DNA of 64,000 nt from Niveispirillum lacus (GTDB taxonomy: Bacteria; Pseudomonadota; Alphaproteobacteria; Azospirillales; Azospirillaceae): NCBI RefSeq assembly GCF_002251795.1, contig NZ_NOXU01000024.1, forward strand, positions 186,001-250,000. The letters run 5' to 3'. Shown here in pieces: positions 1 through 64,000 of the stretch; the stretch's first letter is position 1; every line of letters begins with the position of its first letter. The position numbers and the translations under genes are program-made. The notes under the pieces were generated by a model. That model was not told where the DNA came from. It saw only the letters and a program-made list of their open reading frames with translations, and searched no databases.

Positions 1-598
1 GTGAAGCCTCCACGAGGCTGAAACACATATGCAGGGCTGTATTGCTGCCAGTCTTGGAGATGGAGACCATGTCATGGTCAGCACGGGCGTAGAGGGCCGA
101 GCCTTTGAAGAAGCCCTGGGCAAACCGGGCCATGCGGGCAAACGGACAGGTCGGTAGGGGCTTGTCAACCAGGCTGAGGGCCCATTCATCCAACACCTGG
201 TTCAGGCTGATACAGGCCTGGGCGCGCAGCCAGTTCAGTTTCTGCTGCTGTGACAGGCCAGCGGGCAAGGCGGCGAAGGGACCGGTGCCGGCGAGGCGGG
301 CGGCCTGCATATGGCCCTGCAACCGGTCGCGCAGATCGTGAAACAAGAAAGACAGGAACAGATTGCCCTTCACCCTGTCACGGTTATCCGACGTCAGCGG
401 TGTTCCGTCTTCCAGCAGCGTGTCGATACCCTGGGCATCGCCACCACGCCGGGTGAGCCAATCCAGGATCGCCCCCACGCCCAGGCGGGACAGTCCGGCC
501 CGGACATGGGCCAGCCGGTATTGCTGGGCGAAGCTGCCATCGACTTCCGTTTGGCCGTCACCGGAAGAGAGAAAATGGATATGTGCGCCGCCGTCCAT
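1..598 (-). CDS. Partial hypothetical protein, 3' end beyond window
   Basis: Reading the minus strand from an ATG at 598 gives 199 uninterrupted codons running off the left edge of the window, so the C-terminus is missing. A G-rich ribosome-binding stretch (GGGGGG) lies a few bases upstream of the ATG. The protein begins MDGGAHIHFLSSGD and appears soluble, mostly alpha-helical, with no signal peptide or membrane segment. I do not recognise the family. The reality of the frame rests on its length, lack of stops and ordinary codon use like that of its neighbours. Confidence 0.6.
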   Translation of the reverse strand, partial: MDGGAHIHFLSSGDGQTEVDGSFAQQYRLAHVRAGLSRLGVGAILDWLTRRGGDAQGIDTLLEDGTPLTSDNRDRVKGNLFLSFLFHDLRDRLQGHMQAARLAGTGPFAALPAGLSQQQKLNWLRAQACISLNQVLDEWALSLVDKPLPTCPFARMARFAQGFFKGSALYARADHDMVSISKTGSNTALHMCFSLVEAS

Positions 599-766
599 GG
601 TGGCCCCCCGCTGCTGAACACGGGGGTAGCAAAGCAAGGGGCGGGCCAGAGAAGGTGGTTATAGGCGTTTCAGAGGGTTAGCGGATAGCCGCGCGTTGCA
701 TCCTGCAAGTCCCCTTGCCCTTTGCCAGGAACACGGCGCTTTTTGCCGGGTGGATTCTGCCCTGGC

Positions 767-961
767 TCACGGTCTGTCGGGGATTGGCCGGCCCAAGCGG
801 GCCCAGACGGCCCGACGTTCGTCAGGGGTCATCACGCCCCACCGCATGATCTCCTCCAGCAGCCGTTTGCAGCCCAAGCAAGATTGGCGCTTACGGTCCA
901 GGTCGCAACGACGGATGCAGGGGCTGGGGACATAATCCTGCGGTTCGGATGTTTCCATCAT
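767..961 (-). CDS. DUF1289 family small cysteine-rich protein
   Basis: A 64-residue protein with the hallmark DUF1289 pattern: SPCIRRCDLD near residues 13-22, then CLGCKRLLEEIMRW and a C-terminal ERRAVWARLG segment. Four cysteines (CxxxC and CxxC) suggest a bound metal or iron-sulfur site, as proposed for this family; its biochemical role is not established. Its start overlaps the stop of the upstream FAD-dependent oxidoreductase gene by four bases, so the two are probably translationally coupled. Two adjacent ATGs (961 and 958) are possible starts. Confidence 0.85.
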   Translation of the reverse strand: MMETSEPQDYVPSPCIRRCDLDRKRQSCLGCKRLLEEIMRWGVMTPDERRAVWARLGRPIPDRP

Positions 962-1971
962 CCCACCCCCATGGCGGCAGCCAGCCGGGCACCGCTGACA
1001 AAGGCGGCTTCAGCCCGCGCATCCAGACACCAGTCGCCACAGACCCCGATGCAAAGTGCTGCATCCCACAGGAACCCGTCGGCCAAAGGGAGCGTCGGCA
1101 GAGCATATCGCCAGCGGTGGGCTGCCGAAAAGGCCGGATCACCCGTAATCCCCGTTGCCGCCCGGAAAGCGGACAACAGGGTCGCCCCCACCTGGTCGGC
1201 ATCCTGTTCCAGGTGACGGATGGACCAGTCCGGGGACGCATGGGCCACAAAGGTGGCGCGCTGCCCCCGCCCGGGCTTGGTCCCGTCATGGGCGATCCAG
1301 GACAGGGGCCGGTCATCGCCCCCGGCCCCTGCGACAAAAGCCGCATCCCACGACAGGGATAGGGGCTGATCAAATCCCAGCATCAAGGCCCAGCAGGGCG
1401 CCATTACGGCGGCATCGGCCCGGACAGCCAGGGCGGGTGCCACCGGGCGCAGCAGGTCGGACGCCTGCACCGACGGCATGGCCAACACCAGCCGGGCGAA
1501 CGGCCCCGCGCTGGTCCCGTCCTCCATCTGCAACAACCAGCGCCCCGGCGCCCCGGCGATATGGACGATGCGGGTACTGAAATGCGGACGGGCTGCTTCC
1601 GGCAGAAGGGCAATCAGGCCCTGGATTATGCCGTTCATACCGGGCACGCCGACATAGCGTTCGACCCCGTGCGGCACTGTGCTGCCATCGGGATGCAGGC
1701 GCACGATCCGGCCGTCCCAAGGGGCCGCCTGTCCACTGGCCCGCAGCTTGTCCATCACTGCCTTGAAACCATCATCGCGCACTGTCACGAACTGCCCGCC
1801 ATGGTCGAAACGCCAATCCCCGGAACGGCGTGATGACAGCCGGCCGCCGGGCCCCCGCCCCTTGTCGAACAGGGTTACCGGCAGGCCGAGCGTTGTCAGC
1901 GACAGGGCCGCAGACAGTCCGGCCAAGCCGGCGCCGATGATGGCGGTGGGGTAGGGGGAGCCGTTTGTCAT
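958..1971 (-). CDS. FAD/NAD(P)-binding oxidoreductase, renalase-like
   Basis: About 337 residues starting MTNGSPYPTAIIGAG. A Rossmann dinucleotide motif GAGLAGLSAA lies at residues 13-22, followed by an FDKGRGPGGRLSSRR segment typical of renalase-like and amine-oxidase-like FAD enzymes that hold FAD and may oxidise an amine or reduced nicotinamide. The C-terminus has the usual second FAD contact (LCIGVCGDWCLDARAEAAF, then GARLAAAM). The frame is open 12 codons further upstream, but the ATG at 1971 sits just before the conserved beta strand and is preferred. It is the first gene of a two-gene unit with the DUF1289 protein. The substrate is unknown. Confidence 0.8.
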   Translation of the reverse strand: MTNGSPYPTAIIGAGLAGLSAALSLTTLGLPVTLFDKGRGPGGRLSSRRSGDWRFDHGGQFVTVRDDGFKAVMDKLRASGQAAPWDGRIVRLHPDGSTVPHGVERYVGVPGMNGIIQGLIALLPEAARPHFSTRIVHIAGAPGRWLLQMEDGTSAGPFARLVLAMPSVQASDLLRPVAPALAVRADAAVMAPCWALMLGFDQPLSLSWDAAFVAGAGGDDRPLSWIAHDGTKPGRGQRATFVAHASPDWSIRHLEQDADQVGATLLSAFRAATGITGDPAFSAAHRWRYALPTLPLADGFLWDAALCIGVCGDWCLDARAEAAFVSGARLAAAMGVG

Positions 1972-2134
1972 GGAGATGCCCTGGTTTGCGGTGCCGCCGG
2001 GTGCCAAATGGGCCGTATCGCTGCCCTGTCCAGCCCCCCACCAGCCTGATCCCTGCCAATACTATGCTTGTGCGCCATGACACCAGAAAGCGGTAGTGGT
2101 AGAGTCTGTTTCATGATTTGGCCGCGAGCAGGCG

Positions 2135-3637
2135 ATGGACGGTACGACCGGCGCAGAACGGCCACCACATAGACGGGAACGCCCACGGGCGTCGACACCC
2201 GTCCTGTCCCCCTGGCTGGCCTTGCCACTGGCCCTGGCCGGGGTGGCAGCGCTTGCCGTGGCCCTGGTCCGTCCGGAAGCGGTTCTGCCAGCCGGTATCG
2301 ACCCTTGGCAACCGGCAGCCTTGGCCTGCGCCGGTATCGCGATGCTGCTGCTACTGGCCGTGATCGGACAGGCAATCCGACAGCACCGTGCCGATGCGCT
2401 GCGTGAGCTTGGCGAGTTGCAGGAGATCAATGTCGCTCTGGTTGCCCAGGTGGCACGGCAACAGACGGCCCTGGATCGGCTGGGCCAGTCGGAACGCAAA
2501 TATCGTGAGATCTACGAAACGGCGATGGAGGGCATGTTCACCATCGACGTTACCGGCCGTTTCCTGTCTGCCAATCCGGCCCTGCTAACCATGTTGCGCT
2601 ATGGCAGCCTGGAACAGTTACAAGCCGAGGTCGCAGACGCCACCGTCAGCTTCTATGCCGACCAGGACAATCGCCAAGCCATCACCCAGGCCCTGCTGAC
2701 CCAAGAAGAGGTCGGCAGCGTACCTGTCGAGTTACGTCGGCGGGATGGGGATCGGTTTTGGGTTGCCATTTCCGCCCGCATCATCCGCAATGCAGAAGGA
2801 CGGGCTATTGCCTTCCAAGGCAGCGTGCGTGACATCACCCAATGGCGGCGCGACCGTTTGGCCCTGGAACAGGCGCTGGACGCAGCGGAGATGGCCAACC
2901 GCGCCAAATCCGAATTCCTGGCCAACATGACGCATGAACTCCGGACACCGTTGAATGCCGTCATCGGCTTTTCGGAAATTATCGCAACAGAGGCGATGGG
3001 GCCGATTGCCCAGCCTGCCTATCGTGAATATGCCCACGACATTCATGATAGCGGCCAGATGCTGCTGACCCTGATCAACGACATCCTGGACCTGTCCAAG
3101 ATCCAGGCAGGCAAAAAAGAGTTGCTTGAAAAGCTGGTCGATGTGCCACGCCTGATCCGGTCCAGCCTGCGCCTGGTGGCCGAACGGGCCGACAAGGGCG
3201 GTGTGCTGCTGGAAACCGAGATGGAAGCGGAGCTGCCACCAGTGCGCGCCGACGAGGTGGCGCTGAAGCAGATTTTGAACAACCTGCTGACCAATGCCGT
3301 AAAGTTCACCCCCCAGGGTGGCAAAGTCACCTGTGGTGCCCGTCTGGAACCGGATGGCTCCCTGTCGCTCTATGTCCGGGATACAGGGATCGGTATTAGG
3401 GAAGAGGATCTGGTGACGGCGATGGAACCGTTCCGCCAGGTCGAAGGCGGCCACGCGCGCAGTGCCGGTGGGGTCGGCCTGGGGTTACCGCTGGTCCTGG
3501 CACTGGCCCGGCTGCATGATGGCGACGCGCGGCTGGAAAGCCGTTTGGATCACGGCACAGTGGCGACCGTAACGCTGCCACCGACACGGGTGCAGTCCAT
3601 GCCCATGGCATTCTTGCGCACAGTTGCCGGCGGGTAA
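2135..3637 (+). CDS. PAS-domain sensor histidine kinase
   Basis: A 500-residue membrane kinase. Two hydrophobic segments (about residues 27-46 and 61-80) anchor it, followed by a short coiled coil (about 84-118) and a PAS domain (about 121-238). The HisKA box is NMTHELRTPLNAVIGFSE with the phospho-accepting His at 267. The HATPase core shows the N box (LNNLLTNAVKFTPQGG, about 381-396), G1 (DTGIGI, 416) and G2 (GGVGLGLP, 445). The kinase should therefore be active. No receiver domain is fused and no response regulator lies beside it, so it is an orphan whose partner is elsewhere. The periplasmic loop is very short, so the signal is probably sensed by the PAS domain in the cytoplasm. Confidence 0.9.
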   Translation: MDGTTGAERPPHRRERPRASTPVLSPWLALPLALAGVAALAVALVRPEAVLPAGIDPWQPAALACAGIAMLLLLAVIGQAIRQHRADALRELGELQEINVALVAQVARQQTALDRLGQSERKYREIYETAMEGMFTIDVTGRFLSANPALLTMLRYGSLEQLQAEVADATVSFYADQDNRQAITQALLTQEEVGSVPVELRRRDGDRFWVAISARIIRNAEGRAIAFQGSVRDITQWRRDRLALEQALDAAEMANRAKSEFLANMTHELRTPLNAVIGFSEIIATEAMGPIAQPAYREYAHDIHDSGQMLLTLINDILDLSKIQAGKKELLEKLVDVPRLIRSSLRLVAERADKGGVLLETEMEAELPPVRADEVALKQILNNLLTNAVKFTPQGGKVTCGARLEPDGSLSLYVRDTGIGIREEDLVTAMEPFRQVEGGHARSAGGVGLGLPLVLALARLHDGDARLESRLDHGTVATVTLPPTRVQSMPMAFLRTVAGG

Positions 3638-3689
3638 CCACCCCACAACCGGCAGAAGCGCCCTCGCACGGCTGTAGCGGGGCCGCACC

Positions 3690-3911
3690 CTATTCGCCGC
3701 GTAGTAAGCGTCTTATCGCTTCAGCGAGAAGTTGATAGGGATCTTCACCCCTGGCCTTCGCGGCGCGCTGTACCTGTTCCTTGAAACCGTGGTCAACAGC
3801 CTGACGCCGCATGCGCTCGATCTCCCCCTGCCGAATACGCCCGTCCAGTTCACCGGCCTGCGGCGCGGTCGTCGTGACGGCGGGCGGCTTTTGGGGGGGA
3901 CGGCGGGCCAT
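3690..3911 (-). CDS. Small hypothetical protein
   Basis: A 73-residue basic, helical protein. A flexible Pro/Thr-rich N-terminus is followed by a charged helix-rich C-terminus (EIERMRRQAVDHGFKEQ, then DPYQLLAEAIRRLLRGE). It begins only 11 bases after the stop of the DUF2807 protein gene on the same strand and is probably cotranscribed with it. I recognise no family. The short length and overlapping frames on the other strand make it less certain than its neighbours, but the spacing and amino-acid composition favour a real gene. Confidence 0.55.
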   Translation of the reverse strand: MARRPPQKPPAVTTTAPQAGELDGRIRQGEIERMRRQAVDHGFKEQVQRAAKARGEDPYQLLAEAIRRLLRGE

Positions 3912-3922
3912 CGCCCTAGGCC

Positions 3923-5230
3923 TCAGTCACCGACATAGGTTTTGCCAGTACCGGTGTTACGGATGTTGGCCATACCCTGATGCCGGGCGATATGGACATT
4001 GCCGGCACCAGAGGCCAGGACGGTCGGGTTGATGGCCGTCCCGTTGAATTCCAGGCTGCCGGCGCCGGTAACCTGGGCTTCCAGTTCCCCTTCACCCTCG
4101 CCGATGCTGATACGGCCAGCGCCGGGGAAGTCGACACGGATAGGACCATTGACCCGGCCGATATCCATTTCGGCATGACCAGGAATGGATACGGCCAAGC
4201 TGTCATTGACCCGACCCACGGAGACAGTGGCATGGCCGCTGACCTCCAGCTTGGCCGTTTCTGCCCGCTCGACAGACAATTCACCCGCCCCTTGCACCCT
4301 GAAGTTCAGCGGCCCATCGACCCGTTCAACCGACACCGTGCCGGACTCCAGGATATCGACCGACAATGCCCCCACCCGTTCGGCAGACACATCGCCGCGC
4401 AGCAGTTGCACCGAAAGCTTGGCACCGGAACGGCCACCGATGGAGAGGTCACCGGCCAGACCCGCCACTGTCAGGTCGGTGTCGGACGGCAAGGTCATGC
4501 GGATGCTGGCATGGCCAGTCTGGGGATCATTGCGACCGCGCAGCGTCAGCACACCATCCGTTACATCCAGGTCCAGGCCGTTGGCGCCATTGTCAATCTC
4601 CACCTTGACCTTGTCGGCCCGGCTTGACCGTTCGATGCTGATATCACCGCCAATATTGACCAGTTGCACCCCCTTAGGCGCATCGAAGGACTGCATGACA
4701 CTGCCTTCCGCCATGCCCACCTGATCCTGGGCGCCCTTGGCTGCCCCGGCAGCGGCGGCCACGCCCATTTCCGCAAGGCGCAGCGCGCCTTCGGCAATGG
4801 CAGGGGCATCGGCCCCTTGGCGCTGCAATTCCTCGCGCGCCGCCGCCAGTTCACGCTGCGCCTCGGCCAGACCAACCTGTGCCTCCCGCAGTGCCTCCAT
4901 CCGGGTTGCATCGACCTCGACGCCACGCATGGCATCGCGCACAGCGCGTTCCACCATCTGCGGGTTCACATCGGGATTCACCCGCATATCCGGGGCTTCG
5001 GGCGGCTCAGGGGGCGCCGGCGGTTCGCGGATGTCGAAATGCGACCCATGGCGTTCCTGAGGGCCGTCACTATCGCCGACCGCCAGTCCCCAGCCGACAA
5101 TGCCGAGGGCCAAGAGGATGGCGGCAATCCCGCCCGCTGGAACCCCCGGCGTCAGGCGCGGCCGGTTCGACAGGCTTGCAGGCAGGGGGTTGGAGAGGGC
5201 GCCATCCATGGGTCGGTTCCTGTACTTCAT
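3923..5230 (-). CDS. Membrane-anchored DUF2807 (head GIN domain) protein
   Basis: A 435-residue protein. A single transmembrane segment (about residues 33-51) is followed by a Pro/Glu-rich linker (PPAPPEPPEAP), a helical Ala/Glu/Arg stretch (about 110-180, coiled-coil-like) and a long C-terminal beta-rich repeat (about 195-430). The repeat has recurring strands such as ISIERSS, VSAERVGALSVD, VSVERVDGPL and LSVERAETAKLEV. This repeated-strand pattern is that of the DUF2807 putative adhesin domain. Its function is not established; a cell-envelope or stress role is possible. An internal ATG eight codons in (MDGALSN) is an alternative start. Confidence 0.75.
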   Translation of the reverse strand: MKYRNRPMDGALSNPLPASLSNRPRLTPGVPAGGIAAILLALGIVGWGLAVGDSDGPQERHGSHFDIREPPAPPEPPEAPDMRVNPDVNPQMVERAVRDAMRGVEVDATRMEALREAQVGLAEAQRELAAAREELQRQGADAPAIAEGALRLAEMGVAAAAGAAKGAQDQVGMAEGSVMQSFDAPKGVQLVNIGGDISIERSSRADKVKVEIDNGANGLDLDVTDGVLTLRGRNDPQTGHASIRMTLPSDTDLTVAGLAGDLSIGGRSGAKLSVQLLRGDVSAERVGALSVDILESGTVSVERVDGPLNFRVQGAGELSVERAETAKLEVSGHATVSVGRVNDSLAVSIPGHAEMDIGRVNGPIRVDFPGAGRISIGEGEGELEAQVTGAGSLEFNGTAINPTVLASGAGNVHIARHQGMANIRNTGTGKTYVGD

Positions 5231-5349
5231 CGGTTCCGTGATCTCGCCTTGGATAATGCGGCTACACTACCCACCTGTCCGCCGCATTTGCAGGAGGGTT
5301 ACAAAAATCAATCGCCATTAACCGATGATAGCGTGCCTGTTACCAAGGC

Positions 5350-6174
5350 TTAACTTTTCATACGCCAGCCCGACGCGTAAAGCCGTGCGGCCAGGGCATA
5401 TAAAAGCACGACGGAAAGCCCAAGGAACAAGGCAGAACCCCAGGGCATGGGCCCGCCCAGCATGCCGTGACGAAAGCCTTCCATCGCATGGTAAAGCGGG
5501 TTCAGCCGGACAATGGCCGCCACCGTCGCCGGCATCGTCTCCACCGGTGCGAACAGGCCTGACAGGAAGGAGAGTGGGGTGAACAGGAAGGTGAAATAAG
5601 CGGAGATATGGTCCCATTTGGTGCTGGCCATACCGCAGAGCAGACCGCACAGGGCCATGAACAGCGATCCGGTCAGCGCAAAGCCCAGCGCCGACAGCGG
5701 GTTGGCCACCGGCAGCGGCCAGAAGAACAGCGACGCGATCCAGACGACAAGGCCACTACCCATGCCGGCCACAACACCAGCCAGAAGATAGGCCGGCACC
5801 GCCTCGCGCGCGCCGATGGGGGCCATCAGCTCATCAATGATATGGCCCTCGATCTTGCTGTAGAGCAGCATGAAGCCGCCATTCTCCGCCGAGCGCAGCA
5901 GGATCGACAGCATGATCAGACCCGGCACCAGATAAGTCAGCACCGCATCACCTTCCGGCGTGCCCCGCTGTGGACCCAAGCCGAACAGAAAACAGACAAA
6001 ATAGATGGCCGCCATCAGGGCGGGGGCAATCAGGAAGGCTGCGGCCATCTTCACCATGCGCCGCAGCTCGCGCCGGCACAGCGTCAGGAACGCCACCCAG
6101 TGGAAACCGGGCACCTGACGGCTGATCAAGGGATTGAAGGCGCCAGCAGGGCTACGCGTCTGTTCCATGCTCAT
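5350..6174 (-). CDS. ABC-2 type transporter permease (second of pair)
   Basis: About 275 residues with six hydrophobic segments and the ABC-2 permease C-terminal signature (LNPLYHAMEGFRHGMLG). It belongs to the family exporting drugs, polysaccharide or lipids. The upstream in-frame extension is hydrophilic and not conserved in character, so the ATG at 6174 (or 6168) is preferred. It lies downstream of a clear homologue at 6248-7051 with the same topology and a similar C-terminus. Neither is accompanied by an ATP-binding subunit, which must be supplied from elsewhere. The two may form a heterodimeric membrane channel. Confidence 0.85.
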   Translation of the reverse strand: MSMEQTRSPAGAFNPLISRQVPGFHWVAFLTLCRRELRRMVKMAAAFLIAPALMAAIYFVCFLFGLGPQRGTPEGDAVLTYLVPGLIMLSILLRSAENGGFMLLYSKIEGHIIDELMAPIGAREAVPAYLLAGVVAGMGSGLVVWIASLFFWPLPVANPLSALGFALTGSLFMALCGLLCGMASTKWDHISAYFTFLFTPLSFLSGLFAPVETMPATVAAIVRLNPLYHAMEGFRHGMLGGPMPWGSALFLGLSVVLLYALAARLYASGWRMKS

Positions 6175-6247
6175 TGCCTGCACTCCCGCAGATCGCTGCG
6201 TGTCCGGGCCACCGTGACCCCGACAGCGTCGATTGACGCCCAATCAT

Positions 6248-7051
6248 TCAAGCCTTTAGCTTGTAACCTTTGGCAATCATACGCCAAGCGATGATGCCCA
6301 GAATCAGGTTGGTGGCCAGCATCACAATGATGCCGGTAACCAAGGTGCCGTCCGTCTGGCCGATAAAACCGTACCGAAACCCGTCAATAAAATAGAAGAA
6401 CGGGTTCAGGTGAGCGATGAAGCGGAAGGTGGGCGGGACACTTTCGATCGAATAGAACGTACCTGAGAGAAACGACAGCGGAGTCACAATAAAATTCGTG
6501 ACCACGGCCATATGGTCGAACTTGTCGGCCCAAATGCCGCCGATCAGGCCCAGCAGCGCCAGAAGCGAGGCCGCCGCCACCCCGTGGAACAAAATGAAAC
6601 CGACGGAATGCACTTGTAACGGGATGAACAAAGCGATGGCCAGTGCCGTCACCAACCCGACCAGAGCCCCGCGTACCACCCCGCCGATCACATAGGCGCT
6701 GGTGAGTTCCAGCGGCGAAATGGGTGGCATCAGCACGTCAACGATATTGCCCTGCACCTTTGCGACCAGGACGGACGAAGAGGAATTGGCAAAGGCGTTC
6801 TGCGCGATGGCCATCATGATCAGGCCGGGTGCCAGGAACAGGAGGAAGGGCACATCCCCCACCATCCGCACCACCCCACCCAACGCCAAGGCAAAGACGG
6901 CGTAGAATAGCAGGGTCGTGACCACGGGTGCGGCGATGGTCTGGACCCAGACCTTCAGGAATCGGTGAACTTCCTTGCGAATCAGGGTGGCAAGCCCGAT
7001 CCAGTTGACGGCGCCAACGGCGCGGGGCATGGGGAGAATGGGTTGTGACAT
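6248..7051 (-). CDS. ABC-2 type transporter permease (first of pair)
   Basis: About 267 residues starting MSQPILPMPRAVG. It has an N-terminal cytoplasmic helix (LIRKEVHRFLKVW), six membrane segments and the family C-terminal motif (LNPFFYFIDGFRYGFIGQ). The longer open frame upstream overlaps the divergent recX gene and has no membrane-protein character, so the ATG at 7051 is chosen. It is followed after about 73 bases by a second permease of the same family. Typical relatives are encoded next to an ABC ATPase, but none is present on either side here. The substrate cannot be told from sequence. Confidence 0.85.
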   Translation of the reverse strand: MSQPILPMPRAVGAVNWIGLATLIRKEVHRFLKVWVQTIAAPVVTTLLFYAVFALALGGVVRMVGDVPFLLFLAPGLIMMAIAQNAFANSSSSVLVAKVQGNIVDVLMPPISPLELTSAYVIGGVVRGALVGLVTALAIALFIPLQVHSVGFILFHGVAAASLLALLGLIGGIWADKFDHMAVVTNFIVTPLSFLSGTFYSIESVPPTFRFIAHLNPFFYFIDGFRYGFIGQTDGTLVTGIIVMLATNLILGIIAWRMIAKGYKLKA

Positions 7052-7151
7052 GGGTGTTCTTGGACCTGTCCGGGGCAGCGGCATTTTGGCACCCGACACT
7101 ATACGGGCATAAGGTGATGGGCAATGATCGCGCACGCACAAGGGGTTGGCA

Positions 7152-7730
7152 GTGACGGATGACACGGGGCCCGCGCGCGCGGCACGCACGGTCAAGCGGG
7201 TTACGCCTGCCTATCTGGACCGGGCCGCCCTGCATTATCTGGAACGGTTTGCCAGTTCGTCGGCCAATCTTCGCCGGTTGCTTCTGCGCCGGGTCGATGC
7301 CAGCGCCAAAGCCCATGGCACTGATCCACAGGAAGGGCGCGATTGGGTGGAAGCACTGATTGCGCGCTATATCCGCGCTGGCCTGCTCAATGACGGGCTT
7401 TATGCGGAAATGAAAGCATCGGGCCTGCAACGGCGCGGTGGATCAACCCGCGTCATTCGCCAGAAACTGATGGCGAAGGGCCTGAACGGCGACCAGGTAG
7501 ACAAGGCCCTGTCCAGCCTGGAAGGGGCCGAGGAGGGACAGGCGGAATGGAACGCAGCCCTAGCCTATGCCCGCCGTCGCCGACTGGGCGGTTTCCGGCC
7601 TGACAGGGGCCTGTCAGCCGAGGAGGCGCGGGTACGCCGGGACAAGGATATTGCAGCGATGGCGCGGGCCGGGTTCGACCTGGAAACGGCCCGGCGCATC
7701 ATCGATATGGAGGGGACGGAGGGAGAATAA
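7152..7730 (+). CDS. recX: RecX family regulatory protein
   Basis: About 192 residues with the three-helix RecX repeats: an N-terminal repeat (ALHYLERFASSSANLRRLL), a middle repeat ending in GLLNDGLYAEM and RGGSTRVIRQKLMAKG, and a C-terminal FRPDRGLSAEEARVRRD segment. RecX binds RecA filaments and limits recombination and SOS induction. A GTG at 7152 has AAGGGG at 7140-7145 as ribosome-binding site; a TTG at 7146 is the alternative. No recA is adjacent, so the gene stands alone. It is divergent from the ABC-2 permease pair. Confidence 0.85.
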   Translation: MTDDTGPARAARTVKRVTPAYLDRAALHYLERFASSSANLRRLLLRRVDASAKAHGTDPQEGRDWVEALIARYIRAGLLNDGLYAEMKASGLQRRGGSTRVIRQKLMAKGLNGDQVDKALSSLEGAEEGQAEWNAALAYARRRRLGGFRPDRGLSAEEARVRRDKDIAAMARAGFDLETARRIIDMEGTEGE

Positions 7731-7765
7731 CATCCCCCCGCGCACCTCGTTAGGGAACCGGGAGC

Positions 7766-8086
7766 CTATTCGCTCTGGATCTGTTGACGGGCCGTTTCCA
7801 GCAGGCCGTCAAGTTCCTTTTCGATCCGGTGTTCGGACACGTCCACGCCCTTGGCCTGGAAATCGGACAGGATGCGGCGGACGATGTCCTTGTGGCCAGG
7901 CTCCTCAAAATCGACGGAGACAATCTGCTTGGCATAGGCGGCCGCATCGTCGCCGCTCAGGCCCAAGAGGTCCGCAGCCCACAGCCCGGCCAGCTTGGCG
8001 CGGCGGGCGTAGATGCGGAACAGCAGTTCCTGGTCATGCTTGAACTTGTTTTCGAATGCCTGTTCGCGTTCGTCGAACGTCGTCAT
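7766..8086 (-). CDS. F1Fo-ATPase inhibitor subunit zeta (DUF1476)
   Basis: A 106-residue protein beginning MTTFDEREQAFENKFKHDQE, the near-invariant opening of the DUF1476 family, continuing with RAKLAGLWAADLLGL. In Paracoccus this family is the zeta subunit, whose N-terminal helix inserts in F1 and blocks ATP hydrolysis by the ATP synthase, acting like mitochondrial IF1. Length and composition fit a full-length protein. It is convergent with recX and divergent from the NRDE gene. In many alphaproteobacteria the gene sits near purC, as here. Confidence 0.9.
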   Translation of the reverse strand: MTTFDEREQAFENKFKHDQELLFRIYARRAKLAGLWAADLLGLSGDDAAAYAKQIVSVDFEEPGHKDIVRRILSDFQAKGVDVSEHRIEKELDGLLETARQQIQSE

Positions 8087-8227
8087 TTCTCATCCTCTGC
8101 AGGCGGGTCGAACCGATATGCCTTGGTCCTTATATACGGCAGATGTGACATAAGCCACCTCACTGACGTCCCGGTCTCATCCTTTAGGATGGGGAGCCTT
8201 TATCGCTTTTTGAAGGTCAAATCCACA

Positions 8228-8980
8228 ATGTGTACCGTCGTGATCCTGCGCCGACCCGGCCATGACTGGCCCTTGCTGCTGGCGGGTAACCGGGACGAAA
8301 TGAAGGGCCGACCCTGGAAGCCGCCAGCCCGGCATTGGCCCGACCGGCCGGAAGTAGTCGCCGGCCTGGACGAGACGGCGGGCGGGTCCTGGCTGGGTCT
8401 GAACGACCATGGCGTCGTCGCGACCGTCCTGAACCGCGAGGGCACGCTGGGCCCGATGCGAGGCAAACGGTCGCGGGGCGAACTGGTGCTGGAGGCGCTG
8501 GACCATGCCGATGCTGCCAGCGCGATGGAGATGCTGCGCCATCTGGATGGCCGTGCCTACCGGCCCTTCAATCTTGTTGTGGCCGATAACCGTGACGCCT
8601 TCTGGCTATCATTACCGGCGGAGGGGGCCAGGGTGCAGGCCACCCCCATCCAAGAGGGTCTGTCGATGCTGACCGCATCCGACCTGAATGACCTGCACCA
8701 TCCCCGCATCCGCTTCTTTCGTCCGCTGTTCGAGAATAGTCCGCTTCCCGATCCGACGGCAGGCCATTGGGGCGGTTGGCCGGACCTGATGGGTTGCCGT
8801 ATCTGGGATGGCGATGCCGGCCCGCGCGGGGCCATGTGCATCGTGACGCCCAGCGGTTTTGAAACCGGCAGTTCAGCCCTGGTGGCACTCCCCTCGATTG
8901 ACCGGCTGGGGACCCGGCCGCAGTTCCTGTTTGCAGCAGGGCGGCCGGACCAGACAGGTTTTGAACCGGTCGCCCTCTGA
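8228..8980 (+). CDS. NRDE family protein (TANGO2 homologue)
   Basis: A 250-residue protein beginning MCTVVILRRPG with Cys as second residue, then the signature AGNRDEMKGRPWKPP, as in NRDE/TANGO2 proteins. The family may have N-terminal-nucleophile-hydrolase-like Cys2 processing, but its activity is unsettled (TANGO2 homologues are linked to lipid and haem handling in eukaryotes). The frame is open far upstream across the DUF1476 gene, but only the ATG at 8228 exposes Cys2. It lies between the zeta inhibitor and purC and seems to be a single-gene unit. Confidence 0.85.
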   Translation: MCTVVILRRPGHDWPLLLAGNRDEMKGRPWKPPARHWPDRPEVVAGLDETAGGSWLGLNDHGVVATVLNREGTLGPMRGKRSRGELVLEALDHADAASAMEMLRHLDGRAYRPFNLVVADNRDAFWLSLPAEGARVQATPIQEGLSMLTASDLNDLHHPRIRFFRPLFENSPLPDPTAGHWGGWPDLMGCRIWDGDAGPRGAMCIVTPSGFETGSSALVALPSIDRLGTRPQFLFAAGRPDQTGFEPVAL

Positions 8981-9128
8981 TCCAAGCCACCCAGCACTGA
9001 CCCGCCCGCATCGCTGGTTTCGTTGTGCCGGGCTGCGTTGCTTGCTATAGGGTGGGATATCGGACCCGATGGTTTTGCCATGCGGGTCCGTATCCCTTTG
9101 GCTGGAACGATTGCTGGACACCAGACCC

Positions 9129-9893
<765 letters not shown>

Positions 9894-9927
9894 GTTTTGA
9901 TCTTCCATTGCTGAAAAGGGTTCTCCC

Positions 9928-10170
9928 ATGAAGGCCAAGGTCGTTGTGACGCTGAAGAACGGCGTGCTGGACCCGCAGGGCAAGGCCATCGGCCATGCCC
10001 TGACCAATCTGGGTTTCGATGGCGTCGGCGAAGTCCGTCAGGGCAAGCTGATCGAGCTGGAGGTCGCGGAGACCGACCCGGCCAAAGCCAAGGCCCAGAT
10101 CGAGGAAATGTGCCGCAAGCTGTTGGCCAATACCGTCATCGAGAATTACTCGATCGAACTGGTGGCCTGA
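9928..10170 (+). CDS. purS: FGAM synthetase subunit PurS
   Basis: An 80-residue protein with the PurS pattern: MKAKVVVTLKNGVLDPQGKA, then RQGKLIELEV and a C-terminal NTVIENYSIEL. PurS is the small dimerising subunit that bridges PurL and the glutaminase PurQ in three-part FGAM synthetase. A good ribosome-binding site (AAAAGGG) precedes the ATG. In related genomes purQ and purL usually follow directly; here a terminator follows and then an unrelated secreted protein gene. Confidence 0.95.
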   Translation: MKAKVVVTLKNGVLDPQGKAIGHALTNLGFDGVGEVRQGKLIELEVAETDPAKAKAQIEEMCRKLLANTVIENYSIELVA

Positions 10171-10217
10171 TCCGGCTTATCGGCCACCCAGGTGGGTACC
10201 GGCAGCGGTGCGAATGG

Positions 10218-10245
10218 AAAGGGACGTCTTCGGGCGTCCCTTTTT
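10218..10245 (+). terminator. Intrinsic terminator after purCS
   Basis: The arms AAAGGGACG and CGTCCCTTT surround a short loop, with a run of T at the end (TTTTT at 10241-10245). It lies 48 bases after purS and so ends the purC-purS transcript. Confidence 0.85.
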
Positions 10246-10312
10246 GCTTGTCCTGGGGGGATGTTTGCGGCCAGGGTTCGGGAAAACATCCTTAGCTTGG
10301 GAACCTGCCCCG

Positions 10313-10849
10313 ATGCGTGAACGCCCCCTGCCCCGCCTGCTTGCCGCTGCTCTGATCCTGGCGGCCCCCGCATCATTGACCCTGCCGGTCCTGGCCGCCG
10401 GTCAGGATGATGTCCTGAAATGCCTGGGCATCCTGGATAATGGCGCCCGTCTGGCCTGCTATGATCGCACCGTGCCGGCACTGCGCAATTCCCCGCCGGG
10501 TGCCCCTGCGGCACCAGCCGCGCCGACCGCACCCGCCGTGCTGCCGCCAGTTGCCAAAGAACAATCCTTTGGTGCCGAACGGATTACCGACAAATCCAAC
10601 CCCGCCGTGGCCGCCCGCCCACAAGAAGCGGAGGCCATCACGGCGAAGCTGGTTTCGATCAGCCAGCAAACCATCGACCGGTACAGCTTCACCCTGGATA
10701 ACGGTCAGATCTGGACTCAGGTTGTTGCGCGCTCCATCGCCAACGCCAAGCCCGGCAAGATGGTGAAGATCGAGAAAGGGATCGTCGGGAGCTTCACGAT
10801 GACCATCGACGGGGTCAGCGGCATCATCAAGGTGCGGCGTGTGAAGTAG
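10313..10849 (+). CDS. Secreted hypothetical protein with LACYD motif
   Basis: About 178 residues beginning MRERPLPRLLAAALILAAP, a signal peptide likely cut after VLAAG. Next comes CLGILDNGARLACYDR, a cysteine pair seen in many periplasmic proteins of unknown function, then a Pro/Ala-rich linker (about 55-85) and a C-terminal beta-rich domain (YSFTLDNGQIWTQV, then MTIDGVSGIIKVRRVK). The start at 10313 is the only one that places the signal peptide at the N-terminus. A role in the periplasm is inferred; no specific function is recognised. Confidence 0.7.
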   Translation: MRERPLPRLLAAALILAAPASLTLPVLAAGQDDVLKCLGILDNGARLACYDRTVPALRNSPPGAPAAPAAPTAPAVLPPVAKEQSFGAERITDKSNPAVAARPQEAEAITAKLVSISQQTIDRYSFTLDNGQIWTQVVARSIANAKPGKMVKIEKGIVGSFTMTIDGVSGIIKVRRVK

Positions 10850-10922
10850 GGGTTGGTGGCGCGTATATTCGCCCCTCGGCGTTAGACCGCCCATAGCAGC
10901 AACAGGCACTGACCCGTTTTTA

Positions 10923-10964
10923 TTGACAATGTTCCATAACTGGGATTAAATCTCATTTATGGAA
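10923..10964 (+). promoter_or_regulatory. Promoter and inverted repeat of cupin regulator gene
   Basis: A strong sigma-70-like promoter: TTGACA at 10923-10928, 17-base spacer, TTAAAT at 10946-10951. The predicted transcript start falls on or beside the ATG at 10959, so the mRNA is probably leaderless. Perfect 8-base arms TTCCATAA (10932-10939) and TTATGGAA (10957-10964) flank the -10 box and overlap the start codon. That is where an autoregulatory operator for the encoded regulator would lie. Confidence 0.6.
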
Positions 10965-11519
10965 TACGATATCGACACACGCCTGGCTGCAAGGTTGGCC
11001 CAACTGCGCCGCGATGCCGGATGGTCGCTGGATGAGCTGGCCGCGCGCAGCAGCATCCCCAAAGCCACGCTTTCCCGGCTGGAACGTGGTGAGACCAGCC
11101 CCACAGCCAGCCTTCTGGGCAAACTCTGCGCCGCCCATGGCCGCCCCATGTCCCGGCTGCTGGCCGAGGTGGAGGCGGAACCGGCCCTGTTGATCCGGGC
11201 GGCGGACCAGCCCGTCTGGACCGATCCCACCAACGGCTTCGTGCGCCGGTCCCTGTCGCCGCCCGCATCGGGGCTGGAGACGGAGATAATCCACGGCACC
11301 CTGCCGCCCGGTACCATCATCGATTATGACGCCCCACCCGTGCCGGGCCTGGAACAGCATATCTGGCTGCTGGAAGGCCGGCTGGAATATCGGCTGGACG
11401 GGGTGGCCCATGTGCTGGAACCGGGCGACGTTCTGCGCTTCCGGCTTTATGGCGCCTCGCGCTTCCACGCACTGGGCGACGCGCCCTGCCGCTACATCAT
11501 CGCCATCACCCGACCCTGA
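10959..11519 (+). CDS. XRE family regulator with cupin sensor domain
   Basis: A 186-residue regulator. A helix-turn-helix (about residues 10-65: LRRDAGWSLDELAARSSI, KATLSRLERGETSPT) is followed by a C-terminal cupin domain (about 105-180: HIWLLEGRLEYRLDGV, LEPGDVLRF). Such proteins sense a small molecule through the cupin and repress or activate neighbouring genes. The ATG at 10959 has no ribosome-binding site, consistent with a leaderless mRNA. The double GNAT gene starts 10 bases after its stop, so the two form an operon; the acetyltransferase may modify the sensed compound. Confidence 0.88.
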   Translation: MEYDIDTRLAARLAQLRRDAGWSLDELAARSSIPKATLSRLERGETSPTASLLGKLCAAHGRPMSRLLAEVEAEPALLIRAADQPVWTDPTNGFVRRSLSPPASGLETEIIHGTLPPGTIIDYDAPPVPGLEQHIWLLEGRLEYRLDGVAHVLEPGDVLRFRLYGASRFHALGDAPCRYIIAITRP

Positions 11520-11529
11520 AGGTGCATCC

Positions 11530-12510
11530 ATGCGTTACGACATTATCACGGCTGGTGCGGAGGATTTCGCGGCGGCGATACCGGACCTTGCCTTGGTTTT
11601 GGCCGCTTGCGTTGCCAACGGGGCCGCCGTCGGCTTCCTCCCGCCGCTGGACCTGGACAGCGCCGCCGCCTTCTGGCACGGGCAGGAAGGGGCCGTGCGG
11701 ACGGGGGAGAAGCACATCCTGCTGGCCGTGACGGAGGCGGGCCGCCTCATCGGCACCGTCACCCTGGCCCTGGCGCCACAGGTGAATGGTACGCACCGGG
11801 CCGAGATTGCCAAGATGCTGGTGCATCCCGATGCACGGCGGCAGGGGGTGGCGGCCAGCCTGCTGAAGCGCGCGGAGGAGGTAGCACGGTCCAAGGGCCG
11901 CCGGCTGCTGGTGCTGGATACGCGCGAAGGCGATGATGCCGAACGTCTTTATGCCCGCCTTGGCTGGCAAAGCTGCGGCACTATCCCGGATTATGCCCTG
12001 AATGGCGACGGCACCAGCCACACGACCCATGTCATGTACCGGCAATTGCCGCCGCCTCCCACCGGCCTGACCATCGAACCGGCACAACCCGATACCCCCG
12101 ACGCCATTCCCCTGATCAATGCCCTGTCCGCCGATCTGGCGGCACGGTTCGGCAGTGACGGGCGCGGCGGGCTGGCAGGATGGGACGCGGTGGCGGACAG
12201 GTCCCTGTTCGCCCTGGCGCGCCTGGATGGGGTGGCCGTGGGCTGCGGCGCCGTGCGCCCCTTCGACGGGGAGGTGGCGGAGATCAAGCGCATGTATGCG
12301 GTCCCTGGCAGTGCTGGCGTGGGCGCAAGCATTCTGGCCTTCCTGGAAGCGGGGGCGCGGCATTTGGGGTATCGCCGGCTGCTATTGGAAACCCGTTGGG
12401 CCAATGAGCGCGCAGTGGCCTTCTACCGGCGGCACGGGTACCGCATCACCGCCAATTACGGACCCTATGCAAATCGGCCCGAATCAGCCTGCCTGAGCAA
12501 GATATTGTAG
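11530..12510 (+). CDS. Tandem GNAT N-acetyltransferase
   Basis: About 326 residues containing two complete GNAT folds. Domain 1 (about 1-170) has the acetyl-CoA motif HPDARRQGVAASLLKRAE. Domain 2 (about 180-326) has KRMYAVPGSAGVGASILAF in the same place, but lacks the usual Q/R-x-x-G-x-G/A spacing seen in domain 1. The domains join through a short Pro-rich linker (LPPPPTGLTIEP). The ATG at 11530 is in frame with a longer upstream frame that overlaps the regulator and is rejected. Acetyl transfer from acetyl-CoA to an amine is the family reaction; the substrates are unknown. It forms an operon with the cupin regulator. Confidence 0.85.
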   Translation: MRYDIITAGAEDFAAAIPDLALVLAACVANGAAVGFLPPLDLDSAAAFWHGQEGAVRTGEKHILLAVTEAGRLIGTVTLALAPQVNGTHRAEIAKMLVHPDARRQGVAASLLKRAEEVARSKGRRLLVLDTREGDDAERLYARLGWQSCGTIPDYALNGDGTSHTTHVMYRQLPPPPTGLTIEPAQPDTPDAIPLINALSADLAARFGSDGRGGLAGWDAVADRSLFALARLDGVAVGCGAVRPFDGEVAEIKRMYAVPGSAGVGASILAFLEAGARHLGYRRLLLETRWANERAVAFYRRHGYRITANYGPYANRPESACLSKIL

Positions 12511-12599
12511 GCCTTTCCCCCTGCCGCCCGTACAGGTTGACGCTGACGCCCACGATGGTCAGGATGCGCCATATCAACATCCAGCGGGGGGAGTGGGAA

Positions 12600-13355
12600 A
12601 TGCCGCGGCTGAAGGATCGTGTGGCCCTGATCACGGGGGCCGGGAACAGCATCGGCCGGGCGGTGGCCCTGGCTTTCGCCCGCGAGGGGGCTGATCTGGT
12701 CCTGCACTTCGAGGAAGAGGCTCAACGTTCAGCCGTTGCCGACCTGACACGGGAGGTGGAGCGACTGGGGCGTCGCGCCCTGTCGCTAAGGGCCGACATC
12801 ACCAATGCTGATGGCGCCTATGGTCTGGTCGAGACGGCGGTGACAGGCTTGGGCCGGGTGGATGTGCTGGTCAACAATGCCGGGCTGCGGCCTGCCATCT
12901 CCTTCGTTGATACAACGGCTGAACAGTTCGATATGGTGATGGCAGCCAATGTTCGCTCCGCCTTCATGGCGACGCGCATGGTCCTGCCATTGATGTTTGC
13001 ACAGAATTATGGGCGCATCGTCACCACCGTGTCCGATGTCGCCTATCATGGTGCGCCGGGATACACTCTGTATGGGGCGGCGGCCGGTGCCCTGCTGGGC
13101 TTCACCCGCAGCCTGGTCCATGATATCGGCCCGCGCGACGTGACCGCCAATTGTGTCGCCCCCGGCGCCATCGACCCCAAGGCGCTGACCCCGGTGGCCC
13201 AAGCTGGGGTGGATGCGGTACGCCGTGCCCTGCCCAGCCAGCGTCTGGGCAGCGTGGATGATGTCACGCCCGCCTATCTGTTTCTGGCATCCGACGACGC
13301 CCGCCATATGATTGGACAGTGTATCAGCCCGTGTGGTGGGGCCGTGATGCTGTGA
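12600..13355 (+). CDS. Short-chain dehydrogenase/reductase with altered active site
   Basis: A 251-residue SDR. The nucleotide motif TGAGNSIGRA lies near residues 13-22 and the NNAG motif at LVNNAGLRPA. In the catalytic strand Ser is kept (TTVSDVAYHG) and Tyr is kept (YTLYGAAAGAL), but the lysine of the YxxxK motif is Ala. The ATG at 12600 follows a strong ribosome-binding site (GGGGGGAGTGGGAAATG). Loss of the lysine, which normally positions the nicotinamide ribose and lowers the Tyr pKa, suggests reduced or non-redox function. Confidence 0.82.
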   Translation: MPRLKDRVALITGAGNSIGRAVALAFAREGADLVLHFEEEAQRSAVADLTREVERLGRRALSLRADITNADGAYGLVETAVTGLGRVDVLVNNAGLRPAISFVDTTAEQFDMVMAANVRSAFMATRMVLPLMFAQNYGRIVTTVSDVAYHGAPGYTLYGAAAGALLGFTRSLVHDIGPRDVTANCVAPGAIDPKALTPVAQAGVDAVRRALPSQRLGSVDDVTPAYLFLASDDARHMIGQCISPCGGAVML

Positions 13356-13385
13356 TCACGGTCGAATACAAGGTGGCCGTGAATT

Positions 13386-14036
13386 CTACGCATCGCAACC
13401 GGGCATAAAGGTCACCTCGGTGCCCACCAGATCGGGGTAGCCGGTGATCCAGGCCACCCCGTTCACTGTCTGGATCTCTGCCCCGAAGCGACGCAGCAGA
13501 TCGAGCGCGCGGTCCAGGTCGGGATGGGCGTCGACACCGGTTCTCCCCGGACTGTTCAGCCCGGCCAGCAACAGTGCCAGGGCCGCAGCGCCTGACACGT
13601 CCCCATGGTGGGCAGGCAGGGGCCACCCGGTGCCGATAAGGCATCCTGGCAAGCGATCACCACCCCCCAGCATGAAACCTGCCCCCACCCGTTCCAACGC
13701 GGCGCGTAAAGGCCGGAGGCTGGTCCTGCCTTCTTCCGAGTCGGCCGACAGCACACAAAGCAAGGGCAGGGTAGCAAGCATTCCTGCCAGCAGCGGCACT
13801 GCGCCCGGCGCGGGCCCCAGTTCCAGGACACACCCCGGTTCCCGCCAGCCGCCGACACCGGTACCGCAGACGGTCCATCGGCCTGCCACTGCTCCCTCCT
13901 CCAACCGCGCGCCCAGTGCCGTCAGGGCGGTGACCAATGGCAGGACACCAGCCCCCCCGATACCGGTCAGGTGCGTGGTACCACGGGCAGCAGCGGCCAG
14001 GATCAGGGCCAGGTAAGGGAGGTTGATCTGCGCCAT
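13386..14036 (-). CDS. Half-length EPSP-synthase-like protein with lost active site
   Basis: About 216 residues that follow AroA (EPSP synthase) from near its residue 25 to about its middle: LALILAAAARGTTHLTG, LVTALTALGARLEE, CGTGVGGWREPGCVLELG, MLATLPLLCVLSADS, LAGLNSPGRTGVDAHPD, LRRFGAEIQ. It stops (FMPGCDA) where AroA has its PGDPSSAA segment. The catalytic stretches are replaced: the shikimate-binding GDKSxSHR region reads NLPYLAL, NSGTxxRL reads APGAVPLL and SAQVKSA reads SGAAALA. The frame is intact with normal codon use, so it is either a decayed gene kept open or a pseudoenzyme. The start at 14036 is chosen over 14078. Confidence 0.65.
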   Translation of the reverse strand: MAQINLPYLALILAAAARGTTHLTGIGGAGVLPLVTALTALGARLEEGAVAGRWTVCGTGVGGWREPGCVLELGPAPGAVPLLAGMLATLPLLCVLSADSEEGRTSLRPLRAALERVGAGFMLGGGDRLPGCLIGTGWPLPAHHGDVSGAAALALLLAGLNSPGRTGVDAHPDLDRALDLLRRFGAEIQTVNGVAWITGYPDLVGTEVTFMPGCDA

Positions 14037-14234
14037 TTTTCGGCCTTGTCTGACAAGGGTGCCTGCCGGGCATAGCATGGTTGCGGGAAGCCGGGAAGCC
14101 GGCCCCCTTGCATCCGCATGGCGGTAACCCGCGCAAACCGTTACACTTCCGTTTGACAGGTGGCGCCAGCCATGGCAGATGCGGCCTCAACCGCGGCGCA
14201 TGTTCAGGCGCGCGTGATTGACGGAGGTATTGCC

Positions 14235-14633
14235 GTGGCCAAGCCCGAATGGGGTATCAAGCGCATCTGCCCGAACTGCGGCGGACGTTATTATGACATG
14301 AAGAAGGACCCGCCGGTCTGCCCGTCCTGCGGTACCGTGTTCGATCCCGAGGCGCTGCTGAAGTCGCGTCGCGCCCGTCCTCTGCCAGTGGAAGACACCA
14401 AGAAGGCGGTCGTTGCCCGTGACGACGAAGCGCTGGATACGGAAGTCGAGGAAGAGTTGGACGATGCCGCCGACGTCACCGATGACGTCGACGTCGCCGA
14501 CGAGTTGGAAGCTGACGAGGTTGATGACGGCGTGGGCGAGGACGAAGATGTCCTGCTCGAAGATGCCGATGAGCTGGATGATGGCGACGACATGGGTGAA
14601 GTCGTCGATGTTGAAGGCGAGGAAGAGGTTTGA
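14235..14633 (+). CDS. TIGR02300 family zinc-ribbon acidic protein
   Basis: About 132 residues. The N-terminus AKPEWGIKRICPNCGGRYYD and CPSCGTVFDPE forms a zinc ribbon (CxxC..CxxC); the rest is a very acidic tail of Asp/Glu/Val. This matches the TIGR02300 family, found in alphaproteobacteria, of unknown function. The GTG at 14235 is preceded by ACGGAGGT at 14221-14228 with ideal spacing, so this start is favoured over the open ATG further upstream. It is followed by its own terminator and then tRNA-Ala. Confidence 0.9.
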   Translation: MAKPEWGIKRICPNCGGRYYDMKKDPPVCPSCGTVFDPEALLKSRRARPLPVEDTKKAVVARDDEALDTEVEEELDDAADVTDDVDVADELEADEVDDGVGEDEDVLLEDADELDDGDDMGEVVDVEGEEEV

Positions 14634-14641
14634 TCGGACCT

Positions 14642-14684
14642 TTCGGGCCAGCAGGGGCAAGAATCCGTTGCCGGCCCGAATTTT
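14642..14684 (+). terminator. Terminator after TIGR02300 gene
   Basis: Arms TTCGGGCC and GGCCCGAA followed by TTTT; an inner GCAA/TTGC pairing strengthens the hairpin. It lies 9 bases after the stop codon. Confidence 0.7.
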
Positions 14685-14688
14685 CCGC

Positions 14689-14715
14689 TTGCATCCATGC
14701 CCGAGTTTCTAGATA
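14689..14715 (+). promoter_or_regulatory. Possible promoter of tRNA-Ala
   Basis: TTGCAT at 14689-14694 and TAGATA at 14710-14715 with a 15-base spacer, placed about 45 bases before the tRNA. The spacer is short, so this is tentative. Confidence 0.4.
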
Positions 14716-14760
14716 AACCCGCGCACGGTGCTGGCAACCCAGGCATCACCAGACAGTTTC

Positions 14761-14836
<76 letters not shown>

Positions 14837-14840
14837 AAAC

Positions 14841-14873
14841 AAAGGCTCCGCTGGCAACAGCGGGGCCTTTTGT
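14841..14873 (+). terminator. Terminator after tRNA-Ala
   Basis: A strong hairpin with arms AAAGGC-CCGCTG and CAGCGG-GCCTTT around a GCAA loop, ending in T residues, starting 4 bases after the tRNA. Confidence 0.85.
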
Positions 14874-15154
14874 ATTTTCCAGTCTGCCGACCAGTACAAG
14901 CGGCGATCCGCCTAATAGCTTGCGATGTTTTTCGCTAAAACTGTGCGATAGAAAATAAATTCTCATCAAAATTGGCTACATCAGTAGATATATATTTGGC
15001 ATTTTGCTGTGAACGATCAGAATTTATAAGGCCGTCCTGGATTTATATTACAATTTGTTTCAAATGTTTCAAATACTCCATGTCCGAGATGTCCATGAAT
15101 TCATGGATCGGCCCCTTATCGGACATGGAACGGCCATGATCGGGCGTAGAATAA
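14874..15154. other. AT-rich non-coding stretch between tRNA-Ala and RTX gene
   Basis: About 280 bases without a convincing gene. From about 14920 to 15075 it is strikingly AT-rich (for example TAGATATATATTTGG), unlike the surrounding GC-rich DNA. It holds a direct tandem repeat, GTTTCAAAT twice at 15057-15074, and a 16-bp palindrome at 15092-15107. A transferred segment or a regulated promoter region for the RTX gene are both possible. Confidence 0.6.
15092..15107. promoter_or_regulatory. 16-bp palindrome upstream of RTX gene
   Basis: TCCATGAATTCATGGA is a perfect palindrome 48 bases before the ATG at 15155. Its symmetry and position suggest binding of a dimeric regulator; no known box is recognised. 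Confidence 0.4.
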
Positions 15155-16309
15155 ATGGTCAGGGGCGGCAACCATCCTTTCGGATCGAAAAACATGTCTG
15201 GTACCTTGCGGGCGGGAACGCCCAATGACGATACGCTGCTCTCCCAGGCGCCACGCGACACGCTCGCGGGCGGTGCCGGCGACGACATCTATGACATCGC
15301 GCATTACGGGGTGGTGATCCGCGAAGAGGCAGGTGGCGGTCACGATGTGATTGTGACCCACATTGACTATGCCCTGCCCGATTTCGTGGAAGATATGAGC
15401 ATGGGCTATGCCGGGCGCGGTCACATTCCCAACCCACCCACGGCCGGCGCCTTGATCGGCATCGGCAACCGCCTGGACAATGCCATTGCTGGCAATAGTC
15501 TGGACAATATCATCAAAGGGATGGCCGGAAACGACACCCTGCTGGGCAATGCCGGCCATGACAGCCTGGATGGCGGCGATGGCAATGATCTGCTGACCGG
15601 CGGATCGGGCAATGACATGCTGTTGGGTGGGGCCGGTAATGATGATCTGGCCGGGGGGCCGGGCGACGACATTTTTGTCGGTGGCACCGGGGATGACCGC
15701 ATTTTCGGCAATGACGGGCTGGATATTGTCCGTTACGACGGGCGCCTGGGTGTCATTGGCGGCGACCATTACTTTGTGCGCGATGCCGAAGGTACGATGA
15801 CCATCACCAATCTCAATGGTGACGGTGTCGACATCCTGAAGGGAATCGAGATTGTCACCTTCGGTCTGAACGTTGTGCTGAACAGTCGGCCCACAGGCGC
15901 GGTCCGCAACGGCTTTGACGAGGCGCTGTATCTCTCCCGTAATGCAGACGTGGCCAGTGCGGTTCGTAACGGTGCACTGCCCAGCGGATGGGACCATTTC
16001 CGTCAATTCGGGGAACGCGAAGGACGCGACCCTAACGCCCTGTTCGATGCCGATTACTACCTGGCCAATAACCGGGACGTGGCCGCCGCCGTGGCGCGGG
16101 GTGAGGTCACAGCCTGGAGCCATTATACCAATCATGGCTGGAGGGAAGGGCGCGACCCATCGGCGTTCTTTAACACCCGTGCGTACATGGATACCAATGC
16201 CGATATGGCGGCCAGCGGCCTCAATCCGCTGCTGCACTTCCTGCATATCGGGTCGCATGATGGCCGTATGGCCCAATTGTCCAACAACACGCTGGACTGG
16301 ATCGGGTGA
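15155..16309 (+). CDS. RTX-type calcium-binding repeat protein
   Basis: About 384 residues. The middle (about 110-190) carries glycine-rich RTX nonapeptides such as MAGNDTLLGNAGHDSLDGG, GNDLLTGGSGNDMLLGG and AGNDDLAGGPGDDIFVGG. These bind calcium and are typical of proteins exported by type I secretion. The C-terminus (about 255-375) has three copies of another repeat, exemplified by ADYYLANNRDVAAAV followed by HYTNHGWREGRDPSAFF. No N-terminal signal peptide is seen, fitting type I secretion. Start at 15155 or at MSGTLRAG (15194) cannot be decided; neither has a good ribosome-binding site. No type I secretion genes lie in the window. Confidence 0.85.
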   Translation: MVRGGNHPFGSKNMSGTLRAGTPNDDTLLSQAPRDTLAGGAGDDIYDIAHYGVVIREEAGGGHDVIVTHIDYALPDFVEDMSMGYAGRGHIPNPPTAGALIGIGNRLDNAIAGNSLDNIIKGMAGNDTLLGNAGHDSLDGGDGNDLLTGGSGNDMLLGGAGNDDLAGGPGDDIFVGGTGDDRIFGNDGLDIVRYDGRLGVIGGDHYFVRDAEGTMTITNLNGDGVDILKGIEIVTFGLNVVLNSRPTGAVRNGFDEALYLSRNADVASAVRNGALPSGWDHFRQFGEREGRDPNALFDADYYLANNRDVAAAVARGEVTAWSHYTNHGWREGRDPSAFFNTRAYMDTNADMAASGLNPLLHFLHIGSHDGRMAQLSNNTLDWIG

Positions 16310-16376
16310 CGCGCCATACGGCAAGCGCGTCCATTTGCCCGATGACAAGGGCTGCGGACCGGCGTAGCAGTGAGGG

Positions 16377-16407
16377 AAGGACGCGCCGGTGACCGGGCGT
16401 CCTTTCT
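16377..16407 (+). terminator. Terminator after RTX gene
   Basis: Arms AAGGACGC and GCGTCCTT with a 12-base loop, followed by a pyrimidine-rich TTTCTC. Confidence 0.65.
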
Positions 16408-16441
16408 CCGTTTCGCGCAGCCGCTTCGATGAAGGTGCGTC

Positions 16442-16567
16442 ATGTATGTTGTTTATATGCTGCTGGGTATGCTTGTCGGCCTGCCCTTTGCCAGCGTTTT
16501 CTATTACGCCATCTGGACACTGCTGACCGGTGGCGATCCGGGTGGCGGTGACAGCAGCCCCTTCTGA
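16442..16567 (+). CDS. Small membrane protein, 41 residues
   Basis: An ATG at 16442, preceded by GAAGGTG at a sensible distance, opens a 41-codon frame: MYVVYMLLGMLVGLPFAS, then VFYYAIWTLLTGG and a polar Gly/Ser tail ending SSPF. It forms one strongly hydrophobic segment (about residues 2-30), so it is probably a single-pass inner-membrane peptide. It ends 11 bases before the start of the protease gene and may be cotranscribed with it. No known family. Confidence 0.55.
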   Translation: MYVVYMLLGMLVGLPFASVFYYAIWTLLTGGDPGGGDSSPF

Positions 16568-16577
16568 CCGGCTCTTC

Positions 16578-17315
16578 ATGCGCCTACTGGCAATTGTCCT
16601 TCTGCTCCCTCTGCTGATCGGACCGGCCTGGGCCCAGGAATTACGGGCGCCCGGCGTGGCGTTGCAGGACAACCGCCAAGTCGTCGATATCGCAACCCCA
16701 CCCTGGAACAGCGTGGCGCGGGTGCAGACCACTATTGGTGGCAAATGCAGCGGTACGGTGATTGCGCCCCGGCTGGTGTTGACCGCTGCGCATTGCCTGT
16801 TTAATCCCGGCACCCGTCGCTTGCTGGAAGCTGGTTCCCTGCATGTGCTGCTGGGATATGAGCGGGGGGATTACAAAACCCACCTGACGGTTGAGCGGTT
16901 GCATGTCCCGGCGGAGTATGACGGGACCAGGCCGGGTTACAGCGCCCGGTTTGACTGGGCGCTGCTGCGTCTGTCCGGCCAGTCCCCCGTCCCGGCGCTG
17001 GCACCGGCCGCGCGACCGGCAGCACAAGGGGATGTTGTGGCTGTGGCCGGGTTCAGCCAGGACCGTCAGCATCTACTGATGGCCGACCAGGATTGTGCCG
17101 TCGTCGCGCAAGCCACACATCCGGGCGCCGGCATGGTCCTGGTCTTCCATAATTGTTCAGCCAGCCGGGGCACCAGTGGCGGCCCGCTGCTGGTACGGGT
17201 GGGCACGCAATGGCGCCTGGGCGGGGTGAATATTGCCGTAGTACAGCAGGAAACCAATATGGCGCTTTGGCCCGAGGGGCTGAGCGCCGCCATCGCGAAG
17301 CTTTCAGGCCCCTGA
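16578..17315 (+). CDS. Secreted trypsin-like serine protease
   Basis: About 245 residues with a signal peptide MRLLAIVLLLPLLIGPAWA cut before QE. The chymotrypsin-fold catalytic triad is visible: His in LTAAHCLF, Asp in FDWALLRLSG, Ser in RGTSGGPLLV. The lone Cys of KCSGTV pairs with that of AAHC, and DCAVV with HNCSAS, giving two likely disulfides. The start is set by the signal peptide. It probably acts in the periplasm or outside the cell on unknown substrates; it lacks PDZ domains, so it is not a Deg protease. Confidence 0.88.
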   Translation: MRLLAIVLLLPLLIGPAWAQELRAPGVALQDNRQVVDIATPPWNSVARVQTTIGGKCSGTVIAPRLVLTAAHCLFNPGTRRLLEAGSLHVLLGYERGDYKTHLTVERLHVPAEYDGTRPGYSARFDWALLRLSGQSPVPALAPAARPAAQGDVVAVAGFSQDRQHLLMADQDCAVVAQATHPGAGMVLVFHNCSASRGTSGGPLLVRVGTQWRLGGVNIAVVQQETNMALWPEGLSAAIAKLSGP

Positions 17316-17400
17316 CGGTGGGGACTCTTTTCCTGCGGCACGGAAATCCCTATAGTCGCCGCAGTCCCTTTTCCCCCTGGCGTGGAAAGAACAGATCCAC

Positions 17401-17703
17401 ATGGCCGACCCTATGTCCGGCGACGATATCGACCGTTCCTCCATCCTGTCCGTGCCGGTACAGGTGTCGGTCCGTCTGGGCCGGCGGCGGCTGCGTATCA
17501 GCCAGCTTCTGCGGATGGGACCAGGGGATATTGTCGATCTGGAACGGGTCGTGGGCGATCCCGTTGATGTCTATGTAAATGATCGTATGGTGGCGCGCGG
17601 CGAACTGGTGGTGGTGGATGGGCGTCTGGGCCTGACCATCGTGGAACTGATGCCACAGGCCACGCGCGGCCGCGAACCTCTGGGCCCCGGCCCTGGCGAG
17701 TAA
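17401..17703 (+). CDS. fliN: Flagellar motor switch protein FliN
   Basis: A 100-residue protein that is essentially one SpoA/FliN domain: ILSVPVQVSVRLGRRRL, LLRMGPGDIVDLERVVGDP, DVYVNDRMVARGELVVVDG, RLGLTIVEL. FliN tetramers with FliM form the lower part of the C-ring that reverses flagellar rotation. Length matches short alphaproteobacterial FliN. No other flagellar gene lies in the window, which is unusual because fliN is normally inside a flagellar cluster. An OmpR-type regulator gene starts 11 bases after its stop. Confidence 0.88.
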   Translation: MADPMSGDDIDRSSILSVPVQVSVRLGRRRLRISQLLRMGPGDIVDLERVVGDPVDVYVNDRMVARGELVVVDGRLGLTIVELMPQATRGREPLGPGPGE

Positions 17704-17714
17704 CCGGGGGCGCC

Positions 17715-18395
17715 ATGGACACCGCGCCCAAGCGCATCCTTCTGATCGACATGGACGATATCCTTCGCCGCACCCTGGCCGAACAATTGTCGGCCCAGGA
17801 CGGTCTGCGCCCGTTTCCTGTGGCCAGCGGGGAAGAAGCCCTGGCACATTTGGCAATGCATGGGGCCGACGCAGCACTGCTAGACGCTACTCTGGCCGCA
17901 CAGGGGCTGATACCGGCTTTACGGGCGGGCGGGCTGTCGGGGCCGCTGCTGCTGCTTTTGCCGGTGGGCATGGGGGTGCCGATCGGTGGCGATGACCATC
18001 TGACCAAGCCGATCCGTCTTGGAACATTGCTGACCCGGCTGAAGGCGCTTTTGAACCAGACCGACACCCAGTCGGCGTCGGCAGGGATGGACGATATTCT
18101 GTCCCTCGGACCCTATCGGTTCCTGCCCGCAGCGAAACGGCTGGAGACACTGGACGGCACCCGCATCCGACTGACCGAAAAGGAGACACAGATCCTGAAC
18201 CATCTCTGCCGTCGGGGAGGAACCGCCCCGCGTGAGGATATCCTGGATGGCGTGTGGGGGTATGGCGCCGGGATCAACACCCATACATTGGAGACCCATA
18301 TCTACCGCCTGCGCCGTAAACTGGCCGCCGGACAGCCGCTGGTGATGCGGATCGAAGGCGGTTACCGCTTGGCGACAGCACCGGTGCCCGCATGA
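17715..18395 (+). CDS. OmpR-family response regulator with atypical receiver
   Basis: A 226-residue protein: receiver domain (about 7-120) and winged-helix DNA-binding domain (about 128-222: RIRLTEKETQILNHLCRR, HTLETHIYRLRRKLAAG, MRIEGGYRL). In the receiver the phospho-acceptor Asp (AALLDATL) and the Lys (DDHLTKPIRLG) are present. But the adjacent acidic pair reads IDMDD, so the second position is Met, and the switch Thr/Ser strand is LLLLPVGMG. Phosphorylation control may be altered. No kinase gene is adjacent. Its stop overlaps the start of the DUF882 gene by 4 bases. Confidence 0.85.
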   Translation: MDTAPKRILLIDMDDILRRTLAEQLSAQDGLRPFPVASGEEALAHLAMHGADAALLDATLAAQGLIPALRAGGLSGPLLLLLPVGMGVPIGGDDHLTKPIRLGTLLTRLKALLNQTDTQSASAGMDDILSLGPYRFLPAAKRLETLDGTRIRLTEKETQILNHLCRRGGTAPREDILDGVWGYGAGINTHTLETHIYRLRRKLAAGQPLVMRIEGGYRLATAPVPA

Positions 18396-18973
18396 CCCCG
18401 ACATCCCGCCGCGGGCTGCTGGCCTGCCTGATCCTGGCGCCATTGGCCGCCTGCTCCACTCGTCCACCGGTGGCAGAGGAGGAGGGACCGCCCCCCGACC
18501 TGCCGCCGCTGCCTGCCGTCCGCCGCATCGTGCTGACGCATGTTAGAAGCGGGGAGATGGTGGATGTGATCTATTTCCACAACAATGCCTATGATCCCCG
18601 CGCCATGCAGCGGATCGAGCATCTGTTGCGCGACCGGCGGACAGGGCAGGTGGGGCGCATTGACCCGCTGCTGATGGATTTCATGTTCGATCTGCTGCAA
18701 CGAACGGGCCTGCCGCCGACCACCGTGGTGCAGGTCACCGACGGTTTCCGTTCCGCACGGACCAACGAGGATCTGGTACGCAATAATCCGAACGCCGCAC
18801 GGGAAAGCTATCACCTGCAGGGCCGGGCCATAGATTTCAAGGTACCGTTGCTGCCGGGACCGGCATTGGCCGAAATCGCCAAAACCATGCAACGGGGTGG
18901 GGCGGCTTATTACCCGTCTACCGGCCATACCCATATCGATACGGGGCCGAACCGCACCTGGAAAACACGATGA
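18392..18973 (+). CDS. DUF882/M15-like peptidase lipoprotein
   Basis: A 193-residue protein with a signal sequence holding twin arginines (SRRGLLACLI) and a lipobox (LAAC), so it is probably a lipoprotein. The catalytic domain shows SYHLQGRAIDFKVP and GHTHIDTG, the His/Asp/His zinc ligands of the M15/DUF882 fold (YcbK-like), which cleaves peptidoglycan peptides or stays close to that family. It overlaps its upstream and downstream neighbours by 4 bases each, so translational coupling is likely. A cell-wall role is inferred. Confidence 0.85.
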   Translation: MTPTSRRGLLACLILAPLAACSTRPPVAEEEGPPPDLPPLPAVRRIVLTHVRSGEMVDVIYFHNNAYDPRAMQRIEHLLRDRRTGQVGRIDPLLMDFMFDLLQRTGLPPTTVVQVTDGFRSARTNEDLVRNNPNAARESYHLQGRAIDFKVPLLPGPALAEIAKTMQRGGAAYYPSTGHTHIDTGPNRTWKTR

Positions 18974-19662
18974 GGAACATGGCCTTACCGCTTCTGCTCA
19001 TCGGCCTGCTGCTTTCCGGCTGCAAGCCCGTGTTGACGTCGCGGATACCCGTCCTGCCAACGGGAGAGGCGGTTCCCGCCGGGACCATGCCTCGGGACCT
19101 GCCCACCGGCACCGGCGACACATTGACCGTGATGGAAGAAAAAATGCGGGTAGGGGTCCGGTATGTGGTCAGCGCACCGGGCGGCCGCGTCGGTTCCATC
19201 GCGTTTAAGCCGGTGCCAGATGTGCCGCTATCGTCGATCCTGGTACCAGGTGGTGAAGTACGGGCGCTGTACCTGGCCCAAGGGAGGGTAACACAGACCG
19301 GGCTGGAGCGGCTGTTAAGCGGTACGCGTCATGCCGAGGATCTGGCGCGTACCCTGATCGCTGGCGAGGGCGATGCAGAAGAACGCTATCTGTTCGGCTT
19401 CTTCGCCGTGATGCGTCAAGGCACTGATGCACCACGTTTGGCGCTGGTTCAATGCGGGCCCAGCCATGGCGGGCAGGAACCCATCGCGGCCGCCGTTCGG
19501 CTCCAGGCGGCACGGCAAGGGCTGAAACTGGCGGCGGATGGCGATCTGGTCCGCCTGCCCAACCGCGACTTGGCCCTGTCTGTTCTGGTCAGCGCCCTGC
19601 GGGATGCCGTCGCCAAGGGCGATTGCCGCGCCGACCTGCCGTTGCAACTACCCGATCTTTAG
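18970..19662 (+). CDS. Lipoprotein of unknown function
   Basis: A 230-residue protein beginning MRNMALPLLLIGLLLSGC, a lipoprotein signal with lipobox LLSGC. The rest is a mixed alpha/beta domain with a Cys pair (VQCGPSHGG and KGDCRADL) that could form a disulfide. It is the last gene of a four-base-overlap chain starting with the response regulator. No family is recognised. Given its neighbours, a cell-wall function is possible, but nothing in the sequence proves it. Confidence 0.6.
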   Translation: MRNMALPLLLIGLLLSGCKPVLTSRIPVLPTGEAVPAGTMPRDLPTGTGDTLTVMEEKMRVGVRYVVSAPGGRVGSIAFKPVPDVPLSSILVPGGEVRALYLAQGRVTQTGLERLLSGTRHAEDLARTLIAGEGDAEERYLFGFFAVMRQGTDAPRLALVQCGPSHGGQEPIAAAVRLQAARQGLKLAADGDLVRLPNRDLALSVLVSALRDAVAKGDCRADLPLQLPDL

Positions 19663-19667
19663 CGCCG

Positions 19668-20126
19668 TCAGGTCCGGATGGGGACCTGTAGCGCCACGGC
19701 TGCATCGCGACCATCGGTGATGTCCAGGGTACGAAAATCGAATGCCCTTTCCGGTCCTTTGAAGACATCATATTCCAGGACACGGTCGACGGAATTGTCG
19801 GGCTTGAAGGTCAGAACCTTAGGCTTGATGGCATAGAGCTGGTCAGGTGTGATGCTGGCGGACGCAGCAATGATCACCTCGTCCCCCTTCTGACAGGTTC
19901 GGGCAGCCGCTCCGTTCAAGACACAGGCCTTGGACCCCGGCTCGCCATAAATGACGTAAGTGGAGATACGCGCACCGCTGTTCTTGTTCCAGATCTCAAC
20001 GAATTCCAGCGGATAGATGCCGGCCAGCGCACACTGTTCCGGGTCCAGCGTGATGGAGCCATGGTAATTCAGATCCGCCCCCGTGACGCGGATACCGTGG
20101 AACTTGGCGCGGACGATGGTGATCAT
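19668..20126 (-). CDS. panD: Aspartate 1-decarboxylase, long form
   Basis: Pyruvoyl-dependent enzyme making beta-alanine from aspartate for pantothenate and CoA. The maturation site is visible as YHGSIT (Gly-Ser cleavage near residue 23-24), with Lys8 in RAKFHG, Tyr21 and the ligand-binding NGAAA. At 152 residues it is longer than the usual 120-130 residue form, with a C-terminal extension ([18 protein letters not shown]). It is convergent with the lipoprotein gene, only 5 bases apart. Confidence 0.85.
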
Positions 20127-20153
20127 TCTGTCTCCGGTCGGGTGGCACTGACA

Positions 20154-21491
20154 TCAGGGCCCGCCAACCCTTTCGGCCACCGGATCAGCGGCCGCGTCGG
20201 CGGTTTCGCCAATGACATAAGCGTTCCGGACGCTGCATACCACCGCATCCGCCGCAGCCCTGTCCGCCGCATGCACAAGACAGAGCGGCCGATCCGGTCC
20301 GACCAGGGTTCCAATGGGGACCACCTGATCCAGCCCAACCCGTGGATCAACCCCATCCTGGGGGCGGGTGCGGCCGCCGCCCAGCGCCACCACGGCCAGA
20401 CCGAGGGCGCGGGCATCCTGGGCCACGACATGGCCAGAATGGTCAGCAAAGACCGGCACAACCACCGGGGCGGTGGGTAGGTGCCGTTCGGGCCGTTCAA
20501 TCAGATCGGGTGGTCCGCCCAGGACCGCCACCATGCGGGCAAATCGCTCGGCCGCTGCCCCCGTATCAATGGCCTGATCCACCAGCCGCGCCGCCACCAC
20601 CCCATCACTGGCCAATCCCGACAGGACCAGCATTTCTTCACACAAGGCCCTGGTCACCCGCCACAGCCGGCTTTCCGCGACACCACCCGCCAGGATCGAC
20701 AGGCATTCGCGCACTTCCAGTGCATTACCCGCGCTATGGCCCAGCACCTGTTCCATATCGGTCAGCAGGGCGCGGGCAGGCAGCCCGGCATCGCCGGCGG
20801 TCTGAACCAACATCTCGGCCAGCCGGCGCGCCTGATCCCGACTTTCCATGAAGGCACCGGACCCGAACTTCACATCCAAAACCAGGGCATTCAATCCAGC
20901 GGCCAGCTTTTTGGACAGGATGGAAGCGGTGATCAGGTCGATGCTTTCCACGGTCGCGGTAACATCACGAATCGCATAAAGCCGACGGTCGGCGGGCGCG
21001 ATTTCATCCGTTGCGCCGACAATGGCGCAGCCGACCCGGCGTACCATGTTCTTCAGCCGATGTAGGTCGGGTCGGCCGTCATAACCGGGGATCGCTTCCA
21101 TCTTGTCGAGGGTGCCGCCGGTATGGCCAAGCCCCCGGCCCGAAATCATCGGCACATAGCCACCGCAGGCGGCGATGATCGGAGCCAGAAGCAGGCTGAC
21201 CTTATCACCCACGCCACCGGTGGAGTGTTTATCCAGCACCGGCCCGCCCAGCCCTTCCCGCGACCAATCCAGAATGGCGCCCGAGCCGGTCATGGCACGC
21301 AGCAGGGCCACGCGTTCAGTCTGATCCATACCCTTAAAATAGACAGCCATGGCAAAGGCCGCCGCCTGACCTTCCGACACCGATCCATCGGTCAGGCCGG
21401 CAACAAAGGACCCGATGTCGGCGGTGGACAGGGCGTACCCGTCACGTTTAAGGCGGATGATTTCCTGTGGCAGGAACATGGGAAAAGACAC
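20154..21491 (-). CDS. deoA: Thymidine phosphorylase
   Basis: A 445-residue nucleoside salvage enzyme splitting thymidine with phosphate to thymine and deoxyribose-1-phosphate. The phosphate-binding motifs are clear: DKHSTGGVGDKVS, SGRGLGHTGGTLDKMEAIPG, ASILSKKLAAGLNALVLDVK. The C-terminal domain (DARALGLAVVALGGGRTR) is typical of the family. Its start is one base from the end of the TAXI binding-protein gene, so the two are probably transcribed together. Confidence 0.92.
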   Translation of the reverse strand: MSFPMFLPQEIIRLKRDGYALSTADIGSFVAGLTDGSVSEGQAAAFAMAVYFKGMDQTERVALLRAMTGSGAILDWSREGLGGPVLDKHSTGGVGDKVSLLLAPIIAACGGYVPMISGRGLGHTGGTLDKMEAIPGYDGRPDLHRLKNMVRRVGCAIVGATDEIAPADRRLYAIRDVTATVESIDLITASILSKKLAAGLNALVLDVKFGSGAFMESRDQARRLAEMLVQTAGDAGLPARALLTDMEQVLGHSAGNALEVRECLSILAGGVAESRLWRVTRALCEEMLVLSGLASDGVVAARLVDQAIDTGAAAERFARMVAVLGGPPDLIERPERHLPTAPVVVPVFADHSGHVVAQDARALGLAVVALGGGRTRPQDGVDPRVGLDQVVPIGTLVGPDRPLCLVHAADRAAADAVVCSVRNAYVIGETADAAADPVAERVGGP

Positions 21492-22520
21492 TCACCGGGG
21501 CTTCTGGCCTGGACAGGCCATGGCGATGGGATCCACACCATAGCGTGTTCCCGCCGCCGGGTGCAGAGGGGCCGACATGCGAAATGCCGCAGGGCGCAGC
21601 AAAAGCATGTCAGGGTCCTGCCGATGCAGCGCTTCCCGATTCGGCCCGCTGGCCAGCGCCGCCGTCAACTGCGCCGCCAGGGCCGGGTCCAGGGCCGGGC
21701 CCGCGATCCAGGCCACGGGCTGCATCATGGTTGCCACCGCCACCTGGTTCTCGTCATAAGTACCGGCGGCGATGGCGCCGGGCACTCCGAACGGATGAAG
21801 TCCCGACAGGCGCCCTGCCGCATCCCCCGTAACCGGCAGCAGACGGGCACCCGATGATACCGTCATCGCCGTGACGGGGTCGGGCATGGCGGCAATGCGG
21901 AACAGGGCATCGATTCGGCCATCGGCCAGCGCCAGGGCGGCTTGTTCACCCCCGATCTCGACACCGCGTACCTGCTGACGGCGCAGGCCATAGGCCGACA
22001 GGATACGGTCGGCCAACCGACGTTCATCTGATCCGGCAGCCCCGATGGCGACACGACGACCTTTCAACTGGCTGATATCGGTCAGACCGGTTTCGGCGCG
22101 GACCAGTACATGCAGTGCTTCACTGTAAATCTCCCCCAGGATGGTGAGATCGGTTGGCTTGGCCCCGGGGGCGGGGAAGCAGCGGGCAGCGTAGATGCGG
22201 TCGGCAGGGGCCAGACCGGTTTCCACCGCCCCGGAAGCCACCGCCTCGACGATATCGCGGCGATTGGGCAGGCTTTGAGCGACGGCAATCAGCCCCGGCA
22301 CACCACAGGCACGGTCCTCACCGCAGGCCGGCATGCCGGGCGGGCGGGAGAGGATCGATGCCAGCGCGGCCCCGACATCAAAGCCCCGCTCCCCCGACGG
22401 ATCGGCCGCGATACGCAGGTAGCGCGCGGAAGGTCCCGTGTCCGCCGGCGCACGCCCAAAAGCGACCAGTGCCAGCAAGGGCACGGCCATGAGCGGAATT
22501 AACCAATATCTGGGGGACAT
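21492..22520 (-). CDS. TAXI-family TRAP solute-binding protein
   Basis: About 342 residues beginning MSPRYWLIPLMAVPLLALV, a signal sequence. The mature protein shows the TAXI fold: LRIAADPSGERGFDVGAALAS, LKGRRVAIGAAGSDERRLADRIL, ALADGRIDALFRI. Such proteins bind organic acids or amino acids in the periplasm for a DctM-type or TAXI membrane component. No membrane subunit is adjacent. Instead it is directly upstream of deoA, so it may serve nucleoside-related uptake or be a sensor; this is inference. Confidence 0.75.
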   Translation of the reverse strand: MSPRYWLIPLMAVPLLALVAFGRAPADTGPSARYLRIAADPSGERGFDVGAALASILSRPPGMPACGEDRACGVPGLIAVAQSLPNRRDIVEAVASGAVETGLAPADRIYAARCFPAPGAKPTDLTILGEIYSEALHVLVRAETGLTDISQLKGRRVAIGAAGSDERRLADRILSAYGLRRQQVRGVEIGGEQAALALADGRIDALFRIAAMPDPVTAMTVSSGARLLPVTGDAAGRLSGLHPFGVPGAIAAGTYDENQVAVATMMQPVAWIAGPALDPALAAQLTAALASGPNREALHRQDPDMLLLRPAAFRMSAPLHPAAGTRYGVDPIAMACPGQKPR

Positions 22521-22758
22521 GGCACCGACGCCTACCAAGTTTGGACTTATTCACGCCTTTCCAGCGTGTCTGTCAAATGCGCCCTGGCGATGGCAGGCTG
22601 ATAAGTTACGGCTGTTGCTGGCCGGATTCATGCCTTTGGGATGGGTACCAGCCTAGCCTTTTGGCTTGTTCCGGGGCTTTACGCGTCAGTGCGCCTGCGG
22701 CACTCTATCGTCAGAGGAAGCGCCGCCAGTGAGACGGTGCCCGACGGGGGAAATGCGC

Positions 22759-24312
22759 ATGGCATCACGGCTCGGGTCGATGCTGGTGGTTTTTAGCCTT
22801 CTGGGCGGCGCCGCCGCTGTCCGGGCCGAACAGCAGGTATTGCCTGCCATCGCCAATCTGACAGCCGAGCAGCTTTTCGCCGTTGCCTTCCGTCCCATCA
22901 TTGATAATGCCCTAAAGCCGCCCTCTATGCCGGATCTGCTGGGTGATGGGTTGCGGCGTGTGGCGGCCAGTGACCGCACCCTGGGCATCGTTAGCGTGCC
23001 GGGGCATTTGCTATTGACACGGGAAGGGGTGGAACTGTCGCGGGTGGCCCTGCCCACCGACATGATCCCGGAACGCTGGGCCAATGTCACGGCGGATATG
23101 CTGCGCGCCATTGTGGCCGCATCCCCGGTGATCGCCCAACGCGGGCGCGAACAGATGTGGCGGGACATGTTCGACGGCATGATGGGCGATCTTGATCCCT
23201 ATTCCCGCTATGCCGAGCCGAATCGCGCCCAGGGTGAGCGAACTCAGCGTGAAGGGTATGATGGTATTGGCGTTGGCATCCGCACCATCGACGGCTACTT
23301 CGAGATTAGCGACATGGTGGTGGATGGTCCGGCGGCCACGGCCGGTCTGCGGGTTGGTGACCGCATTTTTGAAGTGGCCGGGGTCCGGACACACGGCCTG
23401 CCCTATGACCGCCTCTCGGCTCTGATCCAAGGGCCGGAGGGTAGCTGGGTGGAAATGAAGGTAGGACCGTCCGAACAGCGCGTGCGGGCACTGACCGTCC
23501 GCCGCCGGCATCTGGTACCCAATACCGTGCAGGCCAGCCTGACCGATGGCGTTGCGACCATCCGCATCGAACGGTTCAACAATGCTACCCAGGATAATGT
23601 TCGCCAGGCCATCCAGCGTTATCTGGACAAGGGACCGGTGCGCGGCGTCATCCTGGACCTGCGTGGCAATCCCGGTGGGGTGATGGTGCAGGCGGTGGGG
23701 GTGGTCAACCTGTTCGTGCCGCAGGGCCGAATCATCACCACACGCGGCCGCAATCCCAGTTCGATCCAATGGTTTGAAGCCCAGAAACCCACAACCGCCT
23801 TTCCTGACCTGCCTCTGGTCGTGATGATCGACGGACAGACCGCGTCGAGCGGCGAAATCGTCGCTGCGGCGTTACAAGATGCAGGCCGCGCTCTGCTGGT
23901 CGGGTCCTCCACCTATGGCAAGGGCAGTGTGCAGCATGTGACGCAACTACCCAATGGCGGGGAACTTTTCATCACCTGGAGCCGGATTTACGCACCCAGT
24001 GGCTATAGTTTCGATGGCCAGGGCGTGCAGCCGAGCCTTTGCACCGCCTTGCCGGGCATTACTGTTCCGTCGCTTCTGGCGGAAGCTGCGCGGGGGGACC
24101 GCGGGGAACAAGCCTTGTTGGCACGCTACCGGCTGGCGGCACCTGATGATACAGAGGCCATGGCCGCGCTGCGCGCAGCCTGCCCCGCCAAACCCGCAGA
24201 CAGTGTCGCATCGGCTGCCGCCACCGTTTCTCTGGCACGCGCGCTCTTGGAAGACGGGGCGCTGTACCGCCAAGCCCTCGCATCCCGTCACATCAACGTT
24301 GCGGAGAGGTAG
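22759..24312 (+). CDS. S41 family carboxy-terminal processing protease
   Basis: About 517 residues with a signal peptide (MASRLGSMLVVFSLLGGAAAVRA). A helical N-terminus leads to a PDZ domain (about 190-265: GIGVGIRTIDGYFEI, GLRVGDRIFEVAG) and the S41 core. The catalytic Ser lies in DGQTASSGEIVAAAL and the Lys in TYGKGSVQHVTQL. It is a periplasmic tail-specific protease that trims proteins with exposed C-termini. ATG 22759 is favoured, 7 bases from GGGGGAA; 22753 is an alternative. It lacks the long C-terminal extension of E. coli Prc. Confidence 0.88.
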   Translation: MASRLGSMLVVFSLLGGAAAVRAEQQVLPAIANLTAEQLFAVAFRPIIDNALKPPSMPDLLGDGLRRVAASDRTLGIVSVPGHLLLTREGVELSRVALPTDMIPERWANVTADMLRAIVAASPVIAQRGREQMWRDMFDGMMGDLDPYSRYAEPNRAQGERTQREGYDGIGVGIRTIDGYFEISDMVVDGPAATAGLRVGDRIFEVAGVRTHGLPYDRLSALIQGPEGSWVEMKVGPSEQRVRALTVRRRHLVPNTVQASLTDGVATIRIERFNNATQDNVRQAIQRYLDKGPVRGVILDLRGNPGGVMVQAVGVVNLFVPQGRIITTRGRNPSSIQWFEAQKPTTAFPDLPLVVMIDGQTASSGEIVAAALQDAGRALLVGSSTYGKGSVQHVTQLPNGGELFITWSRIYAPSGYSFDGQGVQPSLCTALPGITVPSLLAEAARGDRGEQALLARYRLAAPDDTEAMAALRAACPAKPADSVASAAATVSLARALLEDGALYRQALASRHINVAER

Positions 24313-24323
24313 GGTCTTTGTCC

Positions 24324-24351
24324 TTGACAGACGGGGGCGGATGCGTAGATT
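24324..24351 (+). promoter_or_regulatory. Promoter of rpmG
   Basis: TTGACA at 24324-24329 and TAGATT at 24346-24351 with a 16-base spacer, about 100 bases before the rpmG ATG. Confidence 0.6.
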
Positions 24352-24452
24352 CCGCCGCTGTGCCGCCGGGGGTCTTCTTCCGGCGGAACTGGTTTATATG
24401 GATCGGCCGCGCGTCCTTGCGGTGGCCGCAAGTCAGACGCAGGTAGGGTATC

Positions 24453-24620
24453 ATGGCTAAGCAGAACACCGTGCTGATCAAGTTGGTGAGCACCGCTGAC
24501 ACGGGCTACTTCTATGTGAAGAAGAAGAACCCCCGTAAGACCACCGAGAAGCTGGAATTCAACAAGTATGATCCGGTTGCTCGCAAGCATGTCGCTTTCA
24601 AGGAATCCAAGATGAAGTGA
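24453..24620 (+). CDS. rpmG: 50S ribosomal protein L33
   Basis: A 55-residue protein ([20 protein letters not shown], ending KESKMK) matching bacterial L33, part of the large ribosomal subunit near the E site. It has none of the CxxC pairs of the zinc-binding type, so it is the zinc-independent form. A promoter lies about 100 bases upstream and a strong terminator follows, making a single-gene unit. Too short for ordinary open-frame lists but unmistakable. Confidence 0.97.
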
Positions 24621-24674
24621 TCTCCCTTCTGGGATGATCCTCTTTTGGATCGGGACCTTGGTTCCGGCATCAAC

Positions 24675-24712
24675 AAAACCCCCGCTGGCCCGCCGGCGGG
24701 GGTTTTGCTTTT
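24675..24712 (+). terminator. Strong terminator after rpmG
   Basis: Arms AAAACCCCCGC and GCGGGGGTTTT form an 11-base-pair stem; a T-rich tail (TTTTGCTTTT) follows. Confidence 0.9.
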
Positions 24713-24831
24713 AGGCCTGTAGCCGGGATGCATCGTGGACGGGGGTCTGTGGTCGGCGTCACGGGACGCGGTGACAGTAATGCCAGCCCTGGCTCTGTGT
24801 CCTTTGGCATGTCGTAAAGCGCAGAAATGCA

Positions 24832-24856
24832 AAAGGCCGCCCTTAAGGCGGCCTTT
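24832..24856 (-). terminator. Terminator of tRNA-Gly array
   Basis: Arms AAAGGCCGCC and GGCGGCCTTT around a CTTAA loop. On the minus strand a TTTT run follows the stem, and it lies 21 bases past the last tRNA-Gly. Confidence 0.8.
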
Positions 24857-24877
24857 GATGCATGACGTGACTTTGTC

Positions 24878-24952
24878 TGGAGCGGGCGAAGGGATTCGAA
24901 CCCTCGACCCCAACCTTGGCAAGGTTGTGCTCTACCCCTGAGCTACGCCCGC
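24878..24952 (-). tRNA. tRNA-Gly (anticodon GCC), copy 4 in transcription order
   Basis: A 75-base gene beginning GCGGGCGTAGCTCAG on the minus strand, anticodon loop TTGCCAA (GCC, reading GGC), T-loop TTCGAAT and encoded CCA. It is identical to the three other copies of the array. Confidence 0.96.
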
Positions 24953-24994
24953 ATGCCAGACAGGCCTGCCTTCCGGCAGTGGGTATTTCGGAAC

Positions 24995-25069
24995 TGGAGC
25001 GGGCGAAGGGATTCGAACCCTCGACCCCAACCTTGGCAAGGTTGTGCTCTACCCCTGAGCTACGCCCGC
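24995..25069 (-). tRNA. tRNA-Gly (anticodon GCC), copy 3 in transcription order
   Basis: Identical 75-base copy with encoded CCA; its 42-base spacer to the next copy matches the other spacers except for the first base. Confidence 0.96.
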
Positions 25070-25111
25070 CTGCCAGACAGGCCTGCCTTCCGGCAGTGGG
25101 TATTTCGGAAC

Positions 25112-25186
25112 TGGAGCGGGCGAAGGGATTCGAACCCTCGACCCCAACCTTGGCAAGGTTGTGCTCTACCCCTGAGCTACGCCCGC
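25112..25186 (-). tRNA. tRNA-Gly (anticodon GCC), copy 2 in transcription order
   Basis: Identical 75-base copy with encoded CCA, placed exactly 117 bases from its neighbours on both sides. Confidence 0.96.
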
Positions 25187-25228
25187 CTGCCAGACAGGCC
25201 TGCCTTCCGGCAGTGGGTATTTCGGAAC

Positions 25229-25303
25229 TGGAGCGGGCGAAGGGATTCGAACCCTCGACCCCAACCTTGGCAAGGTTGTGCTCTACCCCTGAGCTACGCC
25301 CGC
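25229..25303 (-). tRNA. tRNA-Gly (anticodon GCC), copy 1 in transcription order
   Basis: First copy after the promoter; identical in sequence to the other three and also with encoded CCA. Confidence 0.96.
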
Positions 25304-25348
25304 CCATTTCCGAATGACCATCCGGGTCGTCCCCGGCGGTGAGCGCGG

Positions 25349-25376
25349 AATATAGCCATCAAACTTTGCCATGCAA
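25349..25376 (-). promoter_or_regulatory. Promoter of tRNA-Gly array
   Basis: On the minus strand TTGCAT (25376-25371) and TATATT (25354-25349) with a 16-base spacer, about 45 bases before the first tRNA. Confidence 0.6.
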
Positions 25377-25545
25377 GGACTTTTTTTGCCCACCTGCCGG
25401 GTTTTTCCCGAAAGGGTTCTCGAATGCAGGGGGCGCACCCTATCGGGAGGTTTGCCGCGGGGCCATGGGCGCTCTATATAAGCCAATGATGATCCCCGCG
25501 TGACGGGGTTGATGATTGATCACCCGATCCAGGAACACGAAACCC

Positions 25546-26466
25546 ATGTTCTCGCCCACGCCTTCGCCCCAGCCCAAGCCTGCCGCAAGCGACCTGATCA
25601 AGGATGGTAGCGACTCTGGTTTCATGACCGATGTCATCGAGGCGTCGCAAAAGGTCCCCGTCATCGTCGATTTCTGGGCTACCTGGTGCGGACCCTGCAA
25701 GACGTTGGGTCCCATTCTTGAAAAGGCTGTCACCGCTGCCAAGGGCGCGGTGAAACTGGTGAAGATCGATACTGACAAACACCCGGCCATCGCCGGCCAG
25801 TTGCGGGTACAGTCGATCCCCACAGTCTATGCCTTTTTCCAGGGCCGCCCCGTTGATGGGTTCCAGGGTGCCCTGCCAGAAAGCCAGATCAAAGCTTTCA
25901 TCGAACGGCTGGTGAAACTGTCGGGCGGTACCGGCGCCATCGACATCGCCGCCATCCTGGCCGAAGCCAAGGCCATGCTGGATGAAGGCAATGCCCAGGA
26001 AGCCGCCGCCATCTATCAAGAGGTGCTGGCCGAAGAACCGGAGAGCGCGGCGGCCTATGCCGGTGTCATCCGTTGTCTGCTGGCCGTCGGCGAAGCCGAG
26101 GCCGCCAAGGGCATGATTGCCGATGCGCCGGCCGGGATTGCCAAGTCGGCGGAACTGGCGGCGGTGAAGTCACAAATCGAGCTGGCGGAACAGGCCGCCA
26201 AGGCTGGCCCCCTGGACGATCTGAAGGCGGCCGTCACCGCCGACCCGGCAAACCATCAGATCCGCTACGATTACGCGGTCGCCCTCTACGCCGCTGGCCG
26301 CAATGAGGAGGCGATTGAAGCCCTGCTGGAGATCGTGAAACGCGACCGGGAGTGGAATGACAAGGCGGCCCGCACCCAGTTGCTGAAAATGTTCGAGGCC
26401 CTGGGCCCCATGGACAAGCTGGTCATCCAGGCCCGTCGCAAACTGTCATCTCTGCTGTTCGCATGA
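25546..26466 (+). CDS. Thioredoxin-TPR chaperone, CnoX/YbbN-like
   Basis: About 306 residues. The N-terminal thioredoxin domain (about 25-125) has the active site FWATWCGPCKTLGP with both cysteines and the cis-Pro segment QSIPTVYAF. The C-terminal part (about 130-300) is made of helical TPR-like repeats (AAAIYQEVLAEEPESAAAY, YDYAVALYAAGRNEEAI). This is the CnoX architecture: a holdase that also protects proteins from over-oxidation. With CGPC intact it may also reduce disulfides. AGGAA precedes the ATG at 25546. The next gene overlaps by 4 bases. Confidence 0.9.
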   Translation: MFSPTPSPQPKPAASDLIKDGSDSGFMTDVIEASQKVPVIVDFWATWCGPCKTLGPILEKAVTAAKGAVKLVKIDTDKHPAIAGQLRVQSIPTVYAFFQGRPVDGFQGALPESQIKAFIERLVKLSGGTGAIDIAAILAEAKAMLDEGNAQEAAAIYQEVLAEEPESAAAYAGVIRCLLAVGEAEAAKGMIADAPAGIAKSAELAAVKSQIELAEQAAKAGPLDDLKAAVTADPANHQIRYDYAVALYAAGRNEEAIEALLEIVKRDREWNDKAARTQLLKMFEALGPMDKLVIQARRKLSSLLFA

Positions 26467-27125
26467 GCCAGAATCCATTCGACCTGCCCTATGACCAGTT
26501 GCCGGAGACCATCCCCGTCTTTCCCCTGACGGGGGTGCTGCTTCTGCCGCGTGGAAAGTTGCCGCTCAACATCTTTGAGCCACGCTATCTGAACATGGTG
26601 CAGGACGCCCTGGCGACGAACCGGATGATCGGTATGATCCAGCCACGCGATGGCGGGGCCGGGCATAATCCGCCGCTCTATGAGATCGGCTGTGCCGGTC
26701 GGATCACCAGCTTCAGCGAGACGGAGGATGGCCGTTTCCTGATTACCCTGACAGGGGTCAGCCGGTTTCATATCATGCAGGAAGTGGCAACCACGCGCGG
26801 CTATCGGCGGGTTGTTGCCGACTGGTCCGGGTTTGCCGTCGATCTGGAGGATGACACCCCCTGTGAAATGGACCGGGGTCGCCTGGATGGTGTGCTGCGC
26901 GCCTATTTCAAGCAGCAAGGCATCAGTGCCAACTGGGAATCCGTCGCCCAGGCGCCTTTGGACCGCCTGGTCACTTCTTTGGCCATGATCTGCCCCTTTG
27001 ATGCCCCGGAAAAGCAGGCCCTGCTGGAAAGCCCTGACCTGAACAGCCGTGCCCAGTTACTGCTGGCGCTGGTTGAGATGGCGGTGCATCAGGATGGCGA
27101 CAGTGGCGGCACGGCCCGCCATTGA
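26463..27125 (+). CDS. Lon-substrate-binding-domain protein
   Basis: A 220-residue protein that is only the N-terminal (LAN) domain of Lon protease: IPVFPLTGVLLLPRGKLPLN, IFEPRYLNMVQDAL, ITLTGVSRFHI. There is no ATPase or protease part. Such stand-alone proteins occur widely beside the CnoX-like thioredoxin, as here with a 4-base overlap. A role in protein quality control is inferred from domain and neighbour; direct activity is unknown. Confidence 0.9.
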   Translation: MSQNPFDLPYDQLPETIPVFPLTGVLLLPRGKLPLNIFEPRYLNMVQDALATNRMIGMIQPRDGGAGHNPPLYEIGCAGRITSFSETEDGRFLITLTGVSRFHIMQEVATTRGYRRVVADWSGFAVDLEDDTPCEMDRGRLDGVLRAYFKQQGISANWESVAQAPLDRLVTSLAMICPFDAPEKQALLESPDLNSRAQLLLALVEMAVHQDGDSGGTARH

Positions 27126-27168
27126 GCCTGTTATTGACCTTGAGACTTGACTCAAAAAGGACCCTGCA

Positions 27169-27378
27169 ATGACCGATGCTACCAGCCCGACCGACGGCGC
27201 CCGCGTTGATCCCCGCTTGCTGGAAATCCTGGTCTGCCCGTTGACCAAGGGGCCGTTGCGCTATGATGCCGCCGCGCAGGAGCTGATTTCCGATCAGGCG
27301 AAACTGGCCTATCCGATTCGTGACGGCATCCCCATCATGCTGGTGGATGAGGCGCGCCGCCTGGACGATGCCGCCTGA
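27169..27378 (+). CDS. Trm112 family zinc-ribbon-like protein
   Basis: A 69-residue protein with [21 protein letters not shown] and a C-terminal [20 protein letters not shown], as in bacterial Trm112/YcaR proteins. Eukaryotic Trm112 activates several methyltransferases; bacterial members have no settled role. Only one cysteine is left, so zinc binding is unlikely here. It lies between the Lon-domain and DUF971 genes in what looks like one operon. Confidence 0.88.
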
Positions 27379-27379
27379 C

Positions 27380-27769
27380 ATGGCGGACGAACGCTTTGCC
27401 AGCGAGGCGACAGGGTCACGTTACTGGCCCACCGAACTGCGCCTGAACCGGGCGGCGCAGGTGCTCACCGTCCGCTTTGACGATGGTAGCCATTTCGATT
27501 TGCCGGCGGAATTCCTGCGGGTGGAAAGCCCCTCAGCAGAGGTGCAGGGTCATACACCGGCGCAAAAGCAACTGGTGCATGGCAAACGACGGGTGGCCAT
27601 TACCGGCGTTGACCCCGTCGGCAATTACGCAGTGCGCCTGACCTTTGACGATGGCCATGATAGCGGCATCTACAGCTGGACCTTGCTGCACCGGCTAGGA
27701 CGGGACCATGACAGCCTGTGGCAGAGCTACTTAGCCGCCCTGGCTGCACGCGGCTTGGAGCGCGGCTGA
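27380..27769 (+). CDS. DUF971 (gamma-butyrobetaine-hydroxylase-like N domain) protein
   Basis: A 129-residue protein starting MADERFASEATGSRYWPTEL. The DUF971 features are clear: LTVRFDDGSHFDLPAEFLRV, ESPSAEVQGH, AVRLTFDDGHDSGIYSWTLL. It equals the small N-terminal domain of gamma-butyrobetaine hydroxylase without the oxygenase part, and is often found near apbC/mrp iron-sulfur carrier genes. The ATG is one base after the Trm112 stop, fitting coupling; the frame is also open from 27320 and 27368. Confidence 0.85.
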   Translation: MADERFASEATGSRYWPTELRLNRAAQVLTVRFDDGSHFDLPAEFLRVESPSAEVQGHTPAQKQLVHGKRRVAITGVDPVGNYAVRLTFDDGHDSGIYSWTLLHRLGRDHDSLWQSYLAALAARGLERG

Positions 27770-27838
27770 TTACCCTGGCATCTCTGGCGCGCACGGCAGC
27801 AGAGGCTGCTAGAACCGTTTGCAGGCAACCGAACAGCC

Positions 27839-28723
27839 TTAAGCCTGCTTGGCGTCGATGATGGAGCGGCGGACGGCACGGGTGCGGGTGAACAATTCGT
27901 GCAGCTTGTCGCCCTCTCCCCAGCGGATGGCCCGCTGCAAGGCCGTAAGGTCTTCGGTAAAACGCTGGATAACCTCCAAAACCGCTTCGCGGTTGTTCAA
28001 GAAGATGTCCCGCCACATGGTGGGGTCGGATGCAGCAATACGGGTGAAATCCCGGAAACCGGTAGCACTGAACCGGATCACTTCGGACTGCAGATGGTCT
28101 TCCAGATCCGTGGCGGTCCCAACGATTGTATAGGCAATCAGGTGGGGCAGATGGCTGGTAATGGCCAGCACCCGGTCATGATGACCGGGCTCCATCACCT
28201 CTATCATGCTGCCGCATCCGCTCCAAAAAGCGGACAGCCTATCAACCGCCGCCTGGTTGGTGCCGGGTGTGGGTGTCAGGATGCACCAGCGGCCCTTAAA
28301 CAGCAGCGCGAAACCGCTGTCGGGACCGGAATGTTCGGTACCGGCCAGCGGGTGGCCTGGAATAAAATGCACCCCGTCGGGGACATGCGGGGCAATATCA
28401 CGGATCACCGACTGTTTAACCGACCCAACATCGGTCAGGATCGTACCTTCCCGCAGATGGGGGCCGATCACGGCGCCAAGATCGGCGAAGGCGCCAATGG
28501 GTGTGGCCAACACCACCAGATCGCATTGCGACACCAGGGCCGGGTCGGTTCCAGCCTGCTGTGCGAGCCCTAAAGCCAGTACCCGATCACAAACAGCCTG
28601 CGACCGGTCCACGCATATCACACCATTGGCCAAGCCGGGATATTCGGCCACGCACCGCGCGATCGAGGAACCGATCAGGCCGAAGCCGACGATGGCAACC
28701 TTGTTGAACAGCGGGGCGGTCAT
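27839..28723 (-). CDS. tyrC: Prephenate/arogenate dehydrogenase
   Basis: A 294-residue tyrosine-pathway enzyme. A Rossmann motif VAIVGFGLIGSSIARCV is followed by DVGSVKQ, the HFIPGHPLAGTEHSGPDSG segment with the catalytic His, and a helical C-terminus ending VRRSIIDAKQA. It oxidatively decarboxylates prephenate or arogenate with NAD(P). The start at 28723 (MTAPLFNKVAIVG) is favoured over 28753. It lies apart from hisC or aroA, which often flank it in relatives. Confidence 0.9.
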   Translation of the reverse strand: MTAPLFNKVAIVGFGLIGSSIARCVAEYPGLANGVICVDRSQAVCDRVLALGLAQQAGTDPALVSQCDLVVLATPIGAFADLGAVIGPHLREGTILTDVGSVKQSVIRDIAPHVPDGVHFIPGHPLAGTEHSGPDSGFALLFKGRWCILTPTPGTNQAAVDRLSAFWSGCGSMIEVMEPGHHDRVLAITSHLPHLIAYTIVGTATDLEDHLQSEVIRFSATGFRDFTRIAASDPTMWRDIFLNNREAVLEVIQRFTEDLTALQRAIRWGEGDKLHELFTRTRAVRRSIIDAKQA

Positions 28724-29046
28724 GGGACGAAACCTTGTATCCGGAAAAGACAAGACGGGCGTTCACTATCATGCGAACCCCGGTTACGTGTAGAGCCGAG
28801 TTGGCGAGGCGCATCATCGGTGACCGGCGATGCGGATGAGCGAGCTTTGTAGAACCCTGCCCGTGGCCGACTGCCCCTTGCAGAAAAGGCCTGGCAGCGT
28901 GGGAACGCCAGTTGGAAGTTCCAGATTGCAACAGATCCGTATCGTTGGTGACTGTTTCTTGTCTGCACCGAAACAATTAGTACCAGTGATTGCGGGGACT
29001 ACCATCCCCCCACATACTTGTCCCACCAAATAGGGAGGGGGGAACC
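28724..29046. other. Intergenic region between tyrC and membrane protein gene
   Basis: About 320 bases without a convincing gene between divergent genes. It holds three inverted repeats: CGCATC...GATGCG with an inner CGG/CCG at 28810-28834, CTGGC...GCCAG at 28891-28911, and the palindrome TGGAAGTTCCA at 28913-28923. It may carry a small RNA or regulatory leader; no known riboswitch is recognised. A ribosome-binding site GGGAGGGG lies at its right end. Confidence 0.5.
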
Positions 29047-30096
29047 ATGTACACAGACGAAGAACTCGATGCCGCTGCGGCGGCAGGTATCTTGCCCGAC
29101 CAGAATGTCGTGGACTTTCGTCATTTCGTGGCGGCACGAAGGGGACAGATTGATGCGACGGAACATGAACGTTTCCGGCTGCTGACCGGCTTCAATGACG
29201 TGTTTGTCGCTGTCTGCTGCGGTTTGATCCTGGCCGCCGCCGCCTATCTGGGCGGGCGGCTGCATCCAATGGTGGGCGGATTGGCGGCAGCGGCGGTCAG
29301 TTGGGGACTGGCCGAATATTTCACCCGGCGTCTGCGCCTTTCCCTGTCCAGTATCGTGCTGCTGATCGGCTTTGCCGGGGGCACGCTTCTGGCAGGTCTG
29401 ACGGGGCTGGTCGATCTGATGGGGCTGGATGGGGCCAACATCCAGGACCCGGCCGACGCCGCAGGGGCAGTGGCCGGCGCCACCCTTCTGGCGGGTGCTG
29501 GTGCCTATGCCCATTGGCGACGCTTCATGGTGCCGATTACGGTGGCGGCGGGTTCCGCCATTGCCCTGGTTGCCGCCTTCGCCCTGTTAGTGCTGGCCAT
29601 ACCGTCGCTGCGCGACAGTATCCGGGTGCTGGTTCTGATCGGCGGGTTGGTGATGTTTGCCATTGCCATGCATTGGGATAGCCAGGACCGCGAACGCAGC
29701 ACCCGCCGGTCGGATGTTGCTTTCTGGCTGCACCTGTCAGCCTCACCGATGATCATCCACCCGGTCTTCTCCTGGGTGGGCGCCAATGGGGCGGTACAGA
29801 TGGTCAGCCCCGGCCTGGCGCTGGCCACCTGCATCGCCACCTATCTGGTGATCGCCCTGGTTTCCCTGGCGATCGACCGCCGCGCGATGCTGGTCTCCGC
29901 GCTGGTCTATGTGCTGTACGCCATGGGGCAGCTTTTTTCCATGGCCGGTACGGCCAAGGAAATGAACATGGCCCTGGCAGCTCTGGTCATTGGATCGGGC
30001 CTGCTGCTGCTGTCCACCCGTTGGGAAGCGGCCCGGCGCCTGCTGATCCCGCAACTGCCGGGTAGCATGCGGGACATGCTGCCCGTCGCACGGTGA
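29047..30096 (+). CDS. Polytopic membrane protein of unknown function
   Basis: About 349 residues. A short hydrophilic N-terminus (MYTDEELDAAAAAGILPDQ) that looks like a folded cytoplasmic head is followed by about ten hydrophobic helices, such as VFVAVCCGLILAAAAYLGG, SIVLLIGFAGGTLLAGL and IRVLVLIGGLVMFAIAM. The ATG at 29047 follows the clear site GGGAGGGGGGAACC. This topology recalls DUF2157-type proteins but I cannot confirm the family. Function unknown. Confidence 0.75.
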   Translation: MYTDEELDAAAAAGILPDQNVVDFRHFVAARRGQIDATEHERFRLLTGFNDVFVAVCCGLILAAAAYLGGRLHPMVGGLAAAAVSWGLAEYFTRRLRLSLSSIVLLIGFAGGTLLAGLTGLVDLMGLDGANIQDPADAAGAVAGATLLAGAGAYAHWRRFMVPITVAAGSAIALVAAFALLVLAIPSLRDSIRVLVLIGGLVMFAIAMHWDSQDRERSTRRSDVAFWLHLSASPMIIHPVFSWVGANGAVQMVSPGLALATCIATYLVIALVSLAIDRRAMLVSALVYVLYAMGQLFSMAGTAKEMNMALAALVIGSGLLLLSTRWEAARRLLIPQLPGSMRDMLPVAR

Positions 30097-30107
30097 ACAC
30101 AACCAAG

Positions 30108-30154
30108 TCCGGTGGCCATAACCTGGCCACCGGATGCCGGGGGCCGGCATCCGG
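30108..30154 (+). other. Two overlapping, mutually exclusive hairpins
   Basis: The first hairpin has 11-base perfect arms TCCGGTGGCCA and TGGCCACCGGA (30108-30134). The second has 11-base perfect arms CCGGATGCCGG and CCGGCATCCGG (30130-30154). They share bases 30130-30134, so they cannot both be fully formed. No T run follows. They lie just after the membrane protein gene and 143 bases before rbfA. Confidence 0.7.
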
Positions 30155-30296
30155 GATACCGCGAGGGCGCCCACCCCTTCCATGCGTAACTTCCTTGCCT
30201 CACCGCCATGGCGCTATGCTACGCACGGTCCCTTGACCAAGCGCAGCAACGCCCGGTCCGGGGTCCCATCCCCCGCCAGGGCAAAGGATTGACGTG

Positions 30297-30761
30297 ATGA
30301 ACAAACGACGTGACAGCGGCCATGCCGCCAAAGGGCCCAGCCAGCGCCAATTGCGCGTAGGCGAGGAAATCCGCCACACCCTGGCCGATATCTTCCGCCG
30401 CGGGGAATTCCGCGACCCGGAACTGATGGACCTTAACGTCACCGTGTCGGAAGTGCGCATCAGCCCCGACTTGAAAAACGCCACCGCCTTTGTGATGCCG
30501 TTGGGTGGGTCCAAGCCGGAACTGGTGGCCGCCTTGAACCGTGCGTCGGCCTTCCTGCGTACCCAGGTGGCGCATGAAATCCGTCTGCCTTATGCCCCGC
30601 GCCTGTCATTCCAACTGGATACCAGCTTCGATTACGCGGAAAAGATCGATCGGATCCTGCACGATCCGCATGTCGCGCGTGATATGACCGGCATCGTTGA
30701 TACCGGCAAGCATGTCGAGAAGGACAAGGAAGAGGACGGGGATCAGAACCATGGCGCGTAA
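30297..30761 (+). CDS. rbfA: 30S ribosome-binding factor RbfA
   Basis: About 154 residues: the KH-like RbfA fold with RQLRVGEEIRHTLADIF, RDPELMDLNVTVSEVRISP and RLSFQLDTSFDYAEKIDRIL, and a charged C-terminal tail. RbfA helps maturation of the 16S rRNA 5' end and cold adaptation. An ATG at 30297 and a GTG at 30294 are both possible. It overlaps truB by 11 bases, as in most bacteria, though infB is absent upstream. Confidence 0.93.
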   Translation: MNKRRDSGHAAKGPSQRQLRVGEEIRHTLADIFRRGEFRDPELMDLNVTVSEVRISPDLKNATAFVMPLGGSKPELVAALNRASAFLRTQVAHEIRLPYAPRLSFQLDTSFDYAEKIDRILHDPHVARDMTGIVDTGKHVEKDKEEDGDQNHGA

Positions 30762-31689
30762 GCGCAAGGGCGTGCCCCGTCACGGCTGGCTGGTGCTGGA
30801 CAAACCCGGCACCATGACCAGCACCCAGGCCATGGCAAAAGTGCGTTGGATGATGAATGCGGAAAAGGCGGGCCATGGTGGTACGCTGGACCCTATCGCC
30901 ACCGGCATCCTGCCCATCGCCTTTGGGGAGGCAACCAAGACCGTCCAGTACGCCATGGACGGACATAAGACATACCGTTTCGTGATGAAATTCGGCGAAG
31001 CGACCGATACCGACGACCGCGCCGGCCAAGTCATCGCCACCAGCGATGTGCGTCCCACAGATGAACAGATCGAAACGGCGCTGGAGACCTTTCAGGGTCT
31101 GATCAGCCAGGTGCCGCCGCAATATTCCGCCATCAAGGTGGATGGTGAGCGTGCCTATGATCTGGCCCGTGAGGGGGAAGCGGTGGAACTGGCCGCCCGT
31201 ACCGTGCGGATCGACGGGTTCCATCTGACGGGTCGGCCCGACACCGACCATGCCGAGTTCGAGGTGGAATGCGGCAAGGGCACTTACATGCGCTCGCTGG
31301 CCCGCGATCTGGCACTGGCAGTGGGCACTGTGGGTCATATCACCGTGCTGCGCCGACTGTCGGTGGGGCCCTTCACGCTGGCCAATGCAGTGACGCTGGA
31401 ACAGTTGGAAAAGATCGTGGCGGAAGGCGATCCGGATCGGCTACTGATGCCGGTCGCAGCACCGCTGAACCGACTGCCGGCCATTGATCTGACCCCGTTG
31501 GAGGCGGACCGTTTGCGCCATGGGCAGGGCGTGTCGTTGCTGCGCCGAACCGACCAGGAGCGCTTGGAAGCGCTGCGCGGTGCGGCCGGGGAAGAGGGAA
31601 CGGCGCTGGCGCTTTGCGCTGGCCATCCCGTGGCTCTGGTACGCTTGGACGGGGCCGAGGTTCGGCCCGCCCGTGTCTTGAACCTGTAG
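30751..31689 (+). CDS. truB: tRNA pseudouridine(55) synthase
   Basis: A 312-residue enzyme that makes pseudouridine 55 in the T-loop of tRNAs. The catalytic Asp is in GHGGTLDPIATGILP (about residue 47); other motifs are KTYRFVMKFGEATDTDD and QVPPQYSAIKVDGERAYDLAR. The C-terminal PUA-like domain is present (PLEADRLRHGQGV). The start at 30751 gives MARKRKGVPRHGWLVLDKP. It overlaps rbfA. The rpsO-pnp genes that often follow are absent here. Confidence 0.95.
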   Translation: MARKRKGVPRHGWLVLDKPGTMTSTQAMAKVRWMMNAEKAGHGGTLDPIATGILPIAFGEATKTVQYAMDGHKTYRFVMKFGEATDTDDRAGQVIATSDVRPTDEQIETALETFQGLISQVPPQYSAIKVDGERAYDLAREGEAVELAARTVRIDGFHLTGRPDTDHAEFEVECGKGTYMRSLARDLALAVGTVGHITVLRRLSVGPFTLANAVTLEQLEKIVAEGDPDRLLMPVAAPLNRLPAIDLTPLEADRLRHGQGVSLLRRTDQERLEALRGAAGEEGTALALCAGHPVALVRLDGAEVRPARVLNL

Positions 31690-31831
31690 GCGTCCCAAAC
31701 AACCAACCTGCGTCCTAACGGGGCCTGTCCTGATCTTATGCCACTGGCATCCACAGGCTTAAGCCAGGCCAATCGGATAAAAGCGGCGGCGGTTACCGCC
31801 TCCCCGGCGGTCAGGAAGTTGGCTGTTGGGG

Positions 31832-32701
31832 TTAGCGCCGGGCCAGTAGATCCTGATGCCCCACCGTCAGACGCGCGCCCTTTTCGCTGGCCAGAAGCCG
31901 GCGGCGTTCAGCCCATGCCTGGATACGCGGTGCGCTGACAGGGTCCTGTTCAATGGCCGCCCTTTCGTAACCGCTGATCATGGCCAGATGGGCGGCAATC
32001 TGTTTCGGTCCGATCTTCCAGTCAGACTGTGCGGTCTCGACCTTGTAGCCTGCCCCGGTGAGGGCCGTGATCAGCGCCTGCGGTGCCACTGTCCCCAAGG
32101 CCGGGCCGCCCAGCCCCTTGGCCCGGTTCATATGGGCATGGAACAGGTCTAGCACCCACCCGTCATCCGGGTCGGACATGGAGAAATCGACCCGACCATC
32201 GACGGTCAGCGTGACCAGGACCGGGGGATACCCGCAATTGGTCAGTTCCTTCACAAACCGCTCCAGCCAAGTGAGCGATACCAGATCAAACAGCGCCTTG
32301 GCCGTCACCCCGTCATACTGGTCAAGACCAAGATCGGATGGGTCTTGGGCCAGATCGAAACTGCGCATCTCCACCCGTACGGCCATGTCGTCGCAGGTGA
32401 TCATATAGGCCCGGCGCTGTTCCTTATGTTCCCAGCCATTACGGTCAGCCCAGCGTCCGATCTCTCCCGGTGCCTTGGAAAGAAGCTTACGGTCCTTCTC
32501 GATCAGGGTCCAATCCTGAACCGGCCGGCCCAGCTTCATGGCCAGTTGACGGACATTGCTGCCAGTCCCCGCCCCCAGATCAATGATCATCGGCTGCGCG
32601 GGCAGCAACCGGCCAAAGGCCCAGGCCAACCCTACAGCCCGCGCCGCTTCGTCCAGTGGTTCACGCAGACGCAGCCAGTCGGCATCGAATTCCAGAGTCA
32701 T
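31832..32701 (-). CDS. Class I SAM methyltransferase, last gene of pterin-like operon
   Basis: A 289-residue methyltransferase with motif I MIIDLGAGTGSNVRQLAMKL (about residues 38-57) and an acidic residue after the second strand (WTLIEKDRKLL), typical of the SAM-binding fold. The rest is not from a recognised substrate class. It overlaps the glycosyltransferase stop by 4 bases and is the fourth and last gene of a unit with a dehydrogenase and a pterin-synthase-like protein. It is therefore inferred to methylate the product of that unit. Confidence 0.82.
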   Translation of the reverse strand: MTLEFDADWLRLREPLDEAARAVGLAWAFGRLLPAQPMIIDLGAGTGSNVRQLAMKLGRPVQDWTLIEKDRKLLSKAPGEIGRWADRNGWEHKEQRRAYMITCDDMAVRVEMRSFDLAQDPSDLGLDQYDGVTAKALFDLVSLTWLERFVKELTNCGYPPVLVTLTVDGRVDFSMSDPDDGWVLDLFHAHMNRAKGLGGPALGTVAPQALITALTGAGYKVETAQSDWKIGPKQIAAHLAMISGYERAAIEQDPVSAPRIQAWAERRRLLASEKGARLTVGHQDLLARR

Positions 32702-33783
32702 GCCCGTATCCGATCACTTTCCCCGGAAACTACCATGCCGGAGAGGGCGTTGCGTATCAACGACACAGAATGTTGCCATGTCGGCAACTGTTCACCCGCC
32801 TTCAATGCCGCTCGGCGGGCCGTTTCCAGGTTGGCAGGATCGGACAGCAGCCGGTCAAATGCTGTCGCCAGAGCATCGACGTCGCCTGGCGGAACAACGG
32901 CCCCGGCGGCGGGCGGCACCACCTCCGCCAATCCGCCGGCATCGGTGACAATACAGGGCAGGCCACGTTTCAACGCATCAGCCGCCACCATGCCATATCC
33001 TTCATGGTAACTGACCAGGGTGAACAGATCAGCGATCTGCCATTGCGCGTCCAGCGCGGGCCCCGACAATTCACCCATCAGGCGGACACGGTCAGATAAA
33101 CCATGTACCGATACAGCCTGAGCAATGGCGGCGGCCTGTCCAGGATGGCGGGCATCGCTGCCCACCAGATGCAGGCGCCAGGGCAGGTGTTTAAGGCGCG
33201 CCAACGCCTCTATCAGCACCAGATGCCCCTTGCGCGGGGTGAGGGTAGCCACACACAGGATGGTAGGGCCATTGCCCCCGTTCCCCCCTGTGGCCGGTTT
33301 GGCCGCGTCGGTGCCAGGATTGGCGATAGTGATACGGCCAGCCGGGACCGACAGGTCGATCACTCCCTGCATTGTGGTCCGTGATGGTACGATGACGTGG
33401 CACATATGGGCCAGGGCGTCGCGTTCGATACGAAACAGGGTGTCAGCCTGTTCCGGCGACAGACCATTTTCCAGATGCAGCGGATGATGTACCAGCGCGG
33501 CAAAGCGCAGCCGGTACCGGTCGACCCAGACGGCATGTGCCGCGACGGGCAGGGCCAAACCGTCGATCAGGACGCGGGCCCCATCCGGGATGGCGGCCAT
33601 CATCGCGTCGGCAGCATTACGGGATGGATCATCTACAAACGGATGCGGCCCCGGCAGTTCATGCAACTCGACCGTTTCGCCCAGTTTTCGTAGGCCGTCC
33701 ACGAGTTGGCGCAGATAGCCATAACCGCCGGTCAACTGGTTGATATCGCCGGGGCAGATAATATGCAGGCTCCGATCAGGCAT
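32698..33783 (-). CDS. Glycosyltransferase family 4 protein
   Basis: A 361-residue GT-B enzyme. The N-terminal domain has the GGYGYLRQLVDGLRKLG loop; the C-terminal domain has ILCVATLTPRKGHLVLIEAL, RLHLVGSDARHPG and the donor-binding LFTLVSYHEGYGMVAADALK, in which the second Glu of the usual E-x7-E is Asp. It transfers a sugar from an activated nucleotide; acceptor unknown. It overlaps both its neighbours in the operon (1 base with the pterin-synthase-like gene, 4 with the methyltransferase), so tight translational coupling is likely. Confidence 0.85.
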   Translation of the reverse strand: MPDRSLHIICPGDINQLTGGYGYLRQLVDGLRKLGETVELHELPGPHPFVDDPSRNAADAMMAAIPDGARVLIDGLALPVAAHAVWVDRYRLRFAALVHHPLHLENGLSPEQADTLFRIERDALAHMCHVIVPSRTTMQGVIDLSVPAGRITIANPGTDAAKPATGGNGGNGPTILCVATLTPRKGHLVLIEALARLKHLPWRLHLVGSDARHPGQAAAIAQAVSVHGLSDRVRLMGELSGPALDAQWQIADLFTLVSYHEGYGMVAADALKRGLPCIVTDAGGLAEVVPPAAGAVVPPGDVDALATAFDRLLSDPANLETARRAALKAGEQLPTWQHSVSLIRNALSGMVVSGESDRIRA

Positions 33784-34196
33784 CAGGCGCCGTCCCCGGT
33801 CAGTGGCGCCTCAAAGGCGCCCCAGGCCACATGGCTTTCTGACAAGGTGACACGCAGACTGTCCAGTGCCGGCCCGTCCGCCCCCAGAGCGCCGGCCCGG
33901 ATACCCGCCGCCAGCTTGCGATGGATGTCGCCTGCCAGGAATTCGGTGGTCGTGTTACGTCCGCGATATTCCGGAAGTTCATCCAGGTTCTTGTAATTCA
34001 GGGGCGCCAGCACCTGCTTCAGCAGCACCGATGCCGCCCCGATATCCACCACCAATCCCTCTGGCGATAACTGCCGCCGCCGGAATTCCGCATCGACCAC
34101 AAAGGTGGCGCCATGCAGCGCCTGGGCCGGGCCAAAAATGGCGCCGACAAAACTGTGCGCGATCATGATGTGCTCTCGCACCGACAGGAAATACAT
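33783..34196 (-). CDS. 6-pyruvoyl-tetrahydropterin-synthase-like protein, altered active site
   Basis: A 137-residue T-fold protein of the 6-PTPS/QueD family. The strand HIMIAHSF aligns with the AAH zinc ligand and LHGATFVVDAEF with the HGH pair, whose second His is Ala. Further along, GLVVDIGAASVLLKQVL and LSESHVAW match the family's substrate-binding strands (Glu kept). The catalytic Cys that precedes HGH is absent (GPAQALHGA), and the LDHxxLN catalytic His is replaced (LNYKNLDE). It is probably not a standard QueD or PTPS. It starts 12 bases after the dehydrogenase stop. Confidence 0.78.
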   Translation of the reverse strand: MYFLSVREHIMIAHSFVGAIFGPAQALHGATFVVDAEFRRRQLSPEGLVVDIGAASVLLKQVLAPLNYKNLDELPEYRGRNTTTEFLAGDIHRKLAAGIRAGALGADGPALDSLRVTLSESHVAWGAFEAPLTGDGA

Positions 34197-34208
34197 TGGG
34201 CGGACCTT

Positions 34209-35201
34209 TCAAGGAACGGAGCGCTGATAACGGACAATGGGGCAACCGAACGGCAGGCTGGACAGGTCGACCATTGCCTGCGGTAGATCAGCGAAATCGA
34301 TACGCGGCCCCAGCAGAAGGTCCAGCACCGGATCGGCCAACAGTGACAACGCTTTGTCTAGTCGGCGGGACAGGGTCCATCGTGGACGGAACGCCGGTGA
34401 CACCTTGCCTACCTGCGAAGAAATGATGCGCTGGCGGTTGGGATGAAACCCACCGCCCAGCGCCACGGTAACGGGCCGGTCGCCATACCAAGAGGCTTCC
34501 ACCACTATTGCCTCCATGCCTGCCAGACGCAGGGCTGTCTCCAACCCCTCGCCCGTGGCGCTGGCATGGATCACCAGATCGCACTCCAGAGCGTCGACCG
34601 TGTCTGGCGTGGCGAAACGGGCGCCAAAGGCATGGGCGATGGAGGCACGGGTCGGATCAATATCAACCATGGTCACATCGGCCCCGGGCATGCGGGCCGC
34701 CAGATAGGTGACCAGTCCACCGACCAGACCGCCGCCGACAATCGCAATATGTTGGCCCGGTGCCGCGCCGCCATCCCAAAGGATGTTCAAGGCCGTTTCC
34801 ATATTGGCGGCCAGGACGGCGCGTTCGGTAGGCACATTATCCGGTACAGGCCGGCAGCCCTCCACCGGGATCACCGCCACATTCTGATGTGGGTGCAGGG
34901 AAAAAACACGCCGACCAGCCAGATTGGCAGGGCCGTAATCGGCGATACCAACCAGGGCATATCCATATTTCACCGGCCCTGGAAAATCGCCATCCTGGAA
35001 TGGGCAGCGCATGATCGGGTAAAGGTCGGGCGGAACCCCACCCCGAAAGACCAAGGATTCGGTCCCCCGACTGATACCCGTGACTAAGGTGCGGACCAGC
35101 ACATCACCGGCCAGCGGTTCCGGCAGTTCCTGCTGACAAAGCGCCCCCTTGCCAGGGGCAAGGGTCCAGAAGGCAGTAGCACGGTCGGGCAGGAGCGGCA
35201 T
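34209..35201 (-). CDS. Medium-chain dehydrogenase, first gene of pterin-like operon
   Basis: A 330-residue MDR-type protein. The GroES-like N-terminus reads VRTLVTGISRGTESLVFRG, with Ser-Arg where zinc alcohol dehydrogenases have a catalytic Cys. The nucleotide-binding motif is IAIVGGGLVGGLVTYLAA, followed by VTMVDIDPTRA. Loss of the zinc ligand suggests a zinc-free reductase of the quinone-oxidoreductase kind. It is the first gene of a four-gene, same-strand operon with the PTPS-like, glycosyltransferase and methyltransferase genes. Confidence 0.82.
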   Translation of the reverse strand: MPLLPDRATAFWTLAPGKGALCQQELPEPLAGDVLVRTLVTGISRGTESLVFRGGVPPDLYPIMRCPFQDGDFPGPVKYGYALVGIADYGPANLAGRRVFSLHPHQNVAVIPVEGCRPVPDNVPTERAVLAANMETALNILWDGGAAPGQHIAIVGGGLVGGLVTYLAARMPGADVTMVDIDPTRASIAHAFGARFATPDTVDALECDLVIHASATGEGLETALRLAGMEAIVVEASWYGDRPVTVALGGGFHPNRQRIISSQVGKVSPAFRPRWTLSRRLDKALSLLADPVLDLLLGPRIDFADLPQAMVDLSSLPFGCPIVRYQRSVP

Positions 35202-35367
35202 GCGCGGGCGACCTCCGTAATGGGCTAGGGGAACATAAGGTAGAACGCATGTCGGAATAAAGTCCGGTCACGCACGGATGGCAGCCATGAGATGTCACCG
35301 CGCTGTCAATCGCCCCCGCTCCGGCCATATCATCTGACCGCCTTCGCGACCCGATCCCCGGACCCCC

Positions 35368-37194
35368 ATGCGCCGCCACGACCGCCCTTCCGGCCACGAC
35401 CCGTCACAGACCAAGTCTCCACGCCTGTCCGATGGCCAGGTCCTGCGTCAATTGCTGCCCTATCTGTGGCCAGCGGGACAGGTGGGTATCAAGGCACGGG
35501 TGGTCACCGCCCTGCTGTTCCTGGCGGCGGCGAAGGGAGCCAATGTTTCCGTCCCCATCTGGTACAAGGGGGCGGTCGATACGCTGACCAAAGGTGTGGA
35601 CGCCGCCAGCAACCCAATGCTGGTCATCCCGTTGGGCTTTATCCTGGCTTATGGTCTGGCACGCGTCCTCAGCTTGGCGTTCGGAGAACTGCGCGACGCC
35701 ATTTTTGAGCGTGTCAGCCAACGGGCCATGCGGGTGGCCGCCCTGAATGTCTTCCAGCATCTGCATGCCTTGTCACTGCGCTTCCATCTGGAACGGCAGA
35801 CGGGTGGATTGTCGCGGGTCGTCGAACGCGGGACCAAGGCCATCGACAGCCTGCTGAGTACATCGCTGTTCAATATCCTTCCCACCCTGCTGGAAATTGC
35901 CCTGGTGACGGGTATTCTCTGGCATCTGTTCGATGTGCGTTTTGCCGCCGTCACCTTCGGGACTGTTGCGGGTTATATCTGGTACACGATTGCCGTCACC
36001 AACTGGCGTACGCGCATCCGCCGCGACATGCTGGACGCCGATACCCGTGCCAGCGCCAAGGCCATCGACAGTCTGCTGAATTTTGAAACCGTCAAATATT
36101 TCGGCAATGAGGCGTTTGAAGCTCGTCGTTATGACAAGGCGTTGCGCGCCTATGAAGATGCCGCAGTACGCACCCAATCTTCCCTGTCACTGCTGAATGT
36201 AGGCCAGGGCATCATCATTGCTGTGGGTGTTGTGGCTGTGATGTGGATGGCGGCCGATGGGATCGTGCAAGGCCAGCTTTCCATCGGCGATTTTGTACTG
36301 GTCAATACCTATCTGCTGCAACTCTACCAGCCATTGAATATTTTTGGCTTCGTCTATCGCGGGATTAAGGAATCCCTGAATGAGATGGAGCGGATGTTTG
36401 AACTGCTGTCCGTGAACCGGGAGGTGCAGGATGCCCCTGCTGCGCCCGCCCTGGCTCCACGCGGCGGGGAAGTGCGGTTCAACGGCGTGGAATTTGCCTA
36501 TGACCCTCGCCGCCCCATCCTGAAAGGATTGGATTTCACGATCCAGGCCGGCCATACGGTGGCCGTGGTCGGGCCAACCGGGGCCGGCAAATCCACCCTC
36601 TCCCGCCTGCTTTACCGGTTTTACGATACAACGGCGGGCAGCATCCGCATCGACGGTCAGGATGTACGGGACGTCACACAGGAAAGCTTGCGCGCCGCCA
36701 TCGGGATCGTCCCGCAGGACACGGTCCTGTTCAATGATACAATCCGCTACAACATCGCCTATGGCCGTCCCGGTGCTGTGCAGGAAGACCTGGATCGTGT
36801 GGCCGAAGCCGCGCAGATTCTGGATTTTATCAAGGCGCTGCCGGATGGTTGGGACACGATGGTGGGTGAACGTGGCCTGAAACTGTCGGGCGGGGAGAAG
36901 CAACGGGTGGCCATTGCCCGAACCCTTTTGAAAGACCCACCGATTCTGATCCTGGATGAGGCGACGTCGGCCCTGGACACCCATACGGAACGGGAGATCC
37001 AGGCGGCCCTGCGCGATGCCGCCCGCGGTCGTACCACGCTTGTCATCGCCCATCGCCTGTCTACCGTCGTGGATGCGGACGAAATCATTGTGCTGGAAGC
37101 CGGGCGCATCGCCGAACGCGGCAGTCACGGGGCTCTGCTGGCCATGGGGGGCGCGTATGCGGCCCTGTGGGCCAAGCAGCAGGAGGCCGTGTAA
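35368..37194 (+). CDS. Atm1-type ABC half-transporter
   Basis: A 608-residue fused exporter: six membrane helices (about 40-340) and a C-terminal ATPase. Walker A GPTGAGKST lies near residue 402, signature LSGGEKQR near 506, Walker B PILILDEATSALD and the switch His in VIAHRLST. The helical domain carries the Atm1/HMT features (ETVKYFGNEAFEARRYD, NIFGFVYRGIKES). Homologues export glutathione-bound sulfur or metals from the cytosol. It is a single-gene unit with a terminator right after it. Confidence 0.92.
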   Translation: MRRHDRPSGHDPSQTKSPRLSDGQVLRQLLPYLWPAGQVGIKARVVTALLFLAAAKGANVSVPIWYKGAVDTLTKGVDAASNPMLVIPLGFILAYGLARVLSLAFGELRDAIFERVSQRAMRVAALNVFQHLHALSLRFHLERQTGGLSRVVERGTKAIDSLLSTSLFNILPTLLEIALVTGILWHLFDVRFAAVTFGTVAGYIWYTIAVTNWRTRIRRDMLDADTRASAKAIDSLLNFETVKYFGNEAFEARRYDKALRAYEDAAVRTQSSLSLLNVGQGIIIAVGVVAVMWMAADGIVQGQLSIGDFVLVNTYLLQLYQPLNIFGFVYRGIKESLNEMERMFELLSVNREVQDAPAAPALAPRGGEVRFNGVEFAYDPRRPILKGLDFTIQAGHTVAVVGPTGAGKSTLSRLLYRFYDTTAGSIRIDGQDVRDVTQESLRAAIGIVPQDTVLFNDTIRYNIAYGRPGAVQEDLDRVAEAAQILDFIKALPDGWDTMVGERGLKLSGGEKQRVAIARTLLKDPPILILDEATSALDTHTEREIQAALRDAARGRTTLVIAHRLSTVVDADEIIVLEAGRIAERGSHGALLAMGGAYAALWAKQQEAV

Positions 37195-37204
37195 TCAATC
37201 AGAA

Positions 37205-37246
37205 GCCCGGACAGCGCGTCATCATGCGCTGCCCGGGCCGATTTTT
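37205..37246 (+). terminator. Terminator after Atm1-type transporter
   Basis: Arms GCCCGG-CAGCGC and GCGCTG-CCCGGGC, each with a one-base bulge, followed by ATTTTT at 37241-37246. Confidence 0.85.
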
Positions 37247-37345
37247 ACCCTATGCCAATCTCTCTTCATCGTGACCGATCAAGGGAGATTTCGTTTTTCC
37301 CCAAAACGCCGGGCGGCCATAGGTCAAACCTTCGACGGATGGGCA

Positions 37346-38461
37346 TTACTCCGCCGTCAGCACGCCGCGCTCGACCTGATCGCGTTCAATACTCTCGAAC
37401 AGGGCGCGGAAATTGCCCTCGCCAAAGCCGTCATCGCCCTTGCGCTGAATGATCTCAAAGAAGATCGGGCCGATCACGGTGCTGGTGAAGATCTGCAACA
37501 GCAGACCGCCGCCGGGCGCACCGTCCAGCAGGATGCCGCGCTTGCGCAGCTCTTCGGTCGGCTGACCATGGCCAGGCAGACGCTCTTCCAGCATGTCGTA
37601 ATAGGTGCCGGGCGGTGGGGTCATGAAGGTGACGCCATTGGCCTTCAGCGCGTCGAAAGTCTTGATGATGTCGTTGGTGGAGAGCGCGATATGCTGGATG
37701 CCTTCGCCCTTGTATTCGCGCAGATATTCCTCGATCTGATCGACACGGCCCTCGACACCCGCGCTCTCATTGATGGGAATACGGATCTTGCCGCACGGCG
37801 CCGTCAGCGCCCGGCTCTTCAGACCCGTCAGCTTGCCTTCGATGTCGAAGTAACGGATCTGCCGGAAGCTGAACAGCTTGGCATAGAAATCGTACCAATG
37901 GTCCATGCGGCCGCGATGGACATTGTGGGTCAGGTGGTCAACCTCCACCAGGCCGCAGCCCACGGGGTTCTGATCGGCACCGTCGACAGGCACGAAGTCG
38001 ATATCATAGATGGAGGTCGGGGCCTTGTAGCGGTCCACCAGATAAATCAGGCTGCCGCCGATACCTTCGATGGCGGGGATGTTCAGTTCCATCGGGCCGA
38101 CAGAACCCTTCACATCCTTGGCCCCCAGTTCCAGGGCACGCCGGTGGGCAAAGGCAGCATCCTTGACACGGAAGGCCATGGCACAGGCGCTGGGCCCATG
38201 GTCGCGCGCGAACTGCTGCGCCATGCTGTCCTTCTCGCCATTGACGATGAAGTTAATGCCGCCCTGACGATACAGCGTGACATTCTTGGAGCGGTGGCGG
38301 GCCACCTTGGTAAAGCCCAGGACAGTGAACAGGCTGTCCAGTGCTGCCGTATCTTCGGCCGTGTATTCCACGAATTCAAAGCCGTTGGTGCCCATGGGAT
38401 TGTCCCACAGATCGCCCACGATCTGGCCGTTTTCCACGCGCGCCGTGCCGCCGTCCGCCAT
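37346..38461 (-). CDS. hppD: 4-hydroxyphenylpyruvate dioxygenase
   Basis: A 371-residue non-haem iron dioxygenase turning 4-hydroxyphenylpyruvate to homogentisate in tyrosine breakdown. The iron ligands are seen: His in [11 protein letters not shown], His in [11 protein letters not shown], Glu in [12 protein letters not shown]. Both vicinal-oxygen-chelate halves are present. It is divergent from an Lrp-type regulator gene and close to phhA, so phenylalanine is probably degraded through tyrosine. hmgA and fahA are not in the window. Confidence 0.95.
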
Positions 38462-38602
38462 CTTGATCTCCCTGATAATCTATCGGTTGGGGAATTGTTG
38501 GCATGATAGGGCCGAAGCCAGGGGCATGTCCTTGCGAACTGCCCCCGGATTCTGGCAGTGTTCGGTGGGAAATTGCGCCGATCCAGAGATCAGAGGCAGA
38601 AT

Positions 38603-39079
38603 ATGGGCAACAGCAGTTTAGACGCGGCAGATATCCGCATACTTGCTGCATTGCAGCGCAATGGCCGCCTCTCCAATGTCGATCTGGCTGATCAGGTAGG
38701 CCTGTCACCCAGCCCCTGCCTGCGCCGGGTACGCGACTTGGAGGAACAGGGCTATATCCAGGGCTATACCGCCATCCTGGACCGCAAGAAGCTGGGCATG
38801 GGGGTGGTTGCCTTTGTTGAGGTGAAGATCGACCAGAATGCGGAGGGCGACGCCGATTTCCGACGCGGCATCCTGCTGTTGCCAGAAGTTATCTCCTGCT
38901 TCGTGATGACCGGCACCATGGATTACCTGTTGCAGGTGATCGTGGAGGATCTGGACAGTTTCGCCGACCTGTCGATGCGCAAACTCCTGTCGATCAAGGG
39001 CGTGAAGGAGGTGCGGTCCAGCTTCGTGCTGGATGTGGTCAAACACTCCACCGCCGTGCCATTGCCGAAACCAACCTGA
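38603..39079 (+). CDS. Lrp/AsnC-family regulator of aromatic amino-acid catabolism
   Basis: A 158-residue regulator beginning MGNSSLDAADIRILAALQRN. The N-terminal helix-turn-helix (LSNVDLADQVGLSPSPCLRRV) is followed by the RAM ligand-binding domain (VVAFVEVKIDQNAEGD, CFVMTGTMDYLLQVIVED). Such proteins form octamers and sense amino acids. Position between the divergent hppD and codirectional phhA suggests control of phenylalanine or tyrosine catabolism. AGAGG precedes the ATG at 38603. Confidence 0.9.
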   Translation: MGNSSLDAADIRILAALQRNGRLSNVDLADQVGLSPSPCLRRVRDLEEQGYIQGYTAILDRKKLGMGVVAFVEVKIDQNAEGDADFRRGILLLPEVISCFVMTGTMDYLLQVIVEDLDSFADLSMRKLLSIKGVKEVRSSFVLDVVKHSTAVPLPKPT

Positions 39080-39226
39080 ACAAAGCAGAATATGGCGCAA
39101 TACTGGTCAATATTGCCGCAGGAATTGCGAAAGCACCCCACTACCCCAGCACATCCGCAAGGAAATGCCCCGCCCCTGGCGCTATCATGGTTTCCAACAA
39201 TTCCCACATGATTTGGGGAGGAAGCC

Positions 39227-40138
39227 ATGAACCAGACCAACGCACCGGCCAGCGACTTTGCCACCCGCGTCACCGACAGCGGCAAGACCGACACGGCCCT
39301 GCGCGGCGATTACCGCCATGTGCAGCCGGACTTCACCATCGACCAGGGCTGGGACGCCTATAGCAGCGCCGATCACGCCCTCTGGCGCACGCTGTATGAC
39401 CGGCAATCGGCACTATTGCCGCGCTATGCTGCCCGGGAATTCCTGGAAGGTCTGACCCGACTGGATGTGCGCGACGGCATTCCCGATTTCCGGCGCGCGT
39501 CGGACGTGCTGGACCGCGCCACCGGCTGGATACTGGTCGCCGTGCCGGGCCTGATCCCGGAGCGGGAATTTTTTGAACATCTGGCCGCCCGGCGGTTCCC
39601 GGTCACCAACTGGATCCGCAAGCCGGAAGAGATGGATTATCTCGTCGAACCCGACGTGTTTCATGATTTCTTCGGCCATGTGCCGTTGCTGACCCACCCG
39701 GTCTTCGCGGACTATCTGCAGGCCTATGGCATTGGTGGGGCCAAGGCCATCGCGCTCAACGGGCAGGAACATTTGGCCCGGCTTTACTGGTACATGGTCG
39801 AATTCGGCCTGATCAACACCAAGGATGGGTTGCGCGCCTATGGGGCTGGCATGCTGTCATCCCGTGGGGAGACGCAGTTCTGCATCGAAAGCCCCTCGCC
39901 CCACCGCATTGGATTCGATCTGGAGCGCGTGATGCGCACCCAGTACCGGATTGATGATTATCAGCAGACCTATTTCGTACTCGACAGCTATGAGCAGCTG
40001 ATGAACGCCACAGCAGTGGATTTCACCCCACTTTATGCCCGGCTGCGCAGCCTGCCGGCCATCGGCCCGACAGAGGTTCTGGCCAGCGACCGCGTGTTCA
40101 CCCTGGGCACCCAGGGCGAAAGCCACAAGGCGGCGTAA
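39227..40138 (+). CDS. phhA: Phenylalanine 4-monooxygenase
   Basis: A 303-residue iron- and pterin-dependent enzyme that hydroxylates phenylalanine to tyrosine. The iron-binding 2-His-1-Glu triad is clear: DVFHDFFGHVPLLTHPVF gives both His and ARLYWYMVEFGL gives the Glu. A strong ribosome-binding site (GGGGAGGAAGCC) precedes the ATG. It lies 147 bases after the Lrp-type regulator. A pterin cofactor is needed; pterin-related genes are nearby in the window, but no phhB is seen. Confidence 0.95.
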   Translation: MNQTNAPASDFATRVTDSGKTDTALRGDYRHVQPDFTIDQGWDAYSSADHALWRTLYDRQSALLPRYAAREFLEGLTRLDVRDGIPDFRRASDVLDRATGWILVAVPGLIPEREFFEHLAARRFPVTNWIRKPEEMDYLVEPDVFHDFFGHVPLLTHPVFADYLQAYGIGGAKAIALNGQEHLARLYWYMVEFGLINTKDGLRAYGAGMLSSRGETQFCIESPSPHRIGFDLERVMRTQYRIDDYQQTYFVLDSYEQLMNATAVDFTPLYARLRSLPAIGPTEVLASDRVFTLGTQGESHKAA

Positions 40139-40168
40139 GGGTCCCCCGACCGGACGCACCGTCTGTGC

Positions 40169-40210
40169 CCACACCCCGGCCCGCCACAGGGACCGGGGTG
40201 TGGTTGTTGG
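40169..40210 (+). terminator. Terminator after phhA
   Basis: Arms CCACACCCCGG and CCGGGGTGTGG around a 13-base loop, followed by TTGTTGG, 30 bases after phhA. Confidence 0.75.
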
Positions 40211-40216
40211 GGAACA

Positions 40217-40246
40217 GAGCAGTTTTCATCAGACTGAAAACTGCTC
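40217..40246. other. Second strong hairpin between phhA and RlmD-like gene
   Basis: Perfect 12-base arms GAGCAGTTTTCA and TGAAAACTGCTC with a six-base loop. A third hairpin (CGGCGGC/GCCGCCG, 40247-40264) touches it. It may be a bidirectional terminator between convergent genes or a small-RNA stem; no T run follows on either side. Confidence 0.6.
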
Positions 40247-40326
40247 CGGCGGCGACTGCCGCCGCGCGGCCCGCGCCGCGTAAGCCAAGCTGGCGATGCA
40301 GCGCCGGCGATTGAGGCGAACACGCT

Positions 40327-41655
40327 CTACCGGCGGAACCAGCCCACCAGTTCCATGTGGGCAGACCACAGGAACTGATCCACGGGCCAGATATCGGTAA
40401 GGCGGTATCCGCCCCGGATCAGCAGTTCAGCATCCCGCGCAAAGCTGACGGGATTGCAGGACACCCCCACCACGGTGGGCACGGTCGATGCTGCAATCTC
40501 CGCCGCCTGTGCCTGGGCACCTGCCCGTGGTGGGTCAAACACCACGGCCTGGAACCGGTTCAGGTCATAGGGTGTCAAAGGATCGCGGAACAGGTCACGC
40601 TTTTCCGCCGTCACCTTGCCCCCCAACTGCCGCGCCCCGCCCATCAGGCTGTTATAGGCCGTGGGGTCACCCTCTACCGCATGCACCTTGGCCCTGGTGG
40701 CCAGCGGGAAGGTGAAGGTGCCGCTGCCGGCAAACAAGTCGGCAATGGTATCCGCGTTTCCGACCCCGGCCAGGATTGCGGTGACCAGGGCCTGTTCGCC
40801 TTGCGTGCTGGCTTGCAGGAAGGCGCCAGGGGCGGGTGAGATGCTGACTGCGCCGAAACCCAGCAGGCCAGTCCGACGCATGGCAATCGGTTCAGCCGGT
40901 TGACCATCGCGGGCCCGCCAGGACAAGCGTGCCAGATCCTGACCAGCAGCAAATTCTGCCAGATGTTCCAGGGTGCGCAGGTCGGGCTGGTTTAATCCCT
41001 CCAGCACAAGATCCACCCCGTCATCCAACAGGGTCATGGCGACATCAAGCGACTGGCCATCGGCCAAAAGCGGGGCCAGGGCCTCGCGCAGGGGCGCCAC
41101 CAGCGCCAGGAGCGATGGTGCCAGCACCGTGCAGGCCGAAAGATCGACCAGACGATGGGAGTGCGCCTCGTTAAAGCCCAGCCAGACGCGGTTGCCCCGG
41201 CGCACAGCATTCATCACAGCGCGGCGGCGGCTGCCGGCGGGGGTGCGGGCCACCGGATGCAGGGTCACCCCTTCACCCAGGAGGTCGTTCCGCGAAAGGA
41301 CAGTGGTGAGGGCCTCCTGCTTCCATTTATCATAGGTGGCATCATCCATATGCTGGGCGACACATCCACCGCAGCTACCAAAATGGGTACAAGCCGGTTC
41401 CGCCCGGCCGGGGCCTTCCTCCAGCAAAGAGACAGGAACCCCTTCCCAGCCATCGCCCCGATAGGTGCCAAATTTTACCATCAACCGGTCACCGGCCAGG
41501 GTCTGTGGCACATAAAGCCGACTGCCCTGCCATTCGGCCAGACCATCGCCACGGCCGCCGACACGGGTGATCGTCACCTCGACCGGGCCCCGCGTGGGCG
41601 GTTCGGGATTGGTGCGAGAAGGAGGGCGACGAGGGGGGTGTCTGCGGGGTGGCAT
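40327..41655 (-). CDS. RlmD/TrmA-type uracil-C5 RNA methyltransferase
   Basis: About 442 residues. A TRAM domain (VEVTITRVGGRGDGLAEW) is followed by an iron-sulfur cluster motif (CTHFGSCGGC plus Cys in LSACTVLAP), the SAM motif IADLFAGSGTFTFPLA and the catalytic SCNPVSFARD. It methylates uracil at C5 in 23S rRNA or tRNA. The frame is open much further upstream; the ATG at 41655 begins the Pro/Arg-rich leader and is chosen because the region beyond contains a 24-bp palindrome and promoter. Confidence 0.88.
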   Translation of the reverse strand: MPPRRHPPRRPPSRTNPEPPTRGPVEVTITRVGGRGDGLAEWQGSRLYVPQTLAGDRLMVKFGTYRGDGWEGVPVSLLEEGPGRAEPACTHFGSCGGCVAQHMDDATYDKWKQEALTTVLSRNDLLGEGVTLHPVARTPAGSRRRAVMNAVRRGNRVWLGFNEAHSHRLVDLSACTVLAPSLLALVAPLREALAPLLADGQSLDVAMTLLDDGVDLVLEGLNQPDLRTLEHLAEFAAGQDLARLSWRARDGQPAEPIAMRRTGLLGFGAVSISPAPGAFLQASTQGEQALVTAILAGVGNADTIADLFAGSGTFTFPLATRAKVHAVEGDPTAYNSLMGGARQLGGKVTAEKRDLFRDPLTPYDLNRFQAVVFDPPRAGAQAQAAEIAASTVPTVVGVSCNPVSFARDAELLIRGGYRLTDIWPVDQFLWSAHMELVGWFRR

Positions 41656-41688
41656 AGGTACGGTTCCGAAACGATATAGAGTAGCCAA

Positions 41689-41712
41689 ATTTGTTTCGTT
41701 AACGAAACAAAT
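41689..41712. promoter_or_regulatory. 24-bp perfect palindrome upstream of RlmD-like gene
   Basis: The half ATTTGTTTCGTT is followed directly by its exact reverse complement, centred between bases 41700 and 41701. It lies 34 bases upstream of the RlmD-like ATG and 139 bases before a plus-strand gene, where an operator for a TetR- or LacI-like dimer could bind. No regulator gene is adjacent, so the binding protein is unknown. Confidence 0.65.
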
Positions 41713-41850
41713 GGCCCCAAGGGGGTGTTGTGAGTGTGGATCAATCCTTATCAGGGCATAGGGGGGCCGTGCGGATTTGGCAAGAACTGTACACGAAAGG
41801 ATGCTAGAAGGTGGGCACCATTTAATCTTGCCCGGAAGGGAGCCCGACCC

Positions 41851-42093
41851 ATGTCCGAACCTAACACCAGCGCTGCAGAGCAGCTTTTCGAGAAGGCCCT
41901 CGACCTGGCCGAAAAGCATCTGGAAGCGGCCATGAAGGAAGGCGGCGCCCTTTCGGGTTATGTTGCCATCGCCATGATCGAAGCCGCCGTTAATCAGGCC
42001 GTAGAAGAGACCAGCCACGAAGATGTGGCTGACATGCTGCGTGATCTGGCCGACCAGATCGAAGCCGATGCCGAGGAAGGCGACGACGAGTAA
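41851..42093 (+). CDS. Small acidic helical protein
   Basis: An 80-residue protein: MSEPNTSAAEQLFEKALDLA, AMIEAAVNQAVEETSHEDVA, acidic tail ADAEEGDDE. It is almost all alpha-helix, with a Gly-rich turn near residue 32. AAGGGAG precedes the ATG at 41851. A strong terminator follows, so it is a single-gene unit. No family recognised. Confidence 0.65.
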   Translation: MSEPNTSAAEQLFEKALDLAEKHLEAAMKEGGALSGYVAIAMIEAAVNQAVEETSHEDVADMLRDLADQIEADAEEGDDE

Positions 42094-42120
42094 TCGTCCT
42101 GCCGGCTTGCGCATACGCAC

Positions 42121-42158
42121 AAGAAAAACCCCGTCGGTCGCCCGGCGGGGTTTTTCTT
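42121..42158. terminator. Bidirectional terminator between convergent genes
   Basis: Arms AAGAAAAACCCCG and CGGGGTTTTTCTT with an inner CGG/CCG pairing; T runs on both strands serve the small acidic protein gene (+) and the GNAT-trpF-pyrF run (-). Confidence 0.9.
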
Positions 42159-42173
42159 ATGCCTCAACGGCAC

Positions 42174-42728
42174 CTACCCCCGCTTTGGCCGAATGCGCCC
42201 CATGGCCAGGGCGTCGACATAGACGCCGTCGCGGAAGGCATAGTCGCGCAAGCGGCCTTCTTCGATAAAGCCGAACTGCCGATAAAGCCGGATGGCGGGG
42301 TCATTATCGGCAAAGACCGTCAGTTCCACGCGATGCAGGTCCAGCCAGCGGTCGGCGGCATCGATCAGGGCATGCATCAGGGACTTGCCCACGCCCATAC
42401 CCTGCGCCTCGTCATGTACACCGATGGCCAGATCGGCCACATGCCGGCGCCGTCCACCATGGCGGAACAGGCCAGCGGACCCGACAAGCTTGCCATCCAG
42501 GATGGCGACAACCTGCAAATCGTCGGCCCCGCCCTTCTCCATCCAGGCGCGGGTTCCCTCCACACTGGGAAAGGGCGGGCGCAGCGTGCCATGGCGGAAT
42601 TTCGGCAGCGACGCCATGGCCGCCATCGCCGCCGCATCATCCAGTTGCCGTGCCCGCAGCCATAAACCCGGCGGGCCAAAGGCGGCAGCCGTACCGCCGG
42701 GCGGTGGGGTGAACGCGGACTGGCTCAT
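42174..42728 (-). CDS. GNAT family N-acetyltransferase
   Basis: A 184-residue single GNAT domain with the acetyl-CoA motif GVHDEAQGMGVGKSLMHAL and a C-terminal NDPAIRLYRQFGFIEEGRLR, close to RimJ/RimL- and SpeG-like enzymes. Substrate unknown. It follows trpF by 4 bases, which suggests cotranscription with trpF and pyrF, though no functional link is obvious. Confidence 0.85.
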   Translation of the reverse strand: MSQSAFTPPPGGTAAAFGPPGLWLRARQLDDAAAMAAMASLPKFRHGTLRPPFPSVEGTRAWMEKGGADDLQVVAILDGKLVGSAGLFRHGGRRRHVADLAIGVHDEAQGMGVGKSLMHALIDAADRWLDLHRVELTVFADNDPAIRLYRQFGFIEEGRLRDYAFRDGVYVDALAMGRIRPKRG

Positions 42729-42732
42729 GGCT

Positions 42733-43383
42733 TCACGCTCCCGCTGAAGTGACCGCCGACAGGAAGGCCCGAATCAGGTCCGGGCTTTTCCGGCCCGGCG
42801 CATCCTCCACCCCCGATGAGACATCGACGGCTTTGGCGCCGGTGGCCCGGATGGCGTCGGCGACATTGGCGGGGTCCAGCCCGCCTGACAGCATCCAGGG
42901 TTTCTGCCATTGACGGCCTGTCAGCAAGGACCAGTCAAAGGCCACCCCATTGCCACCGGGCAGAATGGCACCCTTGGGCGGCTTGGCATCGAACAGCAGC
43001 ATATCGACCACCGGCTCATAGGCCCTGGCCGCGTCCAGGTCGGCGGCGTCACCGATCTTCAGGGCCTTCATGACGGGCAGCTTGAAGCGCGCCCGGATGG
43101 CCGTCACCCGTTCCGGCGTCTCACCGCCATGCAACTGGATCAGGTCCAACGGCACCTGGCCCGTGACATCCTCCAGGAAATCATCGGTGGGATCGACGAA
43201 CAGACCCACGACACGGGTCCCCGTGCCCACCATACGCGACAGTTCGGCGGCGGTGGCGATGGAGACATTGCGCGGCGATTTCGCGAAGAACACCAGCCCA
43301 ACCCAGCGCGCCCCGGCATCCAGGGCGGCCTGCATGGTCTCCGGCGTGCTGATCCCACAGATCTTGGCCTTCACTGCACTCAT
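42733..43383 (-). CDS. trpF: Phosphoribosylanthranilate isomerase
   Basis: A 216-residue TIM-barrel enzyme of tryptophan synthesis that isomerises N-(5-phosphoribosyl)anthranilate. The catalytic Cys is in KAKICGISTPETMQAAL, the Asp in VVDMLLFDAKPPKGAILPGG, and the phosphate loops are LSGGLDPANVADAI and AVDVSSGVEDAPG. It overlaps pyrF by 4 bases. In relatives trpB and trpA often follow; here a GNAT gene does. Confidence 0.93.
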   Translation of the reverse strand: MSAVKAKICGISTPETMQAALDAGARWVGLVFFAKSPRNVSIATAAELSRMVGTGTRVVGLFVDPTDDFLEDVTGQVPLDLIQLHGGETPERVTAIRARFKLPVMKALKIGDAADLDAARAYEPVVDMLLFDAKPPKGAILPGGNGVAFDWSLLTGRQWQKPWMLSGGLDPANVADAIRATGAKAVDVSSGVEDAPGRKSPDLIRAFLSAVTSAGA

Positions 43384-44096
43384 GCGCCCAGCTCCTCCGC
43401 AATACGCCGGGCGGCGGCGGCGGGGTCGTCATCCGCCGTGATGGGACGCCCGATGACCAGATGGTCGGCACCGGCGGCTACGGCATCGCGCGGGCCCATC
43501 ACCCGTTTCTGGTCATTGGCAGCGGCCCAAGAGGGGCGGATGCCGGGCACCATCAATGTGAAATCGGCAGGCAGGTCACGGCGTAAAAGCGGCACTTCGG
43601 CGGGCGAGCAGACAATGCCGTCGGCGCCATTGGCGTGCGCCACACTGGCCAGACGGCGCACCTGATCCGCAGCGGGAACGGCCTGACCCACGGTGGCCAG
43701 GTCCTCATCCGACAGGCTGGTCAGCACGGTGACGGCCAGGATCCGCATGCGGGGCAAGCCGAGGCGTTCTGCCTCCTCCCGCGCGGCATCGGCAGCCGCC
43801 CGGATCATGGCGGGGCCGCCGCCGGCATGGATTGTCAGAAACTTCGGGGCCAGCGGGGCGACGGAGCGCACGGCACCGGCCACAGTATTGGGGATATCGT
43901 GCAGCTTCAGGTCAAGAAACAGGGGCAGATCGCCCGCCGCGATGACATCGCGGATGCCGACGGGTCCCTGCGCCATGAAGAATTCCAGGCCCAGCTTCAC
44001 CCCACCCACCAGGCCGGTGACCTTGGCCGCCATGGCCTTCGCGCCCTCAATCTCCGGCATATCCAGGGCGACGAAGACGCGGTCGGTGGGGCGCAT
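43380..44096 (-). CDS. pyrF: Orotidine 5'-phosphate decarboxylase
   Basis: A 238-residue TIM-barrel enzyme that decarboxylates OMP to UMP. The active-site array Lys-Asp-Lys-x-x-x-Asp is seen as LFLDLKLHDIPNTVAGAV; the phosphate loop is VMGPRDAVAAGADHLVIGRPI. It is the first gene of the pyrF-trpF-GNAT run. Codon usage and length are ordinary. Confidence 0.95.
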   Translation of the reverse strand: MRPTDRVFVALDMPEIEGAKAMAAKVTGLVGGVKLGLEFFMAQGPVGIRDVIAAGDLPLFLDLKLHDIPNTVAGAVRSVAPLAPKFLTIHAGGGPAMIRAAADAAREEAERLGLPRMRILAVTVLTSLSDEDLATVGQAVPAADQVRRLASVAHANGADGIVCSPAEVPLLRRDLPADFTLMVPGIRPSWAAANDQKRVMGPRDAVAAGADHLVIGRPITADDDPAAAARRIAEELGA

Positions 44097-44286
44097 GGTT
44101 CAGGGCTCCAGATGAGAAGGGACCGCGCAGGTTTAACGCGGAACCGCAGCGGCGCGAAGGGAAGATCCGGCAGCCCTTCCATGCCGGGCGGCGGGGTGGC
44201 TTCCGAAAACGTAAGCCCGACGCTTGACCCACGGGCATGGCCCAGCCCAAGATGCAGCCCTAACGCCCTAACCCCTGGAGCCTGCC

Positions 44287-44874
44287 ATGCCCCTGCCACC
44301 CCCGGACGCCGCGCGGGAGCCGTTGCATACACGACAGGTGACCTGCACAGGCTATCGCCGGGCCGACGGGCTTTGGGACATTGAAGGGCATATCACCGAT
44401 CGCAAATCCTATGATTTTCAGCGCGACGGGCGGACGGTATCCAGCGGCGATCCCATTCATGAAATGTGGATAAGGCTGACCCTGGATAATCGGTTGACGG
44501 TGAAGGCGGTGGCCGCCGTCACGGATGCTGCCCCCTATCGGATGTGCCCATCAATCACCGGGAATTTTCAGCGTCTGGTCGGCCTGTCCATCGCCAGCGG
44601 CTGGACCGCAGCCGTTAAGGAGCGTTTGGGCGGGGTGGAGGGCTGCACCCATCTGGTGGAATTGCTCGGCCCGGTGGCCACCACCGCGTTCCAGACCATC
44701 GCGCCCTATCTGGAAGACCGCGACAAGCAGTCACGGGCCGCCATGGTCGAACGCGGCGAAACCCCGCCGCCCCGTCGTCGCCCGCCCATGCTGGACACCT
44801 GTCATGTCTGGGCCACCGACGGCGAGGTCGTGGCCCGGGAATGGCCTGAATTCGCGGCAAAGGGCAAAGGCTGA
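44287..44874 (+). CDS. DUF2889 family protein
   Basis: A 195-residue protein with the DUF2889 layout: HTRQVTCTGYRRADGLWDIE, EMWIRLTLDNRLTVKAVAA, GCTHLVELLGPVATTAFQ and a C-terminal DTCHVWATDGEVVAREWPEF. The family is common in proteobacteria and of unknown function; conserved Cys and His residues may bind metal. It stands alone, convergent with the DUF2059 gene. Confidence 0.88.
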   Translation: MPLPPPDAAREPLHTRQVTCTGYRRADGLWDIEGHITDRKSYDFQRDGRTVSSGDPIHEMWIRLTLDNRLTVKAVAAVTDAAPYRMCPSITGNFQRLVGLSIASGWTAAVKERLGGVEGCTHLVELLGPVATTAFQTIAPYLEDRDKQSRAAMVERGETPPPRRRPPMLDTCHVWATDGEVVAREWPEFAAKGKG

Positions 44875-44890
44875 GCAGGCCGATGACACC

Positions 44891-45403
44891 TTACAATTGT
44901 TGGGGGATGGTCAGCCCCCGTTCCTGTGCTGCACGCGCAAAACTGTCCCAGGCCCGGTCTGCAACCCCTTCAGCCCAAGCCTGACCCAGCGCCATGCTCT
45001 GCTGGAGGATGGTGGGCGACAAGGCTACCAGTTTTTTGCCTGCCGGCGTCGCGTAGAAGGCGATCATCTGGTCCAACTCCGCCAGCGTAAAATAGGCGGC
45101 GTAAAGCCCGGTGATGCCCCGGGCCAACTCTGGCAGAGCGGTGCGCGCCTTGGGCAGGAAATGGTCGCGTACCAGAGCGGTCACTTCCGCTTCGCGTCCC
45201 GGATTCTCATGCGCCATCAACTCTTCCGCCCGCCGGGTCACGGCCAACAGGGTCTGGTCCGCCAATGCCTGGCTTCCAGACAGTTCCATCAGGATGCGGG
45301 CCTTGTCCAGGCGCTGTGCATCATCCCCCTTGGCGGGAGCGGCCACGGCGGGCACCGACAGCAGCGACAGGCACAGAACCAGGATAGGAACAATGGCACG
45401 CAC
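44891..45403 (-). CDS. DUF2059 periplasmic protein
   Basis: About 170 residues with a signal peptide (VRAIVPILVLCLSLLSVPAVA, read from a GTG) and the helical DUF2059 domain (YAAYFTLAELDQMIAFYATPAGKK). The GTG at 45403 follows AAGGAAAG (45418-45411) with ideal spacing; an ATG at 45430 is the alternative. The domain's role is unknown; it is often exported. The signal peptide places it in the periplasm. Confidence 0.85.
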   Translation of the reverse strand: MRAIVPILVLCLSLLSVPAVAAPAKGDDAQRLDKARILMELSGSQALADQTLLAVTRRAEELMAHENPGREAEVTALVRDHFLPKARTALPELARGITGLYAAYFTLAELDQMIAFYATPAGKKLVALSPTILQQSMALGQAWAEGVADRAWDSFARAAQERGLTIPQQL

Positions 45404-45456
45404 AGGCGGCTTTCCTTCGATCGGACACATGGGAACTGCATCCTATCGGGTGTCGG

Positions 45457-46560
45457 TCAACTCGTCAGCACCGATGCGACCGACAGGTCATAATGCCCCT
45501 TGTGCTGACGCAAACGGTTGAAATCAATCCGCGACCAGCCGTCGCCGCCGAACCGTGCCAGATAGGGCCACACCTGTTCGGGATACAAGGGGGCCAGCGT
45601 CAGAAACCGTTCAGTACCGCCGGCATTGGCGAAATCCCGGCCATCGGCCAGATCACGCAGCATGGCCAGCGCCCAGGCACCCAGCAGGAAATGCCCGCCC
45701 ATGGACAGGGTCATCCGACCAGCCGCCACCGCCTGCAACGCCTCTTCTTGCCAGTTCAACCCGATCACACAGGCATCACGTCCCGGTACCCGGCCCGAGG
45801 CTTCAAGCGCGTCCAGAGCACCCAGGGCCATATCGTCACTGGCACACCAAATGCCGCGTGTCTGGGGTTGCCGGCGCAGCAGCGACAGAGTCTTCTCCCG
45901 GGCCTCAGGACGACTCCAATTCACTGCGACAAGGTCCAGCAACGCAGCGCCGCCATCTTCGGCCAAGGCCTGGCGCAACCCGTCCGTTCGTTCCTGTCCT
46001 GCCGGGGTAGCGGCCAGTCCGCCCAGCGCCAGCAGCGGAATGGGGCCGGTGGCCCCCGGCAGCCGCCGACAATCCGCCAGAAGGGCGCGAGCCATGTAAG
46101 CGCCGGCACCGGCATTGTCGGCAACAAGGCTGCCCAGGAACAAAGGGGAGCGTTCACGGGGGCGGCCCAGAAGCGCCGTATCCTCCGCCGTCGGGCCGCT
46201 GAACACTATCATGGCCGGCACCCCGGCCGCTTGTGCCGCTGCCATCAGGGGAACCGCCGTGCGATGTTCATTCACGATCAACATAAAATCCGGCAGGCTG
46301 GCAAGGATTTCCTGACCTTTACTGATGATCCGTTGCCGGTCCCGTTCCGCATAATCGCTGATCAACTCAATATTGAAATGCTTGGCGGCTGCGGTCATCA
46401 ACTGCTGCGCCATTTGCCAAAAACGGTCCCCCTTACGGCCGGGATTGACAAATCCGACGCGCAGCCGTGCCGCCCCGGCAAAAACACAGGGCCACGGCGC
46501 CAGCCCGGTCAAGGCAGCGGCCAACATCAGGCGACGTGACAAGCGAACAGTCACCGACAA
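45457..46560 (-). CDS. Periplasmic sugar-type binding protein
   Basis: A 367-residue protein. A signal with twin arginines (VRLSRRLMLAAALTG) is followed by the type-1 periplasmic-binding (RbsB/LacI-like) fold: LRVGFVNPGRKGDRFWQMA, DFMLIVNEHRTAVPLM, RGIWCASDDMALGALDALEAS and GMTLSMG-like C-terminal strand. No ATPase or permease is adjacent. It may therefore serve a distant ABC transporter or work as a sensor protein for a chemoreceptor or kinase. Confidence 0.82.
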   Translation of the reverse strand: MSVTVRLSRRLMLAAALTGLAPWPCVFAGAARLRVGFVNPGRKGDRFWQMAQQLMTAAAKHFNIELISDYAERDRQRIISKGQEILASLPDFMLIVNEHRTAVPLMAAAQAAGVPAMIVFSGPTAEDTALLGRPRERSPLFLGSLVADNAGAGAYMARALLADCRRLPGATGPIPLLALGGLAATPAGQERTDGLRQALAEDGGAALLDLVAVNWSRPEAREKTLSLLRRQPQTRGIWCASDDMALGALDALEASGRVPGRDACVIGLNWQEEALQAVAAGRMTLSMGGHFLLGAWALAMLRDLADGRDFANAGGTERFLTLAPLYPEQVWPYLARFGGDGWSRIDFNRLRQHKGHYDLSVASVLTS

Positions 46561-46667
46561 TACATCCCTTAGGCTGCGCTAACGCGGATGATCATAGTCT
46601 AACTGGTGCCATTGCACACGGGTGAATGTTGTCAGGATAGGCTCATCAACCGTATAGGATGAAAGGA

Positions 46668-47924
46668 TCAATGGACGGTGCTGGCACCATTGGCAGCGCC
46701 GCTGCGACCTTGCGCCTGATACTTGTCCATGACGCGGGTCATCATGTCAGCAATCAGTTCCTTGGGCAGCGGCGCCGGACCCCCTGGCGGCCAAGCAGCC
46801 TGCGGTTGTGATGCTGGCGCCATGCTGTTGGGCGCATCAGTGGCGGCGGGGGCGGGAACGACAGGTTCGGACGTGGTGGCACCCGCCGACGGCACCAGCG
46901 TCCGGTTAGCGGTCACCTGGGTGGGTATGGCGGCATCCGGCATGTTGGCACCAGCGGCCCGGACCATCTGATTGGCCCGCGACGGGATGACGGGTTTCAC
47001 CCCCATTGAACCGCTGGAAATAGCGGCAGCCCGGTATTCGGCCAACCCCTTACCGCCATTGGGATTTTTGGCCCGCTGCTGTTCCTGTTCCATGGCTGCC
47101 AGCAGATTGTCGCCGGCACCCGCGGCGCCAGGGGCCGGCAGGCTGGCCACGATGGCGGCCGGGCCCATGCCACGGGCCGCTGTCAGGGCGGCCGATGCAC
47201 CGGGGGTGGTTTCAAGGTCCTTCAGGTGCTGTGCGTTGGCGATGCCCCCCGCTACCGGTGCCTTGGCGCTGATGGATGTGGCGGTGGCGGCCATTGAGGG
47301 AGCCGTCGCGGTCGGTTTCGGGGCGGCAGGAACCGCCGTGCCGGTGGAAGCACTGGGCAAAGCCTGCCCACCACCCCCCATCAGGCTTTCCAGCAATGCC
47401 GCCTGCCCAGCGGAAAGATCGACCGGTTGACCGGGCTTGGTCGCGGCCGCAGCGGCCATGCTCGTACCCGGCACCACATCTGGGGCCATGTCGGTGTCGG
47501 CGCTGGCGGTACGCGCGGGACGGGGGGCGGTGACGGTGAAGGGGTCTTCCGCCGGGGCAGCAGCGGGACTGTCCTTTTTCAGGCCCAACAGGCTGGCCAC
47601 ATGGTCGGTGGCATCCTTGCCGGTTTCTTTCTCCAGGATGGCGTCGGCGCTGGCCACCGCCATACCGATAGGGCCAAAAAACAGGGCGGCGCCAGCCACC
47701 TTGGCCGGGGTGCGGATCGTATCGCCAGTGATGGCCTGGTAAATCTTGTTGACGCCGGGAATATGCTGCAACGGGTTCACCACATCCAGCACGTCCCAGA
47801 AAGACATGCCCTCGCCCTTCTCGACCTTGTCGCTCTCAGCACCGGATGGCTTCTCCACGGCGGTGTGGTGTGGCGACTGGGTCCTGGCACGGACATGGTC
47901 CATATGGATGGCACTTGGCGGCAT
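46668..47924 (-). CDS. Large Ala/Pro-rich hypothetical protein
   Basis: A 418-residue protein with no recognised domain. An N-terminal segment (FWDVLDVVNPLQHIPGVNKI, then GAALFFGPIGMAVASADAIL) might be amphipathic or membrane-associated; the rest is low-complexity Ala/Pro/Thr/Gly. A strong ribosome-binding site (GGGAGGAACGCC) precedes the ATG at 47924, so the open frame upstream is not used. The final helix (KELIADMMTRVMDKYQAQG) is well conserved in character. Function unknown. Confidence 0.65.
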   Translation of the reverse strand: MPPSAIHMDHVRARTQSPHHTAVEKPSGAESDKVEKGEGMSFWDVLDVVNPLQHIPGVNKIYQAITGDTIRTPAKVAGAALFFGPIGMAVASADAILEKETGKDATDHVASLLGLKKDSPAAAPAEDPFTVTAPRPARTASADTDMAPDVVPGTSMAAAAATKPGQPVDLSAGQAALLESLMGGGGQALPSASTGTAVPAAPKPTATAPSMAATATSISAKAPVAGGIANAQHLKDLETTPGASAALTAARGMGPAAIVASLPAPGAAGAGDNLLAAMEQEQQRAKNPNGGKGLAEYRAAAISSGSMGVKPVIPSRANQMVRAAGANMPDAAIPTQVTANRTLVPSAGATTSEPVVPAPAATDAPNSMAPASQPQAAWPPGGPAPLPKELIADMMTRVMDKYQAQGRSGAANGASTVH

Positions 47925-48006
47925 GGCGTTCCTCCCGGTTCGGGAAAAACAATGCAGGTCGTGTGCCAAGTGGAGGCGGCGCTTTTTGCCCAGTCCGGGC
48001 GGCGGC

Positions 48007-49173
48007 TCAGAACAGATGACCGGACTTTTCCGCCTTGGTGCGCAAATAGGCTTCGTTATGGCCATTGGCCGGGAAAATGTGGGGGACACGCTCCACCACG
48101 TCCACGCCAGACGCGGCCAGTTGCGCCATCTTGTCGGGATTGTTGGTCAGCAACCGCACTTGGGCATAGCCCATCTGGCGCAGCATGCTGGCAGCCGGCA
48201 GATAGACCCGTTCATCGGCATCAAAACCCAGAACCGTGTTGGCATCCACCGTATCCAGCCCACCATCTTGCAACCGGTAGGCTCGCAGCTTGTTCATCAG
48301 ACCGATACCACGCCCTTCCTGGGCCAGATACAGAACGATGCCGGCGCCCGCCGCTGCAATTTCCCGGATTGCGCCCCGCAACTGCGGGCCACAATCACAA
48401 CGCAGTGACCCCAGCAGATCGCCGGTGAAACATTCTGAATGCAACCGCGTCAGTACTGGCTGGCCCGCCGGCGGATCGCCGATGATGATGGCCAGATGTT
48501 CAGGCCCGCCATCACTGGGCCGAAAGGCCACAATACGGGTACGTTCCGCATCCTCCAACGGCACCGACGCCTCAGCGACGCGGGCCAAGCTGCGGGCGGA
48601 GCGGCGGCGGTAATCGATGATATCGACGGCGCGCACGCACAAAAGATCGTGGCGGCGGGCGAAACCCGCTCCATCGACCACACCCGCGCGTCCTAGCGGC
48701 AAGGGTGCCACCAGGGCAGCGGGCAGCAGACGGGCGATCTTGGCCAGGATGGTGGCCGCCCCTTCCGCCCCACCCGGCAGGGAGGTGGCCCCCATGCCCT
48801 GGCCGGCACGGGCCGGGCGGGTAGGATCAGAAAGGTCCCGGACAAGATCGGGCGTCAACCCCGCTGGTGGGGCGATACGCACAGGCCGGTCAACAGGTAC
48901 ATCCAGACCCAGGGCCCGGCCGCGCTGCCCCGTGACCACCAGGACAGGGGCATTGCCGGTCAGTTGTGCCAGATGGTTCATCGCCTGGGTGGTCACAGCC
49001 TCCGCGGCAAAGGCCAGCAGAGCGCCACCATCTTCCGCCGTGATGACCACAGCTTCCCCCCGACGCAAGTCAGACAGGGCACGGTCAACAGCGCGTTGGG
49101 CCGCGTTGTCCGGCGGGGTGGCGTGATCGGCAGAGGCGTATTCCAGAACCATGCTATCCATTATTCGATCCAC
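48007..49173 (-). CDS. ribA: GTP cyclohydrolase II with degenerate RibB-like N-domain
   Basis: A 388-residue protein. The C-terminal half (about 200-388) is a standard GTP cyclohydrolase II: VLTRLHSECFTGDLLGSLRC, CDCGPQLRGAIREI with the zinc cysteines, then QEGRGIGLMNKLRAY and LTNNPDKMAQLAASG. It opens GTP for riboflavin synthesis. The N-terminal half resembles DHBP synthase but its DREDE-type active-site motif is lost (RRGEAVVITAEDGGALLAF). Its stop side overlaps no gene; its start overlaps the CDP-alcohol transferase gene by 20 bases. Confidence 0.88.
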   Translation of the reverse strand: MDRIMDSMVLEYASADHATPPDNAAQRAVDRALSDLRRGEAVVITAEDGGALLAFAAEAVTTQAMNHLAQLTGNAPVLVVTGQRGRALGLDVPVDRPVRIAPPAGLTPDLVRDLSDPTRPARAGQGMGATSLPGGAEGAATILAKIARLLPAALVAPLPLGRAGVVDGAGFARRHDLLCVRAVDIIDYRRRSARSLARVAEASVPLEDAERTRIVAFRPSDGGPEHLAIIIGDPPAGQPVLTRLHSECFTGDLLGSLRCDCGPQLRGAIREIAAAGAGIVLYLAQEGRGIGLMNKLRAYRLQDGGLDTVDANTVLGFDADERVYLPAASMLRQMGYAQVRLLTNNPDKMAQLAASGVDVVERVPHIFPANGHNEAYLRTKAEKSGHLF

Positions 49174-49915
49174 CGGCGTCGCTGCGGTGGCTGATCAACC
49201 AAACCGTATCGGCGCTGAAAGAGAAAAGCAAAAGCCCAAGAGCTGCGCCCACCGCAAACCCGGTCAGCGGCGGCTCCAGAATGGGGGTGACGGCAATGGC
49301 CAGGACAGCCACCTGAACCATGCAACTGACCCGTCGGCGGCGACTGAAGGGCAGGGGATAGTTCAGCCAATGCCAGACCAGGCCCGCCGCCACGAACAGC
49401 GGGCGCAGCAGGGCCGCCAGCAGAACCCAAACCCCCACCTCCCCTGACAGCCAAAGCAGCAGGCAAAGATAAAGAATGGCGAGTGTGTCCATCTCCATAT
49501 CGAAGCGGGCACCATACGGGCTGGACAGGCCCTGACGCCGGGCCAGCCAACCATCCACCCCATCCAGGGCCAGCGCCGTGATGGCGATCACGGCCAAGGT
49601 CCAGGTCTGGCCCCTATCCAACGCCGGAGCGAAGGGGAGGGTTCCCCCGACCAGAGCCAGAAGGCCGGAACGCAGAAGGGTGACCCGGTTTGCATGCCCC
49701 CACCCTGGGCCCTGATGTGCTCCCAACCGTGTCAGGGCAAACCAAAGGGCTGGCAGGAACGCAACCAGCACCAACACGGGATAAGCCGATGGCAGATCAA
49801 TCCCCCGTCCCAACATCCAGCCCACCCCGGCCAACAGGGGCAGGGCCACCGCCAAGTGGGCGACGACCGACCGGCGCAGCGCCGGGGCAGGAAAGGGCGG
49901 AGATTGCATGACCAT
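49154..49915 (-). CDS. CDP-alcohol phosphatidyltransferase family protein
   Basis: About 253 residues with six or more membrane helices and the family signature ALDGVDGWLARRQGLSSPYG followed by ARFDMEMD (the D-x2-DG-x2-AR-x8-G-x3-D-x3-D motif). It attaches a polar group to a CDP-lipid headgroup. The chosen start at 49915 opens just before the first membrane segment. It overlaps ribA by 20 bases. The exact lipid product is unknown. Confidence 0.85.
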   Translation of the reverse strand: MVMQSPPFPAPALRRSVVAHLAVALPLLAGVGWMLGRGIDLPSAYPVLVLVAFLPALWFALTRLGAHQGPGWGHANRVTLLRSGLLALVGGTLPFAPALDRGQTWTLAVIAITALALDGVDGWLARRQGLSSPYGARFDMEMDTLAILYLCLLLWLSGEVGVWVLLAALLRPLFVAAGLVWHWLNYPLPFSRRRRVSCMVQVAVLAIAVTPILEPPLTGFAVGAALGLLLFSFSADTVWLISHRSDAGGSNNG

Positions 49916-50038
49916 GCCATTAAGGTTGGCCTGATCGGGGCGAAGGCAAGGGGAAAAGCATCTGGGAACGGGGGCTGGCCGGAAGGGCCCTGAACCCGTT
50001 ATGGTGCCCCGCGATCCCCACCCTGCTGGAACCGGGCC

Positions 50039-50683
50039 ATGACCACCGACTTTCCTAATCTGTTTGTCCTCGACCATCCGCTGATCCAGCACAAACTGTC
50101 CTGCATGCGCGATCGTGACCGGTCCACCATGGGTTTCCGGCAATTACTACGCGAGATTGCGCTACTGATGGGCTATGAGGTGACACGTGATTTGCCGTTG
50201 ACCACACAGCGGATTGAAACGCCGCTGTGCCCCATGGATGCGCCGGTGATCGAAGGCAAAAAACTGGCCGTCGTGCCGATCCTGCGCGCTGGCCTGGTGA
50301 TGGCAGAGGGGCTGCTGGAACTGGTCCCAGCCGCCAGGGAGGGGCATATCGGACTTTACCGTGACCATGAAACCAAACGGCCTGTGGAATATCTGGTAAA
50401 ATTGCCGGACGCGGCAGGTCGTCTCTTCATCCTGGTCGATCCGATGCTGGCCACTGGTCATTCAGCGGTCCACGCAGTCGATGTGCTGAACCGCCATGGC
50501 GTGGCCGATAGCCAGATCCGTTTTATGGCGTTGGTATCTGCACCGGAAGGTGTGCGCACCTTCCACGCCGCCCACCCGGATGTGCCGGTCTACACGGCGG
50601 CCCTCGACAGCCATCTGAACGAAAATGCCTATATCGTGCCCGGCCTGGGCGATGCGGGCGACCGGCTGTTTGGAACCAAATAG
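50039..50683 (+). CDS. upp: Uracil phosphoribosyltransferase
   Basis: A 214-residue salvage enzyme making UMP from uracil and PRPP. The PRPP-binding motif is [18 protein letters not shown] (about residues 131-148); [17 protein letters not shown] and [16 protein letters not shown] are further signatures. It is divergent from the CDP-alcohol transferase and convergent with fxsA, so it is a single-gene unit. Confidence 0.95.
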
Positions 50684-50694
50684 GCAGTGGGAGG

Positions 50695-51195
50695 TCAAGG
50701 CGACGGCGGGCGCCATTTGCTGTCGGGCGGGGGCAGGTCACCTGCCTGATCGCTGGCACCCGGCGTCGACACATCCTGATAATCAACGTCGATCACTGGC
50801 TGGCGGCCGGCTGGACGGGGTCGGGACCGGACAGGCTGACCATTCACCTGCATGAAGATCGTCATACGGGCCAGCAGGGCCGCCCGCACCGGCGGCAGAA
50901 ACAGGATCAGGCCCAAAATGTCGGTGATGAAGCCTGGGATCAGGAACAGGATCGCCGAAAAGGCCATGCACAGCCCTTTGAACATGTCCCGCATCGGTTC
51001 GGTTTCGCCAGTGCGCAGGCCCACCTGTGCCCGCCGCACGCTCTCCAGCCCGGTACGTTGCAACAGCAGCACCCCGACAATCCCGGACAACAAGACCAGC
51101 AGAACCGTGTTCAACGCCCCGATCTGCGACCCGACCCAGGCGAAACCAGCGATCTCTAATAAGGGCAGAATCAGTAACGGAAGAAGGAAACGCAT
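50695..51195 (-). CDS. fxsA: FxsA family membrane protein
   Basis: A 166-residue protein with FxsA features: MRFLLPLLILPLLEIAGFAW, NTVLLVLLSGIVGVLLLQRTG and the conserved LCMAFSAILFLIPGFITDIL. About four membrane helices are followed by a hydrophilic tail. E. coli FxsA relieves phage F exclusion; the housekeeping role is unknown. It is divergent from the Tim44-like gene, a common alphaproteobacterial arrangement. Confidence 0.9.
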   Translation of the reverse strand: MRFLLPLLILPLLEIAGFAWVGSQIGALNTVLLVLLSGIVGVLLLQRTGLESVRRAQVGLRTGETEPMRDMFKGLCMAFSAILFLIPGFITDILGLILFLPPVRAALLARMTIFMQVNGQPVRSRPRPAGRQPVIDVDYQDVSTPGASDQAGDLPPPDSKWRPPSP

Positions 51196-51342
51196 GGCTG
51201 TCCTTGCTCTTTACGTGTCGAGGGCCTATCTAACGGATAGGCATTCATAAATTAACGCCCCGGCGGGCGGATGGCGAGGATAGCCATTCGCAACAGATGT
51301 GCAGATGCTAGGCCGGGTGCAAGGGCAGAAATAGGTGATGCG

Positions 51343-52041
51343 ATGGGCGGCGGCTCCGTCTGGCTGGAAATCCTGATTTTCGCGATGGCGGCGGTCTTTT
51401 TCATCTACCGCCTGCGCAATGTCCTGGGCCGCAAGCATGGGGAGGAACGGGAACGTCCGAACCCCTTCACGCCGCGCGACAATACCGGCGCCACTGGCCC
51501 GACAGTTGACAGTGACAATGTCATTCCCCTGCCCTCGCGCGGGCCCGTCGCTGATCTCCCGGACCTGCCCGACCCTTCCGGCCCCGTGTCGCTGGAGGAT
51601 GGATTGCGTATGATCCGGGCAGCAGACCCGACTTTCAACGAACGCACCTTCCTGCTGGGCGCAAAGGCCGCGTTTGAAATGATTGTTAAGGCCTTTGCCG
51701 ACGGTGACACGCCGACCCTGCGGCCGCTGCTGGCTGATGAAGTCTATGACCGGTTTGCCGCCGCCATCCGGGAGCGGCAGGCAGCGGGAGAGACATTGGA
51801 AAGCCGTATCCACAGCATCGAGTCGGTTGATCTCACCGGCGCGCGCCTGGACGGGCGCACGGCCCATTGCACGGTTACTTTCACGACACGCCAGACCCAT
51901 GTCACCCGTGATGCACAGGGCGTTGTGATTGACGGGGATGAAGCGCGGCCGGAGGAAGTGGTCGATATCTGGACCTTCAGCCGCAATACCCGCGCCAGCG
52001 ACCCCAACTGGCACCTGTCTGAAACGCGCAGCGGCGGCTGA
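51343..52041 (+). CDS. Tim44/TimA domain protein
   Basis: A 232-residue protein: an N-terminal membrane anchor (VWLEILIFAMAAVFFIYRL), a Pro-rich linker and a C-terminal Tim44 domain (about 90-230: FLLGAKAAFEMIVKAFADGD, CTVTFTTRQTHVTRD, VDIWTFSRNTRASDPNWHL). The mitochondrial Tim44 descends from this family; the bacterial TimA role is uncertain. AGGTG precedes the ATG at 51343. It lies between fxsA and mltA as is typical. Confidence 0.9.
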   Translation: MGGGSVWLEILIFAMAAVFFIYRLRNVLGRKHGEERERPNPFTPRDNTGATGPTVDSDNVIPLPSRGPVADLPDLPDPSGPVSLEDGLRMIRAADPTFNERTFLLGAKAAFEMIVKAFADGDTPTLRPLLADEVYDRFAAAIRERQAAGETLESRIHSIESVDLTGARLDGRTAHCTVTFTTRQTHVTRDAQGVVIDGDEARPEEVVDIWTFSRNTRASDPNWHLSETRSGG

Positions 52042-52068
52042 TGTCGTCGCGGTCGCCCGATCCTTTCG

Positions 52069-52095
52069 GGGCGCCCCATACCGGGCGCCCTTTCC
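52069..52095 (+). terminator. Terminator-like hairpin between Tim44-like gene and mltA
   Basis: Two copies of GGGCGCCC (52069-52076 and 52083-52090) pair around a six-base loop and are followed by TTTCC. It sits inside the longest possible mltA frame, which argues for the later start. It may partly terminate transcription from the Tim44-like gene. Confidence 0.55.
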
Positions 52096-52106
52096 ATGTC
52101 CGCTCC

Positions 52107-53339
52107 ATGGATCGCCTGATGCGCCGTCATTCCCTTGCCGTCCTGTTTGCCTTTGGCCTGCTAACGGGCTGCGCTCCGCAGTCCGTAAAGCCGCCTGCCC
52201 CGACTGTTGCGCCTGCCCCGGCTGTGGAGGCTGAAAGACCCGCCGCACGACTGACACTGCGCCCCGCGCGCTTCACCGACCTGCCGGGCTGGTCGGTGGA
52301 TCGCACGGCCGAAGCCCTTCCGGCACTGTTGAAAAGCTGCGACCGGCTGGCAAAGCAGCCGGCAGACCGCCCCCTGGGGCCAGACGGCATGATGGGCCGC
52401 ATCCGCGACTGGACAGGCCCCTGTGCAGTGATCGCCAAGCTGCCGCCGGGAGATCATGTTGCCCTGCGCCGCACAGTGGAAGACCTGTTCCAGCCCTGGG
52501 CCGCCGGCGACAATGGCCAGGAGGAAGGGTTGTTTACCGGCTATTATGAAAGCGCCCTACGCGGGTCGCTGAAACGGCAGGGCAAATACCAGACGCCGCT
52601 TTATAAGCGTCCCTCCGATCTGGTGATGGTCGAACTGGGCGAGTTCCGTCCCAACCTCAAGGGTGAACGTATCGCCGGCCGTGTGGTGGACGGGCAGTTG
52701 AAGCCCTATGCCGACCGCCGCGCCATCGAATCCGGCGCCCTGAACGGCAAGGGGCTGGAACTGCTTTATGTCGACGATCCCGTCGATGCCTTTTTCCTTC
52801 AGATTCAGGGGTCGGGGCGGGTCACCCTGCCCGATGGCAACCAGATTCGTGTCGGGTATGACGGACAGAATGGCCATCCCTATTTCGCTATCGGCCGTGA
52901 ACTGGTGGCGCGCGGTGCGTTGACCAAGGATGAAGTCTCGATGCAATCCATCCGCGCCTGGCTGGAAGCCAACCCTTCCAAGGCGGCGGAGGTGATGAAC
53001 ACCAACCCATCCTTCGTGTTCTTCCGCCGGCTGGAAGGGGAGGGGCCGTTAGGGGCACAGGGTGTTGCCCTGACGCCAGGGCGGTCATTGGCCGTAGACC
53101 GGACCTTTATCGCCTATGGTGTGCCCGTATGGCTGGATACAGAAGATCCGGTGCAGACCAAGACGCGTGTCCGGCGCCTGATGGTGGCTCAGGACACCGG
53201 CGGTGCCATCCGGGGGCCTGTGCGCGGTGATGTCTTCTGGGGGCATGGGCCAGACGCTGAACATCGGGCTGGTCTGATGAAAAGCAGCGGGCGTTATTGG
53301 CTGCTGCTGCCCAAAGGCATAACGCCACCGGTTTCCTGA
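52107..53339 (+). CDS. mltA: MltA membrane-bound lytic transglycosylase
   Basis: About 410 residues with a lipoprotein signal (RRHSLAVLFAFGLLTGC). The MltA barrel shows EEGLFTGYYESALRGSLK, YVDDPVDAFFLQIQGSGRV, NPSFVFFR and the catalytic Asp in VAQDTGGAIRGPVRGDVFWG. It cuts glycan strands of peptidoglycan to 1,6-anhydro products. The start may be 52107, 52119 or the coupled ATG at 52041; the hairpin upstream favours 52107 or 52119. A Smr-domain gene that often follows is missing. Confidence 0.9.
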   Translation: MDRLMRRHSLAVLFAFGLLTGCAPQSVKPPAPTVAPAPAVEAERPAARLTLRPARFTDLPGWSVDRTAEALPALLKSCDRLAKQPADRPLGPDGMMGRIRDWTGPCAVIAKLPPGDHVALRRTVEDLFQPWAAGDNGQEEGLFTGYYESALRGSLKRQGKYQTPLYKRPSDLVMVELGEFRPNLKGERIAGRVVDGQLKPYADRRAIESGALNGKGLELLYVDDPVDAFFLQIQGSGRVTLPDGNQIRVGYDGQNGHPYFAIGRELVARGALTKDEVSMQSIRAWLEANPSKAAEVMNTNPSFVFFRRLEGEGPLGAQGVALTPGRSLAVDRTFIAYGVPVWLDTEDPVQTKTRVRRLMVAQDTGGAIRGPVRGDVFWGHGPDAEHRAGLMKSSGRYWLLLPKGITPPVS

Positions 53340-53344
53340 CGGGG

Positions 53345-54160
53345 TTACCAGTCCGTTTCGCTGATGATCGACCCGTCGGGGCAAGTGGTCTCGCGCAGTT
53401 TGACGCTAATCTTCCCGGTATCGGCGGACAGGATATAGTCGGATTGGGTTTCGTCTCCCCGATCGCCGCATGCCCGGTGCGCGACCACCGCCGCCCCCGA
53501 CTGATCACGCAGCGCTGCCCAAGCCCGCGCATTCAGCATCAATGCCCGCTCAGGATGTCCGGTGGAGCGCAGGAAATCCAGCCGCTCACGCCCCGCCGGC
53601 AATCCGATGGCGGCATAGAGGGGCTTTCCCCCCGGCTCCACATCTGTCTGCAACAGGAACTCGCTGCTGCGCCCGTCCCGGTCATAATCTGCGAATCGCA
53701 TCAGGGTGATGGCGGGACGCCGGTCCACCGTTTTCAGAAACTTGCCTTCATCCTCAAGCCAGCGGCCATAATCATCATCCTTGACCGTCCGGCGCGGCAG
53801 GACCGACCAACCGGCCTCCCTGTGGCCATTGATCAGTTCTGAGGCCGCCTCGAAGGCGGGACCGGGATCGAAACGGTCAATCACCTGACCATCGCGCAGC
53901 CGGCGCAGCGACAGGCGCCCCATCTCGCCATAAGCAAAGCCAGCGCAGGGGGCGGTGATGGCCACTTCCGGGCTCACCGCCTCGCAATAATCGCGGACGG
54001 GACCGACCCAAACCAGTTGCCATACCTCTTCGCTGCCCGCCACCATCAATCGCTGTTCTTCCCGGAGGCTTTCCGGCGGCGGGGCTGTCGGAGCCGATAA
54101 TGCTGCAGGTGGTGTCAGCAGCAGTGCGTGCAGGGCCAGGAGGATGGTGTGCCGGCGCAT
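53345..54160 (-). CDS. Secreted protein with EF-hand-like segment
   Basis: A 271-residue protein with signal peptide MRRHTILLALHALLLTPPA and a mature domain of unknown family. Asp-rich DYDRDGRSSEFLL near residue 180 fits one EF-hand calcium loop (DxDxDG...E). Two Cys pairs (DYCEAV with APCAGF; RACGDRG with TTCPDG) may form disulfides. GGAGGG precedes the ATG at 54160. It is convergent with mltA, 5 bases apart. Confidence 0.65.
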   Translation of the reverse strand: MRRHTILLALHALLLTPPAALSAPTAPPPESLREEQRLMVAGSEEVWQLVWVGPVRDYCEAVSPEVAITAPCAGFAYGEMGRLSLRRLRDGQVIDRFDPGPAFEAASELINGHREAGWSVLPRRTVKDDDYGRWLEDEGKFLKTVDRRPAITLMRFADYDRDGRSSEFLLQTDVEPGGKPLYAAIGLPAGRERLDFLRSTGHPERALMLNARAWAALRDQSGAAVVAHRACGDRGDETQSDYILSADTGKISVKLRETTCPDGSIISETDW

Positions 54161-54194
54161 CAGGGTGCCCTCCGTCGGGTAACACCGCTTCAGA

Positions 54195-55994
54195 TTACCC
54201 CAAGGCTTCGTTGAAATCATCCAGAAGGGCGGCAATCCGTCCGCTGTCAGTCTGCCCCATGATCATGCCGGCGCGGCGCGCGGCTTCGCGCAGGTCCATG
54301 CCCCGTACCCGTCGCTTGACCAGGGGCAGATTGCCCGGCGCCATAGATAATTCACGCACACCCAGACCCAACAGCAGGGCGGCATAACGCGGATCGCCCG
54401 CCATTTCACCGCAGACCGACACGGGAATGCCGGCCCGCCCCGCCGCCTCCACAGTAAACTGTACCAGCCGCAGCACGGCGGGGTGCAACGGATCATAGAG
54501 ATAGGCCACCTGTTCATCGCCCCGGTCGATGGCCAGCGTGTATTGGATCAAGTCATTTGTACCTATGGCGAAAAAGTCGGAAACCGAGGCCAGACTGTCG
54601 GCGGCCAGGGCGGCGCCGGGAATTTCGATCATCGCGCCCAGAGGGGGCAGCGGGTCAGCAATGGCGTGGCCTCGACGCAGCAGGCGACGAGCCACAGCGC
54701 GCATCAGGTCCCGCACCTTGCGCATTTCCGACGGGTTGCTGATCATTGGGACCAAAATGCGGATCGGCCCGTGAGCACCAGCGCGCAGCATCGCCGCCAG
54801 TTGCGTCTCCAGCAGCTTGGGCTCCTTCAGGCCCAGGCGGATAGCACGCAGTCCCAAGGCCGGATTGGCTGGCGTGGCAAAATGCTCGGCCAAGGCACCC
54901 GCCAGCTTTTCACCCCCCACATCCAGCGTGCGAGCCGTGACGGGTTTGCCCTCCATGGCGATCACGAGATCACGCAACACCTGATACTGCTCTTCCTCTC
55001 CGGGCAGATCATCACGGTTCATGTACAGAAATTCGGTACGCAGCAGGCCAACCCCCGCTGCACCGCCATCGCGGGCCCCATCCAGTTCGCGCGGCAATTC
55101 CAGATTGGCATTCAACGTGACATTGGTGCCATCGCGGGTAATGGCGGGCAGCCCGGCCAGGGCTTTCAACTGCTCCCGCTCCGCCCGCCACAGGGCTTGG
55201 CGCTGCCGGTAATCGGCCAGCACATCGTCCGACGGATTGATCAGGACACGGCCGGCGCGCCCGTCGACAACCACGAGGTCACCGGTCTCCACCCCTTGCA
55301 GCAGACCGGCAGCGCCCAACACGGCAGGCAAGCCCAGCGACCGTGCCATGATGGCCGTATGGCCTTCCGCCCCACCCAGCACGGTGGCGAAACCGCCGAT
55401 GCGGCGGGGGTCCAACAGGGCTGTATCGGCGGGCGACAATTCCTCCGCCAGGATAATGGCGCCATTGGGCAATCGGGAGAAGGCCTGATAAGGCGTTTCC
55501 ATCAGGTTACGGATCAAGCGTCGCCCGACCTCGCGCACATCGGCAACGCGCGCAGCCAGATAGGCATCGTCCATGGCGGCAAAACTCTGCGCCAGAACCG
55601 TGATCTCCTGCTGCACCGCCGACTCAGCATTCAGATGTTCAGCCCGGATACGCTTTTCCACCCCCCGGATCAGGCGCGACCCCGACAGCATGGCCTGATG
55701 TGCTTCCAAAAGGGTGGCCACATCGGCAGCGGCATCAGCAGGCAAGGTGCCAGCCTTGGATTTCAGCTTGCCCAACTGGCGGCGTGCCTTTTCCACAGCG
55801 CCGTGGAATCGGCCCACTTCCTCGTCCACGGCAGTGTCGGCTACACAATATTCCGGCACCTGGATGGCACCAGCTTCCATCACATGGGCGGGGCCAATGG
55901 CAATGCCCGGTGAAACACCCAAGCCCCGCAGCAGGCGTTCAGCCGTGGCGGCGTCCCCCGCGCCAGGGCGGGCGGGATGCTGTCGCGTGGTCAT
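54195..55994 (-). CDS. ptsI: Phosphoenolpyruvate-protein phosphotransferase (enzyme I)
   Basis: A 599-residue enzyme I that takes phosphate from PEP and hands it to HPr. The phospho-His lies in LGGAEGHTAIMARSLGLPAV; the PEP-binding C-terminal barrel has FLYMNRDDLPGEEEQ, MIEIPGAALAAD, NDLIQYTLAIDRGDEQ and the Cys in VSVCGEMAGDP. It lacks the GAF domain of the nitrogen-type enzyme (PtsP). It is the last gene of an hprK-rapZ-EIIA-HPr-EI run on the minus strand. Confidence 0.93.
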   Translation of the reverse strand: MTTRQHPARPGAGDAATAERLLRGLGVSPGIAIGPAHVMEAGAIQVPEYCVADTAVDEEVGRFHGAVEKARRQLGKLKSKAGTLPADAAADVATLLEAHQAMLSGSRLIRGVEKRIRAEHLNAESAVQQEITVLAQSFAAMDDAYLAARVADVREVGRRLIRNLMETPYQAFSRLPNGAIILAEELSPADTALLDPRRIGGFATVLGGAEGHTAIMARSLGLPAVLGAAGLLQGVETGDLVVVDGRAGRVLINPSDDVLADYRQRQALWRAEREQLKALAGLPAITRDGTNVTLNANLELPRELDGARDGGAAGVGLLRTEFLYMNRDDLPGEEEQYQVLRDLVIAMEGKPVTARTLDVGGEKLAGALAEHFATPANPALGLRAIRLGLKEPKLLETQLAAMLRAGAHGPIRILVPMISNPSEMRKVRDLMRAVARRLLRRGHAIADPLPPLGAMIEIPGAALAADSLASVSDFFAIGTNDLIQYTLAIDRGDEQVAYLYDPLHPAVLRLVQFTVEAAGRAGIPVSVCGEMAGDPRYAALLLGLGVRELSMAPGNLPLVKRRVRGMDLREAARRAGMIMGQTDSGRIAALLDDFNEALG

Positions 55995-56018
55995 GGGCGG
56001 GCACTCCCCGAACGTTTC

Positions 56019-56312
56019 TTAGTCTTCGCCGAATTTATCGTCGACCAGCTTGGTCAGGGCATCCAGCACCTCAAGGGCTTGATTGCCGGTCGCCCTGATA
56101 TCAATCGTTGTATCGATACTGGCTGCCAGCATCATAAGCCCCATGATGGAGACGCCGGATACGATATTATCGGCCCGTTCAACCTCTACCTGTGCGTCGT
56201 AATCGCCGGCCAGCTTCACGAACTTCGCTGCCGCGCGGGCATGCAGGCCGCGGCGGTTGCGGATAGTCACTGTTCGCGACAGGGCGCCGGGGGGCAGGAT
56301 GCTTTCGCTCAT
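56019..56312 (-). CDS. ptsH: HPr phosphocarrier protein
   Basis: A 97-residue HPr. The phospho-accepting His is in RRGLHARAAAKFVKL (about residue 24) and the regulatory Ser, target of HPr kinase, is in NIVSGVSIMGLMML. HPr relays phosphate between EI and EIIA. The short kinase gene for the Ser is in the same operon, which supports regulation rather than sugar uptake. Confidence 0.95.
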   Translation of the reverse strand: MSESILPPGALSRTVTIRNRRGLHARAAAKFVKLAGDYDAQVEVERADNIVSGVSIMGLMMLAASIDTTIDIRATGNQALEVLDALTKLVDDKFGED

Positions 56313-56356
56313 TCACGAGAACCGCACAGAAAGGGGATAGGAAGGGACAAAGGGGG

Positions 56357-56761
56357 TCAGCCGTCAGACAGCAGGGCGGACGCAACGTTGATATATTTCC
56401 GCCCCGCCTCCTGCGCCGCTGCCACGGCGGTTTTCAGATCGGCGCCGGTTTTGCGCACAGACGCCAACTTGATCAGCATGGGCAGGTTCATGCCGGCGAT
56501 TACCTCCACCTTGGCGCGGTCCATGATGGAAATGGCCAGATTGGAGGGGGTGCCGCCGAACATGTCGGTCAGCACCACAACGCCATCGCCGCTATCGCAC
56601 TTGGCTACATCGGTGAGGATGTCATTGCGGCGCTGCTCCATATCGTCCTCGGGCCCGATACAGACGGCGCATACCTGTTTCTGCGGGCCGACCACATGCT
56701 CCATGGCGGCAATGAACTCCACAGCAAGATTGCCGTGGGTGACAAGGACCAAGCCAATCAT
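56357..56761 (-). CDS. Mannose-family PTS EIIA protein
   Basis: A 134-residue EIIA-Man domain. The phospho-His is His9 of LVLVTHGNLAVEF and the conserved VVVLTDMFGGTPSNLA loop follows. No EIIB, EIIC or EIID gene is near, so it does not move sugar and probably acts as a phosphorylation-state signal. It overlaps rapZ by 4 bases. The ATG at 56761 is chosen since the open frame before it is a Pro/Arg-rich shadow of rapZ. Confidence 0.93.
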   Translation of the reverse strand: MIGLVLVTHGNLAVEFIAAMEHVVGPQKQVCAVCIGPEDDMEQRRNDILTDVAKCDSGDGVVVLTDMFGGTPSNLAISIMDRAKVEVIAGMNLPMLIKLASVRKTGADLKTAVAAAQEAGRKYINVASALLSDG

Positions 56762-57705
56762 GCGTTTTCCCTCAGGTTTGTGCCGGCAGCCGCCCGGTCT
56801 TCGGGAACGGGGGGCGGTGCCTGTTCCTTGCGGTCGAGGTCGCGATGCGCCTCGCCCACCTTGTATCCCCGCTCCATCAGCCAACGGGCCAGATTGCAGG
56901 TAATGAAAACCGATCGGTGGCGGCCGCCGGTGCAACCGATCGCGATGGTCAGGTAATGCTTGCCCTCCCGCACATAGCGGGGCAGCAAAGGTTCCAGAAG
57001 CCGGGTCAGATTACCGAAAAATTCGGCATAGTCCGGGTCGCGGGTAATGTAATCGGCCACCGGCTGGTCCATTCCGGTCAGGGGCCGCAAGTGTTTGTCC
57101 CAATGCGGATTGTCCAGGAACCGCACGTCGAAGACCAGATCAGCCTCACGCGGGACGCCGTGACGGTAGGCAAAACTGGTGACGAAGATCGACAGGCCTG
57201 GCCCGCCATCCAACCGGAACAGCCCCGTCAGGTGACGCCGCGTGTCATGAACGGAAAAATTCGTGGTGTCCACCACCTCATCTGCGCTGTCGCGCAAGGG
57301 TTGCATCAGCACCCGCTCGGTGGCGATCCCATCCAGAACCGGTCTGTCCAGCGCCATCGGGTGCGGGCGGCGGGTTTCGGTGTAACGCCGCTGCAAGGCA
57401 TCGGCATGGGCATCCATGAACAGCAACCGCACCCGCAGGTCCGGACGCCCGCGCAGCAGCGATATCTGGGCCAGCAGCGCCTGGGTGTTGAAATCGCGGG
57501 TACGGCTATCAATGCCAATGACCAGCGGCCGATCATGCGGTTGGCTGACCAGGGGCTGCAACAAGGACAGGCGCAGATTATCCACCGCTTCGTAGCCAAG
57601 GTCCTCCAAGCATTTCATGGCCGTGGACAGGCCACTGCCGGACATGCCGGTAGCGACGACAATCGGCAGACGGCCATCGGGGCCCAGGCCGGTGGAACCG
57701 TTCAT
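56758..57705 (-). CDS. rapZ: RNase adapter protein RapZ
   Basis: A 315-residue RapZ/YvcJ-family protein. The N-terminal P-loop reads GMSGSGLST (Walker A lysine replaced by Leu, about residue 26); the C-terminal RNA-binding domain shows TIAIGCTGGRHRSVFIT. In E. coli RapZ steers RNase E to the GlmZ small RNA and so controls cell-wall amino-sugar synthesis. It lies between hprK and the EIIA gene, overlapping both by 4 bases. A similar K/R substitution occurs in some relatives. Confidence 0.9.
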   Translation of the reverse strand: MNGSTGLGPDGRLPIVVATGMSGSGLSTAMKCLEDLGYEAVDNLRLSLLQPLVSQPHDRPLVIGIDSRTRDFNTQALLAQISLLRGRPDLRVRLLFMDAHADALQRRYTETRRPHPMALDRPVLDGIATERVLMQPLRDSADEVVDTTNFSVHDTRRHLTGLFRLDGGPGLSIFVTSFAYRHGVPREADLVFDVRFLDNPHWDKHLRPLTGMDQPVADYITRDPDYAEFFGNLTRLLEPLLPRYVREGKHYLTIAIGCTGGRHRSVFITCNLARWLMERGYKVGEAHRDLDRKEQAPPPVPEDRAAAGTNLRENA

Positions 57706-58187
57706 GCCTGCCCCCCCTGGGTGGTGGCCGCGACCAGTTCCCGCCAGGAGGCTTCCCCCGGTACCAGTGGCCAGCCACGGGCGAAGGCGGCCATGGCCAG
57801 GCGCAGTTTGGCCGGGGTAGAGACATGAAACGGGTTCAAACAGATACGGGCTACGGCCACGCCGGCAATGACTTCAAACCCCGGATCGGGAAGCCGTTGC
57901 TCATCTTCGCCGAGATCGACGATCAGGCCCAAAGGGGCCGCATCCAGAGCCGGCACCGGCAGCACACCCAGGCCACGAACCTCCATCAGGCCGGCTATGG
58001 AATGCGGGCAGCAGGCAGTCAGCCCCCCCTGCCCATCCATGATCAAGTCGACACGGTCATCAGCCACCAGACGCGCCCCGTTATCGATCAGGCGCAGCGC
58101 CAGATCGGACTTGCCCGCACCTGACGGACCCCGCAGCAGCAGAGCGGTTCCATCGATCGCGACACAGCTTGCATGTATCTGAACCAT
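57702..58187 (-). CDS. hprK: Short HPr kinase/phosphatase
   Basis: A 161-residue alphaproteobacterial HprK/P that is only the catalytic core (QIHASCVAIDGTALLLRGPS with GAGKS P-loop), without the N-terminal domain of Firmicute enzymes. It phosphorylates the Ser of HPr. The ATG at 58187 (MVQIHASC) is preferred over the TTG at 58196. It is the first gene of the operon; the ChvG-ChvI two-component genes that normally precede it in this class are not present here. Confidence 0.88.
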   Translation of the reverse strand: MVQIHASCVAIDGTALLLRGPSGAGKSDLALRLIDNGARLVADDRVDLIMDGQGGLTACCPHSIAGLMEVRGLGVLPVPALDAAPLGLIVDLGEDEQRLPDPGFEVIAGVAVARICLNPFHVSTPAKLRLAMAAFARGWPLVPGEASWRELVAATTQGGQA

Positions 58188-58408
58188 GATCACCAACGGC
58201 AGGGATCAAAGGTCCGGGCGGGCATAAAGCCGCCACCCATCCACACCATGCTCCGGCATCCCGGCCATCCCGCTCCCGAGTTTCACAGGAACAACCTTCT
58301 TAGCAAACGCGGGAGCAGGGAGCGAGGGTAATCGGCAGACGCACGTGTGCCGGACTGTCACCCGACACCGCCACTTCCCCCGCTCCTCTGTACCCCGTAT
58401 CAGTATCA

Positions 58409-59239
58409 ATGCGTCTCCCCATTGCCCAATGGTCGATCTTGCCCGAACTGCTGACCCCTGACCTCTTGGTCTTTCTGGCCTGTGCCGCACTGCTGGCCGG
58501 CTTCATTGATGCCATTGCCGGCGGGGGTGGGCTCATCACCATTCCGGCGTTGCTGTCCACGGGCATGCCGCCCGCCGCCGCCCTGGCAACCAACAAGTTG
58601 CAGGGTAGTTTCGGGACCGCCATGGCCACCATCACCTTCTGGCGGGCAGGGCAGATCGAGCTGAAAGCCATGGCCTTCACCGTCGCCTGCGTCTTTGCCG
58701 GGTCAGCCGCAGGTACGCTGCTGGTGCGGATGACAGGTACCGGTTTCATGATGGCGCTGATCCCCATTCTGCTGGTCGCCATTGCTGTCTATTTCCTGTT
58801 CAGCCCGCGCGTGGGTGACGTGGAGGCGAAGGCCCGCATGACCCTGCCGGCCTTCAGCCTGACGGTCGGAATCGCGGTTGGCTTTTATGATGGGTTTTTC
58901 GGGCCGGGCACGGGCAGCTTCTTTGCGCTGGGCTGTGTGGCGCTGCTGGGCATGAATATGCGCCGCGCCACGGCCAACACCAAGCTGCTGAATTTCACCA
59001 GCAATGTGGTCAGTCTGGGCGTCTTCGCCTTGGGGGGGCAGATTGTCTGGAAGGCCGGCCTGATCATGGCGCTAGCGCAGGTGATCGGTGCGTGGGCCGG
59101 CAGCCATGCTGCGCTGCGCTTTGGCACCAAGCTGGTACGACCGTTGCTGGTCATCGTCTGTCTGGGTATGACCATCCGATTGGTGGCGCAACCCGACCAC
59201 CCTCTGTATCTTCTCGTCCGCGACCTGTTCGCCGCCTGA
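58409..59239 (+). CDS. TSUP family membrane transporter (TauE/SafE-like)
   Basis: A 276-residue protein with about eight membrane helices in two repeats: LLAGFIDAIAGGGGLITIPALL and LTVGIAVGFYDGFFGPGTGSF. This is the TSUP family, which exports or imports sulfite, sulfonates or other organic anions. The glycine-rich motif of each repeat is intact. It may be cotranscribed with moeB, which begins 9 bases after its stop, hinting at sulfur metabolism. Confidence 0.88.
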   Translation: MRLPIAQWSILPELLTPDLLVFLACAALLAGFIDAIAGGGGLITIPALLSTGMPPAAALATNKLQGSFGTAMATITFWRAGQIELKAMAFTVACVFAGSAAGTLLVRMTGTGFMMALIPILLVAIAVYFLFSPRVGDVEAKARMTLPAFSLTVGIAVGFYDGFFGPGTGSFFALGCVALLGMNMRRATANTKLLNFTSNVVSLGVFALGGQIVWKAGLIMALAQVIGAWAGSHAALRFGTKLVRPLLVIVCLGMTIRLVAQPDHPLYLLVRDLFAA

Positions 59240-59248
59240 GGAACTGTC

Positions 59249-60043
59249 ATGCGCGACCTCACCGACAGCCAGATCGACCGTTACGCCCGCCATATCATGC
59301 TGCGCGAGGTTGGCGGAAAGGGGCAGTCGACGCTATTATCCTCTTCCGCCCTGATCGTGGGTGCCGGGGGCCTGGGTGCACCGATGCTGCTGTATCTGGC
59401 CGCCGCCGGGGTGGGGCGTATTGGCATTGTCGATGATGATGTTGTGGATCTGTCGAACCTGCAACGCCAGGTGATCCATGACACCCTTGGCATCGGCGTC
59501 GCCAAGGTGGAGAGCGCAGCAGCCCGCATCGCCGCCATCAACCCTGATGTAAAGGTGGAGGTTCAAAAGACCCGCCTGAATCGGTCCAACGTGCTGGACA
59601 TTATCCGCGGTTATGATGTTGTGGCCGACGGTACCGACAATTTTGCCACACGCTTCTTGTTGAACGACGCCTGTTATCTGGCCGGCAAAACGCTGGTCAG
59701 TGCCGCCATGCTGCGCTTCGACGGGCAGCTATCCACCTTCAAGGCGCATCTGGGTGACCCGCACCCCTGCTACCGTTGCATTTTCCGCGAACCGCCGCCG
59801 CCCGGTATGATCCCATCCTGTTCCGAAGGCGGGGTGCTGGGTGCGCTGGCCGGCACCATGGGCAGTCTGCAGGCCGTAGAGGTGCTAAAGGAATTGCTGG
59901 CAATCGGTGACAGCCTGTCCGGTCGTCTGCTGATGTATTCAGCGCTCGAGACCAGCTTTCGTACCGTAAAAATCCGCCGTGATCCGGACTGCCCTGTCTG
60001 TGGCACGCACCCGACCTATCTGGACCTGTCTCACCATCAATGA
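59249..60043 (+). CDS. moeB: MoeB/ThiF-type sulfur-carrier adenylyltransferase
   Basis: A 264-residue E1-like enzyme. The ATP-binding loop is LIVGAGGLGAPMLLYLAAAGVG, with Arg and Asp in VVDLSNLQRQVIHDTLGIG; two zinc Cys pairs are CYRCIFREPP and CPVCGTH. It adenylates the C-terminus of MoaD or ThiS-like sulfur carriers. Adjacent sulfur genes (TSUP transporter, DsrE protein) support a sulfur role, but no moaD or thiS is seen. Confidence 0.9.
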   Translation: MRDLTDSQIDRYARHIMLREVGGKGQSTLLSSSALIVGAGGLGAPMLLYLAAAGVGRIGIVDDDVVDLSNLQRQVIHDTLGIGVAKVESAAARIAAINPDVKVEVQKTRLNRSNVLDIIRGYDVVADGTDNFATRFLLNDACYLAGKTLVSAAMLRFDGQLSTFKAHLGDPHPCYRCIFREPPPPGMIPSCSEGGVLGALAGTMGSLQAVEVLKELLAIGDSLSGRLLMYSALETSFRTVKIRRDPDCPVCGTHPTYLDLSHHQ

Positions 60044-60064
60044 AACCACGCCGGGAGCGTCTGC

Positions 60065-60487
60065 ATGTCCGACGGTAAATGGGGTCTGGTTCTGGTGATC
60101 CAGTCCGGTGGTTATGACCGTGTGCATTATGCGCTGGTCACCGCCGCCGCCGCGGTTGCCACAGGCCGGCCGGTAACCCTGTTCTTCACAGGACGGGCCC
60201 TGCCGGCGCTGCTGGCGGGAGAAGGCTGGAAACGCCTGGATTTCTCTGACGACGGCACCAGCCCCGAGGCACGCGATGCCACTCTGGCCCTGCGGGGGGT
60301 TGGCACCTTCGACGAATTGCTGACAGCGTGTGCAGAACTGGGCGTGACTTTCCTGGCCTGTGAGATGGGCTGGCGGGCGCTGGGCATCCGCGAACCATCC
60401 CTTCGCCCTGACCTGCATGTCGAAACCACAGGCATGGTCAGCCTGTTGGCTCAGGTGCGACAAGGGGACCATATGTTGTTTGTCTAA
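60065..60487 (+). CDS. DsrE/F-like family protein
   Basis: A 140-residue DsrE-type fold: VLVIQSGGYDRVHYALVTAAAA, then GRPVTLFFTGRALPALLAG and ACEMGWRALGIRE with a Cys that could carry sulfur. Such proteins transfer sulfur in tRNA thiolation or dissimilation; some act otherwise. It follows moeB by 21 bases and is convergent with rpoH. Confidence 0.85.
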   Translation: MSDGKWGLVLVIQSGGYDRVHYALVTAAAAVATGRPVTLFFTGRALPALLAGEGWKRLDFSDDGTSPEARDATLALRGVGTFDELLTACAELGVTFLACEMGWRALGIREPSLRPDLHVETTGMVSLLAQVRQGDHMLFV

Positions 60488-60523
60488 AGGGCCCCAGTCA
60501 GTCCTTTCGCACTCAGCCGCTTG

Positions 60524-61432
60524 TCAGGCCATCGCCATCACGCCCATCCGACGGCCCAGCGCCATCGGCGGCGGCAAGGTGGCAGCCTCGGCTTGGGCGC
60601 GGACACGGCGGACGACCTTTTTATAAGCGCCACTCTCGATCTGACGGATTCGCTCTTTGCTGACCCCATAATGACGGGCCAGGGTTTCCAGCGTGACCGG
60701 GTGGTCCGACAGGTTGCGAGCGGCAAAGACGTGCCGTTCTCGTTCCCCTAACTGGGTCAGCGCGTCCTTCATCAAGGCCCGACGGGCCTTCAGTTCGCTT
60801 TGGTCGACCAGCAACTCCTCAACACTTTCCCTCTCATCGGCCAGAAGGTCGATGGCTTCATGGTCGCCATCATCACCCACCGGCACATTCAACGAGGCGA
60901 CTGGGGTGGCAAAACGGTGTTCCATCTCACGCACATCTTCGATGCTGACATCCAGGGTTGCCGCCACCTGCTGCGCCTCGGCATCACTCATCACCCGGTC
61001 ATGGATGCCCAGCCTGCGCTGAGTTTGACGCAGATTGAAGAACAGGCGCTTCAGCGTGGCGGTATTGCCGCCCTTCAACATCGACCAGTTATGCAGGACA
61101 AAGGACTGAACCTCCGCCCGAATCCACCACAGCGCATAAGTCGCCAGCCGGAAACCACGAGTGGGGTCAAAACGCTGGACTGCCTTGATCAGCCCGATAT
61201 TCGCCTCTGACACAAGATCGGCAACGGGCAGGCCGGAACGGGCATATTTGCCTGCGACCTTCACCGCCAGGCGCATATGGGATCGGACAAGCTGGTCGAA
61301 GGCGCGGCGATCCTGCCTTTCGGTCCAGTCGCGCGCCAATTGCGCCTCCTGTTCGGGCAGCAACATGGGATAACGGTTAGCCTGGGCCGTGAAAGTCCGC
61401 AGGAACTCGGTGCTTTCGTTGTAACTGGCCAT
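60524..61432 (-). CDS. rpoH: RNA polymerase sigma-32 factor
   Basis: A 302-residue heat-shock sigma factor. Region 2 reads RRAFDQLVRSHMRLAVKVAG, DLVSEANIGLIKAVQRFDP and ATYALWWIRAEVQSFVLHNW; the diagnostic RpoH box is LKRLFFNLRQTQRRLG; region 4 is TLETLARHYGVSKERIRQIE. It directs transcription of heat-shock genes. Several alphaproteobacteria have two RpoH copies, so this may be one of two. A possible iron-control palindrome lies upstream. Confidence 0.93.
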   Translation of the reverse strand: MASYNESTEFLRTFTAQANRYPMLLPEQEAQLARDWTERQDRRAFDQLVRSHMRLAVKVAGKYARSGLPVADLVSEANIGLIKAVQRFDPTRGFRLATYALWWIRAEVQSFVLHNWSMLKGGNTATLKRLFFNLRQTQRRLGIHDRVMSDAEAQQVAATLDVSIEDVREMEHRFATPVASLNVPVGDDGDHEAIDLLADERESVEELLVDQSELKARRALMKDALTQLGERERHVFAARNLSDHPVTLETLARHYGVSKERIRQIESGAYKKVVRRVRAQAEAATLPPPMALGRRMGVMAMA

Positions 61433-61488
61433 GGTCTTTCTCCCCGGACAGGGCGAGGCCGCAGCAGCGGCCGACCGCGCCTATCCTG

Positions 61489-61505
61489 CTTAGAATAATT
61501 CTAAG
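61489..61505 (-). promoter_or_regulatory. Palindrome resembling an Irr/iron-control element upstream of rpoH
   Basis: CTTAGAATAATTCTAAG is a perfect inverted repeat around one central base, 57 bases before the rpoH ATG. From memory it matches the iron control element bound by Irr in rhizobia (TTAGAA-N3-TTCTAA core). Whether this organism has Irr is unknown; the nearest downstream gene on the other strand is convergent, so only rpoH can be the target. Confidence 0.5.
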
Positions 61506-61638
61506 ATAGGGTGCCTATACCGGGGCCGCAAGCCCACCCTGGGTCATATCCACAAGAACATAGCGCCCCATGGCTGCCAGCAATGCTGAGTGTGCCCCCC
61601 CAAGAATGGGGGTGGAAGGTCCTGGCGGCGCGATCGGA

Positions 61639-63750
61639 TCAGGTGGCGGACAACGCGTCCAGCACAATGCCTTCTGTCAGGATCTGCGGCAGGATCACCG
61701 GTTCCAGCTTACCCGGCAGATACAGCAGGTAAAGCGGCACACCGCTGCGACCGTGGCTTTCCAGCACACGGGCGATGGTGGCATCGCGGTTCGTCCAGTC
61801 ACCCTTCAGATAGGTAACACCTTTGTCCTTGAGCGCCTGCTTGACGGTGTCGGTCGACAGGGACGTGCGTTCATTGACCAGACAGGTGACACACCAGGCG
61901 GCGGTGAAATTGACAAAGACCGGCTTACCCTGGCCCCGCAGTTCCGCCACACGCGCCTCGCTCCATGGTTCATAGTCGGCACTGCCAGCCGTGTCTGTGC
62001 CACTGGCCGGGGCAGGAGCGGCAACAGGGGCCGCCGTGGTCGCGCCGGCCACGGCACCGCCCACTGCCAGCAGGGCGAGCACACTGCCCAGCGTTCGGCC
62101 CAACCCGCCCGACAGGCGTGTCTGTCCATAGACCCAGGCGGCAAAGGCCAGCACCACCATACCGGCCAATACGGTCGCCAAGGCCGCCGGCCCCGCCTGG
62201 ATCGACAGGACCCAGACCAGCCAGGCGGCAGACGCATAAAGCGGAAACGCCAGAGCCTGCTTCACCCGCTCCATCCACAGACCGGGACGCGGCAGACGCC
62301 GGAGCAAGGCGGGGGAGAAGGACAGGGCTAGGAAAGGCAATGCCATGCCCAGCCCCAGGGCCAGGAACACCGACAGGGCCACCGGCCAGGACTGGGTGAT
62401 GGCGTAGCCCAAGGCTGTGCCCATGAACGGGGCCGTACAGGGTGTGGCGACCACGGTGGCCAGGACACCGGTAAAGAAGCTACCGGCCAGCCCGTCACGC
62501 CCGGCCAATCCCTGCCCGACTCCCATCACCGACCCGCCCAGCGTAAATACGCCCGATAAGGACAGGCCGAGCAGCAGCATGACATAGGCCAGAATGGCGA
62601 CGACCAGCGGATCTTGTAGCTGAAAACCCCAGCCTATGGCGGCCCCACCGGCGCGCAGGGCCAGCAAGGCCCCAGCAACGACCGCAAAGCAGGTCAGCAC
62701 ACCCGCCGTATAAGCCACCCCATGCTGACGGGCATGGCCAGGTCCGTGCTGCATCAAAGCCAACGCCTTCATCGACAGCACGGGAAACACGCAGGGCATC
62801 AGGTTCAGCACAGCACCACCCAGCAAGGCCAGCAACAGCGCCATGGCCCAGCTTGTCTGTTCCGCCTCTCCTGGAACCGCAGCGCTGGCCGGGCCGATGG
62901 CGGCCGCCACCGCGAAGGCATGGTGCAGTTTCTGTCCGTCCAATTCCTCGGTAAAGGTAAGAACACCGGTAATGGGCGCCGGCGGCAAGGGGCCACCAGA
63001 AGCCAAGGACAGGCTTAATCCCTGGCTGTTAATGACCAAGGGCTGCGGCTCGTTCGATGCGGCCACCTTGTAATCATGCGGGAAGAAAAACGCGTCACTG
63101 ATTTTCCCGCGATCCAGACCGGGGGCCGAAAGGGTCAAGCGGTGGGTCTTATCACCGGGCGACAGGATCGCCGGAAATGGGCTGGGTACCGGCAGACTGG
63201 CGCGCGCCTGGCTGAACAAGGCGGCGGCGTCTGGCTCGACCGGGGCGGCACTCCCGGCCACCACCGGGATATTGATCGACAGATCGGCCGATTCAGGGAT
63301 GCAAATATCCTCACAGACCAGCCAGTCCACTTTGGCATCCAACGTCACCGACTGCCCAGGCGTCGCTGTCGCCGGCACGGTCAGCGGGACCAGCAGATGC
63401 ACCTGATCGGCATAACCAAAATTGACCAGCGGGCCGATGGCAAAGCGGCTGGGGGCGGGCCAGGTAATGGCGTCGGCCTTCCAACCTTCCGGCAGGGTCC
63501 ATTTGATTTCTGTCGGGATGCCGCTGTCACCCGGATTGATCCAATAGGTGTGCCAGTGCGGGCGGATATTTTGGGTCAGGGCTGCCCATACTGTCTGTCC
63601 CGGTGCAACGCCTGCTGTTTCCAGCGTGATGAAGGTTTCCACATTCTCCGTGGCCGCCAGATTGGAGCGGACAGGTGCCGCCTGCACGGCACTGGCCAAT
63701 ACCAGGGCGGACAGAATGGAAAGGCCCAGTTTCTTCATCACGGCAACCAT
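61639..63750 (-). CDS. dsbD: Thiol:disulfide interchange protein DsbD-like
   Basis: A 703-residue protein: signal peptide, N-terminal immunoglobulin-like domain with Cys pair (VDWLVCEDICIPES, about 145), eight-helix CcdA-like membrane domain with LMPCVFPVL and VATPCTAPFM, and C-terminal thioredoxin domain with TAAWCVTCLVNER. Electrons flow from cytoplasmic thioredoxin to periplasmic partners for cytochrome c maturation or disulfide repair. An ATG at 63750 with AAGGAGGG upstream is chosen; 63738 is possible. Confidence 0.9.
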   Translation of the reverse strand: MVAVMKKLGLSILSALVLASAVQAAPVRSNLAATENVETFITLETAGVAPGQTVWAALTQNIRPHWHTYWINPGDSGIPTEIKWTLPEGWKADAITWPAPSRFAIGPLVNFGYADQVHLLVPLTVPATATPGQSVTLDAKVDWLVCEDICIPESADLSINIPVVAGSAAPVEPDAAALFSQARASLPVPSPFPAILSPGDKTHRLTLSAPGLDRGKISDAFFFPHDYKVAASNEPQPLVINSQGLSLSLASGGPLPPAPITGVLTFTEELDGQKLHHAFAVAAAIGPASAAVPGEAEQTSWAMALLLALLGGAVLNLMPCVFPVLSMKALALMQHGPGHARQHGVAYTAGVLTCFAVVAGALLALRAGGAAIGWGFQLQDPLVVAILAYVMLLLGLSLSGVFTLGGSVMGVGQGLAGRDGLAGSFFTGVLATVVATPCTAPFMGTALGYAITQSWPVALSVFLALGLGMALPFLALSFSPALLRRLPRPGLWMERVKQALAFPLYASAAWLVWVLSIQAGPAALATVLAGMVVLAFAAWVYGQTRLSGGLGRTLGSVLALLAVGGAVAGATTAAPVAAPAPASGTDTAGSADYEPWSEARVAELRGQGKPVFVNFTAAWCVTCLVNERTSLSTDTVKQALKDKGVTYLKGDWTNRDATIARVLESHGRSGVPLYLLYLPGKLEPVILPQILTEGIVLDALSAT

Positions 63751-63820
63751 GCAGGAGACACACCCTCCTTATGTAGTGCGGCCGATGGCGAACGGCCAGT
63801 GCCGGTTTGCCCCACAGCGA

Positions 63821-64000
63821 TCAGCCGCGATAGGGGTGATGAGTGCCACGTGGGTCTTCGACCCGCCACTCGCCATCGTCCCCCGTGGGGGTCAGATAGC
63901 TTTCGGTCAGGGGCACCTTTCCATGACCCCCGGGGATATCCAGGATATAGGTCGGCTGGCACAGGCCCGACACGTCGCCGCGCAGGGATTTCATCAAGGC
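63821..64000 (-). CDS. Partial lysine 2,3-aminomutase-like protein (C-terminus only)
   Basis: The minus strand from the right edge of the window to a stop at 63821 gives about 59 residues: SLRGDVSGLCQPTYILDIPG, GHGKVPLTESYLTPTGDDG, ending HHPYRG. This is the C-terminal part of KamA/EpmB-type radical-SAM enzymes (SGLCxPTYVxDxPGGxGK). The family either makes beta-lysine or acts on elongation factor P lysine. The rest is beyond the window, so its class cannot be decided. Confidence 0.85.
   Translation of the reverse strand, partial: ALMKSLRGDVSGLCQPTYILDIPGGHGKVPLTESYLTPTGDDGEWRVEDPRGTHHPYRG

Follow-up and report, generated by a model that had tools for sequence, protein, structure and literature searches.

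QueD and PTPS enzymes carry an HGH zinc motif with three zinc histidines, and a catalytic cysteine together with an Asp-His pair. SCO6650 of Streptomyces coelicolor, a PTPS homologue, is said to lack zinc and the catalytic triad and to perform no PTPS reaction. QueD and PTPS make up subfamilies I to III of COG0720 (PMC5041015). Early riboflavin biosynthesis offers a second comparison, with RibA, the archaeal/fungal DARoPP reductase and BrbF, a creatininase-family formamidase that converts a formylated precursor to 2,5-diamino-6-ribosylamino-4(3H)-pyrimidinone 5'-phosphate (DARoPP), as set out in PMC9478397. Three partners of the locus described here match these enzymes at the family or superfamily level; however, here they stand beside GT4, methyltransferase, PTPS-fold and MDR genes, and no lumazine or riboflavin synthase was recognised nearby. 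The third system is that of BchC (3-hydroxyethyl bacteriochlorophyllide dehydrogenase), to which NCBIfam relates the MDR protein most closely (5.4e-12), but at 45.5 bits where the cut-off is 291.25, and loci whose titles name Streptomyces and Halomonas, both non-phototrophs, carry the MDR gene as well. In the open-access literature searched, no paper was recognised as describing the cluster.

The window, that is, the whole 64,000-nucleotide stretch of the Niveispirillum lacus contig that was analysed, carries all four core genes on its minus strand:

34209..35201, minus strand: MDR-superfamily oxidoreductase, BchC-like, the first gene of the operon (NCBIfam BchC match below cut-off)
33783..34196, minus strand: PTPS-fold (T-fold) protein of the SCO6650 type (PF01242, PDB 3d7j, AF2 model)
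32698..33783, minus strand: GT4-family glycosyltransferase (PF00534)
31832..32701, minus strand: class I SAM-dependent methyltransferase (Methyltransf_25 across the family; AF2 and Foldseek)

The MDR and PTPS-fold genes are separated by 12 bases, the PTPS-fold and GT4 genes overlap by 1 base (TGATG) and the GT4 and methyltransferase genes by 4 bases (ATGA), so the coordinates agree with the four linked same-strand genes of the preliminary description. A promoter consensus scan of the operon returned no site, and a terminator-like stem at 31800-31785, 3' of the methyltransferase gene, was no better than chance expectation.

Public genome contigs yielded at least 589 stretches with relatives of the PTPS-fold gene, and the 80 named loci, being the best 80 of these, are biased to close relatives. 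The 139 loci compared include 135 distinct ones and four duplicates between loci sets. The order dehydrogenase, PTPS-fold, GT4, methyltransferase is kept in 116 of the 139, and that of the first three genes in 134, with record titles of loci with the conserved core spanning five phyla. This recurrence rules out a chance adjacency of the four genes, and because the order is so clearly conserved across loci, they appear to act as one unit, as had been proposed for the window copy. The strict order is broken in 23 loci: in five the methyltransferase gene lies upstream of one for an MdoH-like protein, in 15 it was undetected (some at contig edges, others with long flanks, one also with an inverted MDR gene), and in the remaining few the MDR gene is absent or the methyltransferase displaced. 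Since some of the 15 have long flanks, the methyltransferase may be dispensable or replaced in some loci. Linkage of the core is not absolute, as one copy of the PTPS-fold gene on a Streptomyces plasmid is solitary: a profile search of its 18 kb revealed no other core gene and no RibD_C, RibA or CDP-alcohol enzyme. In Methylosinus trichosporium OB3b, by contrast, plasmid pOB3b1 carries the core. Pairwise distances among five proteins (the four core ones and RibD_C) are correlated (Mantel r 0.48-0.78, 51-119 loci), and 0 of 500 permutations reached each observed r. Three AT-rich genomes of 1.4-1.6 Mb hold seven cluster genes within about 6 kb. Among viral contigs, a query with a single window protein, which reaches close relatives only, gave no relative among 10 pattern matches.

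By sequence comparison and modelling, the PTPS-fold protein is one of the SCO6650-type PTPS homologues. It matches PF01242 (2.5e-19; 69.9 bits, gathering threshold 22.4), its AF2 model (pLDDT 94.3) is related by Foldseek to PTPS/QueD structures with probability 1.00 and agrees with the SCO6650 structure (PDB 3d7j) at TM 0.92 and 55% identity, and the family profile (A2) finds 3d7j at 2e-60. With QueD and PTPS it shares the T-fold, the PF01242 domain and a conserved glutamate equivalent to E110 of Escherichia coli QueD; E120, which we take to be the pterin-anchoring glutamate, is invariant in 139/139 proteins. The cluster proteins differ, however, in having no equivalents of Cys27, His33 and His71 (139/139), and Asp70 is lost in 130/139, with Asp in the other nine. 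The third zinc histidine has become alanine in every protein while the second is retained in all 139, no cysteine occurs at positions 15-31 in any of them, and the His71 column holds Tyr, Phe, Met or Leu throughout. The strict comparison of the zinc triad covers the second and third histidines only, because a gap made the aligner pair QueD H20, not H16, with the first. By these residues the protein is not a QueD or PTPS, and as those of PTPS/QueD chemistry are missing, it is very unlikely to carry out the established PTPS step; ordinary PTPS chemistry was rejected. The protein might even be a binding or scaffolding protein and not an enzyme. The PTPS fold named in the preliminary description is confirmed, and a PTPS-type reading of the ring-modifying step that it gave to this protein is not supported.

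The MDR protein had no Pfam match at 1e-3, and NCBI calls its relatives "zinc-binding alcohol dehydrogenase". The conserved zinc cysteines are missing, with no cysteine present in more than 80% of the 134 aligned MDR proteins, and H103, E46 and H251 are found in 134/134. The MDR superfamily assignment made at the outset holds, but the label "reductase" is unproven, as the protein is BchC-like and without a conserved cysteine. The GT4 protein matches PF00534 at 7.6e-29, and among its PDB relatives are a GDP-mannose-dependent phosphatidylinositol-monomannoside mannosyltransferase and further enzymes of the GT4 type. For the window methyltransferase, Pfam at 1e-3 gave no match; with E values up to 1 allowed, Methyltransf_25 was matched in 23/23 family members scanned, 6.7e-11 being the best value and 0.035 that of the window copy, and the AF2 model (pLDDT 94.7) led by Foldseek to SAM methyltransferases, the best being 3mgg (9.6e-12).

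The unit is larger than the four-gene set pictured in the preliminary description; some of its members sit 13 kb away from the core, at 48-50 kb of the same window:

48007..49173, minus strand: RibA-type GTP cyclohydrolase II (PF00925, 2.3e-58; TIGR00505)
49154..50143, minus strand: CDP-alcohol phosphatidyltransferase, cluster subtype (PF01066, 2.9e-14; open frame from the first TTG)
46668..48089, minus strand: uncharacterised gene beside RibA (blastp homologues near RibA in relatives)

The window RibA exceeds the NCBIfam ribA cut-off (TIGR00505, 214.9 against 205.85 bits) and retains the GCH II cysteine motif GDLLGSLRCDCG and the LYLAQEGRG stretch; four of the ten same-genus loci (L025, L027, L028 and L029) have RibA directly beside the core. 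The window RibA frame is overlapped by the next upstream open frame, 49154-50143, within which the true start of the CDP-alcohol gene probably lies, the cluster-specific profile A4 giving 286.8 bits at 49175-49891. CDP-alcohol phosphatidyltransferases have the motif DG.DG..AR(8)G...D...D, present in the window copy as DGVDGWLARRQGLSSPYGARFDMEMD, and in the 22 rows of A4 residues D125, D128, G129, R133, G142, D146 and D150 are invariant. The 46668-48089 product matched open frames of L028, L027, L029, L031, L025 and others by blastp and nothing in a Pfam scan, and its cluster membership is uncertain. Searches of the window's genome returned no creatininase and no linked RibD_C. An unlinked second RibD_C protein (L213) is present there, and elsewhere the genome encodes a further protein with a GCH II domain (C31) and a RibD-like frame of 375 aa (C22).

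Partner frequencies were counted in the 102 loci whose upstream flank is 5 kb or longer and whose downstream flank is 5.5 kb or longer, with neighbour families taken from simple open frames, most named by eye, and Pfam/NCBIfam run on representatives. A stand-alone RibD_C reductase is the commonest single partner (72/102). RibA, the type II GTP cyclohydrolase, is near the core in 51 and a creatininase-family protein in 25, so the co-occurrence of GTP cyclohydrolase and creatininase-type genes raised at the outset was found for both. At least one of RibD_C and RibA occurs in 82 loci, and RibA, RibD_C and creatininase are all missing nearby in 20. Across 385 genomes of the class, cluster-type RibD_C (at least 248 bits) and the PTPS-fold protein (at least 150 bits) occur together in 38, RibD_C alone in 1 and the PTPS-fold protein alone in 6 (Fisher p=5e-45). 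The cluster-type CDP-alcohol enzyme (>200 bits) was found in 15/19 PTPS-positive against 0/21 PTPS-negative relatives (p=1e-7). YceI and cytochrome b561 proteins recur next to the core, and the flippase-like membrane protein seen at some loci is of the LPG_synthase_TM type.

On balance, we lean towards the operon being the core of a dedicated pathway that starts from GTP and ends in a pterin-type (2-amino-4-oxo-pyrimidine/pteridine) compound bearing a sugar and a methyl group. A pterin-like, sugar-decorated and methylated product is probable because the gene order recurs across phyla, usually beside GTP-using genes for vitamin-B2-type precursors, and the purine- or pterin-derived product suggested earlier has become more plausible with the co-occurring GTP cyclohydrolase II and creatininase genes. 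RibA would open GTP to give DARoPP, with a creatininase-family formamidase feeding or assisting this step in some genomes. A FAPy-forming GCH II variant reportedly has Tyr replaced by Met in a Streptomyces homologue; such a variant is disfavoured and canonical DARoPP formation preferred, because the RibA proteins inspected keep the Tyr before the QEGRG-type stretch. The stand-alone RibD_C, whose profile has the DARoPP reductase 6p8c as its top solved relative (8.6e-46; next 2azn), may then reduce the ribosyl chain to ribityl, and the 2-amino group would be retained since RibD_C has no partner deaminase domain. The PTPS-fold protein may hold the pterin-like ring by its conserved glutamate and, together with the BchC-like MDR protein, perform or scaffold a ring or side-chain step unlike PTPS/QueD chemistry, after which the GT4 enzyme would glycosylate and the methyltransferase methylate the compound. 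In many lineages the product may be membrane-attached or moved across the membrane, as suggested by the CDP-alcohol enzyme or MdoH-like GT2, the flippase-like protein and the YceI/b561 proteins that accompany the core. Weighing against the pathway are the limited presence of RibA and creatininase near the core, the 20 loci with none of RibA, RibD_C and creatininase nearby, the missing linked RibD_C and creatininase in the window's own genome, and the better fit of one RibD_C protein to RibD models (see below). A bolder version, speculative and quite improbable, is a membrane-anchored redox compound of a new class: a glycosylated, methylated N-ribityl pterin made from the GCH II product and linked to lipid by the CDP-alcohol enzyme, with the LPG_synthase_TM-type protein as its flippase and with YceI and cytochrome b561 serving it. 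With the candidate minimal gene set named (RibA, RibD_C, PTPS-fold, MDR, GT4 and methyltransferase, often with creatininase), the product should be directly findable by isotope-labelled metabolomics, and the structure of SCO6650, public since 2008, would gain a function.

The recurrence of RibA, RibD_C and the creatininase family, which includes BrbF, also fits a second riboflavin (flavin) supply module whose four core genes would make a modified (e.g., glycosylated or methylated) flavin or lumazine. We consider this unlikely, though worth weighing: a single RibD_C protein (L104) scored 113 bits with eubacterial RibD models against 82 with the archaeal DARoPP reductase model, both below cut-off, and RibB (PF00926) marginally matches the N-terminus of the window RibA (26.6 bits against a cut-off of 26.4, profile positions 2-68 of 191). 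However, lumazine synthase, riboflavin synthase and stand-alone RibB were not seen by eye among the recurrent neighbour families, some of them Pfam-scanned, the window's genome has the other GCH II protein and RibD-like frame mentioned above, and the ligands of PTPS-fold proteins are pterins and purines rather than flavins.

Glycan or lipid synthesis, with the MdoH-like and CDP-alcohol enzymes, could also be the main theme, the PTPS-fold protein having a non-pterin role in an envelope glycan or glycolipid pathway together with the GT4, FkbM, sulfatase-type transferase and flippase proteins. MdoH-like glycosyltransferases occur in 35 and CDP-alcohol phosphatidyltransferases in 46 of the 102 loci (either one in 77), FkbM methyltransferases in 25, flippase-like proteins in 20 and sulfatase-like proteins in 14, but none is universal, and RibD_C exceeds each of them in frequency. 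Moreover, the three small AT-rich genomes have no such genes within the 18 kb read, yet they have RibA, RibD_C and creatininase. We therefore judge this reading decidedly unlikely.

It is extremely improbable that the PTPS-fold protein simply serves queuosine synthesis as a QueD (6-carboxytetrahydropterin synthase) amid incidental neighbours, although NCBI gives its relatives that name and a queuosine GO term, and although it is the sole PF01242 protein found in the window's genome. Besides the loss of the third zinc histidine, the catalytic cysteine and the His71 equivalent in all 139 proteins, the NCBIfam QueD model reaches 28.2 bits against a cut-off of 89.25, and no recognised queuosine genes are among the recurrent neighbours. 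Full-length QueC (>200 bits) was found in just 1 of 19 PTPS-positive relatives, the other 18 lacking it; the best QueC match in the window's genome, at 22 bits, equals the Pfam cut-off of 22 and covers 60 of 210 positions, with similar short matches in many other genomes. Residue loss and the missing full-length QueC thus led us to reject a queuosine role, and the cluster's key gene, present in public contigs that include small AT-rich genomes, carries a queuosine-enzyme label in databases.

That the operon makes the pterin cofactor of a nearby phenylalanine hydroxylase is barely credible, as the hydroxylase was not seen by eye among the recurrent neighbour families of relatives, and to our knowledge the known bacterial pterin cofactors need neither a GT4 enzyme nor a methyltransferase. 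The gene concerned, at 39227-40138 and 4 kb from the operon, encodes a phenylalanine 4-monooxygenase (TIGR01267, 357.6 bits against a cut-off of 264.75).

On the best reading, the cluster probably encodes a dedicated route from GTP to a glycosylated and methylated pterin-type compound. In the window sequence, the operon is as first described: four minus-strand genes separated by a 12-base gap and overlaps of 1 and 4 bases. Two partner genes lie 13 kb away on the same strand.

Core and partner genes in the window
34209-35201, minus strand, BchC-like dehydrogenase-superfamily protein (MDR)
33783-34196, minus strand, PTPS-fold protein
32698-33783, minus strand, GT4 glycosyltransferase
31832-32701, minus strand, methyltransferase
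48007-49173, minus strand, RibA-type gene (GTP cyclohydrolase II)
49154-50143, minus strand, CDP-alcohol phosphatidyltransferase of the cluster subtype

Pfam assigns the second gene to PF01242 and the third to GT4, and the MDR gene matches BchC only weakly. The window methyltransferase has no Pfam match at 1e-3; its predicted structure (pLDDT 94.7) resembles SAM methyltransferases, and all 23 scanned family members match a SAM methyltransferase domain at E values up to 1 (best, 6.7e-11).

The preliminary description suggested looking for this order in other alphaproteobacteria; MDR-PTPS-GT4-methyltransferase is unbroken in 116 of 139 loci (MDR-PTPS-GT4 in 134). The PTPS-fold gene is present in 19 of 40 genomes, the 40 being that of the window and those of 39 relatives. 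The four genes keep their order in 18 of the 19 loci read at length, window included; one contig stops within GT4, another truncates the MDR gene, and in one case MDR is split over two frames. Of 385 genomes of the class, a search gave 51 with a PTPS-fold match, 44 at ≥150 bits and the remainder below 30 bits. Named genome contigs hold at least 589 relatives, and record titles of the best 80 of these, which were taken further, cover Alpha-, Beta- and Gammaproteobacteria, Gemmatimonadota, Acidobacteria, Planctomycetota and actinobacteria. Pairwise distances of the four core proteins and RibD_C correlate (Mantel r 0.48 to 0.78; 51 to 119 loci), with 0 of 500 permutations reaching each r. A Streptomyces plasmid (NZ_CP109229.1, L236) has a lone PTPS-fold homologue, the other core genes being absent within 18 kb. 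The cluster is also present in a metagenome-assembled record titled Bordetella parapertussis (L166), a title we suspect of being a binning or naming error.

Families recurring at the 102 loci with long sequence to either side (named from representatives; number of loci)
MDR, 101
GT4, 101
Methyltransferase, 96
Stand-alone RibD_C, 72
RibA, 51
CDP-alcohol phosphatidyltransferase, 46
MdoH-like GT2, 35
Creatininase family, 25
FkbM methyltransferase, 25
YceI, 24 (Pfam confirmation for one protein)
LPG_synthase_TM, 20
Cytochrome b561, 20 (our reading; NCBI names one "cytochrome b")
Sulfatase-like, 14

The suggested co-occurrence with GTP cyclohydrolase and creatininase-type genes was found, at 51 and 25 loci, respectively. 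RibA or RibD_C occurs at 82 of the 102 loci, and both together with creatininase at 18. The CDP-alcohol and MdoH-like genes seldom share a locus (4 loci have both, 25 neither), behaving as if one could stand in for the other. At L097 (5662-7122), a CDP-alcohol phosphatidyltransferase is fused to an FkbM methyltransferase domain, linking these two partner families. Three AT-rich (26-28% GC) alphaproteobacterial genomes of 1.4-1.6 Mb (L103, L104 and L105) hold creatininase, MDR, PTPS, GT4, methyltransferase, RibD_C and RibA within ~6 kb, and we regard these seven as the minimal set. In an annotated example, on a Ca. Thiodictyon syntrophicum plasmid, the order on one strand runs from MDR through PTPS, GT4, methyltransferase, cytochrome b and a RibD-family gene to CDP-alcohol.

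NCBI names relatives of the PTPS-fold protein 6-carboxytetrahydropterin synthase (QueD, of queuosine synthesis). The glutamate equivalent to QueD E110 is present in 139 of 139 proteins, but the third zinc histidine is alanine and the catalytic histidine absent in all 139, positions 15-31 are free of cysteine, and the aspartate of the catalytic pair is kept in only 9. Because these zinc and catalytic residues are missing, the name is doubtful. The model (pLDDT 94.3) superposes on SCO6650 (PDB 3d7j) with a TM of 0.92 and 55% identity, versus ~0.7 and ~22% for E. coli QueD. Of the 19 PTPS-positive genomes, 18 lack a full-length QueC, among them that of the window, whose best match (22 bits, touching the Pfam cut-off) spans 60 of 210 positions. 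For the SCO6650-type family a structure has been solved (3d7j), and a short structural paper on it has reportedly been published. In passages of a 2016 review of COG0720 (PMC5041015), subfamilies I to III are described and IV is mentioned; the SCO6650 type is not described there.

In the pterin-type route, RibA would form 2,5-diamino-6-ribosylamino-4(3H)-pyrimidinone 5'-phosphate (DARoPP). The creatininase-family enzyme BrbF leads to DARoPP (PMC9478397), and by analogy the creatininase-family partner might do the same. The nearest PDB relative of the RibD_C profile is a DARoPP reductase; a single RibD_C protein scores better against RibD models, so that deaminated DARoPP is a possible substrate. 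The PTPS-fold protein retains the pterin-anchoring residue, and its ligand is therefore likely pterin-like, to judge from sequence. The presence of GT4 and the methyltransferase in the core points to sugar and methyl transfer as further steps. The membrane partners suggest that the product is linked to lipid or exported; they are missing next to the core in the three AT-rich genomes. Searches of an open-access library yielded no description of the cluster. We rate it as belonging with pteridine/riboflavin-precursor pathways, in a new form. SCO6655 of S. coelicolor, going by its number a neighbor of SCO6650, is annotated as GTP cyclohydrolase II; one study (PMC2853524) lists it among genes with expression anticorrelated to predicted flux, most of these genes being more highly expressed in stationary phase.

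Of the 385 genomes, 38 have both a cluster-type RibD_C and a PTPS-fold gene; RibD_C occurs without PTPS-fold in one of them, G149, and the reverse holds for G000, G006, G086, G118, G252 and G254 (Fisher p 5e-45, in which kinship of the genomes overstates independence). In G018, one of the 40 genomes and assembled in 430 contigs, a cluster-type RibD_C (L219) scores 300 bits and the PTPS-fold gene was undetected. A search of the window genome gave no cluster-type RibD_C and no creatininase match. It encodes another RibD_C protein (L213, 236 aa), which may substitute for the missing one, because matches at its level (105-120 bits) occur in 13 of the family's 18 PTPS-positive genomes and in 0 of its 6 PTPS-negative ones. 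The cluster-type CDP-alcohol profile exceeds 200 bits in 15 of the 40 genomes, all PTPS-positive (15/19 versus 0/21). The RibA and CDP-alcohol pair adjoins the MDR gene at 4 of 10 same-genus loci (L025, L027, L028 and L029), and is not beside it in the closest relatives (L020-L024) or in L026.

Phenylalanine 4-monooxygenase, a pterin-dependent enzyme, is encoded 2-5 kb from the operon with 4-hydroxyphenylpyruvate dioxygenase and an Lrp-type regulator (37346-40138); judged by eye, these are absent from the recurrent neighbors of relatives. The N terminus of the window RibA has a marginal RibB-like match (26.6 bits versus a 26.4 cut-off; profile positions 2-68 of 191). The uncharacterized gene beside it (46668-48089) has no Pfam match; it encodes an MSFWD.LDVVNPLQHIP stretch, and its homologues lie near RibA in relatives.
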